Assembly (NCBI GenBank): GCA_019750455.1
Contig: JAIEOM010000034.1
Coordinates: forward strand, 1 to 52,104
DNA length: 52,104 nt
Direction: 5' to 3'
Source: Sphingomonadales bacterium
GTDB taxonomy: Bacteria; Pseudomonadota; Alphaproteobacteria; Sphingomonadales; Sphingomonadaceae
The notes below the pieces were generated by a model, which was not told where the DNA came from, did no database searches, and worked only from the letters and a program-made list of their open reading frames with translations. Every line of letters starts with the position of its first letter. Positions within the stretch are counted from its first letter, which is position 1. This document shows, piece after piece, positions 1 to 52,104 of the stretch. A program made the translations under genes and the position numbers.

Positions 1-2253
1 GAACGGACGTCGCACGCCGGTCGAGCGCGGGCCGCCGAACGGCACCTGCGTGTCGCCGCCCTCCTGCACCTGATCGAGCAGGTTGCGACCGTAGAGCGAG
101 ATCGACAGGCCATTCACGGGGGTATTCCACGTGATGTTGGCTTCCAGATTGCTAAGATCGTTGAGCCAGCCGAAGTTGTCGTCGGTGAAGGCGGCCTTGT
201 CGCGATACTGGTAGTTCACACGGGTGAGGATGCTGCTGCTGCCCAGATCCCAATCGTGGATGAAGCCGGCACCGAACGTCACCGGCGGCACCCGCGGGAC
301 GCTGAGATCAAGATCGGCGTCGCTGATCCGGCCATCGCCCGAGATGTCGAACAGCACCCGGTCATAGCCTGCATCGATGATCCCGATGCTGGCGGTGAAG
401 GCCAGCGACTCCGACACCCGCATTCGAGCTTCGGCTTCGAAGCCCTTGATGTTGGCATCGGCGGTGTTGAGGATGTTCTGCACCACGCCAGCCCCCGGGT
501 CGGCAAGGTTCACCTCGCGCTGCATGCTTCCGACCTTGGTGATGTAGGCCGCCGCATTCAGCGTGAAGCTGCCATCGGCTGTCTGGAACTTGCCGCCGAT
601 TTCGTAATTGTCGACCTGCTCCTCATCAAAGCCTAGTTCGTTGGTCTGGGCAAAGGCGCGGTTGAACACAGCCACGTTGGTGATGCGGAAATTGTAGCCG
701 CCCGAACGGAAGCCCCGGCTCCAGTGGCCGTAGATCTGGCTGTCAGCGAATTCATATTGCAGCCCGAGCTTGGGTGAGACGTTGCGGAACCTCACCTTGT
801 CGGTGAAGCCATTGGTCTCGGTGGCCGGATTGAAGGGGGCCGTGCCGGTCGGGCAGGTCCCTGCGAGAACCGAACAGGGCGCGCGCGGCAGCACGTAGGT
901 GACGGCCGCGTCCTTGGTTTCCTGATTCCAGCGGATGCCCGCGATCACTGACAGGCCATCCCTGAGCTGATACTGCGCGTTGGCGAACAGGCCGATCACC
1001 TCGTGATCTTGTTGCCCTCCCCCGAAGAAGCGCGGGGGTTGCAGGTTGACCGGCAGATCGCGGCGCAGGCTGCGCACTTCGGTGTAGGCGAGATCCTGCT
1101 TGAAGTAGAATCCGCCGAAGGTGAGATCGAGATCGTCGGTCGAGATCGCATAGCGCAGCTCGTTCGAGACCTGCTCCTGCGCGGTTTCGGTGTTCGAGTG
1201 GAACAGGAACACGGGGGTGGAATCGATGTCCCCGTTGGTTGTGGCGTCATACTTGCGCCAACCGAAGACGTTGGTCAGCGTGCCGGGTCCAATATCGATC
1301 GAAGCGGTTAGTGAGCCGGTCCAGATTTCGTTGGCGTAGCTGCCGGGTTCATCGATCGACAGGTCGTAGCTGTTGCGACCAAAGAAGCCGCGGTTCTGGC
1401 CGGACGGGCCATCGCCCTCGCTTTCGAAGTAATCGAGCTTGCCGAGCAGCGTCAGGCCGCCCAGTCGTGCCTCGAGCGCGCCGCGCAGGATCTTGGTTTC
1501 AGCCTTGCCGTGTTTGTCCGAAAGGATCGGCCGTGTGGCCGCTGCAAGATTGCGGAAATAGCCTTCGTCCTTGTTGAAATAGGCACCGACCTTGAACAGC
1601 AGCACGTCCTCGACGATCGGCCCGCTGAGTACCGCACTGGTCGTGTAGTTCGCGCCGCCGCGGCCACCATCGACCGGGCCATCGACTGCCGCGCGAATCT
1701 TGCCGCGGAAGTCCTCTGTGGGATTGCCGGTGTTGATCACCACAGCCCCGCCGGTCACATTGCGACCGAACAGCACGCCTTGGGGGCCACGCAGGATCTC
1801 GACCGAGTCGAGGTCGAACAGGTCGAACACCACCCCGCCGTTGATACCGAGATAGACCCCATCAACGAACACACCGACCGTCGGATCGATCGAGGGGATC
1901 GAGGAATTGATCCCCAGACCGCGGATCGAGAAATTCGCCGTGCCCCGGCTGGTGCCGACCTGATCGAGACTGACGGTGGGTGCCTGAAACGACAGGCCCG
2001 CAATGTCGCGAATCTTGAAGGCTTCCAGCGAGTCCGAGTTGAACGCGGTAACCGCCAGCGGCACGTCCTGCACGTTCTCGGCATCCTTGGTCTTGGTGCC
2101 GGTCACAAGGATTTCGTTGATCGTGTCGAGCGTGCTGGTGCGGGCCGCAGGTGCCTCTTCGGCCGCATCCTGTGCCTGAGCGGCCACCGGAATGACGGCA
2201 GTGGTGCAAAGTGCGATCGCAGCAATCCGCCTGATGGCAAGGCTGGTGTTCAT
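1..2253 (-). CDS. TonB-dependent outer-membrane receptor (3' end cut by window edge)
   Basis: The frame runs 751 codons from an ATG at 2253 to the window edge, so the C-terminal strand is missing. It begins with a Sec signal peptide (cleavage near AAQAQ). A plug domain follows, with the N-terminal segment EILVTGTKTKDAENVQDVPL and plug motifs such as RGLGINSS and EILRGPQGVLFGRN. A long beta-barrel region completes it. The family imports scarce or bulky substrates across the outer membrane using TonB energy. A Shine-Dalgarno GGGGAG lies 7 nt before the start. It is the last gene of the minus-strand arm of the beta-oxidation cluster, 89 nt after the SDR gene, so it may import the substrate that cluster degrades (inference). 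A canonical EF-hand-like loop sits at residues 636-647. Confidence 0.93.
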   Translation of the reverse strand, partial: MNTSLAIRRIAAIALCTTAVIPVAAQAQDAAEEAPAARTSTLDTINEILVTGTKTKDAENVQDVPLAVTAFNSDSLEAFKIRDIAGLSFQAPTVSLDQVGTSRGTANFSIRGLGINSSIPSIDPTVGVFVDGVYLGINGGVVFDLFDLDSVEILRGPQGVLFGRNVTGGAVVINTGNPTEDFRGKIRAAVDGPVDGGRGGANYTTSAVLSGPIVEDVLLFKVGAYFNKDEGYFRNLAAATRPILSDKHGKAETKILRGALEARLGGLTLLGKLDYFESEGDGPSGQNRGFFGRNSYDLSIDEPGSYANEIWTGSLTASIDIGPGTLTNVFGWRKYDATTNGDIDSTPVFLFHSNTETAQEQVSNELRYAISTDDLDLTFGGFYFKQDLAYTEVRSLRRDLPVNLQPPRFFGGGQQDHEVIGLFANAQYQLRDGLSVIAGIRWNQETKDAAVTYVLPRAPCSVLAGTCPTGTAPFNPATETNGFTDKVRFRNVSPKLGLQYEFADSQIYGHWSRGFRSGGYNFRITNVAVFNRAFAQTNELGFDEEQVDNYEIGGKFQTADGSFTLNAAAYITKVGSMQREVNLADPGAGVVQNILNTADANIKGFEAEARMRVSESLAFTASIGIIDAGYDRVLFDISGDGRISDADLDLSVPRVPPVTFGAGFIHDWDLGSSSILTRVNYQYRDKAAFTDDNFGWLNDLSNLEANITWNTPVNGLSISLYGRNLLDQVQEGGDTQVPFGGPRSTGVRRPF

Positions 2254-2342
2254 TTTCGTTCTCCCCTCGTGATGTTGTGTTCTTTGAAAAAGGCCGCCTC
2301 TGTCTTCTCCCGACGGTACTGGATGTCTTCGCGGGTGGCGGC

Positions 2343-3257
2343 TTACTGGACCGCCAGACCGAACTGCATGCCGATCTTCTGGCCCAGCGTCTGGAGCGTG
2401 TCCTGAATGGTCGCGGGATGGTGGGCGTCCTCGAACGAGGTCACTTCGTTCCAGCGGTCCGCCAGGGCTTCGGCGGTCATCGACCCGTCCCGGAACATGG
2501 CGCCCTGCGCCTGCTCCCAGCGCAGCTTGGCGACCCATCCGCCGCCGACTTCGAACACGCCGCCATTCTCGCGCGAACTGTCGTGGCACAGCAGCGCAGC
2601 CAGCGGCGTGACATATTCCGGACCGAGCGCATCAAGCATCTGCTGCGGCATCACTGCCGCGGTCAGGCGCGAGGCTGCCGTCGGCGCGATGGTGTTGGTG
2701 AAGATCCCCTTGGCCGCACCCTCGACAGCGAGGGTATTGGCAAGCCCCACGATCCCGAGTTTCGCCGACGAGTAGTTGGCCTGCCCGAAATTGCCGTAGA
2801 GCCCCGCCGCCGACGTGGTCATCAGGATGCGGCCATACCCTGCGCCGCGCATCACATCCCAAGCGGCACGCGTGGTGCGATAGGTGCCGAGCAGGTGGAC
2901 GCGGTAGATGATGTCCCATGCATCATCACCGAGCTTGTGGAACGCGGTATCGCGCAGGATCCCGGCATTGTTGATCAGCACATCGACCCGGCCAAAGCTG
3001 TCCATCGCCTGCTGGATGATGCGCGCGCCATCCTCGACACTGTCGGTGTTGGCGATGGCGGTGCCGCCTGCGGCCTCGATCTCGCGGACGACCTGTGCGG
3101 CAACGCTGCCATCCGCGCCGTTGCCATCGCCAGCCCCGCCCAGATCATTGACGACCACTTGCGCGCCGCGGCGGGCAAATTCCATCGCGTGGCTTTTCCC
3201 CAGCCCGTTGCCGGCGCCGGTCACCACCACCACGCGGCCATCATAGCGAAGGTCCAT
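2343..3257 (-). CDS. SDR dehydrogenase resembling the (3R)-hydroxyacyl-CoA dehydrogenase domain of HSD17B4
   Basis: A 304-residue short-chain dehydrogenase. It has the cofactor glycine motif TGAGNGLG (13-20), the NNAG motif near 97, and the catalytic set Ser149, Tyr162, Lys166 (YSSAK). The early VVVNDLGG segment is typical of the peroxisomal D-bifunctional protein (HSD17B4/MFE-2) and its bacterial homologues, which oxidise (3R)-3-hydroxyacyl-CoA to 3-ketoacyl-CoA with NAD+. About 60 residues follow the usual SDR core, also as in that group. The start is well supported by AAGGAG 7 nt upstream. It lies between the acyl-CoA ligase and the TonB receptor in the same direction. The stereochemistry matches the MaoC-type hydratase made by the same arm. 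Exact substrate unknown. Confidence 0.88.
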   Translation of the reverse strand: MDLRYDGRVVVVTGAGNGLGKSHAMEFARRGAQVVVNDLGGAGDGNGADGSVAAQVVREIEAAGGTAIANTDSVEDGARIIQQAMDSFGRVDVLINNAGILRDTAFHKLGDDAWDIIYRVHLLGTYRTTRAAWDVMRGAGYGRILMTTSAAGLYGNFGQANYSSAKLGIVGLANTLAVEGAAKGIFTNTIAPTAASRLTAAVMPQQMLDALGPEYVTPLAALLCHDSSRENGGVFEVGGGWVAKLRWEQAQGAMFRDGSMTAEALADRWNEVTSFEDAHHPATIQDTLQTLGQKIGMQFGLAVQ

Positions 3258-3312
3258 ATTCAGTCTCCTTGAGGAATTTCGGACAAGCCGGGCGACACGT
3301 GCGCCGGCAGGA

Positions 3313-4857
<1,545 letters not shown>

Positions 4858-4859
4858 GG

Positions 4860-5279
4860 TCAGCTGACCGCGACGACCGCTTCGCCGAGCAAGGTCTGCC
4901 GGCCATCCTGCGCGGCGGCTACGACCGCGATGCGAAGCCGGGTTTCGCCGTCCGCTTCGAACCGTTCGGTGACGGTGCCCGAGCAGTTGATCAGATCATG
5001 CACCTGCGTCATCGAAACGAACCGCGCACCGAAGCTGCGCAGACACCCGAGGCCAGCCCAGCGCGTGACCAATTGTGCAAGGCCGCCGAAAGACAGCATT
5101 CCGTGCGCGAACACATCGGGCAGCCCCGCCCTCTTGGCAAAATCGATGTCGATATGGGCCGGATTGTGATCGCCCGAGGCGCCCGCGTAGAGCGCCAGCA
5201 TGGCGCGCGTGACCGGACCGAAAGTCGTGCCGGGCAGCTGGTCGCCCACTTGTGCGGCCGCGAGATTTGCGTGAGCCAT
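4860..5279 (-). CDS. MaoC-type (R)-specific enoyl-CoA hydratase, catalytic half
   Basis: A 139-residue single-hotdog protein. The hydratase-2 motif ASGDHNPAHIDIDFAKRAGL contains the catalytic pair Asp37 and His42 (D-x4-H). An upstream TTG at 5303 would lengthen it, but GGGGAG sits 8 nt before the ATG at 5279, which I prefer. The family adds water to trans-2-enoyl-CoA to give (3R)-hydroxyacyl-CoA. Single-hotdog MaoC proteins of this kind usually pair with a partner. The partner is probably the next gene upstream (5296-5796), whose frame ends 16 nt before this start. Such two-gene hydratases are known from steroid and mycolate pathways (ChsH1/ChsH2, HadAB types). Pairing is inferred from context. 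Confidence 0.85.
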   Translation of the reverse strand: MAHANLAAAQVGDQLPGTTFGPVTRAMLALYAGASGDHNPAHIDIDFAKRAGLPDVFAHGMLSFGGLAQLVTRWAGLGCLRSFGARFVSMTQVHDLINCSGTVTERFEADGETRLRIAVVAAAQDGRQTLLGEAVVAVS

Positions 5280-5295
5280 GTCGGTTTCTCCCCTC

Positions 5296-5796
5296 TCAGC
5301 CAAGCCGGTGCAGCAGCGTGCGGGTGGCAGTGATCAGCGTGCCGCGCTCTGCGTGAGACACGGTGGCTTCGACCGTGACGAACTCCATCAGCCCGCCCTT
5401 CTTCTCGTAGAAGTCGATGATCTTCGTATCGAATTGCAGGGTGTCGCCGGCAAAAACGAGGCCGTGGTAGGCATAGCTTTCATCACCATGCAGCAGACGG
5501 CGGAAATCGCACTTGAGCAGTGTGATCAGCGAAGGTTGGCCAAGCCGTGCGCGTTCCTCATCGGCCATCGCCTCGATTGCCATGAAGAAGCTTGGCGGCG
5601 CTGGCAGGTCGGGATAGCCAGCGGCCTGCGCGGCTGCGATGTCGGAATGGACAGGATCGGTTTCCCCGAGCGCCTTGGCGAAGAAGCGGATACGCCCGCG
5701 CTCGACCTCGACCGAAACGGTCGGCAGGGCATGGCCCTTGGTCGCGCGATCGAAAAGCCCGGCAGGTTTGGCGGCAACGTCGGCCTGCGACATCAT
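5296..5796 (-). CDS. MaoC N-terminal-type hotdog protein (non-catalytic hydratase partner)
   Basis: A 166-residue protein of the MaoC_dehydrat_N / FAS1-like dehydratase type. Recognisable segments are IRFFAKALGETDPVHSD near residue 40 and the later YHGLVFAGDTLQFDTKI. It lacks the G-D-H-N-P-x-H hydratase motif seen in the next gene, so it probably forms the substrate-binding half of a heteromeric enoyl-CoA hydratase (inference from family precedent). It starts MM at 5796; GGGAG lies 4 nt before the first ATG and 7 nt before the second, so the real start may be 5793. It is the first gene of the five-gene minus arm, and the conserved 45-bp element at 5871-5915 lies about 75 bp upstream. Confidence 0.8.
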   Translation of the reverse strand: MMSQADVAAKPAGLFDRATKGHALPTVSVEVERGRIRFFAKALGETDPVHSDIAAAQAAGYPDLPAPPSFFMAIEAMADEERARLGQPSLITLLKCDFRRLLHGDESYAYHGLVFAGDTLQFDTKIIDFYEKKGGLMEFVTVEATVSHAERGTLITATRTLLHRLG

Positions 5797-5870
5797 CTGT
5801 CTCCCATTGGCCCCGTCCTGTTGGCGGAAGGTGGCCCGTTGGCGTCAGATGTGATCGGCGTGCGACAAAG

Positions 5871-5915
5871 CGTCCAATTCATTCTTGTTGGACACCATGA
5901 CTGATAGTCATGGCT
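5871..5915 (-). promoter_or_regulatory. Candidate LysR operator / promoter element, minus arm
   Basis: Read on the minus strand, this 45-bp element has a perfect palindrome CCATGACT-ATC-AGTCATGG (5895-5913) that fits the LysR T-N11-A pattern. At its downstream end is the block AATGAATTGGACG. Both blocks recur at the same spacing in the element at 6815-6859. It overlaps the lysR stop codon and ends 74 bp before the first hydratase gene. Sequence identity is observed directly; LysR binding is inferred. Confidence 0.65.
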
Positions 5916-6813
5916 AAACGGTGCGGGCGCGGCTCCGCATTTCGGCCAGAAACGCGCGCACAGCAGGCTTGGGGTCCCAGCGCGATCGGACGGCACAAGC
6001 CAGCGGGGACGGCGCGAAAGGGCTGACGTCCGTGATGATGCTGAAGCCGTTCGCAAACAGGGAAGTCGCAGCGAGTCCTGCGGTCGTAACCCCGATGGCA
6101 TCGGAGGTGGCGACGATCTGCCGGACGATCGAGAAATTGTCGATCACGTGGAGATGCTTGCGCCAATCGACGCCGCGCGATTCGTAGATTTCGCGGATGA
6201 CGACGCCGTAGGGCCGCGAATCCGTCGGGGTGATGAAGTCGTAATCGGCCAGATCCGCAATGCCGATCCCGGTGCGGCCGAGCAGCGGGTGCCCCTTTCG
6301 CACAAACAGCACGCCCTGCATTGTCGCCACCGGCTCGCGCCGCACATCGCTCCATTCCGCAAAGGCAGCATCGAACCCGAGCGCCACATCGACGCTGCCG
6401 TTGCGCAGCAGCCGGATCATCCTCTCGAAGCTCGATCCGATGACTTCGTAACGGATGCCGGGATGGCGGGCGAGCAGCGCGGCCAAGGGCTCGGCCAGCA
6501 GCCATTCGAGCGACGCGGGGCAAACGCCGACCCGCAGCGGTCCTGCATAGGGATCGCCGCGTTCTCGCGAGCCTTGCAGCAGCGATCGCGCGTCATCCAG
6601 CAGCCGCTCGGCCCGCTCGACGAAATCGCGCCCTTCCTCGGTCATCAATGCGCCGCGCGAGGTTCTGAAGAAGATCGCAAAACCCAGCTCGCGCTCTAGG
6701 TCGGCGATGCTCTTGGTGATGCCCGATTGGGTGAGACCGACGATCTCGGCCGCCCGTGTGAACGATCCACCATGGGCGACGGCTACGACATGATTGAGAC
6801 GCGGGTCCAGCAT
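5914..6813 (-). CDS. LysR-family transcriptional regulator of the beta-oxidation cluster
   Basis: A 299-residue LysR-type regulator. It has an N-terminal winged helix-turn-helix (about residues 5-60; segments FTRAAEIVGLTQSGITKSIA and FFRTSRGALMTEEG), a linker helix, and a periplasmic-binding-like effector domain from about residue 90. Regulators of this family usually bind T-N11-A sites and activate divergent genes when a pathway intermediate binds. Here the gene sits exactly between the two arms of the catabolic cluster, with near-identical 45-bp elements just outside its start and overlapping its stop. No clear Shine-Dalgarno sequence precedes the ATG. The upstream element begins 2 bp before the start codon, so autoregulation is likely (inference). 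Confidence 0.93.
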   Translation of the reverse strand: MLDPRLNHVVAVAHGGSFTRAAEIVGLTQSGITKSIADLERELGFAIFFRTSRGALMTEEGRDFVERAERLLDDARSLLQGSRERGDPYAGPLRVGVCPASLEWLLAEPLAALLARHPGIRYEVIGSSFERMIRLLRNGSVDVALGFDAAFAEWSDVRREPVATMQGVLFVRKGHPLLGRTGIGIADLADYDFITPTDSRPYGVVIREIYESRGVDWRKHLHVIDNFSIVRQIVATSDAIGVTTAGLAATSLFANGFSIITDVSPFAPSPLACAVRSRWDPKPAVRAFLAEMRSRARTV

Positions 6814-6814
6814 C

Positions 6815-6859
6815 AGCCATGACTAACAGGAATGAAAGGCCCGCACAATGAATTGGACG
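6815..6859 (+). promoter_or_regulatory. Candidate LysR operator / promoter element, plus arm
   Basis: Aligned without gaps to the minus-arm element it is identical at 32 of 45 positions. AGCCATGACTAnCAGnnATG matches at 17 of 20 positions, and AATGAATTGGACG at 13 of 13. The core ATGACTAACAGGAAT again gives T-N11-A, but its right half is imperfect. It lies between the lysR start and the acyl-CoA dehydrogenase start at 6952. Function inferred. Confidence 0.65.
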
Positions 6860-6951
6860 GGGCGCTGCCTGGCCTCCGAAAAGGCGGGCATACCAGCGCG
6901 CAGACAGGCGCGGCCGAAGTGCAATTTGCAGAAAAGATGCCGGGAGAGGAC

Positions 6952-8097
6952 ATGCTGAAGACCGACGGGCGCACCGCCTACAATGCGGATCACGAGATGT
7001 TTCGGGATACGGTGCGTAAATTCCTCGAACGCGAATTCCTGCCGCATTTCGATCAGTGGGAAGCCGATGGCATCATCGACCGTTCCTTCTGGTACGCCTG
7101 CGGCGAGGCGGGGCTGCTCTGCCCGACCGTTCCCGAAGAACTGGGCGGGCTTGGCCTCGACTTCCGCTACAATGCGATCATCGACGAGGAAATCGGCTAT
7201 GCCGCAGGCACGCTGTCAGGCACCTCGCTGCAATCGGACATCGTGGTCGACTACATCGTCGAATATGGCACCGACGAACAGAAGGCCGCTTATCTTCCCG
7301 GCATGATTTCGGGCGAGCTGATCACCGCCATCGCCATGACCGAGCCCGGCGCCGGCAGCGACCTTCAGGGCATCCGCACCACCGCACGCCGCGACGGCGA
7401 TCATTACGTCATCAACGGCGGCAAGACCTATATCACCAACGGCCAGAACGCCGATCTGGTGATCGTGGTGGCGAAGACCGATGCCAGCCTTGGCGCCAAG
7501 GGCACCTCGCTGATCCTGGTCGAAGCCTCGCGGGACGGGTTTACCAAGGGGCGCAATCTCGACAAGATCGGGCAGCATTCGGGCGATACGTCGGAACTGT
7601 TCTTCGAGGATGTGCGCGTGCCGGTTACGAACCTGCTGGGCGATGAGAACCGCGGGTTCATCTACCTGATGAGCCAGCTGGCGCAGGAACGCCTGTCGCT
7701 CGCCATCTCGGCGCAGGCCGCCGCCCAGCGCGCGTTTGACGAGGCGGTAGCTTTCACCAAGGACCGCAAGGCCTTTGGCAAGACCGTTTTCGACTTCCAG
7801 AATACCCGCTTCACGCTCGCCGATCTCAAGGCGAAGCTTCAGGTCGGCTGGGCCCATATCGACTGGGCGTTGCAGCGGCATATCGAAGGCAAGCTGACGG
7901 CTGACGAGGCTTCGGCTGCAAAGCTGTGGCACACCGAAACGCAGTGGCAGGTCGTCGATGCCGCGCTGCAGCTGCATGGCGGCGCGGGCTACATGAATGA
8001 ATATACCATCGCCCGCCTGTGGCGCGATGCACGGGTGCAACGCATCTATGGCGGCACATCGGAAATCATGAAGGAAATCGTGGGGCGCTCGCTGTGA
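6952..8097 (+). CDS. Acyl-CoA dehydrogenase (long-chain/branched-chain type)
   Basis: A 381-residue flavoenzyme that forms the trans-2-enoyl-CoA, the first oxidative step of beta-oxidation. Motifs include the FAD-contact segment AMTEPGAGSDLQG (about 128-140) and the C-terminal GGAGYMNEYTIARLWRDARVQ followed by YGGTSEIMKEI. Gly replaces the base Glu of the short/medium-chain YEGT motif. The base is therefore probably Glu246 in AQERL, as in long-chain and isovaleryl-CoA dehydrogenases. I place the start at 6952 because GGGAGAGG lies just upstream; in-frame ATGs at 6832 and 6937 are less likely, and the first falls inside the putative operator. Its stop overlaps the racemase start (GTGA). Confidence 0.92.
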   Translation: MLKTDGRTAYNADHEMFRDTVRKFLEREFLPHFDQWEADGIIDRSFWYACGEAGLLCPTVPEELGGLGLDFRYNAIIDEEIGYAAGTLSGTSLQSDIVVDYIVEYGTDEQKAAYLPGMISGELITAIAMTEPGAGSDLQGIRTTARRDGDHYVINGGKTYITNGQNADLVIVVAKTDASLGAKGTSLILVEASRDGFTKGRNLDKIGQHSGDTSELFFEDVRVPVTNLLGDENRGFIYLMSQLAQERLSLAISAQAAAQRAFDEAVAFTKDRKAFGKTVFDFQNTRFTLADLKAKLQVGWAHIDWALQRHIEGKLTADEASAAKLWHTETQWQVVDAALQLHGGAGYMNEYTIARLWRDARVQRIYGGTSEIMKEIVGRSL

Positions 8098-9236
8098 GCG
8101 GGCCTCTTTCCGGTATCCGCATCATCGAGATTGCGGGGATTGGCCCCGGGCCATTCTGCGGCATGATGCTCGCCGATCACGGCGCCGAAGTGATCCGCGT
8201 CGACCGACCGGGAGGACAGGCGCTGGTCGGCGATCCGGCCAAGGACTTGCTCAACCGCTCGCGCCTGTCCGTCATTATCGATTTGAAGAACCCCGCAGGC
8301 ATTGCCGCTGTCCGGCGGCTGGTGGCCTCTGCCGATGGCCTGATCGAAGGCTTTCGGCCCGGGGTGATGGAGCGGCTCGGGCTTGGCCCCGATGTGCTCC
8401 TCGCGGACAATTCGAAGCTGGTTTACGGACGCATGACGGGGTGGGGTCAGGATGGTCCCTATGCCCATGCCGCCGGTCACGATCTCAATTACATTGCGCT
8501 TTCAGGCGTGCTGGACGCCTGCGGCCGGGCCGGCGACAAGCCGACGCCGCCGATGAACCTGCTCGGCGATTTCGGCGGCGGCGGCATGATGCTCGCCTTC
8601 GGGATGGTCGCAGCACTTCTCTCAGCGCGCGGCACTGGCAAGGGACAGGTGGTCGATTGCGCCATGACCGATGGCAGCGCGGTGCTGGCAACGATGATCT
8701 GGAGCCTGCGCTCGAGCGGCCGCTGGAACGATGCGCGCGGCACCAACTTCCTCGATACCGGGGCGCATTTCTACGACTGCTATGAAAGCTCGGATGGCAA
8801 GTTCATTTCCGTCGCGCCGGTCGAACCGCAGTTCTATGCCGATCTGATTGCGCGGCTGGGTCTGGCGGAGGACAGCGATTTTCACGTCCAGAACGATCCC
8901 CGCGGCTGGCCTGCGTTGAAGGACAAGCTTGACGCCCTGTTCCGCACGCGCACGCGCGACGAATGGTGCGCGCTGCTCGAACATACCGACGCCTGCTTTG
9001 CGCCGGTCCTGTCGATGGCAGAGGCACCGTTGCATCCGCATAATCAGGCGCGCGGCACCTTTATCGAGGTGGACGGCATCACCCAGCCTGCGCCTGCACC
9101 GCGATACTCCGGCACGCCGACCGCGCTGCCGGTTCCGCTTGCCCATGATGCCGAGCGGATGCAGCCAATCTGGGCCGCACTCGGCTACACCGAGACCGAA
9201 CTTGAAACGTTGCAGGCCGCTGGCGTGATCGCCTGA
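8094..9236 (+). CDS. CaiB-family alpha-methylacyl-CoA racemase
   Basis: A 380-residue family III CoA-transferase-fold protein starting at a GTG that overlaps the preceding stop by 4 bp. It resembles alpha-methylacyl-CoA racemase rather than a transferase. His129 in AGHDLNYI, Asp159 in GDFGGGG and Glu244 in VEPQFYA have the same spacing (30 and 85 residues) as the catalytic His126/Asp156/Glu241 reported for the M. tuberculosis enzyme MCR. That family interconverts (2R)- and (2S)-2-methylacyl-CoA, needed because acyl-CoA dehydrogenases accept only the 2S form. Its presence implies that the pathway handles methyl-branched substrates. The transferase alternative cannot be fully excluded without assay. 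Confidence 0.85.
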   Translation: MSGPLSGIRIIEIAGIGPGPFCGMMLADHGAEVIRVDRPGGQALVGDPAKDLLNRSRLSVIIDLKNPAGIAAVRRLVASADGLIEGFRPGVMERLGLGPDVLLADNSKLVYGRMTGWGQDGPYAHAAGHDLNYIALSGVLDACGRAGDKPTPPMNLLGDFGGGGMMLAFGMVAALLSARGTGKGQVVDCAMTDGSAVLATMIWSLRSSGRWNDARGTNFLDTGAHFYDCYESSDGKFISVAPVEPQFYADLIARLGLAEDSDFHVQNDPRGWPALKDKLDALFRTRTRDEWCALLEHTDACFAPVLSMAEAPLHPHNQARGTFIEVDGITQPAPAPRYSGTPTALPVPLAHDAERMQPIWAALGYTETELETLQAAGVIA

Positions 9237-9265
9237 CCGCCCGGCACCCATACTGGAGATTTTCG

Positions 9266-10462
9266 ATGTCTGCTCAATCCCGCGAAGTTCTGGTTGCCGG
9301 TGTCGGCATGGTGCCCTTCCTCAAGCCCAGTGCGGGAGCGACATACGACGAGCTTGGCCGGGCGGCGATCCAGCTGGCGCTGGCCGATGCCGGGATTTAC
9401 TATGCCAACGTCGAACAGGCCTATGCGGGCTACGTGTTCGGCGACAGCTGCTGCGGGCAGCGCGTGGTCTATGGCGCCGGAATGACGGGCATCCCGGTGA
9501 TCAACGTCAATAACAACTGTTCGACCGGGTCGACCGCACTGTTCCTCGCGCGGCAAGCGATTGCCTCGGGGGTGGCGGAATGTGTACTGGCAGTCGGCTT
9601 CGAACAGATGAACCCCGGCGCGATCGGCAGCGCCTATGCTGACCGCCCCAGCCCGTTTGCCGATTTCGATGCTGCTTGCGATGCGCTGGTCGATGTCGAA
9701 CTCCCCCTCGCACTGCGATACTTCGGCGGCGCCGGGCGCGAGCATATGGAGAAGTTCGGGAGCACGATCGAGGATTTCGCAAAGATCCGTGCCAAGGCAA
9801 GCCGCCATGCAGCCAAGAACCCTCTTTCCGTTTTCCGCGCCGAGATGACGGTCGAGGAAGTGCTGGGTTCGCAGGTTATCTGGCCCGGCGTAATGACCCG
9901 GCCGATGGCGTGCCCGCCCACGTGCGGAGGCGCTGCCGCCTTGCTGGTCTCGCGCGATTTCGCAAAGCGCCACGGGCTCGATCCGGCAGTCAGGATTGCG
10001 GCGCAGGCCATGGCCACAGACACGCCGGAGACGTTCGAGACCAACAGCATGATCGCTCTGGTCGGCGCTGACATGACCCGCCGTGCGTCACAAGCGGTCT
10101 ACGAAGCCGCAGGGATCGGTCCGCAGGATATCGGCGTGGTCGAACTGCACGATTGTTTCGCCCACAACGAACTCATCACCTATGAAGGCCTAGGTCTGTG
10201 CGGCGAAGGCGAGGCTCCGCAGTTCATCGCCGACGGCAACAACACCCATGGCGGGCGGATCGTCACCAATCCGTCTGGCGGGTTGCTCTCCAAGGGTCAT
10301 CCCCTCGGCGCGACGGGACTTGCACAGTGCTATGAGCTGACGCACCAGCTCCGCGGCACAGCCGAAGCGCGTCAGGTGGAAGGGGTGCGGCACGCGCTTC
10401 AGCACAACCTCGGCCTTGGAGGGGCTTGTGTTGTGACGCTCTATGAGAAAGCCCTCATCTGA
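9266..10462 (+). CDS. SCP2/SCPx-type thiolase (lipid-transfer-protein-like)
   Basis: A 398-residue thiolase-fold protein of the SCPx / Ltp group. The nucleophilic Cys85 is in NNNCSTGST. The catalytic histidines are His295 in ELHDCFAHNE and His345 in SKGHPLGATG. The family cleaves 3-ketoacyl-CoA, notably 2-methyl-branched ones in peroxisomes and in bacterial sterol side-chain degradation; some relatives act as aldol lyases, which is possible here. The start has GGAG 7 nt upstream and lies 29 nt after the racemase. It is the last gene of the plus arm. Confidence 0.9.
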   Translation: MSAQSREVLVAGVGMVPFLKPSAGATYDELGRAAIQLALADAGIYYANVEQAYAGYVFGDSCCGQRVVYGAGMTGIPVINVNNNCSTGSTALFLARQAIASGVAECVLAVGFEQMNPGAIGSAYADRPSPFADFDAACDALVDVELPLALRYFGGAGREHMEKFGSTIEDFAKIRAKASRHAAKNPLSVFRAEMTVEEVLGSQVIWPGVMTRPMACPPTCGGAAALLVSRDFAKRHGLDPAVRIAAQAMATDTPETFETNSMIALVGADMTRRASQAVYEAAGIGPQDIGVVELHDCFAHNELITYEGLGLCGEGEAPQFIADGNNTHGGRIVTNPSGGLLSKGHPLGATGLAQCYELTHQLRGTAEARQVEGVRHALQHNLGLGGACVVTLYEKALI

Positions 10463-10843
10463 GCGGTGGAGTTCTGCCTTCTCCATCGGATCGATTGTCC
10501 GAAATCCGTGAGGAGAAGGAGGAACTGCAACTTGATCACCGAATGTGGGGCGCACAACCGGCTGCCCCCACTATGGTGCGTCCAATGGGCGGCTCCTGAC
10601 AAAAGCGGCCATTCATCCCGCCTTTCGTGAACGACCGGCTTTGCAACAGGATTAGCCTGATCGTCTGAGGGGCCGACGGCAGGGTCGAAGCTTTCTTCCG
10701 GCATTTCGATGAAAAGGCGAACGTCGCCCCGAGAGAGGCGGGTCTCAGCTGCGCGCGTTAACCCTGATTCGCAGGAATTTCGCATCGGACGGAGGCCCTG
10801 CGAGGGTGCCAGAAAAGAGGCTCTGCCCAGTACCTCAAAACGA
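10463..10843. other. Intergenic stretch without a convincing gene
   Basis: About 380 bp follow the thiolase. Open frames exist on both strands, but none has a good start signal, coding-like third-position bias or a recognisable family. The middle (about 10600-10700) could be decayed sequence. Nothing more specific can be supported. Confidence 0.5.
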
Positions 10844-10871
10844 GAAAAGCCCCGATTTCCCGGGGCTTTTC
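10844..10871 (-). terminator. Hairpin terminator after the 12-codon ORF
   Basis: A perfect 11-bp stem GAAAAGCCCCG / CGGGGCTTTTC encloses a 6-nt loop. On the minus strand it follows the mini-ORF stop by 20 nt and is trailed by the U-rich segment TCGTTTTG. It is symmetric enough to act for the plus-strand thiolase operon as well. Confidence 0.7.
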
Positions 10872-10891
10872 AAAAACTTGTCGACGGCAAC

Positions 10892-10930
10892 TTAGCGACC
10901 GCCAAGGCTTTCCCTAATCCATGCCCACAT
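10892..10930 (-). CDS. Candidate 12-residue peptide MWAWIRESLGGR
   Basis: ATG at 10930 is preceded by a consensus AGGAGG (10936-10941) with an optimal 5-nt spacer. It is followed by eleven sense codons and TAA, then the hairpin terminator 20 nt downstream. Two of the 12 residues are tryptophan. It lies downstream of the CHASE2-EAL gene on the same strand, and the next gene beyond is convergent, so it is not an obvious leader of any downstream operon. Either a small-peptide gene or a short RNA carrying a translated ORF would fit. I do not recognise the peptide. Translation is inferred from the Shine-Dalgarno sequence alone. Confidence 0.45.
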   Translation of the reverse strand: MWAWIRESLGGR

Positions 10931-10949
10931 AACGGCCTCCTAGCATTGG

Positions 10950-10986
10950 TTAACCCGATGCCTAGATATGTAACACTTTATTAACC
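10950..10986. promoter_or_regulatory. TTAACC-rich segment, possible CtrA-type sites
   Basis: Contains TTAACC at 10950-10955 and GTAA-N7-TTAACC at 10970-10986. The latter is one mismatch from the TTAA-N7-TTAA pattern bound by the alphaproteobacterial cell-cycle regulator CtrA. It lies just upstream of the 12-codon ORF on its strand. The pattern is short and AT-rich, so chance is a real possibility. Confidence 0.3.
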
Positions 10987-10990
10987 CTAA

Positions 10991-13354
10991 TCAAGCGTTA
11001 ACTGCCGTCCGTCCTCCGCCCATCATTGCCAGAAGTTCGGGCATGGCGATCGCCCGCGAGAAGAGATAGCCCTGCGCCTGATCGCAACCCATGGCGCGCA
11101 GGGTGGCAGCGACAGTGAGGTCCTCGACCCCTTCGGCAACAACCACCTTGCCCAGCGAGTGCGCGATTTCGATCGTGGCGCGCACCACGGCCCGGCTCTC
11201 CTCGGACGTCGCCATGTGCTGGACGAATTTCTTGTCGATCTTGAGCTCGGAGCTCGGCAGCTTCTCGATGTATTCGAGGTTCGACTGTCCCGTGCCGAAA
11301 TCGTCGATCGACAGGCCGATGCCACGTGCCTTCAAGGCTGCGATCTGCGGGGCGATTCGGTGGTCTTCCAGCTTGGCGGTCTCTGTGAGTTCGAGCGTCA
11401 GGTTCTCGGGCGGAAAATTGTAACGGCCAAGCAGGGTCATGATGTCGAACAGCAGGTGTGTGTCTGACAGGCTTTTGGCGGACATGTTGACCGCCAGCTT
11501 GAAACGCGGGTCGAGTGCGATGGCCTGCTTGCCGTCGATCAGAGCCGATTCCATGACGATCAATGTCAACTCGTTTATCCGGTCGCCGGCTTCGGCGGCG
11601 AGCACTAGGTCCTGCGGGTTCACGAATTCACCGCCCGCCGGCTGCCAGCGAATCAGCGTCTCGGCCCCCACAATGCGGCCCGAGGCGAGGTCGACCTTAG
11701 GCTGGTAGGCCACCCCGATATCGCGATCGCGCAGACCCTTTTCGAGCACGCGGATCAGTTCCAGACGGTGATTGCGCGCTTCGAGATGGGCGGCATCATT
11801 GATGATGACACGCACTCCGCGCGTGGTGGCCTCTTCCGCCGCCTGCATCGCCTTCTTGATCCGCAGCGCCACGGGCAGGTCGTAATTGGTGTCGACCCCC
11901 AGCGCCGGCGCGCCGGTCGAGGACTGCCATTCATGGCTGATCGCGGTCTTCAGCATCAGCGCGAGGCCATCGGCATGACGTTCGAGATCGATTGCATCCG
12001 TTCTTGGTGCGAGCCAAACCAGCAGATCACGCTCGAAGGCCACATCGCCGATCTGACCTGGTCCCTTCACATAAGAGATCAGTGTGTTGACGAAGTCACC
12101 GATGTCACGCGAGGACCACTCTTCGGAAATCTCGGCAAGGTTGGCGATCTTGAGCGCATAGATATCGCAATCGGCGCTCGGCTTGTCCGAGCTGATCGCG
12201 CTGGTCGTCATCGCGTCGACGTCGGTGCTGTAATATTTGCGGTTGATGCGGTGGAAACCGAATGCCGCTCCGCCCATCACCAGCAGGGCCGACATGATGT
12301 CGATATGGATCGTAAATTCGTCGAGAACGAAGGGAATCACAAGGAGGAACAGCGCCGCCGTAACCATCGGTTTCGTCCGACGTCGCACGACTGCCTGCAT
12401 CAGCACCGCCGCCGCCGCCAACGCCATCGCGGGGTACCACATGAGGTCGACCGGGGTGCCACGCTTTAGCGTGTGGGCCCCGAGTATGTGGAACATGGCG
12501 CCCGGCAGTTTGCCATAGATCGGATGCCTAAAGATGTCCGACTCATCGATAAAAGTCTTGCCGATGATGACTTTCTTTCCGACGAAGTTCTCTGCCGACA
12601 CCCGGCCACGCAGAACATCGATGTAGCTGTAGCTCGGGATTGTTCGAGGGTTAAACGCGTAGTCCGGACGATAGCGAGCGGCGGATCCAGTGTAGCCACC
12701 GAGGACGGACGAAATCGCGGGATAGATCTTGCCATCCTGTTCCACCCAGGTTTCGAAGACCACCGTAAGTTCGAACGGCGCCATAGTGCCCAGCATTGAT
12801 GCGAGCGACGCCCGGTCACGAAACATCGGCAGAGGCGCATATGTTTCACTTGAGGATAGGCCCGATGCGCCTGCTGGAAGCATACCGAGCCATACCTTGC
12901 CCTTGTGCCTATCCAGTGCGCGAGCAAACTCGACGTCATCGGCAGTGTTGCTCGGGTCGGCGTGAGCGCGGTCCCAGACGATCTTCTCCACCCCAGAGGC
13001 GAAGAGGCGGTCCAACAGCTGGCCGTCATCGCGGCGTGAAGGAAGCGGCTTGCCAAGCTCGTTGAGTGCAGTGTGATCAACGGACACAAGAACGATGTCT
13101 TGCGGTGCAGGACGGGTCCGGAGCTTCGCACGAACTGCGCTGTAATAATCCTCAGCCGGAAGCGGCATTTCAATATAGCCTGAAACCACACCGAAGATTA
13201 TCGCGATAAGCGCGACCTTGATACGCTTGTGACGCAGCAGGTCGCCGCCGGACTGGCCCTTTGCCTTGATGTCCGCATCGGCCACGTCCTTCCGGCCAGA
13301 CCCGAAGGCGCGCCGGATTCTGTCGGCCAGAGATTGAAACGAGGCAATGATCAC
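10991..13354 (-). CDS. CHASE2 sensor protein with degenerate GGDEF-like region and EAL phosphodiesterase domain
   Basis: A 787-residue membrane signalling protein. It has one membrane segment near residues 44-60, an extracytoplasmic CHASE2 domain to about 300 (segments IVLVSVDHTALNELG and GKKVIIGKTFIDESD), then a cluster of membrane segments at about 310-372. A poorly conserved region at about 395-535 holds the place of a GGDEF domain but shows no GGDEF motif. The C-terminal EAL domain reads ETL instead of EAL (565-567) but keeps the metal/catalytic motifs NMSAKSL, ELTETAKLE, DDFGTG, LKIDKKF and VVAEGVED. It is therefore probably an active c-di-GMP phosphodiesterase controlled by an external signal. 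Transcribed alone; the upstream DUF3429 gene on the same strand ends 93 bp before. Confidence 0.88.
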   Translation of the reverse strand: MIIASFQSLADRIRRAFGSGRKDVADADIKAKGQSGGDLLRHKRIKVALIAIIFGVVSGYIEMPLPAEDYYSAVRAKLRTRPAPQDIVLVSVDHTALNELGKPLPSRRDDGQLLDRLFASGVEKIVWDRAHADPSNTADDVEFARALDRHKGKVWLGMLPAGASGLSSSETYAPLPMFRDRASLASMLGTMAPFELTVVFETWVEQDGKIYPAISSVLGGYTGSAARYRPDYAFNPRTIPSYSYIDVLRGRVSAENFVGKKVIIGKTFIDESDIFRHPIYGKLPGAMFHILGAHTLKRGTPVDLMWYPAMALAAAAVLMQAVVRRRTKPMVTAALFLLVIPFVLDEFTIHIDIMSALLVMGGAAFGFHRINRKYYSTDVDAMTTSAISSDKPSADCDIYALKIANLAEISEEWSSRDIGDFVNTLISYVKGPGQIGDVAFERDLLVWLAPRTDAIDLERHADGLALMLKTAISHEWQSSTGAPALGVDTNYDLPVALRIKKAMQAAEEATTRGVRVIINDAAHLEARNHRLELIRVLEKGLRDRDIGVAYQPKVDLASGRIVGAETLIRWQPAGGEFVNPQDLVLAAEAGDRINELTLIVMESALIDGKQAIALDPRFKLAVNMSAKSLSDTHLLFDIMTLLGRYNFPPENLTLELTETAKLEDHRIAPQIAALKARGIGLSIDDFGTGQSNLEYIEKLPSSELKIDKKFVQHMATSEESRAVVRATIEIAHSLGKVVVAEGVEDLTVAATLRAMGCDQAQGYLFSRAIAMPELLAMMGGGRTAVNA

Positions 13355-13447
13355 ACGCGCTATCCCGCAGGGGAACCCAAGCTCCTCCCTAGGATGTAGT
13401 GGTTAATTCATCGCAAACGGATTGGGCCGGAGAGCCTGTGGTCAAGT

Positions 13448-13903
13448 TCAGAGCACCCGCGGCGCGAGCGCGCCAAGCAGGAGGGTGAGCGTTCCCAGAC
13501 CAACCGAAAGGTGCCAGCGCAGCCGCAGAAAATCGGGCGCGGCATATCCCAGTGCACGATCGACCAGCGGGGAGGCGAGGATCAGCGCGCCCAGATAGAA
13601 CAGCGCCGGGCCGGGCCATTCCCACCCGAAGCTCCACGGCAGGAACAGCGCCACGGCGAGCAGGCTGGGCATGATGGCAAGGACATATGCGCCCGTCGTC
13701 GCCCTTCCGCTCTGCACCGCCTGCCCCCACCACACCCCGCCGAGGAAGCTGAAGATTGCCGCAGCATAGGCAAAGCCGCCCGCCAGCGCCGCATATCGCC
13801 ATTCGTGCCCGGCAAGGATCATCGCGCAGCAGAACACTTGGGGCAGCAGCCCCGCATAGCCGAGCACACGGGCTGCGGGGGTCAGTGAAGTTTGTCCGTC
13901 CAT
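13448..13903 (-). CDS. DUF3429 integral membrane protein
   Basis: A 151-residue hydrophobic protein with about five membrane segments. It has the DUF3429-type pattern of an N-terminal LGYAGLLPQ and FLGGVWWGQAV in the second helix pair. No function is established for the family. It is divergent from the SDR gene at 13981, with a 77-bp shared upstream region, and lies upstream of the CHASE2-EAL gene on the same strand. Confidence 0.85.
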   Translation of the reverse strand: MDGQTSLTPAARVLGYAGLLPQVFCCAMILAGHEWRYAALAGGFAYAAAIFSFLGGVWWGQAVQSGRATTGAYVLAIMPSLLAVALFLPWSFGWEWPGPALFYLGALILASPLVDRALGYAAPDFLRLRWHLSVGLGTLTLLLGALAPRVL

Positions 13904-13980
13904 GGCGCCTCAAAGCGCATCGCGCGCGGCGGTTCCCGCCCGGCTTGCGAGGTGCGCCGGATTGCGCCACTTGGAAGCCC

Positions 13981-14754
13981 ATGGAGCTATTCGATCTCAC
14001 CGGCCGCACGGCCATCATCACCGGCGGCAATGGCGGGCTTGGCCTTGCGATGGGCCGCGGTCTCGCCAAGGCGGGCGCCAATGTGGCGATCTGGGCGCGC
14101 AACGCCGACAAAAACGCAGCGGCGGTGGAGGAATTGCGCGGGCTCGGCACGGGCGACGTTCTTGCCCTGACATGCGACGTCGCCGAAGACAGCGCGATCG
14201 CGGGAGCCATGGAGCAAACGCTCGGCACTTTCGGCAAGGTCGATATCTGCTTCGCGAATGCCGGGATTTCAGGAGCCGGCACGGCCATCCCCGACATCAC
14301 CGCCGAAGGCTGGGACCACACGCTGGCCGTCAACACCCGCGGCGCGGCGCTGGTCTACAAGCATGTCACCCGGCACATGATCGAACGCGCCAAGGACGGC
14401 GATATGGGCGGCAAGCTGATCGCGACCTCGTCCGGACAATCGATCATGGGCGTGAACCGCTCGTCCGATTATGCCGCGTCCAAGGCTGCCCTGAATGGCC
14501 TGACCCGCGCCGCTGCCTTCGAACTGGCGCGCTACCAGATCACCGCGAATGCTCTGCTGTTCGGCTTTTACGAGACCGACATCACCGCCAAGGCTGATCC
14601 CAGATTCGCCGAATGGATGAGCCGCCGCATCCCTCTGCGCCGCCCAGGCGATCACGCGGGGCTGGAAGGGCTGGCGGTATTCTTCGCCTCGCCGCACAGC
14701 GATTACATCACGGGACAATGTCTGCCCGTGGATGGCGGCCTGTGCATCTCGTGA
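13981..14754 (+). CDS. SDR-family oxidoreductase
   Basis: A 257-residue classical short-chain dehydrogenase. It has the nucleotide-binding motif TGGNGGLG (15-22), CFANAG in place of NNAG, a serine in ATSSGQSIMG and the catalytic YAASK. The end of the fold carries SDYITGQCLPVDGGLCIS, typical of gluconate or 3-oxoacyl-reductase-like SDRs. I start it at the ATG at 13981 (MELFDLTGRTAI) because upstream in-frame codons do not look like SDR sequence. Substrate cannot be predicted. Confidence 0.87.
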   Translation: MELFDLTGRTAIITGGNGGLGLAMGRGLAKAGANVAIWARNADKNAAAVEELRGLGTGDVLALTCDVAEDSAIAGAMEQTLGTFGKVDICFANAGISGAGTAIPDITAEGWDHTLAVNTRGAALVYKHVTRHMIERAKDGDMGGKLIATSSGQSIMGVNRSSDYAASKAALNGLTRAAAFELARYQITANALLFGFYETDITAKADPRFAEWMSRRIPLRRPGDHAGLEGLAVFFASPHSDYITGQCLPVDGGLCIS

Positions 14755-14833
14755 TGCGGTTTTGGGCCGGAACGCTGCCCTTCCCCAACCGTTAGGCTTG
14801 CATCCCCCCCCCGCAACCGGAAGCCTCTCCCCC

Positions 14834-16219
14834 GTGTCCGACGACGACCAGATTCCCGATTTCGACAAGCTTCCCGAAGACCGCAGCCGCCAGCGGGCTG
14901 TGCCGGCGGGGCGCATCGCGCGGCTGGGCACCTTCGGGCGGCTGGTCGGCGGCGTGGCCGGCGGCATGGTCGCCGAGGGCGCGCGGCGGCTTGCCAGCGG
15001 AGAGGGTGTGTCGGCGCGCGACCTGATCCTCACCCCCGGTAATGTCCAGCGCATGACCGACCGGCTCAGCCACCTGCGCGGGGCGGCGATGAAGATGGGG
15101 CAGATGATCAGCCTCGACGCGGGCGACTTTCTTCCCGAAGAGCTGTCGCGCATTCTCGCCACGCTGCGCGATCAGGCCAACTTCATGCCGACGCGGCAGC
15201 TCGACCAGGTCTTGAAGTCCGAATGGGGGCCCGACTGGCGCAAGCAGTTTCGCTGGTTCAACCCCCGCCCCATCGCCGCCGCCAGCATCGGGCAGGTCCA
15301 CAAGGCCCTTACCCGCGATGGCGAGGAGCTGGCGATCAAGGTGCAGTATCCGGGCGTCGCCAAATCGATCGATAGCGATGTCGATAATGTCATGACGCTT
15401 CTGAAGGTCGCAGGCTTCGCCCCGCCCGAGCTGGAGATGGACAAGCTGATGGCTGCGGCCAAGCAGCAGCTTCACGAAGAGGCCGATTACGAACGCGAAG
15501 GCCGCCAGATGGCGCTTTATCGTGAGCAGCTGGCCGGCGTCGAAGGCTTCGTCGTGCCGCGTTTGCATGAAGGGCTGACCCGCGGCTCGATCCTCGCGAT
15601 GAGCTTTGAAGAAGGCGTCAGCATCGAGGAACTGGGCAACGAGAGCCCCGAACGCCGCGACGAGGTGTTCGCCCGGCTGATCAGGCTGGTAACGCGAGAG
15701 CTGTTCGATTTCGGCGTGATGCAGACCGATCCGAACTTCGCCAATTTCCGCTACCGGCGCGAGACGGGGGAGATTGTCCTGCTCGATTTCGGTGCCTGCC
15801 GCCCGGTCGATCCGGCGGTGGCGAACGGCTATCGCAAGATGCTGCTCGCCGGTTTGCAGGGCAATGCCGAGGAGGTTCTCGCCGCCACGATCGAAGCCGG
15901 GTTCATGATGCCGATCGTAGCCGAAAAGCACCCCGAGCGGGTGCGGCGGATGATCGACATCGTCATCAACGAAATGCGCGCCGATGCCCCCTTCGATTTC
16001 GGCGACCGCGCCTTCATTCCGCTACTGCGCGAGGAAGGCTGGGCAATCGCGCAGGACAAGGACACCTGGGCCTTCCCGCCGATCGAGACCCTGTTCGTGC
16101 AGAGAAAAGTCAGCGGCACGGCGCTTCTGGGGGCGCGGCTGAAGGCCAGGGCCAACATCCGCCGGATCACGGAGGAAGTGCTGGCGAGCACATCGCCGAT
16201 GGGCGCAAACGCCGCCTGA
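14834..16219 (+). CDS. ABC1/AarF (UbiB-COQ8-like) atypical kinase
   Basis: A 461-residue member of the ABC1 atypical kinase family. It has the family KxGQ motif (MKMGQMIS), the alanine-rich-loop segment AAASIGQVHKA, the ion-pair lysine in LAIKVQYPG and the metal-binding aspartate in VLLDFGACRPVD. Relatives support ubiquinone biosynthesis or lipid homeostasis, but this one is separated from any ubi gene, so the specific role is open. I take the GTG at 14834 as start; earlier in-frame codons overlap the SDR 3' end and translate to low-complexity sequence. Confidence 0.85.
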   Translation: MSDDDQIPDFDKLPEDRSRQRAVPAGRIARLGTFGRLVGGVAGGMVAEGARRLASGEGVSARDLILTPGNVQRMTDRLSHLRGAAMKMGQMISLDAGDFLPEELSRILATLRDQANFMPTRQLDQVLKSEWGPDWRKQFRWFNPRPIAAASIGQVHKALTRDGEELAIKVQYPGVAKSIDSDVDNVMTLLKVAGFAPPELEMDKLMAAAKQQLHEEADYEREGRQMALYREQLAGVEGFVVPRLHEGLTRGSILAMSFEEGVSIEELGNESPERRDEVFARLIRLVTRELFDFGVMQTDPNFANFRYRRETGEIVLLDFGACRPVDPAVANGYRKMLLAGLQGNAEEVLAATIEAGFMMPIVAEKHPERVRRMIDIVINEMRADAPFDFGDRAFIPLLREEGWAIAQDKDTWAFPPIETLFVQRKVSGTALLGARLKARANIRRITEEVLASTSPMGANAA

Positions 16220-16296
16220 TACCGGCCAGACCCGCCCTTGCCCCCCTCCAGGCTCTCGTCAGATACGGCTTGCCGCCCTTTGCTACCCGTCAACGA

Positions 16297-16312
16297 TGTT
16301 TCACGCGAAACC
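16297..16312. other. parS-like palindrome
   Basis: TGTTTCACGCGAAACC matches 14 of 16 positions of the widely conserved ParB-binding parS consensus TGTTTCACGTGAAACA. It lies in the intergenic region before the phosphatase gene. ParB binding is not demonstrated. A lone site with two mismatches could be fortuitous. Confidence 0.4.
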
Positions 16313-16361
16313 AACGAGATAGTCTGTGGACACGGTCGATCGTTTGTAATATCCGCGCCGC

Positions 16362-16862
16362 ATGCATGGGGGAATGGAACACAAGACTGGCGTATTGTTC
16401 GTGTGTCTGGGCAATATCTGTCGGTCACCGATGGCTGAAGGCGCGTTCCGTGTTGCGGCACAGGAGCGGGGCCTTGCAGTCCATGTCGATTCAGCCGGAA
16501 CCGCATCCTACCACGTCGGCCAATCACCCGATCCGCGCGCCATCGAAGCGGCACGGGCGAACGGGATCGACATAGCCGGCCAATCGGCCCGCCAGCTCGA
16601 GCGGGACGATTTCTACCGTTTCCGCCATATCATCGCCCTCGACCGCGCCAACCTCGAAGCCATCCGCATCAAGGCACCGCGTGACGGAACGGCGAGCCTG
16701 GCCATGCTGCTCGATGCGGTCGAGGGGCGCCGGGGCGAACCGGTCGCCGATCCCTATTATGGCGATGCAGCGGCCTTCGATGCGGCATGGCGGGTGATCA
16801 ACCTCGGGGTTACAGCGTGGGCCGAGCGGCTGGCGCGCGTGGCCGCGACGTTACGCTCCTGA
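16362..16862 (+). CDS. Low-molecular-weight protein tyrosine phosphatase
   Basis: A 166-residue LMW-PTP. The P-loop CLGNICRSP holds the nucleophilic cysteine and the C-x5-R signature near the N-terminus, and the general-acid aspartate is in the C-terminal DPYYGD. Bacterial relatives dephosphorylate tyrosine kinases of exopolysaccharide systems or arsenate-like substrates; none is nearby. Starts at 16362 and 16374 are both possible. TAATAT at 16347-16352 could be the -10 of a nearly leaderless transcript starting at the first. The stop is 1 nt from the convergent recG stop. Confidence 0.9.
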   Translation: MHGGMEHKTGVLFVCLGNICRSPMAEGAFRVAAQERGLAVHVDSAGTASYHVGQSPDPRAIEAARANGIDIAGQSARQLERDDFYRFRHIIALDRANLEAIRIKAPRDGTASLAMLLDAVEGRRGEPVADPYYGDAAAFDAAWRVINLGVTAWAERLARVAATLRS

Positions 16863-16863
16863 T

Positions 16864-18939
16864 CTAGCCGCCCCGCAGCAGCTGAACGCCCCAATCGCGC
16901 TCGAACAGATACAGCAAAATCCTCGCCGCCTCGCCGCGGGGGGAGGTGAGGCCCCCGTCGCGCTCCATCAACAGCCGCGCATCGCCATGGGCCACGGGCA
17001 AAAGGCGCTGGGTCTGTTCAAGATCGGCGATCCGGAACCCCGCCTCGCCCGATTGCCGCGTGCCGAGCAATTCGCCTCCGCCTCGCAGCTCCAGATCCTC
17101 CTCGGCAATCCGGAACCCGTCCTGCGTCTCGCGCATCAGGGCGAGCCGCTTTTTGCCAGTTTCGGACAGTTCTTCGCCGCGCAGCAGGACGCAGCGGCTC
17201 TTCAGCGATCCGCGCCCCACCCGCCCGCGCAGCTGGTGCAACTGCGCAAGGCCGAATCGTTCGGCCTGTTCGATGACCATCAGCGTTGCGGTCGGCACGT
17301 CGACGCCGACTTCGATCACCGTTGTCGCGATCAGGAGCCGCGCCTCGCCCGAGACAAACCGCTCCATCGCCGCGTCCTTGACCTCGGGGCGGAGCTGGCC
17401 GTGGACCATCACCACGGCATCGCCGAATTGCTCCTTGAGCGCGGCATATCGGGCTTCGGCGGCGGCGATATCGGCAAGGTCGGGAACGCCATCGATCTCG
17501 CGCACCATCGGGCAGACCCAATAGGCCTGTTGCCCGCTGGCTAGATGCCGCGCGACGCCGGCAACCATCTCGTCCATCCGCGCCTGCGGGATGACAAGTG
17601 TCTCGATCGCCTGCCTCCCGGGCGGCAGCTCATCGAGGCGGCTAACGTCCATCTCGCCATATTGCGCCAGCGTCAGGGAACGCGGGATCGGTGTGGCAGT
17701 CATCGCAAGGGTGTGCGGCGCGCGCCGGCCCTTCGCGGCAAGCGCGAGGCGCTGGGCGACACCGAAGCGGTGCTGCTCGTCGATCACCACCAACCCGAGA
17801 TCGCGGTAATTGACCGTGTCCTGAAAAATCGCATGGGTGCCGACTAGCAGCTGAACCGAGCCGTCGAGCAGCCCCATCAGGATCGATTCGCGCTCCCGCC
17901 CCTTGGCGCGCCCCGTCAGCAGCGCGATCTCCACGCCCGTCGGCCCGAGCATCTTGCGCAGCGTTTCGAAATGCTGGCGGGCGAGGATTTCGGTGGGGGC
18001 CAGCAGCGCGGCCTGCTTGCCCGCCTCGACCGCGATCAGCATCGCATTGAGCGCGACCACCGTCTTGCCCGCCCCAACATCGCCTTGCAGCAGGCGGAGC
18101 ATCGGGGCCTCCTGCGCCATGTCGCCCGCGATCTCGGCGATCGAGCGCTGCTGCGCCCCGGTGAGGCCAAAGGGCAGTTGCAGCTTCGCACGCAAGCCCC
18201 CGTCGCCCACCAGCGCCTGCCCGCGCCGCCGCCGCCCTTCCGCCTTGACCAGCAGCAGCGCGAGGCTGTTCGCCAGCAATTCGTCATAGGCAAGCCGGTC
18301 GCGCGCCTTGCCATCGGTGCTTTCATGGCCGAGCCGCAAGGCATCGCGCCATGCCGGCCAGCCCGAGCGTTCGAGCTGACCGGGCTCGATCCATTCGGGA
18401 AGCTCGGGCAGCCGCGCCAGCGCCTGCTCCGCGAAGTCGGCGATGCGCGGCTGGGTGAGGCCATCCGACAGACGATAGACTGGCTCGGAGAGGCGGGCCA
18501 TGTGCGCCGCGCTCTCGGTCTCGATATGATCGGGATGAACGATCTGGAGCATGTCGCCATAGCGGTCGAGGCGGCCTGCCACCCAGCGTTTCTCGCCGAC
18601 GGGCACCACCTTCTTCGCGCTGTAGGCCGCCTTGCCGAACCATGTCAGCGAACAGACATTGCCCGCCGCGTCCTGAGCCAGCACGCGGTAAGGCCCGCGG
18701 CTGCCCGCGCGCGGGGCACGATGCTCGATAGCGGTCAGCGCGATGACCACCTGCTCGCCCTCGGACGCCGAATCGAGGTCCGCGACCGCCCTGCGGCTGA
18801 CAAAGCGTTCCGGAAGGTGGTAGGCGAGATCCTTGATCCGCGTCAGACCGAGCTTCTCCAGCGGCTTCATGAGCTTGGGGCCGACGCCTTCAAGCGTCGT
18901 CACTTCGGCGAACAGCGGGTTGAGAGCCTCGGGGCGCAT
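16864..18939 (-). CDS. recG: ATP-dependent DNA helicase RecG
   Basis: A 691-residue RecG, the helicase that remodels stalled replication forks and Holliday junctions. The N-terminal wedge contains the helix-hairpin-helix-like TLEGVGPKLMKPLEKLGL. Next comes the SF2 core with Walker A GDVGAGKTVVALNAM, DEQH box VVIDEQHRFGV, and TATPIPRSL. The C-terminal part has RGRVGRGSLKSRCVLL and the RecG/Mfd-type TRG region. I start at the ATG at 18939; frame upstream of it overlaps the region before sdhE. Divergent from sdhE, and close to mfd, a related translocase. Confidence 0.95.
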   Translation of the reverse strand: MRPEALNPLFAEVTTLEGVGPKLMKPLEKLGLTRIKDLAYHLPERFVSRRAVADLDSASEGEQVVIALTAIEHRAPRAGSRGPYRVLAQDAAGNVCSLTWFGKAAYSAKKVVPVGEKRWVAGRLDRYGDMLQIVHPDHIETESAAHMARLSEPVYRLSDGLTQPRIADFAEQALARLPELPEWIEPGQLERSGWPAWRDALRLGHESTDGKARDRLAYDELLANSLALLLVKAEGRRRRGQALVGDGGLRAKLQLPFGLTGAQQRSIAEIAGDMAQEAPMLRLLQGDVGAGKTVVALNAMLIAVEAGKQAALLAPTEILARQHFETLRKMLGPTGVEIALLTGRAKGRERESILMGLLDGSVQLLVGTHAIFQDTVNYRDLGLVVIDEQHRFGVAQRLALAAKGRRAPHTLAMTATPIPRSLTLAQYGEMDVSRLDELPPGRQAIETLVIPQARMDEMVAGVARHLASGQQAYWVCPMVREIDGVPDLADIAAAEARYAALKEQFGDAVVMVHGQLRPEVKDAAMERFVSGEARLLIATTVIEVGVDVPTATLMVIEQAERFGLAQLHQLRGRVGRGSLKSRCVLLRGEELSETGKKRLALMRETQDGFRIAEEDLELRGGGELLGTRQSGEAGFRIADLEQTQRLLPVAHGDARLLMERDGGLTSPRGEAARILLYLFERDWGVQLLRGG

Positions 18940-19012
18940 GATGCAATCGCTAACACTGCCTTTGCGTCTTTGCGAGTTGAAGCGCTGCGAAGCTGTGGCT
19001 AGGTGCGTTGCC

Positions 19013-19291
19013 ATGACCGACGCCCCCTCATTCCAGCAACGTCTCGCCCGCGCGAAGTTCCGCGCCTGGCACCGCGGCACGCGCGAGGCCGATTACATGA
19101 TCGGCGGCTACTATGATCGCTACCACGCGGCATGGGGCGAGGCAGAGCTGGCTTGGTTCGAAGCCCTGCTCGACGAGGACGATGTCGATGTGATGGCGTG
19201 GGCACTAGGCACGCAGGACGCACCGGCGCACCTTGCAGGCGATCTGCTCGAGACGATGCGAAAGCTCGATTACGTAGACATTCCGCGTTAA
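19013..19291 (+). CDS. sdhE: Succinate dehydrogenase FAD assembly factor SdhE
   Basis: A 92-residue SdhE/Sdh5 (YgfY, formerly DUF339) protein that helps attach FAD covalently to the flavoprotein subunit of succinate dehydrogenase. The diagnostic RGxxE motif is present as RGTREAD (21-27), followed by the acidic segment EALLDEDDVDVMAWALG. Start chosen at the ATG at 19013, which gives the family length. In many alphaproteobacteria it lies between recG and mfd, as here. Confidence 0.95.
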   Translation: MTDAPSFQQRLARAKFRAWHRGTREADYMIGGYYDRYHAAWGEAELAWFEALLDEDDVDVMAWALGTQDAPAHLAGDLLETMRKLDYVDIPR

Positions 19292-19351
19292 GGCCCGGAA
19301 CAAGTCCCGCTCCCTTGCTGTTTGGCTTGGGCGCCCCGCATATTCTCGTGA

Positions 19352-19376
19352 CCCCCACCTCGAAACGAGGTGGGGG
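19352..19376. repeat. GC-rich palindrome between sdhE and mfd
   Basis: A perfect 11-bp stem CCCCCACCTCG / CGAGGTGGGGG with an AAA loop, extended by three more Gs. It has no T tract, so it is not a classical intrinsic terminator. It may be a transcript-end stabiliser or a repeated extragenic palindrome. Confidence 0.55.
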
Positions 19377-19413
19377 GGGTCCTGCGTTGCCCCTTGTCCA
19401 GTGAAGTGACCAC

Positions 19414-22400
19414 ATGCCCGATCTCAACCGCATTCTTTCGGCCAAGGGCCCGCTGACCCTCGCCTCGCTGCCGCGCGGGAGCTTGCCGCTGGTGCTGGCC
19501 GACCTTGCGCGGGCGACGAAACGCCGTGCAGTGTTCATCGCGCCCGATGATGCGGCGATGCGCGCGGCGGCAGAGGCGGCAAGCTTCTTCGCGCCCGAGA
19601 TCGAGGTGCTGACCTTCCCCGCGTGGGACTGCCTGCCCTATGACCGCGCCAGCCCTGCCCTGTCGGTCAGCGCGGAACGGCTCGCTGCGCTTCACAGGTT
19701 GCAGCAACCGGGTGCTACCCAGCAATTGCTGGTGACGACGGTTAACGCCGTGCTCCAGCGCGTGCTCACCCCGTTCCGCGTTCGCGAGAGCGTGCGCGAA
19801 TTCACTGTCGGCACGAGGATCGGGCACGAAAGCCTTTCGGCGCTGTTGGTACGGCAGGGCTACAGCCGCACCGACACGGTGATCGACCACGGCGAGTTCG
19901 CGGTAAGGGGCTCGATCGTCGACATTTTTCCCTCGTCGCTCGACGCAGGGCTTCGGCTCGATTTCTTCGGCGACGAACTGGAGTCCCTCCGCCTGTTTGA
20001 CCCCGCCACGCAGCGCACCGTCGAAAGGATCGACAGCCACCTGCTGCTCCCCGCCTCCGAGGCGCTGCTCGATGACGAGAGCATAAAGCGCTTCCGCAGC
20101 CGTTACCGCGAGCTGTTCGGTGCCAACGCGACGCAGGACCCGCTTTATGAGGCTGTCTCCGAAGGGCGCCGCCTCGCCGGTATGGAACACTGGCTGCCGC
20201 TGTTCGAAACCAAGCTGGCCACGCTGTTCGATCATCTCGCCAAGGACGATGTGGTCCTGATCGATCAGGGCGCCCTTGGCGCGGCCGAAGAGCGGCTTGG
20301 CGACATCCGCGATTACCACGAACAGCGCGGGCGGATCGCGGGCGAGAAGAAGGGCTCCTACCGCCCACTCGCTCCCGATGCGCTTTACCTAGCGCGAGAC
20401 GAATTCGACGCCGCGCTGGCCGCCCTGCCAGCCCACCGCGCCTCGGGCTTCGCCGCCGAGGAAGGCGCGGGCCTCATCGACTTCGGCTTCCGCTCGGCCC
20501 GCGATTTCTCCCCGGAGCGCGGCCGCGGCGAGAATGTCTACGAAGCCGCCGCCGCGCACCTCAAGACCGTGGCGAAGTCCGCCCGCAAGTCATTGGTTGC
20601 AGCCTATTCGACAGGCAGCGCACGCCGCATCGCCGCGATCATCGACGAGGCCGGCGCGCCCACCGCGCTCGCCGACAACTGGCAGCAGGCGCTGGGGCTG
20701 GCGGCGAAGAACAAGACCGCAGTCGTGGTCCTGCCGCTCGAAACCGGCTTTGCCAGTGACACGCTCGAAATCCTCACCGAAGCCGACATCCTCGGCGACC
20801 GGTTGGTGCGGCGCAAGAAGAAGCGCAAAGATTCCGATGCCTTCCTCGCCGAGCTTCAGGCGCTGTCGCAGGGCGATCTTGTGGTTCACGTGGAACACGG
20901 GATCGGACGATATCTCGGGCTTGAGGCGATCCCCGTCGGCAAGAGCCAGCACGATTGCGTCGCGCTGGAATATGCAGGCGGCGACAAGCTGTTCATCCCG
21001 GTCGAGAATATCGACGTCCTCACCCGCTATGGCTCGTCCGAACAGTCGGTCGCCCTCGACAAGCTCGGGGGCGAGGCGTGGCAGCGCCGCCGGGCCAAAC
21101 TCAAGGAGCGGATCACCGCCATCGCGGGCGAGCTGATGCAGGTCGCCGCCGCCCGCGCCTTGCGGCAGGCCCCCGCCCTGCCCGCCGATCCCCAGACCCT
21201 CGGCCAATTCACAGATCGCTTCCCGTGGTCAGAAACCGAAGATCAGGAACGCGCCATCGCCGATGTGCTGTCAGACCTCGAAAGTGGCCGCCCGATGGAC
21301 CGACTGGTGTGCGGCGACGTCGGCTTCGGCAAGACCGAGGTCGCCCTGCGCGCCGCCTTCGTGGCGGCGATGCACGGCCAGCAGGTCGCGGTGGTCGCCC
21401 CCACCACGCTGCTCGCTCGCCAGCACTACCAGAATTTTGCGGATCGCTTCGCCGGGTTCCCGCTCAAGGTCGGTCGTCTCTCCCGCCTCGTCTCGTCCAA
21501 GGAAGCCGCCGAGACGCGCGAAGGGCTGGAAAGCGGGGATATCGATCTTGTCGTCGGGACCCACGCGATCCTCTCAAAGACCACCAAGTTCAGGAACCTG
21601 GGCCTCGTGATTGTCGACGAGGAACAGCGCTTCGGGGTCACCCACAAGGAGAAACTGAAGCAGCTGCGCGCCGACGTCCACGTCCTCACCCTCACCGCCA
21701 CCCCGATCCCGCGCACGCTGCAGATGGCAATGTCGGGCCTGCGCGAACTTTCCACCATCCAGACCCCGCCAGTCGATCGCCTCGCGGTGCGCACCTATGT
21801 GATGGAGTGGGACGACATGGTGATGCGCGAAGCCCTGCTGCGCGAACACCACCGCGGCGGGCAAAGCTTCATCGTCGTGCCGCGCATTTCCGACATGGCG
21901 GATATCGAGGAATGGCTGCGCGAAAACATGCCCGAGGTGAAGACCGTCTCGGCCCACGGCCAGATGGCGCCCGGCGAGGTCGAGGAGCGCATGGGCGCCT
22001 TCTACGATCGCAAATATGACGTCCTGCTCTCGACCACGATCGTCGAAAGCGGGCTCGATATCCCGTCCGCCAACACGATCATCATCCACCGCGCCGACCG
22101 CTTCGGCCTTGCCCAGCTCTACCAGCTGCGCGGGCGCGTGGGCCGGGCCAAGCTGCGCGCCTATGCCTATCTGACGCATGAGGCGGGCGTCGCCCTTTCG
22201 GAAGTCGCGCAGAAGCGGCTCAAGGTGCTCGGCGATCTCGACAGCCTAGGAGCAGGCTTCCAGCTGGCCAGCCACGATCTCGACATTCGCGGGGCGGGCA
22301 ACCTGCTGGGGGACGAGCAATCCGGCCATATCCGCGAGGTCGGTTTCGAGCTCTATCAGGCGATGCTGGAGGAAGCGATCCTTGCCGCCAAGGCGGGCGA

Positions 22401-22914
22401 AATGGGCCTCGAACGTCCGCGCGACAAGATCACACCGCAGATCACTGTCGATGCCCCGATCATGATCCCGGAGGATTACGTCCCTGACCTTGCCGTGCGC
22501 ATGGCGCTCTACCGCCGTCTCAACCAGGCCGAAGGGCAGCACGAGATCGAGAGCATGGCCGCAGAGATGATCGACCGCTTCGGCGATCTGCCGCAGCCGA
22601 CGAAGAACCTGATCCGCCTGATCGAGATCAAGCATCAGGCCATCGCCGCCAACATCGCCAAGATCGATGTCGGCGCACGCGGCACGCTGGTCACCTTCCA
22701 CCAGGACGATTTCCCCGATCCGGCGGGCCTCATCGCCTATGTCGCGCGCCTCAACGAAGGCGGCAAGGACACGGCCAAACTTCGCCCGGACATGAAGTTG
22801 GTGATCAACCGCGCCTGGAGCGATCCGCTCAGCCGTCTCAACGGGTTGTTCCAGCTTACCAAGGGCCTATCGGGTATCGTGAAAAAGGCGGCTAAGGCGA
22901 AAAAGGCTGCGTGA
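19414..22914 (+). CDS. mfd: Transcription-repair coupling factor Mfd
   Basis: A full-length 1166-residue Mfd, which pushes RNA polymerase off lesions and recruits UvrA. Domains in order: UvrB-like N-terminal region (about 1-330), RNA-polymerase-interacting domain with VVHVEHGIGRYLGLE (about 489-503), RecG-like translocase with Walker A GDVGFGKTE (634-642), VDEEQRFGV and TATPIPRTLQ, then the C-terminal TRCF autoinhibitory domain (about 1000-1140). Transcribed with sdhE; the ATG has only a weak Shine-Dalgarno (GAAGTG). A second parS-like sequence lies within the coding region at 20882-20897. Confidence 0.97.
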   Translation: MPDLNRILSAKGPLTLASLPRGSLPLVLADLARATKRRAVFIAPDDAAMRAAAEAASFFAPEIEVLTFPAWDCLPYDRASPALSVSAERLAALHRLQQPGATQQLLVTTVNAVLQRVLTPFRVRESVREFTVGTRIGHESLSALLVRQGYSRTDTVIDHGEFAVRGSIVDIFPSSLDAGLRLDFFGDELESLRLFDPATQRTVERIDSHLLLPASEALLDDESIKRFRSRYRELFGANATQDPLYEAVSEGRRLAGMEHWLPLFETKLATLFDHLAKDDVVLIDQGALGAAEERLGDIRDYHEQRGRIAGEKKGSYRPLAPDALYLARDEFDAALAALPAHRASGFAAEEGAGLIDFGFRSARDFSPERGRGENVYEAAAAHLKTVAKSARKSLVAAYSTGSARRIAAIIDEAGAPTALADNWQQALGLAAKNKTAVVVLPLETGFASDTLEILTEADILGDRLVRRKKKRKDSDAFLAELQALSQGDLVVHVEHGIGRYLGLEAIPVGKSQHDCVALEYAGGDKLFIPVENIDVLTRYGSSEQSVALDKLGGEAWQRRRAKLKERITAIAGELMQVAAARALRQAPALPADPQTLGQFTDRFPWSETEDQERAIADVLSDLESGRPMDRLVCGDVGFGKTEVALRAAFVAAMHGQQVAVVAPTTLLARQHYQNFADRFAGFPLKVGRLSRLVSSKEAAETREGLESGDIDLVVGTHAILSKTTKFRNLGLVIVDEEQRFGVTHKEKLKQLRADVHVLTLTATPIPRTLQMAMSGLRELSTIQTPPVDRLAVRTYVMEWDDMVMREALLREHHRGGQSFIVVPRISDMADIEEWLRENMPEVKTVSAHGQMAPGEVEERMGAFYDRKYDVLLSTTIVESGLDIPSANTIIIHRADRFGLAQLYQLRGRVGRAKLRAYAYLTHEAGVALSEVAQKRLKVLGDLDSLGAGFQLASHDLDIRGAGNLLGDEQSGHIREVGFELYQAMLEEAILAAKAGEMGLERPRDKITPQITVDAPIMIPEDYVPDLAVRMALYRRLNQAEGQHEIESMAAEMIDRFGDLPQPTKNLIRLIEIKHQAIAANIAKIDVGARGTLVTFHQDDFPDPAGLIAYVARLNEGGKDTAKLRPDMKLVINRAWSDPLSRLNGLFQLTKGLSGIVKKAAKAKKAA

Positions 22915-22929
22915 ACAGTCACCCCGGCA

Positions 22930-25062
22930 TCAGGCTCGCCTGAGCAGGGGCGATCCCTCGCCTTGCGCAGCAATGTGCGGCAGGTCCAATGCCTCGGCCG
23001 GCGCCGGGCGTCCGAACAGGAAGCCCTGTATGACGTCGCAGCCGCAATTGCGCAGGAAACTCGCCTGTTCAACGGTCTCCACCCCTTCAGCCACGACGCC
23101 CAGCGAAAGGGCATGAGCGAGACCCACCGTGGCCGACACGATGGCGGCATCCTCCTGATCCAGCGTGATGTCGCTGACAAAGCTCTTGTCGATCTTGATC
23201 TTGTTGATCGGCAGCGCCTTGAGGTGGGTAAGGGAGGCATAGCCCGTGCCAAAATCATCAAGCGCGACGCTCACGCCTGCGCTGCGCAGCTTCTGGAGCG
23301 CCTCGATCAACCGCTCCGCCCCGCGCCCGATAAGGACATTCTCGGTCACTTCGATCTCCAGGCAACGGGGCGGCACCCCCGCCCGGCGCAAGGCATCGAG
23401 CACCCGGTCGGCATAGTCCTTGCCGAGCAGCTCCATCCCCGAAGCATTGATCGCCACCCGCCCGAAATCGAAACCCTGCGCCGTCCAATGGCGCATCTGA
23501 TCGAGCACCTTTCGCAACATCTCGTCGCCCAACCGTGTGGCCAGATCAACGTTTTCGAAGGCGTACTCGATCGATTGCGGCGGCAGGATACGATCGCCGA
23601 CCTCAAGCCGCATCAGGGCCTCGAATCCCACCACACGGCCATGCCGCAGGGAATATTGCGGTTGGAAATGCGGCACCGCGAGCTTGCTTGAGACCACCAG
23701 CTTCGCGAGGTCCTGCTGGGCCATGCGTCGATCGACAACGTCCTGCATGTCGCTGGAATAGAAGCAGAAGCCCCCACGCCCGCTCTCCTTGACGCGATAC
23801 ATGGCCATGTCGGCATTGCGCATGAGGGTATCGAAGCGCGCCGAATCCGGCGGCGCGACGACCACACCGATACTCGCCATACAATCGAGCTGACGGTCCT
23901 GGTGGTCGAAGGGCTGGCGCAGCCGCTCGACGATCAGGCGCATCTGTTCGGAGATCGCCTCATGCGAATGCCGCGCGCCGCCCAGAAACACGAACTCGTC
24001 GCCCCCGAGCCTCGCGATATGGCCATGCGGTCCCAGAGCCTCCAGCAGGCGGCGGGCCGCCTCCCTGATCAGCGCATCGCCCACCGCATGACCAAGCGTA
24101 TCATTGACCAGCTTGAGATGATCGAGATCGATGAGCGCCAGCACGACCTGTGCGCCCTCGGCCTCGGCCGCAGCGAAGACCCCGACCGCGCGTTCGTGAA
24201 GTTCGGTCATGTTGATCAGGCCGGTCAACCGGTCGTGGCTGGCATTCCAGCGCATGCTCTGCTCGATCCGCAGGCGTTCGGTCACGTCCTGATTCAGGCC
24301 GCTAACGGCGACCACCACGCCGCTCGCATCGCGTTCGGGATAGGTGTGCGCCCAGATGATCCGCGTGCCGGAAACCGCCGTGAAGATTGGATATTCGAAG
24401 CTCTGCCCTTTCCCGAGAGCCACGGTTTTCTGGAGCGTCGATTTGATGGTCCGGAAATCCTTGGGATCGGTCACGCCCGCCAGCCCGACAAAGGGCACAA
24501 GAGCGCGCGCCCGGGGCAGGCCCGCCATGGCACAGGTTTCCGCAGAACAATCGATCACATCGGAGCCGACTTCCCAGCGCCAGCTGCCGATCCGGGCGAG
24601 AGTCTGAGTCTCCTCCAGTTCGCGGGCATGCCGTGCGAGAGCCTCGATGGCGACCTTGTGTTCTGTGATGTCGCGCTGGACCGAGACCCAGTGCGTAAGC
24701 TTCCCGTTGGCATCATGAAGCGGGCGGACACTGACATCCACCCACAGCGGGCTGCCGTCCTTGCGCTTGATCTGGAGCTCCTCCCGAAACGGCTGACCCA
24801 GCGCCAGCTTTGCTCCGATCCGGTCCATGACTTCGCGGTCAACCGCTTTGCGCGTAGCAACAGGAGGCCTGCGATCCAGCAGGTCCCTCAACGCAAAGCC
24901 GGTCATCTCGAGATAGGCGGCGTTGGCGAAGACAATCCGCATGGGGCCCGACAGAGCATCGGCAGCGGTGGCGATGACGATGGCATCGTCGGCCGCCTGG
25001 AGAATCGCCCTGCTAATTGCCGGATCGGTCAGTTCGAACCTGTCAGCTGGCGGCGTTCGCAT
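22930..25062 (-). CDS. PAS-PAS-GGDEF-EAL c-di-GMP signalling protein
   Basis: A 710-residue cytoplasmic hybrid protein. Two PAS domains fill roughly 10-260; the first resembles a LOV/PAS module but lacks the flavin-binding GRNCRFLQ-type motif. A complete GGDEF domain (RLGGDEF, GGDEF at 353-357) and a complete EAL domain follow (EAL at 481-483, with [14 protein letters not shown] and VVAEGVE). Both catalytic motifs are intact, so either cyclase or phosphodiesterase activity, or switching between them, is possible. No membrane segment is seen. The gene is convergent with mfd (stop codons 15 bp apart), and the stand-alone EAL gene lies 147 bp upstream on the same strand. Confidence 0.93.
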
Positions 25063-25209
25063 TGCAGATCATCACCCTATCCGACCGGTTCCTCGCGCTT
25101 TCGGTGCGGGCAAGGAAAGGCTGTGCATGGCGCTCATATCCGAGCGTTTGTAAGCACGTGACCTCAAACAGGCTCGTAGTTCCGCCTAGACAGGGCGGAT
25201 CGTGCGGGC

Positions 25210-26043
25210 TTAGCCGTGTCCCATCCCTCGCGCTGTGCGGGCCAGCGCAAGAACGCTCTCGCTCGGCATCGGCTGGGCGCGAAGGAAACCCTGCCAGTAA
25301 TCGCAACCCTCGGCTGTGATCGCCGCGCGCTGGATTTCGTCCTCTATTCCTTCGGCATAGACCGCGAGCCCCAGCGCCTTCGCCAGAGCGATGATGGCAC
25401 GCAGCACGGCCAATGCGGTCGTATCGGCAGGAACGCCCTCCACCATCGCCTTGTCGAGCTTCAGGGCGTCCAGTGGCAGTTCGCGCAGATAGCGGAAATT
25501 GCAGAATCCCGAGCCGAAGTCGTCGAGCGCGGTGCGGAAGCCGAGACCACGCAGCGCCTTGAGCGCCGATGCCGCCTGCGCGAGATTGCGCAACAAAAGG
25601 TCCTCGGTGATTTCCAGCATCAGACGCTCGGGCGCAATCTCCGAGCGACCGATCAGTGCCGCGAAATCGGCGGCAAAACGCGGGTCGCCAAGTTCCTCGG
25701 GCGTGATGTTGAGCGACAGGGTCAGGCTGTCCGGCCAGGTTGCGGCATCCTCCAGCGCGCGGGCGACCACATGGCGCGAAAGGGGCGCGACCAGCGCGGC
25801 GCGCTCGGCCACGGCGAACAGATCGCGCGCACCGATCGCACCCAGTGTCGGGTGCCTCCAGCGCGCCAGAGCCTCCGCCCCCGTCAGCGCGCCGGTGATG
25901 CACGAGAACTGCGGCTGGAACAGCACTTCGATCTCGCGGCGATCGAGCGCGCGCAGCAGGTCCGCTTCCAGCACGCCCGGACTGACGCCCGGCAAACGCC
26001 CGCGCGATGCGCCACCGCGCAAGGATGTCAGGCCCTGTTCCAT
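25210..26043 (-). CDS. Stand-alone EAL-domain c-di-GMP phosphodiesterase
   Basis: A 277-residue protein made almost entirely of one EAL domain that hydrolyses c-di-GMP to pGpG. EAL is at 57-59 (GAEALARW). The remaining catalytic signatures are LNITPEEL, EITEDLL, DDFGSG, LKLDKAMV, VYAEGIED and WQGFLRA, so activity is expected. No sensory or membrane domain is visible. Same strand as the PAS-GGDEF-EAL gene, 147 bp apart, and divergent from nadK. Co-regulation with its neighbour is plausible but unproven. Confidence 0.92.
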   Translation of the reverse strand: MEQGLTSLRGGASRGRLPGVSPGVLEADLLRALDRREIEVLFQPQFSCITGALTGAEALARWRHPTLGAIGARDLFAVAERAALVAPLSRHVVARALEDAATWPDSLTLSLNITPEELGDPRFAADFAALIGRSEIAPERLMLEITEDLLLRNLAQAASALKALRGLGFRTALDDFGSGFCNFRYLRELPLDALKLDKAMVEGVPADTTALAVLRAIIALAKALGLAVYAEGIEDEIQRAAITAEGCDYWQGFLRAQPMPSESVLALARTARGMGHG

Positions 26044-26194
26044 CGCGTTCCTCTTGCCCGCCGCTCCCTTAGCCTTTGAACCTGCCCCTGCCTCGCATCA
26101 ATTGCAATCCGCCCGAAAGTGGCACATCAGGGCACCCGCCTGGAACGGCACCGGGGATAAACCGCCTCGGGCGCTTGGCGGGCGGAGGGAACAG

Positions 26195-26989
26195 ATGGCG
26201 AGCAATGGCATGACCTTTCAGCGGCTTGCGCTGCTGGCCTCGGAAACCGATCGAGCGCAGGAAGCGCGCGAAGCCTTGCTAGCTCAGGGCGATTGGGTTC
26301 CGCTGGGCGAGGCCGAGGCAGCCGTCGTTCTTGGCGGCGATGGCTATATGCTCCAGGTGCTCCACGCGATGCTTGATGCCCGACGCGTGATCCCCGCCTA
26401 TGGCATGAATCTCGGCACAGTCGGCTTCCTCATGAACCGCTATGACAAGCGCGCCGCGCTGCAGGCGCGCGTGAACAAGGCGCGCCGCTGGACGATCTCC
26501 CCTCTGCGGGTCGAGGCGGTGACGCAGGACGGCGACACCCATGTTCTCAATGCGATCAATGAAATTTCGCTGCTGCGCGAAACTCGCCAGACCGCGAAGA
26601 TCGAGGTAACCGTGGGAGACCGCGTGCGCATCCGCGAGCTGGTGTGCGACGGGGTGCTGGTGGCAACACCGGCCGGATCGACCGCCTACAACCTGTCTGC
26701 CCAAGGCCCGATCCTACCGCTCGACAGCAAGATGCTCGCCCTCACCCCGATCAGCCCTTTCCGTCCGCGCCGCTGGCGGGGGGCGATCCTGCCGGACCGG
26801 ATGAAGATCGTGCTGCGCGTCCTCGACCCGGCCAAGCGCCCCGTGGCCGCTGTCGCCGACCAGAAGGAACTACGCGATATCGCCGAGGTGCGGCTCGAAA
26901 TCGCGCATGACAATGATCTCACCCTGCTCTTCGACCCCGGACAGAGTTTGGAAGAGCGGATCGTCGCCGAGCAGTTCGTTACCGCGTGA
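26195..26989 (+). CDS. nadK: NAD kinase
   Basis: A 264-residue NAD kinase, which phosphorylates NAD+ at the 2' hydroxyl of the adenosine ribose to give NADP+. The GGDG motif is at 47-50. NLGTVGFLMN, the conserved NE dyad in NAINEISL, and ATPAGSTAYNLSAQGPI follow. The ATG at 26195 is preceded by GGAGGG at good spacing. A long in-frame extension upstream overlaps the divergent EAL gene and is not coding. Essential in most bacteria. Confidence 0.96.
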   Translation: MASNGMTFQRLALLASETDRAQEAREALLAQGDWVPLGEAEAAVVLGGDGYMLQVLHAMLDARRVIPAYGMNLGTVGFLMNRYDKRAALQARVNKARRWTISPLRVEAVTQDGDTHVLNAINEISLLRETRQTAKIEVTVGDRVRIRELVCDGVLVATPAGSTAYNLSAQGPILPLDSKMLALTPISPFRPRRWRGAILPDRMKIVLRVLDPAKRPVAAVADQKELRDIAEVRLEIAHDNDLTLLFDPGQSLEERIVAEQFVTA

Positions 26990-27018
26990 CGATCATGCGC
27001 GGGGAGCGCAAAACCCTC

Positions 27019-27047
27019 TTGCAATCCGTGTGCCCCCCCCATATAGG
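27019..27047 (+). promoter_or_regulatory. Promoter of tRNA-Asn
   Basis: TTGCAA (27019-27024) and TATAGG (27042-27047) are separated by exactly 17 nt and lie 34 bp before the tRNA 5' end, fitting a housekeeping sigma-factor promoter. Confidence 0.6.
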
Positions 27048-27081
27048 CGCGCCTCTGCCAGCGGACTTGTCTGCCGGTTGC

Positions 27082-27156
27082 TCCCCGATAGCTCAGCGGT
27101 AGAGCATTCGACTGTTAATCGAATGGCCGTAGGTTCGAATCCTACTCGGGGAGCCA
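27082..27156 (+). tRNA. tRNA-Asn (anticodon GTT)
   Basis: A complete cloverleaf. Acceptor stem TCCCCGA pairs with TCGGGGA, the D-loop contains AGCGGTAGAGC, the anticodon GTT is at 27114-27116, the T-arm has GGTTCGAATCC, and 3' CCA is encoded. Ends before the convergent TSUP gene. Confidence 0.97.
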
Positions 27157-27217
27157 CTTTCTCAAATCGTCGGGCTACAAGGCCAAGCCACGCGCATCAC
27201 GCTGGCCGCCGTTCGGG

Positions 27218-27973
27218 CTAGACGCCCAGCAAGAGCCGCACGCCGACAATCAGCACCAGCAATGCGGTGAGCCAGCGAATCAATTGCGGCGGGAGCAAGC
27301 GCGCCGCTAGCAGGCTGCCCACCTGCCCTCCGATCACCACCGCGATCAGCAGGGGCAGCGCTGCACCGAGTGCAGCGCCGAACAGGCCGGGGCCGTTCTT
27401 GAGCAACTGACCGGCCAACCCGAACAACGAATTGACGAGGATGAAAAGGCTCGCCGTCGCCGCGATTCCCCTCGCCTCGTGCCAGCGCACCAGATGCAGC
27501 AGAGGGGCAAGGAAAACGCCGCCACCGATCCCGACCAGCCCCGCAAAAAAGCCGAGCGGCGCGGCGGCCAAAGGCATGAACCGGGCTGCACGGGTGGGCA
27601 TGCCACCGGCTTCGGCGCGCACCGGGATTAACATCGTCAGCGCGGTCAGGATCAGACTGCCCCCCAAGAGGCCAAGAAAGGTAGCCTCCTTGATCGGGGT
27701 CAGCCCGCCAACGAAACTCGCCGGAGCGCCCAACGCCACGATCACCAGCGCCTTTTTCCACGGCGTCAGCCCCGAACGGGCAAAGCGGATGCTCCCGCCT
27801 GCCACCACCACGATATTGCAGGCGAGGCTGACCAGCGGCAACAGCCGGTAATCTAGACCCGAAAGCGCCAGCAGCGCCGAATAGGTCGACCCGCCGCCGA
27901 AGCCGACGCTGGCATAGAGCAACGCCGTCACCGCAAAGGCGAGCGCGAGCAGCACGGGCACCGCGCCGATCAC
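27218..27973 (-). CDS. TSUP (TauE/SafE-family) membrane permease
   Basis: A 251-residue very hydrophobic protein with seven or eight predicted membrane segments and the two-fold repeated pattern of the TauE/SafE family. The first half has SVGFGGGSTYSALLAL and the second AGLVGIGGGVFLAPLLHLV. Family members export sulfite, sulfoacetate or related organosulfur anions; the substrate here is unknown. It starts with GTG at 27973, 33 bp downstream of the secA stop on the same strand, so read-through from secA is possible. Confidence 0.85.
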   Translation of the reverse strand: MIGAVPVLLALAFAVTALLYASVGFGGGSTYSALLALSGLDYRLLPLVSLACNIVVVAGGSIRFARSGLTPWKKALVIVALGAPASFVGGLTPIKEATFLGLLGGSLILTALTMLIPVRAEAGGMPTRAARFMPLAAAPLGFFAGLVGIGGGVFLAPLLHLVRWHEARGIAATASLFILVNSLFGLAGQLLKNGPGLFGAALGAALPLLIAVVIGGQVGSLLAARLLPPQLIRWLTALLVLIVGVRLLLGV

Positions 27974-28006
27974 CGCTCAGCCCTCGCCCATATCCGCGCG
28001 CCGCCG

Positions 28007-30769
<2,763 letters not shown>

Positions 30770-30889
30770 GGAAAAACCTTCGCTGCGTGCAGCCGCCCGG
30801 ACGATGCGGGCGTCAAACGGTGATGTGAGGAGGCGCGCTGCCACTTTGGCCGGGCGCGCGGAAAAGCAGGGATATCGCGAGAAAAGCGC

Positions 30890-31177
30890 CTATTCGAAGG
30901 CGCGTTCGACACCCATCAGCACCGGCAGGCGCAGGCTTTCGGGAACGACTGGCGGCGTGCATGGAGCCTCCACCGCTCGGGTAGCGCTGATCGTGGCGGG
31001 CGCGAGCTGCATCGCCACGCTTTCGCCTGCGCCAAGCTCGTCACCGCTTGCTGCCGCAATGCTTGAGGAACAGGCCAGCGCCTCCGCCAACGACGACGCC
31101 ACAGACGCTTGGGCCGTGCCGCCAATAGCGGCGAGGCCCGTCAGCAGGGCCAGAAAGGCAAGAAAACGCCGGGTCAT
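30890..31177 (-). CDS. Small exported protein of unknown function upstream of secA
   Basis: A 95-residue protein with a clear Sec signal peptide (positively charged MTRR, hydrophobic FLAFLALLTGLAAIGG, cleavage near TAQA-S). The alanine-rich mature region has two cysteines and a proline-containing C-terminal tail (CTPPVVPESLRLPVLMGVER). Codon third positions are GC-rich like the neighbouring genes, which supports coding. I recognise no family. Its position, same strand and 120 nt upstream of secA, makes a role in sensing secretion status conceivable, as for SecM. The SecM arrest motif itself is absent. Divergent from argJ (88 bp). Confidence 0.65.
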   Translation of the reverse strand: MTRRFLAFLALLTGLAAIGGTAQASVASSLAEALACSSSIAAASGDELGAGESVAMQLAPATISATRAVEAPCTPPVVPESLRLPVLMGVERAFE

Positions 31178-31265
31178 GATGGGCCCAGATAGGGAATCCC
31201 GCAGGTTTCGTCCACCTGATTTGCCGATTTACGCAAAGCCCTCCCCCGCCTAGAGCGCGCTTGCC

Positions 31266-32492
31266 ATGCAGATTGATCGCTCTCCCCTCGCCCGCCCCTT
31301 CCCGCAGCTGCCCGATATTGCCGGCGTGACACTGCGCGTCGCCCGCGCCCGCTACAAGACGTGGGACCGCTGCGATCTGACCTTTGCCGAACTCGCCGAA
31401 GGCACCGCCGCTGCCGGCGTGTTCACCAAAAGCGCCTGCGCGTCTTCCGAGGTGGAGCTGGGGCGCGAGGCGGTGAAGCTCGGGCGTGCGCGAGCGCTGG
31501 TCGTCAATGCCGGCAACTCCAACGCCTTCACCGGCTGGCGCGGCCGCGCGGCGGTAGAGGCGATCCGTGCGCAGGTTTCAGGCGCGCTGGGCTGTTCGCT
31601 GGACGAGGTGTTCGTCTCCTCGACCGGTGTGATCGGCGTGCCGCTGCCCATCGACAGGGCGGAGGCCGGGATCACCGCCGCACTCGAAGCGGCGCCTTGC
31701 GGGTGGGAGGATGCGGCGAACGCGATCGGCACCACCGATACCTTCGCCAAGGGTGCAGGCGCTTCGGCGATGATCGGCGGCACGCGCATCGAAATGGCCG
31801 GGATCATCAAAGGCAGCGGCATGATCGCGCCCGACATGGCGACGATGCTCGGCTACATCTTCACAGACGCCAATGTCGCCCCCGCCTTCCTGCAAGAGGT
31901 GCTCGAAAGTGCCAATGCGGCGACCTTCTCATGCATCACGGTCGATGGCGACACCTCGACCAGCGATACGGTGATGGTTTTCGCAACCGGCAAGGCGGGC
32001 AATGCGCCAATCGAAAGCTGGGACAGCCCCGGGGCGGACGCCTTTGCCGCCGCTTTGGCCGATGTGTGCCGGACTCTCGCCCAACTCGTCGTACGCGACG
32101 GCGAGGGGGCGCGCAAATTCATCACCATCCGCGTTTCCGGCGCAACGAGCGATGTTAGCGCGCGCATGGTGGGGCTTTCCATCGCCAATTCGCCGCTGGT
32201 GAAGACCGCAATCGCAGGGGAAGATGCCAACTGGGGCCGCGTGGTCATGGCTGTCGGCAAGGCTGGCGAACCGGCTGACCGTGACAAGCTGTCGATCGCC
32301 TTCGGAGGCATCTGGACCGCACGCAACGGTGTTCCGGTCGAAGACTATGACGAGACCCCCGTCGCCGCGCACCTCAAGGGCGAGGAAATCGACATCGCGG
32401 TCGACCTTGGCCTCGGGGATGGACGGGCAAGCGTGTGGACCTGCGATCTGACGCACGGCTACATCGCGATCAATGCAGATTACCGCTCGTGA
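31266..32492 (+). CDS. argJ: Glutamate N-acetyltransferase / ornithine acetyltransferase
   Basis: A 408-residue ArgJ, which moves the acetyl group from N-acetylornithine to glutamate in arginine synthesis (and may also use acetyl-CoA). The precursor cleaves itself between Ala192 and Thr193 in KGSGMIAPDMATMLGYI; the freed threonine is the nucleophile. The segment NAGNSNAFTG near 81 and the C-terminal DLTHGYIAINADYRS ending are as in the family. Its stop overlaps the next gene by 4 bp (GTGA). Confidence 0.96.
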   Translation: MQIDRSPLARPFPQLPDIAGVTLRVARARYKTWDRCDLTFAELAEGTAAAGVFTKSACASSEVELGREAVKLGRARALVVNAGNSNAFTGWRGRAAVEAIRAQVSGALGCSLDEVFVSSTGVIGVPLPIDRAEAGITAALEAAPCGWEDAANAIGTTDTFAKGAGASAMIGGTRIEMAGIIKGSGMIAPDMATMLGYIFTDANVAPAFLQEVLESANAATFSCITVDGDTSTSDTVMVFATGKAGNAPIESWDSPGADAFAAALADVCRTLAQLVVRDGEGARKFITIRVSGATSDVSARMVGLSIANSPLVKTAIAGEDANWGRVVMAVGKAGEPADRDKLSIAFGGIWTARNGVPVEDYDETPVAAHLKGEEIDIAVDLGLGDGRASVWTCDLTHGYIAINADYRS

Positions 32493-33289
32493 GCCTCTCC
32501 GCGCTCGATGCCGAAATCCGCGACCTGATGCGCTTCGCCGCGCAGCGTTCGATGCTACCGCGCTTTCGCCAACTGGCGGATCACGAAGTCGAAATGAAGG
32601 GGGCGGACGATCCCGTCACCATCGTCGACCGCGAGGTGGAAGACTTCCTCACCGAGGCCCTCACCAAGCTCGCACCCGGCGTCGCGGTGGTGGGCGAGGA
32701 GGCGGTGCATGCCGACAAGGGTGTGCTCGAACACCTATCGGGCCAGTGCTGGATCATCGATCCGCTGGATGGCACCGCGAACTTTGCGGAAGGAAAGGAA
32801 CCCTTCGGGATCATCGTCGCGCTCGCGGATGGGGGCGAGGCGGTTGCGGGGTGGCTTTATGATCCGGTGAAGGACCGCTTCTGCCACACGCGGCGAAGCG
32901 AAGGAGCCTTCGTCAACGGCGAGCGTATCGCGGCACGTACGACAGGCCAGCATCCGCCGGTCACCGCGGTCAGCCGCATCTTCCTCACTCCCGAGCAATC
33001 GGCGATGGTCGATGCCAAGCTCGCCCCTCACTACACGCTGGTCGACATCCCGCGCTGTGCTGCGGAGCAATATCCGCGCCTTGCGCTCGGCGAGAACGAC
33101 ATCTCCAGCTTCAAGCGCACTCTGGCATGGGATCACGCTGCCGGGGTTCTCTGGCTCAACGAAGCGGGCGGGAAAGCGGCGCGGCTTGACGGGAGCGCTT
33201 ACCGCGTTGACCAGCACGATGCACCCGGTCTGGTCGGCGCATCCAGTCCCGCGCTTTGGGACCAATTCGTCGCGCGGGTGCTGGGCTAG
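32489..33289 (+). CDS. Inositol-monophosphatase-family phosphatase
   Basis: A 266-residue metal-dependent phosphatase, translated from a GTG that overlaps the argJ stop. It has the GEE motif (VVGEEAVH), the metal site WIIDPLDGTANFAEG and the third signature LAWDHAAGVLWLNEAGG. The family includes myo-inositol-1-phosphatase, CysQ and histidinol-phosphatase HisN. The tight coupling to argJ suggests amino-acid metabolism, but the substrate cannot be read out. Confidence 0.88.
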   Translation: MSLSALDAEIRDLMRFAAQRSMLPRFRQLADHEVEMKGADDPVTIVDREVEDFLTEALTKLAPGVAVVGEEAVHADKGVLEHLSGQCWIIDPLDGTANFAEGKEPFGIIVALADGGEAVAGWLYDPVKDRFCHTRRSEGAFVNGERIAARTTGQHPPVTAVSRIFLTPEQSAMVDAKLAPHYTLVDIPRCAAEQYPRLALGENDISSFKRTLAWDHAAGVLWLNEAGGKAARLDGSAYRVDQHDAPGLVGASSPALWDQFVARVLG

Positions 33290-33311
33290 TTCCAGAGCAT
33301 ACGAGAACAGC

Positions 33312-33334
33312 GGTCCCGGGTCAGACCCGGGACC
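33312..33334. repeat. Palindrome GGTCCCGGGTC-A-GACCCGGGACC
   Basis: A perfect 11-bp inverted repeat with a single-base centre between two convergent genes (phosphatase and trxA). It has no T tract. Its form matches short extragenic palindromes common in alphaproteobacterial genomes, and it may also end both transcripts. Confidence 0.6.
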
Positions 33335-33346
33335 ACGCACTCTCGA

Positions 33347-33667
33347 TCAAAGCTCGCTTTCAAGCCACGCCTTGAGCTGGCTCTTGGGCGCGGCGCCCAG
33401 CTTGCGCGCGACAGCCTCGCCGTTCTTGAACAGCACCATCAGCGGGATCGACTGCACGCCCATCTGTGCGGCGATGTCGGTGTTCTCCATGATGTCGATC
33501 TTGGCGATCTTCACCTGTCCGGCGAGCTCCTCGCTGATCTCTTCCAGCGCGGGCGCGATCATCTTGCACGGGCCGCACCAGTCGGCCCAGAAATCCACAA
33601 GCACGGGGGTATCGCTGCCGAGAACATCGGTTGCGAAGCTCGCATCGGTCACATTGACGGTCGCCAT
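33347..33667 (-). CDS. trxA: Thioredoxin 1
   Basis: A 106-residue thioredoxin with the redox motif WCGPC (Cys31, Cys34) and the cis-proline in QSIPLMVLF. It is a cytoplasmic general disulfide reductant. The ATG at 33667 has AAGGAGAT 7 nt upstream; further in-frame ATG codons upstream lack that signal. It lies 69 bp downstream of addA on the same strand, at the end of the divL-addA chain, an order seen in other alphaproteobacteria. Confidence 0.96.
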
Positions 33668-33736
33668 TGTCGTATCTCCTTTTGCCGGAGCATTGAAGCG
33701 CCGGTCACCGGAATGCAATCTAGTGGCTGAGGCTAT

Positions 33737-36700
33737 TCACTCAATATCCGGCAACAACAAGGATTGCTGCGGGACCTGCAACGCCTTCTTGTGCAACGCG
33801 AGCGTCCCGGGCTCGATTTCGAACAGCGCCGGTGCATGGGTGTAAAGCACGCCGGCCCGAACATCGCGCCCCGGATAGATCGCCTCTAGCGCCGCGACAT
33901 AGGCCGCCATTTGCCTGAGAGTGGCGACTGGCACTTCCGCATAGGTTGCCGGCGGGCGGCGGGTCGTCTTGAAATCGACGACGGTGACGCGCGTCGGCTC
34001 GATCAGCAGCCGGTCGGCCGTGCCCGCGACGACGACACCATCGACTGTTGCGGCTAGCGGCACTTCGGCAAGCGCGGCGGAGGAGAAAATCGGGGCGAAA
34101 GCGGGGTGGTCGAGCACCGCCAATGCCGCATCCAGCATTTCTTCGCGCAGGTCCTCGTCAAGGTCACCGGCCTGCCGCGCCAGCCAGCGACGTGCCGCAG
34201 CCACACGGTCCGCCGAGGGCACATCGGGCAGGCGTTCGAGCAGGCTGTGGATCAGGCTCCCGCGCCGGGCCGCGTGGCGCGCCGCTTCTGGCGGCAGAGG
34301 CGGTTCGCCGCCCCTGTCCTCACCCGCCGAAGACGGCGCGAGCGGGCGCGGCGGACTCGGCTCAGGACCAATAGGGGTGGTCACCCACTGCGGCACAGGG
34401 AACGCCTCATGCGCACCCGAGGTCGCATCCTCATCGGGCACCGGCGGCTCGGCCCTCTCGCCCCATTCCTTGCGTGTGCCCCACACCGGGTCATCGATGG
34501 GCGCATTCTCGAACAGCGGGACGAGGCGTGCATACCAGCTGTTCTCGTGGGGAACACCTTTCTTGGCTTCAACCTTGTTCAGCGATCCGCCGATGAACAG
34601 CGCCTCCTCCGCGCGAGTCAGCGCGACATACAGCAGCCGCCAGTGCTCCTCCAGCATGGCCGCCTTCTTCGCTTCCTCCGCCTCGGCAATGCGCCCCTTC
34701 TTCTCGTCCTTGCCGAGCGGCGGCAGGGGCACTTCGCGCTTGCGATCAGGCTTAAGATCGAGCGGATCGTCCTCCAGCGCCAGATCGCCCACATCGCCCG
34801 GTGCGCCGGTGGCATCGGCAAGGATCACAATCGGCGCCTGTAGACCCTTCGATCCGTGCACGGTCATCACACGCACCTGCCCACTGGCGCTGTCGGAATC
34901 GCGCTTGAGATCGCCGGTCCCCGCATCGAACCAGGCGATGAAGCCCGCAAGGCTCGGCCAATGTTCCGCCTCGTAGGCGAAAGCGGCGTTGACCAGTTCG
35001 TCGAGCGGATCATTGGCCTCGGCCCCGAGCCGCTCGACCAACCGCGCGCGTCCCTGCCACGGACCGGTGAGCAGCCAGGCGATCAGCGCCTGCGGGGTCT
35101 GGTAATCGGCACGGCGCAGCAGGTCGCGCAGCTTTTCAGCGGTCCCCGCAACTGCGGGAGGGGCATCAGGCCGGCGCAGGTGATCCCAGAGCCGCACCTT
35201 TTCGGGGCGCGGGACATGGGCGAGGATGTCCTCCTGCGTCCACCCGATCAGCGGCGAGGCAAGCAGGTTCGCGAGGCTCAGATCATCTTGCGGCTGCGCG
35301 GCGAAGCGCAATGCGGCCAGCACGTCCTTCACCGCCAACGGAGCGCCGAGCCGCAGGCGGTCCACCCCAGCCACCGGCACCCCGCGGGCATAGAGCTTGG
35401 CGACGATCTGTGCGGCGAGCTCCTTGCGCTGGCGCACCAACACCATGATATCGCCTGCCGTGGCATGACGGCGCGTGCCCTTGGCAAGCACGAAGGGTTC
35501 GGTCCCGCTGACCCAGCGATGCACCTGATCGGCGATCCTCATCGCCAGCAACGTGTCGTGGCGCGGCATCCAGTCGCGCTCTGCGTCGGCACTGTCCTCG
35601 TCTTCCTCCCCATCGCCATCGGCCTTTTCAGGCACGACCGGCGGCCACAGTGTGACAAGTCCCGGACGCTTCGCACCCTTGTGCTCGGGCGGCGCCTTGT
35701 CGAGCCCGAAGGCCGGGAAGCCGAGCGACTCGATCATCCGGTTGACAAAGCCCAGCACGATGTGGGCGGTGCGAAACGAGTTGCCGAGGTCGAGATCCTT
35801 CCAACCCGGCGCGCGGCGGTTGACCCGCCCTTCCTGAATCCCCTGCCGCGCGGCATCGATGCGGGCGAAGACACGTTCCTTCGCACGGGCAAAGTTTTCC
35901 GGGCTGGTGCCCTGAAAGCCGAAGATCGCCTGCTTGTAATCGCCCACGGTGAAGATCGTGCGCAGCTTGTCGCCGCGTGCGCCCTCGCCGCTGAAGAAAT
36001 CGTCGATCAGCGCCTCGACGATGTCCCATTGGCTGCGGTTGGTGTCCTGCGCCTCATCGATCAGGATGTGATCGAAGTGGCGATCAAGCTTGTAGCGGAT
36101 CCAGTCTGTCGCATCGGAGGTTTCCAGCAGGCTGGCTGCCTTGCGGATCAGATCGGAGAAATCCAGCAGGCCCTCGCGTGCCTTTCTCTCTTCCCATTTG
36201 ATCGCAAAGGCACGGCCGATCTCGAGCGCGCTGGTGACGATCTCAGCACAGGCTACCAGCGCGCGGCGGTCTTCATATTCGCGCAAGGCTTCGGCAATAT
36301 CATCTTGGTATCGCATAAAATCCGGGTCGATCTTGGCGGCCCCGTCCATCTTGCGCGGCTCGCCGTCGGCCTTGAGGATGGTCTTGCGGAACTGCGCGAC
36401 AACGGCAACGCGATCGGGAAGGCCCAGCGTCAACCAATCGCGCAGAAACGCCGCAGCCTCCTGCCCTGTCTTGGCCTTCCAGCCTTCAAGTGCAGGCAGC
36501 ATCGCCATCAGCGTATCGTCGGGAAACAGATCGGGATCGAGGACCTCATCCGCCCATGCCGCATCGGCATCGGACGGAATCCCCAGCGTCTGGCGCACGC
36601 GCCCGCCCATCGGCGATTGCCAGGCGGTTTTGCCCTCCCACATCTCGTGCGCATCGGCGGCGCGCATTAGCCATCCGTGCAGGCTCGCCGGGTCCTTGCG

Positions 36701-37267
36701 GATGATGAAAGTTCTGATCCCGTCCAGCACACGCACATCGTGGGTGCGCTCCGCTTCCTCGACCAGGTCTGTCAGCACCTCGCGCGCCAGCAGTTCGCGG
36801 CTCCGATCGTCCATCACCCGGGTGCCGGGAGCAAGGCCCGCTTCTTCCGGGAAGTTGCCGATCAGGAACTGCGCGAAGGCGTGGATGGTGTCGATCCGCA
36901 GACCGCCGCCCGGGCAATCGAGCACGCTGGCGAAGAGCGTCCGCGCACGCGCGATGGTTGCTTTTTCGATGTCCGCGCCAAGGTGACCGAGCTCCTTGGC
37001 CAGCTGCACCTCCCCCAGCCGCACCCATCGGGCAAGGACCGCATTGATGCGATTCGCCATCTCTGCCGCGCCCGCCTTGGTAAAGGTCAGGCACAGAATT
37101 TGAGAGGGGCTCACATCCTCGCGCAGCAATAGTCGCAGTACCCGGGCGGACAGCACCTGCGTCTTGCCGGTCCCTGCCGAGGCCGACAGCCAGACATTGT
37201 GTTCAGGATCAGCCGCAAACAGCTGGTTGTCCTGCAATGGAAAGACGAGGCCGTTGCCGCCGCTCAT
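33737..37267 (-). CDS. addA: Double-strand-break repair helicase-nuclease AddA
   Basis: A 1176-residue alphaproteobacterial-type AddA, the UvrD-like helicase and nuclease subunit of AddAB that processes broken DNA ends for RecA. Walker A ASAGTGKTQVL lies near residue 30, DEAQDTNRSQWDI (motif II) in the middle, VMTVHGSKGLQAPIV is motif V, and the C-terminal RecB-type nuclease has VVDFKTTRRPP. The start overlaps the addB stop by 4 bp (ATGA). Between the helicase core and nuclease is a low-complexity proline-rich linker (EPSPPRPLAPSSAGEDRGG). Confidence 0.96.
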   Translation of the reverse strand: MSGGNGLVFPLQDNQLFAADPEHNVWLSASAGTGKTQVLSARVLRLLLREDVSPSQILCLTFTKAGAAEMANRINAVLARWVRLGEVQLAKELGHLGADIEKATIARARTLFASVLDCPGGGLRIDTIHAFAQFLIGNFPEEAGLAPGTRVMDDRSRELLAREVLTDLVEEAERTHDVRVLDGIRTFIIRKDPASLHGWLMRAADAHEMWEGKTAWQSPMGGRVRQTLGIPSDADAAWADEVLDPDLFPDDTLMAMLPALEGWKAKTGQEAAAFLRDWLTLGLPDRVAVVAQFRKTILKADGEPRKMDGAAKIDPDFMRYQDDIAEALREYEDRRALVACAEIVTSALEIGRAFAIKWEERKAREGLLDFSDLIRKAASLLETSDATDWIRYKLDRHFDHILIDEAQDTNRSQWDIVEALIDDFFSGEGARGDKLRTIFTVGDYKQAIFGFQGTSPENFARAKERVFARIDAARQGIQEGRVNRRAPGWKDLDLGNSFRTAHIVLGFVNRMIESLGFPAFGLDKAPPEHKGAKRPGLVTLWPPVVPEKADGDGEEDEDSADAERDWMPRHDTLLAMRIADQVHRWVSGTEPFVLAKGTRRHATAGDIMVLVRQRKELAAQIVAKLYARGVPVAGVDRLRLGAPLAVKDVLAALRFAAQPQDDLSLANLLASPLIGWTQEDILAHVPRPEKVRLWDHLRRPDAPPAVAGTAEKLRDLLRRADYQTPQALIAWLLTGPWQGRARLVERLGAEANDPLDELVNAAFAYEAEHWPSLAGFIAWFDAGTGDLKRDSDSASGQVRVMTVHGSKGLQAPIVILADATGAPGDVGDLALEDDPLDLKPDRKREVPLPPLGKDEKKGRIAEAEEAKKAAMLEEHWRLLYVALTRAEEALFIGGSLNKVEAKKGVPHENSWYARLVPLFENAPIDDPVWGTRKEWGERAEPPVPDEDATSGAHEAFPVPQWVTTPIGPEPSPPRPLAPSSAGEDRGGEPPLPPEAARHAARRGSLIHSLLERLPDVPSADRVAAARRWLARQAGDLDEDLREEMLDAALAVLDHPAFAPIFSSAALAEVPLAATVDGVVVAGTADRLLIEPTRVTVVDFKTTRRPPATYAEVPVATLRQMAAYVAALEAIYPGRDVRAGVLYTHAPALFEIEPGTLALHKKALQVPQQSLLLPDIE

Positions 37268-40200
37268 GCCCGCGCCTCTTCGTCATTGTCGCCAGCACCG
37301 GTTATGTGCACCAGCCATTCCTCGAGGCGCATCAGCTGGTCGTATTCATTGTAGCCGGTGTAGTCCGGGTTTTCGCGCGCGGTGAAGGGCTTGCTGCCCT
37401 TGATGTAGAGCGCGATCGCCTTGCCCAGCTTCTCGGCATGGAAGGGGAGATATTCGTCCGGCAGCAGACCCGTCTTGGCGCTGCCTTCCTTAATCGGCGT
37501 TTCCTTGTAGCCGAAGCCCTCTTCCTTTTTGGCCTTGCCGAGCGACCAGTAATCGAAGCGGGTGGCGGTGCCGGTCACCACCTGCCCGGTCTTCTCGTTC
37601 GAAAAGCGCCCCTGCCCCGCGATGAGGCCGAGTAACCCCAATTGCAGCGCATAACCGGCGAGCACCTGCTTCTTGGGCGGCGGTGCGCCGGTCTTGTAGT
37701 CCACGATGGCGAGGGAACCGTCGGCAAGCCTGTCGATCCGGTCGGCCCGGCCCTCCACCTTGACACCATCGACTTCCATCTCGCCGGAAATCTCGGTCGC
37801 CAACACGATACGCCCTTTGGCGGCATCCTCGGCGATCCACTGTTCGAACCGCTCCAGAGCCTCGATCAGGCGGGGTTGCCACAGGGCACGGAAGAGCGGG
37901 TGGACGCATTCCCGCTCGAAATACGCCGTGGCGAAGGGCGCAAGCGCAATTCCGGCATCGTCACGCTTTGCGCGGTGCCATTTGTCGAGAATGTCATGCA
38001 CCAGCGTGCCGCGCAGCGCGGGATCACTGAAGGGATCATTGGCAAGCGGATCGAGCCGCCTCAGCCCCAGGATTGCCTGCGCGTAGAACTGGTAGGGATC
38101 GCCCAGCAGCCGGTCGAGCGCGGTTACCTTGATCGGGACATTGCGCAGGTGCGGCGCTGGATCGGGCGCCGGGCGCGGATAATCGGCAGCGCGCGGGCGC
38201 AGCCGGTCGAGATGCGGGAGGATTGCCGGGATCGTGCGCTCGCGGTGTTCCCGGTCCAGATCATCGCCCAGCAAAGCCTCGACCCGCAGCAGAAAGCGCG
38301 AGGGCAGCGTCGGCCCCTCGGTATCACGCAGGGACCGCGACAGCACCACCTGCGGCGCGCCCATTGCCCCGGCAAGGTCATGCGCCGCGAGTCCGATGCG
38401 GAATTCGGCCCCCGGCACGCCCAGCGCGCGCAGGATCGCCGGCGCGAGCAACGCGTCCGCACCGGGACGCTGCGGCCAGCTGCCCTCATTGAGGCCGCCG
38501 CAAACGACAAGATCGGCGCGGGCCATGCGCGCTTCCAGCAGACCATAAATGGCGACGCGCGGATGCCCGCCATAGCCCGGGCGCACGGCAATCGCATCCA
38601 TCGCATCGCGTAACACGCCGCCAAGATCGGCGGTCTCGATGGTCGTGCCTAGCGCCTCGGCCTGCCCGCGCAGATCCTCGACCAGCGCGCCCAGCGCCCG
38701 CCCGTCCTCACGCTCCCAGATTGCCCCGCCCGCAAATGCCTCCGCCGCGGCGGAGAGGCCGGTCAGCGCATCGGACAGAGTGATTTTTTTCGACCAGTCG
38801 GCAAGCGGCGCGACGAGGGCTTCAGCTTCGGCCCACCACGATCCGATCCCGGCCTTGGCAGAAGCCTTGCGCAGCGGCTCCATGCCCGGCGCGGGCGAAG
38901 GTCCGCGCAGCTGGCGGTCGAAGGCGCGCAAGCCTTTGAGCCAATCGGCTCGCACCAATGGGTCCCACCCACGCACCAGCGGATGACCGAAGGCGGCAAC
39001 AAGATTGGCCGGATCGGCGCCGTTGGCCGCGATCTCCGCCAACAGACCAAACAGCCGCCCCGCCGTCGTCAGCGTAAGCGGGCGACCGGCGGAATCGTCG
39101 GCAATGATGTTCCAGCGTTCCAGATGCTGTGCAACCCGGCGTGCAAGCCCGCGATCCGCGGTGACCACGGCAATGCGCTTTTCCGGCTGCTCGAGTTCCT
39201 GCCGCACCAGCAGGGCGATCCCTTGCGCTTCCTCCTCGATGCTGGCCGCGCTCAGCAGCCGCACACCATCAAGCCGGCGGCGCGCCGCTTCCAGCGACTC
39301 CCACACGCGGCTCGACTGCGGCGGCAGGAACAACGAGGAAATTGCGCGGCTGCGCGCCGGATCGGCAGCAGCGGCACCGCGGCGGTGCCATTGCTGCACC
39401 TCGGCGCGGTTCACGCCCATGCGGTTGAGCAGCAGCTTGAGGTGATACTGCGGATGCGTCACCGCGTCGTCCGCGCCAAAAGTGGGGCCGCCCGGCTCGG
39501 TCGAGGCCCCCGCGAGGCCCAGTTCCTCCCACGCGGAGTCCTCCATCGCGAGGTCGAGATCGGGTAGCACGACCGCGCCTTGCGGCAGTTCTGCTACCAC
39601 CCGCAGGAGCCGCGCCAGAGCGGGGGAGGCGCTGGTGACACCCGCAGCGATAACCGCATGCGGCGGCGGGCTTTCCCTCCAACGGCGCGCGGCATGATCG
39701 AACAGCAGATTGCGGCGTGTGGCAGCGTCAACCTCGCCGCGTGCCTCCAGTTCCGCCTGCCAACGCGTATTGACCCGCGCGAACAGCCGGATCGACCGTT
39801 TCCAATGGACCGCAAGATTGCCAAGTTGATCGAGGACAGCATCACCGAGCAGGTCGGATACTTCCTTCTCCTCGACCAGCAGCCGATCCATCGTCCGCGC
39901 CATCTCGCGCGCCAGATTGAGCCGCGCGCGACCGGGAAGCGGCACCATGCCCTCGCCGTCGCGCTCCTCGGCGATCAGCCGGTCGAGCGTGAGCCAGCGT
40001 CGTACCGGATCGCAGGCGGGGGGGATGTCTGCCGCGCCCAACGGATCGAGTGCGGCGCCAAGCTTCTCGTCGAGATCGAGGTCACCCACAGCGATCATTC
40101 GGGGCATCAGCAACCCGCCCTCGCCACTCTCGCCCGCGTGCCTGATGAAGGCTTCGGACAGCGTGCGCGCGGCGCGGCTGGAGGGCACCAGCAGGGTCAG

Positions 40201-40323
40201 GCGCGCAAGGCCAAAGCCGTCCTCACGGTAACGCGGAACAAGCCCGGCAACCAGCGCATCGGCAAACCCGCGGTGCGCGGCAATCGAATAGATCAGCGGG
40301 CCCGGCTTGCGAGGTTCAGCCAC
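37264..40323 (-). CDS. addB: Double-strand-break repair nuclease AddB
   Basis: A 1019-residue AddB, the partner of AddA. The N-terminal UvrD-like fold is inactivated, as in alphaproteobacterial AddB (no good Walker A). The C-terminal RecB-type nuclease is intact with AIVDYKTGAPPPKKQ. It starts at a GTG at 40323, overlaps the preceding murU by 8 bp, and overlaps addA by 4 bp, so the two subunits are translationally coupled. Recognised chiefly by context and the nuclease motif. Confidence 0.94.
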   Translation of the reverse strand: MAEPRKPGPLIYSIAAHRGFADALVAGLVPRYREDGFGLARLTLLVPSSRAARTLSEAFIRHAGESGEGGLLMPRMIAVGDLDLDEKLGAALDPLGAADIPPACDPVRRWLTLDRLIAEERDGEGMVPLPGRARLNLAREMARTMDRLLVEEKEVSDLLGDAVLDQLGNLAVHWKRSIRLFARVNTRWQAELEARGEVDAATRRNLLFDHAARRWRESPPPHAVIAAGVTSASPALARLLRVVAELPQGAVVLPDLDLAMEDSAWEELGLAGASTEPGGPTFGADDAVTHPQYHLKLLLNRMGVNRAEVQQWHRRGAAAADPARSRAISSLFLPPQSSRVWESLEAARRRLDGVRLLSAASIEEEAQGIALLVRQELEQPEKRIAVVTADRGLARRVAQHLERWNIIADDSAGRPLTLTTAGRLFGLLAEIAANGADPANLVAAFGHPLVRGWDPLVRADWLKGLRAFDRQLRGPSPAPGMEPLRKASAKAGIGSWWAEAEALVAPLADWSKKITLSDALTGLSAAAEAFAGGAIWEREDGRALGALVEDLRGQAEALGTTIETADLGGVLRDAMDAIAVRPGYGGHPRVAIYGLLEARMARADLVVCGGLNEGSWPQRPGADALLAPAILRALGVPGAEFRIGLAAHDLAGAMGAPQVVLSRSLRDTEGPTLPSRFLLRVEALLGDDLDREHRERTIPAILPHLDRLRPRAADYPRPAPDPAPHLRNVPIKVTALDRLLGDPYQFYAQAILGLRRLDPLANDPFSDPALRGTLVHDILDKWHRAKRDDAGIALAPFATAYFERECVHPLFRALWQPRLIEALERFEQWIAEDAAKGRIVLATEISGEMEVDGVKVEGRADRIDRLADGSLAIVDYKTGAPPPKKQVLAGYALQLGLLGLIAGQGRFSNEKTGQVVTGTATRFDYWSLGKAKKEEGFGYKETPIKEGSAKTGLLPDEYLPFHAEKLGKAIALYIKGSKPFTARENPDYTGYNEYDQLMRLEEWLVHITGAGDNDEEARA

Positions 40324-41032
40324 CCGTCAGCGCCTCCTCGGTGGGGCGGATCATTTGGGGCGTGCCGACCTCAAACCACAGGCCGGTAAAGGAGATGCCG
40401 TAGAGCCGCCCCTCGGCCATTGCCCGGTTCCACAGAATGTTGGTCGAAAACGGGCCCTCCGGCGCATCGCGCAGCAGGCGGTGGCTGACCAGCTGGATGC
40501 CAGTGTAGATGAAGGGCGCGATCCGACCGGGACGGCGGCGCGAGAGGTGGCCCAGCGGATCCATGTGGAAGTCCCCCGGCCCATCGAAATTCATCGCACG
40601 GGCGTGTGGCACCACCAGTAACAGCGCGTCCATTACCTCCGCATCCCAGCGGCGGGACAGATCGTGGAAGGCGCTTTTAGGCCCATCCAGCCAGATATTG
40701 TCGGCGTTCAAGGCAAAGAACGGATCGGGCAGGTGTGGCAGAGCCTTCACCATGCCCCCGCCGGTTTCGAGCAGCAGCGCGCGTTCGTCGGACACGGTCA
40801 CTTCCGGAGCCTTGCGCGCCAGCACGTGGGCCTCAAGGGCATCAGCCAGATAGTGGACGTTGACCACTGCCTTGCTCACCCCGGCTTCGACCAGACGGTC
40901 GAGCGCGTGGTCGATCAGCGCCTTGCCCGCGACGCGCACCAGCGGTTTGGGCTGGCTGGCAGTGAGCGGACGCATCCGCTTGCCGAGGCCCGCGGCAAGG
41001 ATCATCGCGGTGTCCGAAGCGAGCAGCGTCAC
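40316..41032 (-). CDS. murU: MurU-like nucleotidyltransferase (MurNAc-1-phosphate uridylyltransferase)
   Basis: A 238-residue sugar-phosphate nucleotidyltransferase with the nucleotide-binding signature MILAAGLGKRMRPLT (10-24), the PKPLVRVAGKALI segment and the metal-binding ALNADNIWLDG. In Pseudomonas and Caulobacter-type recycling, AmgK phosphorylates MurNAc and MurU converts it to UDP-MurNAc, bypassing MurA. The adjacent upstream gene is the AmgK-like kinase, which supports that role. It starts at GTG 41032, overlapping the kinase stop by 4 bp. The specific assignment rests on the gene pair. Confidence 0.85.
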   Translation of the reverse strand: MTLLASDTAMILAAGLGKRMRPLTASQPKPLVRVAGKALIDHALDRLVEAGVSKAVVNVHYLADALEAHVLARKAPEVTVSDERALLLETGGGMVKALPHLPDPFFALNADNIWLDGPKSAFHDLSRRWDAEVMDALLLVVPHARAMNFDGPGDFHMDPLGHLSRRRPGRIAPFIYTGIQLVSHRLLRDAPEGPFSTNILWNRAMAEGRLYGISFTGLWFEVGTPQMIRPTEEALTGG

Positions 41033-42018
41033 GCGGGGAAAGCTCCGTTGGCGGCGCGAAGTTCCTCGGGGATATTGGCATCGAACCACTCGGCCACGGG
41101 CGCGAGCGCGGGATGGGCAAGATCACGTTCGAGCGCCGCCCACACCCGCGGAATCATGGCAAGATAGCGCGGCTTGCCGTCACGCGCGTTCAGGCGGGTG
41201 AAGATGCCGACGATCTTGGCATTCCGCTGCGCGCCAAGAGTGGCATAGTCGGCAAGGAAATCATCATCCGCCCCGCCCGCAGCCTGCGCGTAATGCAGCA
41301 GCATCGCCGTCTCCAGATGCACATCGACATCGCGCCGTGCATCCTGGAGGAGCGAGACGAGATCATAGGCAGGGTGGCCGACCAGCGCGTCCTGAAAGTC
41401 GATCAGACCCTGCGGCGCGCTCGCCTTGCTGCCGAGCAACATGATGTTCTCCGCATGGTAATCACGCAGCACCGTCACCCCGGGGTTCTGGCGCGACAGG
41501 ACAGGCGCGAGAACCTCATCCCAGGCCGCCGTATAGGACCCGGCATCCACATCGAGCCCCTGCGCCGGGCACCACCATTCCGTCAGCAGCGCCGCTTCGC
41601 GCTGGTAGACCGCCATGTCGTAGGGGGAGAAAGGCCCGGGCGGCAGGCGGTGAAGCGCAGCCAGGGCATCGACCGCGGCTTCATAGGCGGCGCGTTCGTC
41701 GGCAGGGTTCACGTCCAGCCAGTCGCGCATCCGGTCATTGCCGAAATCCTCGGTCAGCACCCATCCCGCGCCCGCATCCTCGGCGAGGATCGCAGGCGCG
41801 CGCATTCCGCCCGCGTTCAGCCAGTGCGCGACATGGAGGAAAGGCGCCGGGTCCTCGTGCGGCGGCGGCGCGTGCATCAGCATCGCGGTCTCGCCGCTCG
41901 CCTGCGTCAGGCGAAAATAGCGCCGGAACGAGGCATCGCCGGGCAACGGGGCAACCTGCGCCTCCCCCCAGCCGGCACGGGATGTGAATGCGGCAAGTCC
42001 TTCAGGCAGTTCGCTCAT
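41029..42018 (-). CDS. amgK: AmgK-like N-acetylmuramate/N-acetylglucosamine kinase
   Basis: A 329-residue aminoglycoside-phosphotransferase-fold kinase with the Brenner-type loop LRDYHAENIMLL and metal-binding LIDFQDALVGHPAYDL. In cell-wall recycling, AmgK phosphorylates the anomeric hydroxyl of MurNAc or GlcNAc. Located directly before murU and after tsaE, with 4-bp overlaps on both sides. Start chosen at ATG 42018 because it overlaps the tsaE stop (ATGA); upstream in-frame codons lie inside tsaE. Confidence 0.87.
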   Translation of the reverse strand: MSELPEGLAAFTSRAGWGEAQVAPLPGDASFRRYFRLTQASGETAMLMHAPPPHEDPAPFLHVAHWLNAGGMRAPAILAEDAGAGWVLTEDFGNDRMRDWLDVNPADERAAYEAAVDALAALHRLPPGPFSPYDMAVYQREAALLTEWWCPAQGLDVDAGSYTAAWDEVLAPVLSRQNPGVTVLRDYHAENIMLLGSKASAPQGLIDFQDALVGHPAYDLVSLLQDARRDVDVHLETAMLLHYAQAAGGADDDFLADYATLGAQRNAKIVGIFTRLNARDGKPRYLAMIPRVWAALERDLAHPALAPVAEWFDANIPEELRAANGAFPA

Positions 42019-42479
42019 GGCATCCGCCCTACCCAATCCGCCCCGCCGCGGGCAATCGCAATCCGCCCGCCTTCCCCGCTTTTGCCGCAAGGCTCGAGCG
42101 AGATTGTCAGGCATCCCGGCTCATGCCCGAAACCGCCCGCATGATCGGGCCATTCGGCGAGCAGCACCGCGCCGTCTCGGTAATCGTCGAGACCGATTTC
42201 GGCGAGTTCGGACGGTTCATCTAGCCGGTAGAAATCGGCGTGCACCACAGCAAGGCGCAGGGGCGGCGCGGCGTAGGTTTCGATGATCGTGAAGGTCGGC
42301 GACGGCACCTCGCCCGCGTGTCCCAGCGCGGCAAGGATTGCGCGCGAAAGCGTGGTCTTGCCTGCCCCCAGCCCACCTTCAAGCGCCACCACATCGCCCG
42401 CCCGCAGATGCGCGGCAATACGCGCGCCATAGGCCGCCATGGCCGCCAGATCGGGGAGTTTCTCGCGCGAAGTGGTCAC
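42015..42479 (-). CDS. tsaE: tRNA threonylcarbamoyladenosine biosynthesis ATPase TsaE
   Basis: A 154-residue TsaE (YjeE). Walker A GGLGAGKTTLSRAIL is near residue 36, followed by the family motif VPSPTFTIIETY and the acidic HADFYRLDEPSELAEIG. It works with TsaBCD to put t6A at position 37 of ANN-decoding tRNAs. It starts with GTG at 42479 and overlaps divL by 4 bp; its neighbours on both sides overlap as well, so expression is tightly linked. Confidence 0.94.
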   Translation of the reverse strand: MTTSREKLPDLAAMAAYGARIAAHLRAGDVVALEGGLGAGKTTLSRAILAALGHAGEVPSPTFTIIETYAAPPLRLAVVHADFYRLDEPSELAEIGLDDYRDGAVLLAEWPDHAGGFGHEPGCLTISLEPCGKSGEGGRIAIARGGADWVGRMP

Positions 42480-44836
42480 GGCAGCCGAATGGTTGCGACG
42501 GTGCCAGCGCCCTTGCGGCTGACGATGTCCAGCGTGCCGTCATGCGCGGCGATAAGCTGACGGGCGAGCGGGATTCCAAGCCCCGTGCGGCGCTCCGGCG
42601 CACCCTCACCGCCACGGCGCACGCCGCCACTTGCGCGTGCGAGTTCCTGCGCGCTCATCCCGCGGCCATTATCGGCAATGCTGATCTCGGTACCATAACC
42701 GGCGCCTTCGGGGGCCTTCCTGATCTCGATGACAATGCGTCCGGCCTCCGGCGTGCCGGCGATGGCGTTGTCGAGAAGATTGCCGACAGCGCGACCCATT
42801 TGGCGCGGATCGGCATCAATGATCCGGCCCCGCCGTCCCTTCAGATCGAGGCTGAGCCCCGCCGCGATGATCGCCTGTTCGCGCTCCCGCACCTGCGTGG
42901 TGAGGAATTCGAGCACATCGAGCCGTTCCTTGCGGATCGGCAGCAGGCCCGCCTCGCTCTGCGACAGATCAAGGACGTTTTCGACCTGCTCGGTCAGCCG
43001 TTCGACCGCCGAGAGAATCGCATCGACGTACTCGCCCGCCGCCTCGGGATCGGCCACAGCGCCGCTCTTCAGCAGCTCGGCATAGCCGCCGATCGTGGTG
43101 AGAGGCGTGCGGAATTCATAGGACATGTTGGCAAGGAACTTCGCCTTGACCGCGTCTGCCTCTTCAAGCGCCTCGGCACGTTCGCGCAGCGCCTGCTCGG
43201 CTTTCTGCGAGGCCGTGATGTCGAGCACGGTCAACAGCCCGTTGCCATCAGGCAGCGGGATGCCAGCAAAGCGCAACGTGCGCCCGTCTGCCAGCTCCAC
43301 CCGCCCTTCCTTCTCACGCCGGTCGAGTGTCGCCGCACGCACTGCGGCCCCGATCAGGCCTGCTTCCTCGGGGCGGACCAGGTTGCGGCCGATCGCGCTG
43401 AGCAGTTCATCAGCGCTCGGATGGAGATCGAGAAGTTCGGTTGTCAGGCCCCAGGTGCCCGCAAAGCTCCGGTTCCACAGCTGCACCGAACCATCGGGGG
43501 CAAAGATCGCCAGCGCCTCGAAAAGGCTGTCGAGCGTGGCTGTGCGGGTGCGCAACAGGGTGTCGCGCACAGCGGACAGAGCGAGGCTCTCGGTGCGGTC
43601 CTCGGTGATCAGCACAAGACCGCCATCGGGCATGGGCTGGGCGACGACACGCAGGTGCGTACCGCCCGGTAGCGGCCATGCTTCCTCGATAGCATCCTGC
43701 ATCCCGAACCATCCGGTACGCTCGCGCCGCCATTCCGGGAAATCGCGGACCTCTGGTGTGCGCCCCCGCTCGCGCGCCTCGGCAAGAAAACGCTCGAAGG
43801 GCACATGCGCCTCGATCGCCTCTTCGATCAGGCTGAACAGACGGCGGAAGGGGCGGTTGGCAAAGGTCAGGCGCTCTTCGGCATCAAACAGCGCGACCCC
43901 TACGGAAAGCTGGTCGAGCAGGGCGCGCTGCGCATCGCGGAAAGCGCGGAACTCGCGCGCGACCTGCTGCTGTTCCTCGATATCGATGGCATAGCCCGCC
44001 ACGCCCTCCTGACCCAGCGGCAAGTCGGAAACCCGCAAGGTGCGCCGCGCCCCGTGGATGGTGGCAGCGACGATCCGCTCGGACTTGTCCTGCGCCTGCA
44101 AACTGGCGCGGGCGATATCTGCGGGCGAGCGGCCATCTTCGGGCTCGAGCAGCTCGATCTGGCCTTCCACGACCTCCGCTGCGCTCAGTGCGCCCACTGC
44201 ATCGACATAGGCCTGATTGACGAGCTGAAGCGTGAGATCGGCAGCCCGGAACCACATTGGCATGGGCGCAGCCTCGATCAGGCCGACAAGCGCAGCAAAA
44301 TCCCCGGTAGCGCGCGCGGCAGCGGCCCGAAGCCGGGCCATTTCGGCGTGGCTCTCGGTAAAATCGAATATCCACACCAACGCCGCTCCGCCGGGAGACA
44401 CCTGCGGATCGGCAAGCGTGCCATAGAGCGCAAGGCTGCGCTGCGAACCCGGCAGGTTGATCGCCATACGGAAAGGTGCGGCACTTTTCTGGGTGGTCTG
44501 GATCTTGGTCCAGAGCTGATCGAGCTGGTCTTGCGCAAGCCCGCCTGCACGGGGTGAACCCAGCGGCGCGGCAAGTTCCGAAAGGTATTTGGGCATGCCG
44601 GACAGACCGAGCATCCGCGCCAGCTTGTCAGGTGCCTCGATCCGGCCATCGACCCTGACCAGCAGCGGTAGCGCCGGGGCAACATCGAGCAGGGTCTGCA
44701 TCCGCTTAAGGCTGGTGCGCATCGCCTTTGCGCGCTTGACGCTGCGGTTCGCGCGCAACACGACAAAGCCCGCCCCCACCGCCCAGGCGGCAAGAACGAG
44801 CGCGATCAGCACCAGTGAAAGGGGCGATAAGTCCAT
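42476..44836 (-). CDS. divL: DivL: tyrosine-substituted histidine-kinase-like cell-cycle protein
   Basis: A 786-residue protein with one N-terminal membrane anchor (about 5-27), several PAS-like sensory regions (about 45-540), a DHp domain and a kinase ATPase domain. The H-box reads FLANMSYEFRTPLT: the phospho-acceptor histidine is replaced by Tyr573. The ATP-binding N, G1 and G2 boxes look intact (VGNLLDNAI, IADNGRGMS, RTGLGIPLA). This substitution, and the location next to tsaE, identify DivL, which in Caulobacter acts as an allosteric partner of CckA and so governs CtrA phosphorylation; Caulobacter DivL has Tyr550. First gene of the overlapped chain to addA; ahcY ends 101 bp upstream. Confidence 0.9.
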   Translation of the reverse strand: MDLSPLSLVLIALVLAAWAVGAGFVVLRANRSVKRAKAMRTSLKRMQTLLDVAPALPLLVRVDGRIEAPDKLARMLGLSGMPKYLSELAAPLGSPRAGGLAQDQLDQLWTKIQTTQKSAAPFRMAINLPGSQRSLALYGTLADPQVSPGGAALVWIFDFTESHAEMARLRAAAARATGDFAALVGLIEAAPMPMWFRAADLTLQLVNQAYVDAVGALSAAEVVEGQIELLEPEDGRSPADIARASLQAQDKSERIVAATIHGARRTLRVSDLPLGQEGVAGYAIDIEEQQQVAREFRAFRDAQRALLDQLSVGVALFDAEERLTFANRPFRRLFSLIEEAIEAHVPFERFLAEARERGRTPEVRDFPEWRRERTGWFGMQDAIEEAWPLPGGTHLRVVAQPMPDGGLVLITEDRTESLALSAVRDTLLRTRTATLDSLFEALAIFAPDGSVQLWNRSFAGTWGLTTELLDLHPSADELLSAIGRNLVRPEEAGLIGAAVRAATLDRREKEGRVELADGRTLRFAGIPLPDGNGLLTVLDITASQKAEQALRERAEALEEADAVKAKFLANMSYEFRTPLTTIGGYAELLKSGAVADPEAAGEYVDAILSAVERLTEQVENVLDLSQSEAGLLPIRKERLDVLEFLTTQVREREQAIIAAGLSLDLKGRRGRIIDADPRQMGRAVGNLLDNAIAGTPEAGRIVIEIRKAPEGAGYGTEISIADNGRGMSAQELARASGGVRRGGEGAPERRTGLGIPLARQLIAAHDGTLDIVSRKGAGTVATIRLP

Positions 44837-44883
44837 CGCTCAACCGCTATGCGCGTGCGCGCGGCAGTGCAACGGGTGACAGA

Positions 44884-44927
44884 CCGCCCGCCCCCAACCC
44901 CGTGAAAAAACGGGGTGAGGCGGGCGG
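44884..44927 (-). terminator. Hairpin after ahcY
   Basis: Outer stem CCGCCCGCC / GGCGGGCGG and inner stem ACCCCGT / ACGGGGT enclose an A-rich (minus strand T-rich) loop, 10 bp downstream of the ahcY stop. There is no U tract after the stem, so factor-independent termination is uncertain. Confidence 0.5.
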
Positions 44928-44937
44928 ATTGTCTGGC

Positions 44938-46362
44938 TTAGTAGCGGTAGTGATCGGGCTTGAACGGGCCGGCCTGCGGCACGCCGATGTAGCTGGCCTG
45001 CTTGTCGCTCAGCTGGGTCAGCTTCACGCCCAGCTTTTCGAGGTGCAGCGCGGCGACCTTTTCATCGAGGTGCTTGGGCAGGACGTAGACGTCGTTGTCG
45101 TATTCGTCGGCCTTGGTGAACAGTTCGATCTGGGCCAGCGTCTGGTTGGTGAAGCTCGCGCTCATCACGAAGCTCGGGTGGCCGGTGGCGCAGCCGAGGT
45201 TCACCAGACGGCCCTTGGCGAGGATGATGATCGACTTGCCATCGGGGAAGGTGACCAGATCGGTGCCTTCCTTGATTTCCTTCCACTCGTAGTTCGACAG
45301 CGCCGAGATCTGGATCTCGCTGTCGAAGTGGCCGATGTTGCAGACAATCGCCATCGGCTTCATGTTCATCATGTGATCGGCGGTAATGACGTCTTCGTTG
45401 CCGGTGGCGGTCACGAAGATGTCGGCACGCTTCACGGCGTCTTCCATGGTGACGACTTCAAAGCCGTCCATAGCGGCTTGAAGCGCGCAGATCGGGTCGA
45501 TCTCGGTGACCATGACGCGGGCGCCGCCGTCACGCAGCGAGGCAGCCGAACCCTTGCCGACGTCGCCGTAACCGGCAACGCAGGCGACCTTGCCGGCCAG
45601 CATCACGTCAGTGGCGCGGCGGATTGCGTCGACCAGCGATTCCTTGCAGCCGTAGAGGTTGTCGAACTTTGACTTGGTGACCGAATCGTTCACGTTGATC
45701 GCCGGGAAAGGCAGCTTGCCCTGCTTGGCGATCTGGTAGAGGCGCATAACGCCCGTCGTGGTTTCTTCCGAAACGCCCTTGATCGCCTTCACCGTCTTGG
45801 TGAGGTAGCCCGGCTTGGCGGCGACGAAGGCCTTGAGCGCGCGCTGGAATTCGATTTCCTCGGCGTTGGTCGGCTCGCCCATTTCCTCGCCCGCTTCAAT
45901 GCGCGCGCCCCACAGCGCGAACATGGTGGCATCGCCGCCATCGTCGAGGATCATGTTGCAGGTCAGGTCGGGATCGGCTTCCGACGCCCAATCGAAGATG
46001 CGGCCCACGTAATCCCAGTATTCGCCCAGCGTCTCGCCCTTGATGGCGAAGACCGGAATGCCGCGCGCGGCGATAGCGGCGGCGGCGTGGTCCTGCGTCG
46101 AGAAGATATTGCAGGTCGCCCAGCGCACTTCAGCGCCGAGAGCCACGAGGGTCTCAATCAGCACCGCGGTCTGGATCGTCATGTGCAGCGAACCGGTAAT
46201 GCGCGCACCCTTGAGCGGCTGCGAAGCGCCGTATTCGGCACGCAGGGCCATAAGACCGGGCATTTCGGTTTCGGCGATCATGATCTCGTCACGGCCGAAC
46301 TGGGCGAGCGCGATATCCTTGATGACATATTCGTGAGTCGGGGCGGCAGCGAGGGTAGCCAT
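44938..46362 (-). CDS. ahcY: S-adenosylhomocysteine hydrolase
   Basis: A 474-residue adenosylhomocysteinase that splits S-adenosylhomocysteine into adenosine and homocysteine, relieving product inhibition of methyltransferases. The NAD-binding [20 protein letters not shown], the substrate-site [13 protein letters not shown] and the C-terminal PFKPDHYRY ending are diagnostic, and the length (with the alphaproteobacterial insertion) is normal. AGGAGAT lies 8 nt before the ATG. It is divergent from the peroxiredoxin gene, with an AT-rich palindrome at 46455-46474 in the shared upstream region. Confidence 0.98.
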
Positions 46363-46454
46363 AATTCTATCTCCTGAACGCAGATCCGGGGCCGCGGGGG
46401 CGGATGGTCTGCTTTTCCGCCTCGCCCCCTAGCGGCCAAGCGTCGCCGAGGCAA

Positions 46455-46474
46455 ATATAAACGTATCTTTATAT
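46455..46474. promoter_or_regulatory. Palindromic site ATATAAA-N6-TTTATAT between ahcY and the peroxiredoxin gene
   Basis: A perfect 7-bp inverted repeat with a 6-bp spacer, strikingly AT-rich in a GC-rich intergenic region, placed 93 bp before ahcY and 76 bp before the divergent peroxiredoxin. It has the form of a dimeric repressor operator. SAH-cycle genes in several proteobacteria are controlled by the ArsR-family regulator SahR, a candidate here; I cannot confirm that the site matches its motif. Confidence 0.5.
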
Positions 46475-46549
46475 GTCTATTTGTTGCCCCTCCCTCGCCC
46501 CCGCGATAGGGAGCGCCGGCACACACCCCCAAGAGAGGATACACCGACA

Positions 46550-47029
46550 ATGACGATCTCCGTTGGCGAAAAGATTCCCGAAGTCACTCTGGTCAAGGCG
46601 ACGGCGGAAGGGCCGCAGGCCATCAAGTCGAGCGAGTATTTCGCAGGCAAGCGCGTTGCTCTGTTTTCGGTCCCCGGGGCCTTCACGCCGACGTGTTCGG
46701 CAAAGCACCTGCCCGGCTTCGTCGAGAAAGCCGCCGATCTTAAGGCCAAGGGCGTGGACGAAATCGTCGGCACCGCAGTCAACGATGCGTTCGTGATGGG
46801 CGCGTGGAACAAGGCGCAGGGATCGGACGACATCACGATGCTGGCAGATGGCAATGCCGAGTTCGTCAAGGCGATCGGCCTCACCATGGATGGCTCGGGC
46901 TTCGGCATGGGCACCCGCGGCCAACGCTTCTCGATGGTGATCAACGACGGCGTGGTCGAGCAGCTCAACGTCGAGGAACCCGGCGACTTCCGCGTGTCGA
47001 GCGCGGAACACATGCTCGGCCAGCTCTGA
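46550..47029 (+). CDS. Peroxiredoxin (Prx5/AhpE-like, 1-Cys)
   Basis: A 159-residue thiol peroxidase of the Prx5 group with PGAFTPTCS holding peroxidatic Cys49 and the later FGMGTRGQRFSMV. Cys49 is the only cysteine, so it must be regenerated by an external thiol such as glutathione/glutaredoxin rather than by an internal resolving cysteine. Preceded by GAGAGGAT. Reduces hydrogen peroxide and organic hydroperoxides in the cytoplasm. Followed by a GC-rich hairpin and a convergent gene. Confidence 0.93.
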   Translation: MTISVGEKIPEVTLVKATAEGPQAIKSSEYFAGKRVALFSVPGAFTPTCSAKHLPGFVEKAADLKAKGVDEIVGTAVNDAFVMGAWNKAQGSDDITMLADGNAEFVKAIGLTMDGSGFGMGTRGQRFSMVINDGVVEQLNVEEPGDFRVSSAEHMLGQL

Positions 47030-47040
47030 ACCAGTTTCAT

Positions 47041-47067
47041 CCTCCCCGCTGCCAGCCAGCGGGGAGG
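47041..47067. repeat. Palindrome CCTCCCCGCTG-CCAGC-CAGCGGGGAGG
   Basis: A perfect 11-bp stem with a 5-nt loop, 12 bp after the peroxiredoxin stop, without a T tract. The convergent cytochrome b gene ends 145 bp further. The intervening sequence holds no convincing gene. Confidence 0.55.
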
Positions 47068-47211
47068 CCCTGGCCATCGCGAGGACACAGCCATATCGAG
47101 AGCCCATGCCAGTGGCTCATTCTACGGAGGTCCGAAAGCTTTTCGTAACGGCTGCTTCGATTTCTCACATCCGGAAGTTTGGCCGAAGACGTCGCGGCGC
47201 AGTCGCGGCCC

Positions 47212-47904
47212 TTACTGCAGCGGCGGTGCACCACTAGCCAGCCATAGCGCCAGCCCTACCGCGGTACCGACGGCGAGCAGCCCCTTCACCCACGGAACCG
47301 GCCCGATCCCCTCGCCCCCCGTCAGAGGCGGGCGGCTGCCGCCGACCATCGGCGAAAGCAGATCGTCGCCGCGCACGGCATAGAATGTGATCGCCGCCAA
47401 GTGCAGCGCCACAAGAGTGCCGATCACCCATACGAAGCTTTCGTGAACTTCGGTGATCGTGTCGGCGGTCGCTACACCGACCAGCCCGTTGAGCGGACCA
47501 GTGGCGTCGTCGAAGGGATCGCCCGCGAACAGGCCAAGGCTGACCTGAAACAGCATTGCAGCCAGCAGCACAAGCGTGCTCCACCCGCCCAGCGGCGAGT
47601 GGCCAATGGTCGGCCTAGCCCCACCCGCGCCGCGCCGCAAATAGGCTAGCACTGCCGCCGGCCCCTTCACGAAGCTGGAAAAGCGCGCGGTTTCCGGGCC
47701 CAGAAAGCCCCACAGTATGCGGAAGACCAGCAGACCGAGCAGCACCAGGCCAAGCCGCTTGTGCAGCACCCACCGGTCATTCTCCGCGGTCCACCACATC
47801 GCCGGGATCAGCAACGGAAAACTCCAGTGGGTCAGCCGCAGCAACGGATCCCACACCTTGATGTCGCGATAGGCGGCAAGTGAGGGCCGCGGCGCCTCGG
47901 TCAT
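47212..47904 (-). CDS. Cytochrome b561-type membrane protein
   Basis: A 230-residue membrane protein with about five hydrophobic segments and four candidate heme-ligand histidines: His26 (RLTHW), His48 (VLHKRLG), His154 (TEVHESF) and His168 (VALHLAA). This fits a di-heme cytochrome b561 / Ni-Fe-hydrogenase-type b subunit that passes electrons between quinone and a periplasmic partner. Its ATG begins immediately after the stop of the cytochrome c' gene, so the two are almost certainly one operon and probably one electron-transfer pair. The physiological donor and acceptor are unknown. Confidence 0.88.
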   Translation of the reverse strand: MTEAPRPSLAAYRDIKVWDPLLRLTHWSFPLLIPAMWWTAENDRWVLHKRLGLVLLGLLVFRILWGFLGPETARFSSFVKGPAAVLAYLRRGAGGARPTIGHSPLGGWSTLVLLAAMLFQVSLGLFAGDPFDDATGPLNGLVGVATADTITEVHESFVWVIGTLVALHLAAITFYAVRGDDLLSPMVGGSRPPLTGGEGIGPVPWVKGLLAVGTAVGLALWLASGAPPLQ

Positions 47905-48408
47905 CTACTTCTTCTCGTCATCAAGCCGGAACTGGTCGTGACAGCCCTTGCAGGCTCCGCCCATCGCCATCGCCTGCGCAGCCACGGCGGCCTTGTCCGC
48001 GCCGCCCGCAAGGCTGGCGAGCTTGGCGCTTTCATCGGCGAGCTTGCCAGCGGCGGCCTTGAACTCCTCTGGCTTCTGCCAGATCGCCGCCAATGCCTCG
48101 GTGTCGTAGCCATCGTCAACGCCGGTGCCGACCGGGAAATGGTTGGCGATCTTGCCGGCGCGCGCGTTGATGTCAGTGGCCTTGGCGGCAATCAGAGCGA
48201 AATCGGGAGCGTCCTTTTCAAGCTCGCCGCGCATCGCCTTGAAGGCCCCGCCGATCGCTTCGAAATTGTCTTGCCGCTCCTTGATCACCGGCGGCGCCGC
48301 TTGATCTGCCACCGGGGTGTCACCCGATGGTTCGCCGCCGGAACATGCAGCAAGGCCCACAGCAAGCGCGGCGGCAAGACAAAGGCGCGGAGCGGATCGG
48401 GACAGCAT
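47905..48408 (-). CDS. Cytochrome c' family lipoprotein
   Basis: A 167-residue exported protein. The signal peptide ends in a lipobox (LAAC, Cys22), so it is probably a membrane-anchored lipoprotein; a C-terminal CKGCH heme-attachment motif (153-157) follows, as in cytochrome c'. The four-helix bundle region is recognisable from FKAMRGELEKD onward. Cytochromes c' bind or detoxify nitric oxide or shuttle electrons. AGGAG lies 7 nt before the ATG at 48408, which I prefer over the ATG at 48414, only 1 nt away from it. Its stop abuts the start of the b561 gene. Confidence 0.9.
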   Translation of the reverse strand: MLSRSAPRLCLAAALAVGLAACSGGEPSGDTPVADQAAPPVIKERQDNFEAIGGAFKAMRGELEKDAPDFALIAAKATDINARAGKIANHFPVGTGVDDGYDTEALAAIWQKPEEFKAAAGKLADESAKLASLAGGADKAAVAAQAMAMGGACKGCHDQFRLDDEKK

Positions 48409-48483
48409 CGGCATTCTCCTTCAGGTCCGGGAATGACCCTCGGGCGAGAGGCTATGCCGCTTTGCTGCTGATCGCAAACGCGA

Positions 48484-48516
48484 AAACGGGGCGCTCCGGA
48501 AAGGGGCGCCCCGTTT
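48484..48516 (-). terminator. Intrinsic terminator after the 48540-48986 gene
   Basis: An 11-bp stem AAACGGGGCGC / GCGCCCCGTTT with an 11-nt loop. On the minus strand it is followed by TTTTCGCGTTT, and it lies 23 bp after the stop codon. Confidence 0.75.
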
Positions 48517-48539
48517 GCATTGCGTTGTAGCTGTCGTGC

Positions 48540-48986
48540 TTAGCCGCGCGTGCCGGGCACAGCGCGATCGGCTTCAGCAAGGATCGTTGCGCGATCCTGT
48601 TCGACCAGCGCGAGCATTGCGGTGCGGATCGAATCGCTGCGGCTGTCGACCAGCTTGTCGATCGCCTTGGCACTGGTTTCGCACCAGCCCGGACGCGAGC
48701 CGCTGATGACGTCTTCCTGCGACAGCGATCGCTGCGACCGCAGGGCTTCGCCCACCTTGGCCACACGCTCGACATTGAGAGTGGCAGTCCAGTTGCAGCG
48801 CAGCGTGCTCGGGCGACCGGCAACACCGGCAGTGCCGACCTGATTGGTTTCGACAATCACCGAACCGCGATAATCGGCCGCAATCGGGCCAGCGGCGTGG
48901 TCAATGACCACTTCATGTTCGAGCGCCAGAGCGGGCGCCGCAAACGAAGCGGCGAATGCCACCCCGATGAGGGCACGTTTGATCAT
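48540..48986 (-). CDS. Exported protein of unknown function
   Basis: A 148-residue protein with a Sec signal peptide (MIKRALIGVAFAASFAAPAL, cleavage near ALA). The mature part has two cysteines, in TLRCNWTAT and PGWCET, that could form one periplasmic disulfide bond. The rest is mixed strand and helix, ending in a helical acidic tail. No family is recognised. Start chosen at ATG 48986 because GGAGAG lies upstream at correct distance. Transcribed alone and followed by its own terminator. Confidence 0.75.
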   Translation of the reverse strand: MIKRALIGVAFAASFAAPALALEHEVVIDHAAGPIAADYRGSVIVETNQVGTAGVAGRPSTLRCNWTATLNVERVAKVGEALRSQRSLSQEDVISGSRPGWCETSAKAIDKLVDSRSDSIRTAMLALVEQDRATILAEADRAVPGTRG

Positions 48987-49133
48987 GATGGTCTCTCCTG
49001 CGTTGGTCGCGACTTTTTGGTCGTCGATGATCCAAGATATCATTGTCCGACCATTGTTCCAACCGGCGCAAGTTGCATTCTTTTCAACCGCCGATGAGAT
49101 GCTTCAATGTGCCGGTTATGGCAGGTTTGCAGA

Positions 49134-49784
49134 TCAATAGCCCATCAGGCTCATCACTTCCTTGCGGCTGCTGTCATTGTCGAGGAAGCAGCCGAGGATC
49201 CGGCTGGTGATCATGCCGACGCCCGGGGTCTTGACCCCGCGTCCCGTCATGCAGCCATGTTGCGCTTCGATCACCACGGCCACACCATGCGGATCGAGAT
49301 GGTCCCAGATGCATTGCGCAACCTCGGCGGTGAGACGCTCCTGGATTTGCAGGCGGCGGGCATAGCCGTGCAGCACACGGGCCAGCTTGGAAATGCCGAC
49401 AACCTTGTTCCGCGGCAGATAGGCGATCGCTGCCTTGCCGATGATCGGCGCCATGTGGTGTTCGCAGTGCGACTGAAAGGGAATGTCCTTCAGCAGCACG
49501 ATCTCGTCATACCCGCCCACTTCGCTGAACTGGCGGGTGAGGTGGATCGAGGGATCTTCCCGGTAACCCTCGCAGTATTCCAGCCACGCACGGCCCACGC
49601 GCTTGGGCGTGTCCAGCAGGCCCTCGCGCGAGGGATCGTCGCCGGCCCACGCAATCAGCGTGCGGATCGCATCCTGCACGTTCTCGGGCACCTCGGGCTT
49701 GCCGAGGGGGTTTTCGGGATCGAACTCGTCATCGTGATCGTGGGCGGAGATATAGTTCATGGGTCTTTCGTCTTTCTCACTCAT
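49134..49784 (-). CDS. folE: GTP cyclohydrolase I
   Basis: A 216-residue FolE, which converts GTP to 7,8-dihydroneopterin triphosphate, first step of folate (and tetrahydropterin) synthesis. The zinc ligands Cys107 and His110 in SHCEHH and Cys178 in GCMTGRGV are present, and the C-terminal NDSSRKEVMSLM is family-typical. Starts at 49784 and at 49760 (MNYISAHDH) are both possible; neither has a strong Shine-Dalgarno sequence. The neighbours are unrelated. Confidence 0.97.
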   Translation of the reverse strand: MSEKDERPMNYISAHDHDDEFDPENPLGKPEVPENVQDAIRTLIAWAGDDPSREGLLDTPKRVGRAWLEYCEGYREDPSIHLTRQFSEVGGYDEIVLLKDIPFQSHCEHHMAPIIGKAAIAYLPRNKVVGISKLARVLHGYARRLQIQERLTAEVAQCIWDHLDPHGVAVVIEAQHGCMTGRGVKTPGVGMITSRILGCFLDNDSSRKEVMSLMGY

Positions 49785-49959
49785 CGGCTCTGTCGGAGCC
49801 CCCTCGCCTGTCGATCCCGAGTGACGTCAACCATCAACCACCCGAGGCGTTCCTTGCAGATACGCCGATTGCGCCGGATGGATGCCGTCCCCACATCATT
49901 CGATGTAGTGGGAAATTTCCCGAATTCACCCCCTACCGGGTCGAAAAGGAAGCAAAAGC

Positions 49960-50352
49960 GTGTTGCATGAACCCTCCCCCGCCGAGTTCGAGGCCGCCGC
50001 CCGCGCCGTGCTGGCGAGGCTGCCCGAGATGTTCGCCCGCGAATTGTCGGCCGTGGTGCTGCGGATCGAGGAGTTTGCCACGGACGACCAACTCGAATCG
50101 CTGGGGATCGAGGATCCATGGGAACTCACCGGTCTCTATGAAGGCGTGGCTTTGACCGAAAGGTCGCAATGGGACAGCGACGGCCTGCCGCCGGTCATCA
50201 CTCTGTTCCGCCAACCGCTGATTGCGGAGATGCAGGAAACGGGCGTCACCTTTACCGCACTGGTGCGACACGTGGTGATCCACGAAGCAGGACACCACTT
50301 CGGCCTGTCGGACGAGGACATGCACGCGCTCGAGGAAAGTGTGGAGGATTGA
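49960..50352 (+). CDS. Minimal zincin-like metallopeptidase (PF06262 type)
   Basis: A 130-residue protein of the metallopeptidase-family-protein group. It carries HEAGHHFGLSDED near the C-terminus (His108, Glu109, His112, Asp118), matching the HExxHxxGxxD zinc-binding signature of minimal zincins. The helical N-terminal half includes VVLRIEEFA. No signal peptide, so cytoplasmic. Starts at GTG 49960 with AAGGAAG 7 nt upstream. Substrate unknown; peptidase activity is inferred from the motif. Confidence 0.85.
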   Translation: MLHEPSPAEFEAAARAVLARLPEMFARELSAVVLRIEEFATDDQLESLGIEDPWELTGLYEGVALTERSQWDSDGLPPVITLFRQPLIAEMQETGVTFTALVRHVVIHEAGHHFGLSDEDMHALEESVED

Positions 50353-50374
50353 GCGCGGGCTGCCTCAAACCGAC

Positions 50375-50406
50375 AACGCCCGCCCCTCTTGCGAGGAGCG
50401 GGCGTT
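50375..50406. terminator. Bidirectional hairpin between the peptidase gene and tRNA-Arg
   Basis: Stem AACGCCCGC-C-CCTC / GAGG-A-GCGGGCGTT with one mismatch and a 4-nt loop, lying 2 bp beyond the encoded CCA of tRNA-Arg and 22 bp after the peptidase stop. It can serve both convergent transcripts. Confidence 0.65.
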
Positions 50407-50408
50407 AT

Positions 50409-50485
50409 TGGCGCACCCGAAAGGATTCGAACCTCTGACCCCCAGATTCGTAGTCTGGTGCTCTATCCAGCTGAGCTACGGGTGC
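50409..50485 (-). tRNA. tRNA-Arg (anticodon ACG)
   Basis: A complete cloverleaf on the minus strand. Acceptor stem GCACCCG pairs with CGGGTGC, the D-loop holds AGCTGGATAGAGC, anticodon ACG lies in CTACGAA (anticodon at 50449-50451), the T-arm has GGTTCGAATCC, and CCA is encoded. The ACG anticodon is expected to be deaminated to ICG to read CGU/CGC/CGA. The Nudix reading frame runs into its 5' part. Confidence 0.97.
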
Positions 50486-50987
50486 GCGCTGAGGGGGGGC
50501 CTTTAGGGGGGTCATTCGGGCTTGGCAAGGGGGGTTCATCACAAATCACGAGATTCGCGAAGAGACGCGCGGAAAGCTCAATGTCGAGCGGAGGCTTGGG
50601 AAGCGCAAGCACCTCGCCCGGGGTGAACCAGCCAACCTGACCGCCTTCGAGCGCCCGCGGCTCCCCCTCCCACGCGCTGACGGTGTAAAGTAGGATGACA
50701 ATGCCCGGGCGCCCATCCTCTCCGGTCGATTCGGCAAATCCGCAGGGTGCGCAACGCCCGGGATAGCAAACAATGCCAAGCTCCTCCGTAAGCTCCCGTA
50801 TCAGCGATTGCAGAGGAAATTCATTACCTTCTGTTTTTCCCCCGGGAAACTCCCAGAGTCCGGCGTGGTGTTTTCCCTCGGGCCGGCGATGCATCAACCA
50901 CCGCCTGTCATCCCTTTGCAAGGCTCCGGCGACGACCGTGATCCAGGGCGAGGTCATGTCGGTTTTCTTTCCAAGTGAATCGGCCAT
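50463..50987 (-). CDS. Nudix hydrolase, MutT-like (8-oxo-dGTP diphosphatase type)
   Basis: A 174-residue Nudix hydrolase with a complete Nudix box (G-x5-E-x7-R-E-x2-E-E-x-G-I) starting at GGKTEGNEFPLQ, and the MutT-like GLWEFPGG just before it. It probably removes oxidised nucleotides such as 8-oxo-dGTP. In-frame ATGs at 50987 and 50957 are both possible. The last eight or so codons run into the tRNA-Arg gene and stop within its D-arm. The C-terminal tail contains proline runs from G homopolymers on the plus strand, so a sequencing indel there would move the stop. Confidence 0.88.
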   Translation of the reverse strand: MADSLGKKTDMTSPWITVVAGALQRDDRRWLMHRRPEGKHHAGLWEFPGGKTEGNEFPLQSLIRELTEELGIVCYPGRCAPCGFAESTGEDGRPGIVILLYTVSAWEGEPRALEGGQVGWFTPGEVLALPKPPLDIELSARLFANLVICDEPPLPSPNDPPKGPPSARTRSSAG

Positions 50988-51056
50988 CTCAACCTTTTCT
51001 TAACGTCCCGACGCGATTCTGTGACGGTCAGATCGCTTGAGTAAGGGGAGTCCCCA

Positions 51057-51239
51057 ATGTTGCCGATATTCTTGAAGAAGCTCGTCGGCGACCAGTCGGG
51101 GGCGACCGCTATCGAATACGGTCTGATCATTGCACTCATCGTGATTGCCATGATCGCTGCGCTCCAGGGCGTTGCGACCACGACCGCCGACATGTGGACG
51201 CGCGTCGAAAGCGAAAGCGTTGCGGCCATGACGAAATAA
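51057..51239 (+). CDS. Flp-type pilin (first, divergent copy)
   Basis: A 60-residue type IVb prepilin. A short charged leader MLPIFLKKLVGDQSG is followed by the prepilin-peptidase site with Glu at +5 (G-ATAIEYG) and a 20-residue hydrophobic helix. GGGGAG precedes the ATG. Such pilins are polymerised by a Tad/Cpa secretion system; none of its genes lies within the window. It differs from the two downstream pilins after the helix (VATTTADMWTRVESES). Confidence 0.92.
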   Translation: MLPIFLKKLVGDQSGATAIEYGLIIALIVIAMIAALQGVATTTADMWTRVESESVAAMTK

Positions 51240-51349
51240 CAGAAATCGAACCTCGGATTAGTCATTTCTCAATAAGTCGAAGCCTACCTAATCCCTAGCC
51301 ACCGAAATCGGTTGGCTCGGGTATCGAAGACCAAACCAGGAGACCACAA

Positions 51350-51538
51350 ATGACCTTTTTCAAGAACCTCGTCCGTGACGAACAGGGTGCCACCGCCATC
51401 GAATACGGCCTGATCGCTGCTCTGATCGCCGTCGCCGCCATCACCGCGATGACCTCGCTGGGCGGCACGCTCTCGGGCACCTTCAACAACGTCAACTCCA
51501 AGATGGCTCCGGGCACCGGCGGTGGCACCACCGCCTAA
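51350..51538 (+). CDS. Flp-type pilin (tandem copy A)
   Basis: A 62-residue type IVb prepilin with leader MTFFKNLVRDEQG, cleavage before ATAIEYGLIAALIAV with Glu at +5, and the C-terminal tail MAPGTGGGTTA. The protein is identical to copy B at 51781. AGGAG lies 8 nt upstream, and a hairpin terminator follows. It forms the shaft of a Flp pilus used in attachment in this group of bacteria (family knowledge). Confidence 0.93.
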   Translation: MTFFKNLVRDEQGATAIEYGLIAALIAVAAITAMTSLGGTLSGTFNNVNSKMAPGTGGGTTA

Positions 51539-51565
51539 GGTTCGGAAATTCCGGAAAAATGATGA

Positions 51566-51593
51566 GCGGCGGGGAGCAATCCCCGCCGCTTTT
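51566..51593 (+). terminator. Intrinsic terminator of pilin copy A
   Basis: Stem GCGGCGGGG / CCCCGCCGC with a 6-nt loop followed by TTTT. Confidence 0.85.
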
Positions 51594-51780
51594 GTGTGTC
51601 GCCAGGTATTGGAATTATAGCCGAGCGCGAGATAGTTCAGGTCCTTCGCCATATCTTATGGTTACTATAACACTTTGAACCAGTTAGGCGTTTATCAATA
51701 GGTGAAGGGTACCAGTGGAGCTGTCCACCGCGAACCTGTTGGATGGATTGCCAAGACATGCCCAGCCTAGGAGACCACAA

Positions 51781-51969
51781 ATGACCTTTTTCAAGAACCT
51801 CGTCCGTGACGAACAGGGTGCCACCGCCATCGAATATGGCCTGATCGCTGCTCTGATCGCCGTCGCCGCCATCACCGCGATGACCTCGCTGGGCGGTACG
51901 CTTTCGGGCACCTTCAACAACGTCAACTCCAAGATGGCTCCGGGCACCGGCGGCGGCACCACCGCCTAA
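51781..51969 (+). CDS. Flp-type pilin (tandem copy B)
   Basis: Encodes exactly the same 62-residue prepilin as copy A. I start it at ATG 51781 behind the conserved AGGAGACCACAA, not at the upstream in-frame ATG, whose extra 22 codons have no counterpart in copy A. Has its own upstream region of about 175 bp after the copy A terminator, so separate promoters are possible. Confidence 0.93.
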   Translation: MTFFKNLVRDEQGATAIEYGLIAALIAVAAITAMTSLGGTLSGTFNNVNSKMAPGTGGGTTA

Positions 51970-51996
51970 GGTTCGGAAACTCCGGAAAGTTGAACA

Positions 51997-52024
51997 GCGG
52001 CGGGGAGCAGTCCCCGCCGCTTTT
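51997..52024 (+). terminator. Intrinsic terminator of pilin copy B
   Basis: Stem GCGGCGGGG / CCCCGCCGC with loop AGCAGT and TTTT, the counterpart of the copy A terminator. The remaining 80 bp to the window end show nothing recognisable. Confidence 0.85.
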
Positions 52025-52104
52025 CTTTGTGCGGAAAGCAAATTGCGCAGAAAGCTGGTGAGACCCCACTGCTTTGAGCCACAAAAAACGTATGGCCCGC
52101 CCCG

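Follow-up and report, generated by a model that had tools for sequence, protein, structure and literature searches.

Two-block elements at either end of a lysR gene as probable operators of a branched-chain acyl-CoA pathway in Sphingomonadales

The window (the whole analysed stretch of 52,104 nucleotides from a Sphingomonadales bacterium) carries a lysR gene with a copy of the same 45-bp, two-block element at each of its ends. Judged from their sequence, position and recurrence near related lysR genes, these elements are very probably LysR operators that would serve the two promoters of a single branched-chain acyl-CoA beta-oxidation pathway. The preliminary description of this region is right in its observation, and largely right in its interpretation.

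Regulator gene, flanking arms and paired elements

The regulator gene and the two arms that flank it are organized as follows:

2343..3257, minus strand: MFE-2-like (R)-3-hydroxyacyl-CoA dehydrogenase, SDR family (Pfam; PDB matches)
3313..4857, minus strand: acyl-CoA ligase, AMP-binding (NF004837 cutoff passed; Pfam)
4860..5279, minus strand: MaoC-like hydratase, second gene of the minus arm (Pfam)
5296..5796, minus strand: MaoC-like hydratase (FAS1_DH_region), leading the minus arm and separated from element 1 by 74 bp
5914..6813, minus strand: lysR-type regulator gene, 299 aa (ORF; Pfam PF00126 (HTH_1) and PF03466 (LysR_substrate) above cutoff)
6952..8097, plus strand: acyl-CoA dehydrogenase, leading the plus arm and separated from element 2 by 92 bp (Pfam)
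8094..9236, plus strand: alpha-methylacyl-CoA racemase-like protein, CaiB/AMACR family (best PDB match 1x74 MCR, 388 bits)
9266..10462, plus strand: SCP2-type thiolase (best PDB match 6hsj (SCP2-thiolase type 1), 440 bits; NF006102 above cutoff)

The lysR product has the domain make-up of a LysR-type regulator, with HTH_1 at the N-terminus (59.7 bits, cutoff 26.6) and LysR_substrate at the C-terminus (108 bits, cutoff 28), and none of the 25 NCBIfam models listed for it (51 matched) reached its cutoff. On one side lie the MaoC, MaoC, acyl-CoA ligase and SDR genes (minus strand), and on the other the acyl-CoA dehydrogenase, CaiB-family and thiolase genes (plus strand), which jointly would amount to activation and one full beta-oxidation round of a 2-methyl-branched acyl-CoA. 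This pathway is suggested by the best solved relatives, namely alpha-methylacyl-CoA racemase, multifunctional enzyme 2 and SCP2-thiolase: in PDB searches, the SDR is closest to peroxisomal multifunctional enzyme 2 (2et6, 1gz6), and the CaiB-family protein matches the racemase 1x74 at 388 bits vs. 122 bits for the best non-racemase. By best PDB matches, the enzyme set is alike to that of peroxisomal branched-chain beta-oxidation (AMACR, MFE-2, SCP2-thiolase), whereas the window genes form bacterial operons.

The paired elements and their blocks are:

5871..5915, minus strand: element 1, a putative operator directed towards the MaoC-ligase-SDR arm (alignment, AAP60 comparison, motif)
5895..5913, minus strand: block 1 of element 1, perfect 8+8 palindrome, T-N11-A, putative recognition site (sequence; motif scores)
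5871..5883, minus strand: block 2 of element 1, AATGAATTGGACG, putative GAAT half-site and -35 region (sequence; motif)
6815..6859, plus strand: element 2, a putative operator directed towards the dehydrogenase-racemase-thiolase arm (alignment, AAP60 comparison, motif)
6817..6835, plus strand: block 1 of element 2, CCATGACTAACAGGAATGA, T-N11-A (sequence; motif)
6847..6859, plus strand: block 2 of element 2, AATGAATTGGACG (sequence; motif)

Aligned without gaps (reverse complement of 5871-5915 against the plus strand of 6815-6859), the elements are identical at 32 of 45 positions, with 17/20 in block 1, 13/13 in block 2 and equal spacing. This reproduces the match first reported for the region, which is the best of any inverted 45-mer pair in 5797-6951 and was reached in 0 of 200 Markov shuffles (mean 26.8, max 30). 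The other observations made at that time also hold: block 1 has the T-N11-A form in both elements, and at 5895-5913 it is the perfect 8+8 palindrome CCATGACT-N3-AGTCATGG; element 1 covers two bases of the lysR stop codon (TAG, 5916-5914) and element 2 starts 2 bp upstream of the start codon (ATG, 6813-6811, minus strand); and each copy faces one arm of the pathway, at the distances listed above for the MaoC and acyl-CoA dehydrogenase genes.

Within the 3.06-Mb genome, AATGAATTGGACG has three exact copies, two of them in elements 1 and 2, and CCATGACTANCAGNNATG occurs without mismatch at these two elements only. Elements 1 and 2 are also the only two matches to a 41-bp pattern at up to 3 mismatches, and at that threshold they are the whole predicted regulon of the searched genome.

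At E 1e-40, this lysR was present in two of the 61 genomes of a first set, the window's own included. Porphyrobacter sp. AAP60 encodes a LysR 95% identical to the window's in a region 85% identical. Its element 2 keeps 44 of 45 positions within an unbroken conserved run, as do 1% of 45-base windows, and the neighbouring intergenic DNA varies; element 1 keeps 41 of 45, as do 21% of windows, with block 2 and both palindrome arms unchanged. Conservation in AAP60 is thus strong for element 2 and, as a window average, unremarkable for element 1.

Recovery of the motif in related and remote loci

LysR relatives 40-54% identical were found in nine other genomes of the 397 in the family, and in one (G503) elsewhere in the order. 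We built a motif from ten distinct sites of clusters A (the window's own), B, E and F, setting aside the AAP60 copies (near-duplicates), a weak site at the lysR of cluster E and weaker matches. Clusters B, E and F hold a ligase, a thiolase, a dehydrogenase, an SDR and a racemase-like gene, and the paired blocks, on whose conservation in homologous clusters the preliminary description had staked its reading, proved to be conserved in all three as well as in remote loci. Both T6 and A18 of T-N11-A are found in 10/10 sites, as is GAATT in block 2. Block 1 reads ATGA-N5-AGGAATR (CATTCC-N5-GGAATA in several remote relatives), block 2 reads AWTGAATTNGAC with T[G/T]GAC present in 9/10 sites, and the spacing between them is nearly fixed at 12 bp (11-13 in remote relatives). 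The information content is 18.4 bits for block 2 and 17.8 bits for block 1. Sites precede catabolic transcription units and, in several clusters, are also found at the lysR 5' end.

When trained without the window cluster (i.e., on other genera, with LysR 44-48% identical), the motif recovered exactly elements 1 and 2 in 13 kb, with scores of 42.6 and 28.3 and the next match at 0.7. Leaving out one cluster at a time gave four sites in B (next 16.3), two in E (next 9.0), and two in F plus a weaker divergent third at 19.9. The best whole-locus matches to element 2 were 30/45 in B (at the lysR start), 33/45 in E and 32/45 in F, vs. ~23-26 elsewhere. The expectation that the two elements predict a regulon motif is thus borne out, as the motif finds further candidate promoters in related clusters.

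The two-sided switch initially proposed stands with a refinement. Each arm has one site, and the two flank lysR, but this bracketing is not the essence of the system since related clusters have one to four sites each, mostly in the same orientation and kilobases apart, and a lysR with a site on each side was seen only in the window and AAP60 among the clusters examined. Looping between the two elements may occur, but the same spacing and orientation show that it is no shared requirement, and it was rejected as the essence of the switch. In cluster F, two back-to-back sites lie between the racemase-like gene and the ligase (L084:7902-8003), one facing each.

Cluster B looks mobile, as judged from its lysR region, near-identical in seven genomes and mobilizable plasmid pYT40, and from its position on that plasmid (L096:15282-34770), where it adjoins IS6100. 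One of its four sites on pYT40 (21343, minus strand) is without block 1 and scores 16.2. The annotated LysR start on the plasmid (L096:17860-18909) lies upstream of the homologous start, so that the operator would fall inside the coding sequence, and is probably misplaced. Among the other cluster B genomes, G180 has only the lysR-racemase part in the stretch fetched, and the LysR copy at G067:C1:838668-839366 is reported with two in-frame stops, with four sites at ≤2 mismatches remaining.

The 41-bp pattern was searched in 80 genomes: 12 that encode this LysR or a relative, plus 68 in which no such gene matched at E 1e-35 (with at most 5 candidates scored per genome; these are G061-G133 minus two carriers and the low-completeness G070, G078 and G082). 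At ≤2 mismatches, it gave 33 matches, all within ~16 kb of the LysR gene, in 10 of the 12 carriers and none of the 68 non-carriers; three-mismatch matches occur in 8 of these 68. The reversed pattern had no match in any of the 80 genomes, and a spacer one base longer gave 0 matches in the 10 carriers among the 397 family genomes and 4 in others. A shorter pattern scanned at ≤1 mismatch in 230 genomes of the class gave 14 matches in 12 genomes, and the reversed control gave 5. Element 2 and the G597 site account for two of the 14, and we took the other 12 as chance; element 1 diverges too much to be picked up in this way, and G657 (spacer 13) was missed.

Carriers without ≤2-mismatch matches are G087 (cluster C, LysR 53-54% identical) and G503 (cluster D, 51-52%), and these are the main blemish on the operator reading, since in LysR sequence both stand nearer to the window than B does. 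G087 has no site beside lysR; its weaker sites (29.4, 21.4 and 15.5, 12-bp spacer) lie ~24 kb or more away, facing what appear from the translations to be a TPP enzyme, a CaiB-type gene and a TonB-receptor-like gene. Near its cluster, G503 has weak sites only (16.3, within the range of its shuffles), one of them 56 bp before its thiolase, and a 26.9 site on another contig is followed by no ORF of 120 aa. At lysR itself, no scoring site was found in clusters C, D, E and F or on a Cupriavidus plasmid.

Beyond these clusters, a remote set of six loci included all four LysR matches at 33-39% in other families of the class, the betaproteobacterial plasmid (40%) and the later-found G1054. With both strands and spacers of 4-23 considered, the top site was just upstream of the estimated lysR start, within ~25 bp, in five of the six, with spacers of 12 (three) and 13 (two); these are not five independent lineages (two are in one genus, two in one family), and at L099 the lysR-start site is tied with a spacer-4 match elsewhere in the locus. 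In G597 and G868, lysR faces a gene series (thiolase-MaoC-MaoC-dehydrogenase-SDR) resembling that of the window, with the best site in the gap; in G1054, which was identified only once the motif existed, a site likewise precedes the thiolase. On the Cupriavidus plasmid (the sixth locus), the site (38.3, spacer 11) is 5.6 kb from lysR, before an apparent alcohol dehydrogenase. Across 112,265 bases not picked by the motif pattern, top scores were 4.1, 18.1 and 14.1 (spacers 11, 12 and 13). The remote scores of 12.6-24.2 overlap this 18.1, which comes from a Streptomyces background locus retrieved through a LysR match of 53 residues; single scores below ~20 thus prove little alone, and position and spacing carry the argument at remote loci.

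Operator mechanism and alternative readings

As we picture it, a LysR tetramer would recognise and bind block 1, whose centre would lie near -63, and would also contact the GAAT half-site of block 2, abutting the -35 region. This GAAT repeats the GAAT of block 1 20 bp away, i.e., two helical turns on the same face. The proposed -35 hexamer, T[G/T]GACG within block 2, has its midpoint 30.5 bp from that of block 1, which places block 1 near -63 if this hexamer is the -35 element; the leaders are predicted at ~45 nt for the minus arm and ~63 nt for the plus arm. A sigma-70 promoter scan of 5700-7000 found none, hence the -35 and start sites are inferred; the lack of a match fits an activated promoter and is no proof of one. 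With inducer, probably a branched acyl-CoA or its acid since both arms together encode one branched-chain acyl-CoA beta-oxidation round, LysR would activate both promoters. Bound at element 2, it should also limit lysR transcription because this element abuts the lysR start, and a site overlapping the regulator's own 5' region is found in the window, in cluster B (at the lysR start) and in five of the six remote loci.

Block 2 is probably a regulator half-site joined to a -35 region, rather than a second full operator. A simpler reading, which we consider rather unlikely, is that block 1 alone is the LysR site and block 2 a conserved -35 of LysR-dependent promoters, read by the sigma factor. 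Block 2 does occupy the position that a recognition site near -65 would predict for a -35 hexamer, T[G/T]GAC resembles TTGAC, and the spacer varies from 11 to 13 among remote relatives; AATGAATTGGACG is also found 23 times in the genome at ≤2 mismatches, vs. 10 for the reversed pattern. However, at ≤1 mismatch it occurs just 4 times, which argues against a general promoter element, and conservation reaches a further six or seven bases beyond any hexamer on the upstream side (AWTGAAT), carries as much information as block 1 and includes the GAAT repeat of the block 1 half-site. It is thus tempting to speculate, if only tentatively, that proteins of this LysR lineage recognise operator and promoter as a single composite, in which a GAAT half-site is fused to the -35 and follows the palindrome in fixed helical phase, and that this may define a regulon-specific promoter class recognisable across Alphaproteobacteria and a betaproteobacterial plasmid.

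The remaining readings deny the LysR-operator role altogether. The elements could be recognised by a regulator encoded elsewhere, with lysR as a bystander, and the ~24 kb between lysR and the best sites of cluster C, the distant site of the Cupriavidus plasmid and the lack of a site at lysR in D, E and F would all suit this; we nevertheless think it very improbable, as sites at ≤2 mismatches track this LysR lineage, are absent from the 68 genomes without it, and adjoin the start of lysR in the window, in B and in five of six remote loci. Slightly less probable still is that element 1 acts at the RNA level, with the 3'-terminal part of the lysR mRNA forming a hairpin or terminator. Its minus-strand RNA (window 5861-5925) does fold into adjacent hairpins (-18.8 kcal/mol, z -2.18), but the palindrome was rejected as a terminator given neither a U-run nor a terminator call there, and the full palindrome is absent from element 2 and most related sites, yet block 2 stays in register; the hairpins may be a by-product of the palindrome or have a second role. 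That the resemblance reflects chance or a recent short-repeat duplication with no regulatory role is scarcely credible: in its favour, only two full copies exist in the genome, but the motif is recovered across genomes near LysR genes 33-48% identical.

Known LysR systems and a further copy of block 2

The two-operon arrangement has a tested precedent in the same order of bacteria and is thus not new. LigR of Novosphingobium aromaticivorans and Sphingobium lignivorans is a LysR-type activator of aromatic catabolism with two genomic sites, at the promoters of two flanking operons, footprints at about -51 to -85 that overlap T-N11-A, and the common sequence TT-N-GC-N6-TTAT (PMC12710314). The window LysR is alike in having two putative sites, one per flanking catabolic operon. 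In contrast, its predicted pathway is not aromatic catabolism, and the available part of the LigR account mentions no conserved second block (PMC12710314). By reading, the LigR sequence TT-N-GC-N6-TTAT is absent from our ten-site motif.

ThnR offers a second likeness, with several promoters per regulator and a primary site followed by a promoter-adjacent second one. This single LysR protein acts at no fewer than four promoters of tetralin degradation operons, where a primary site is accompanied by a second site adjoining the promoter and, at some promoters, by a conserved secondary sequence; it needs the co-activator ThnY and activates its own gene (PMC4834489). LysR secondary sites in general are called non-conserved in the introduction of that paper (PMC4834489), whereas block 2 of the window type is conserved across clusters. 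Classical LysR proteins with a divergent target have a recognition site near -65, overlapping the regulator's promoter, and an activation site near -35 (PMC4834489), a layout to which the window adds a second copy at the lysR 3' end, serving a co-directional operon.

Within the open-access literature, the regulon and its bipartite operator seem undescribed. They provide a cross-genome sequence signature by which this LysR regulon, with its predicted role in bacterial branched-chain acyl-CoA breakdown, can be read off genomes. Since block 2 matches the recognition half in conservation, they are also well suited to studying how sequence-specific the -35-adjacent activation site is.

Finally, the third exact copy of AATGAATTGGACG lies at G000:C281:37107-37119 (L040:1501-1513), flanked by a TCCAA/TTGGA pair. 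We rejected it as an operator and regard it as a coincidence, since block 1 is absent at the right spacing and the motif score there is never >9. The genes downstream of this copy (C281:37107) are presumably photosynthesis genes.
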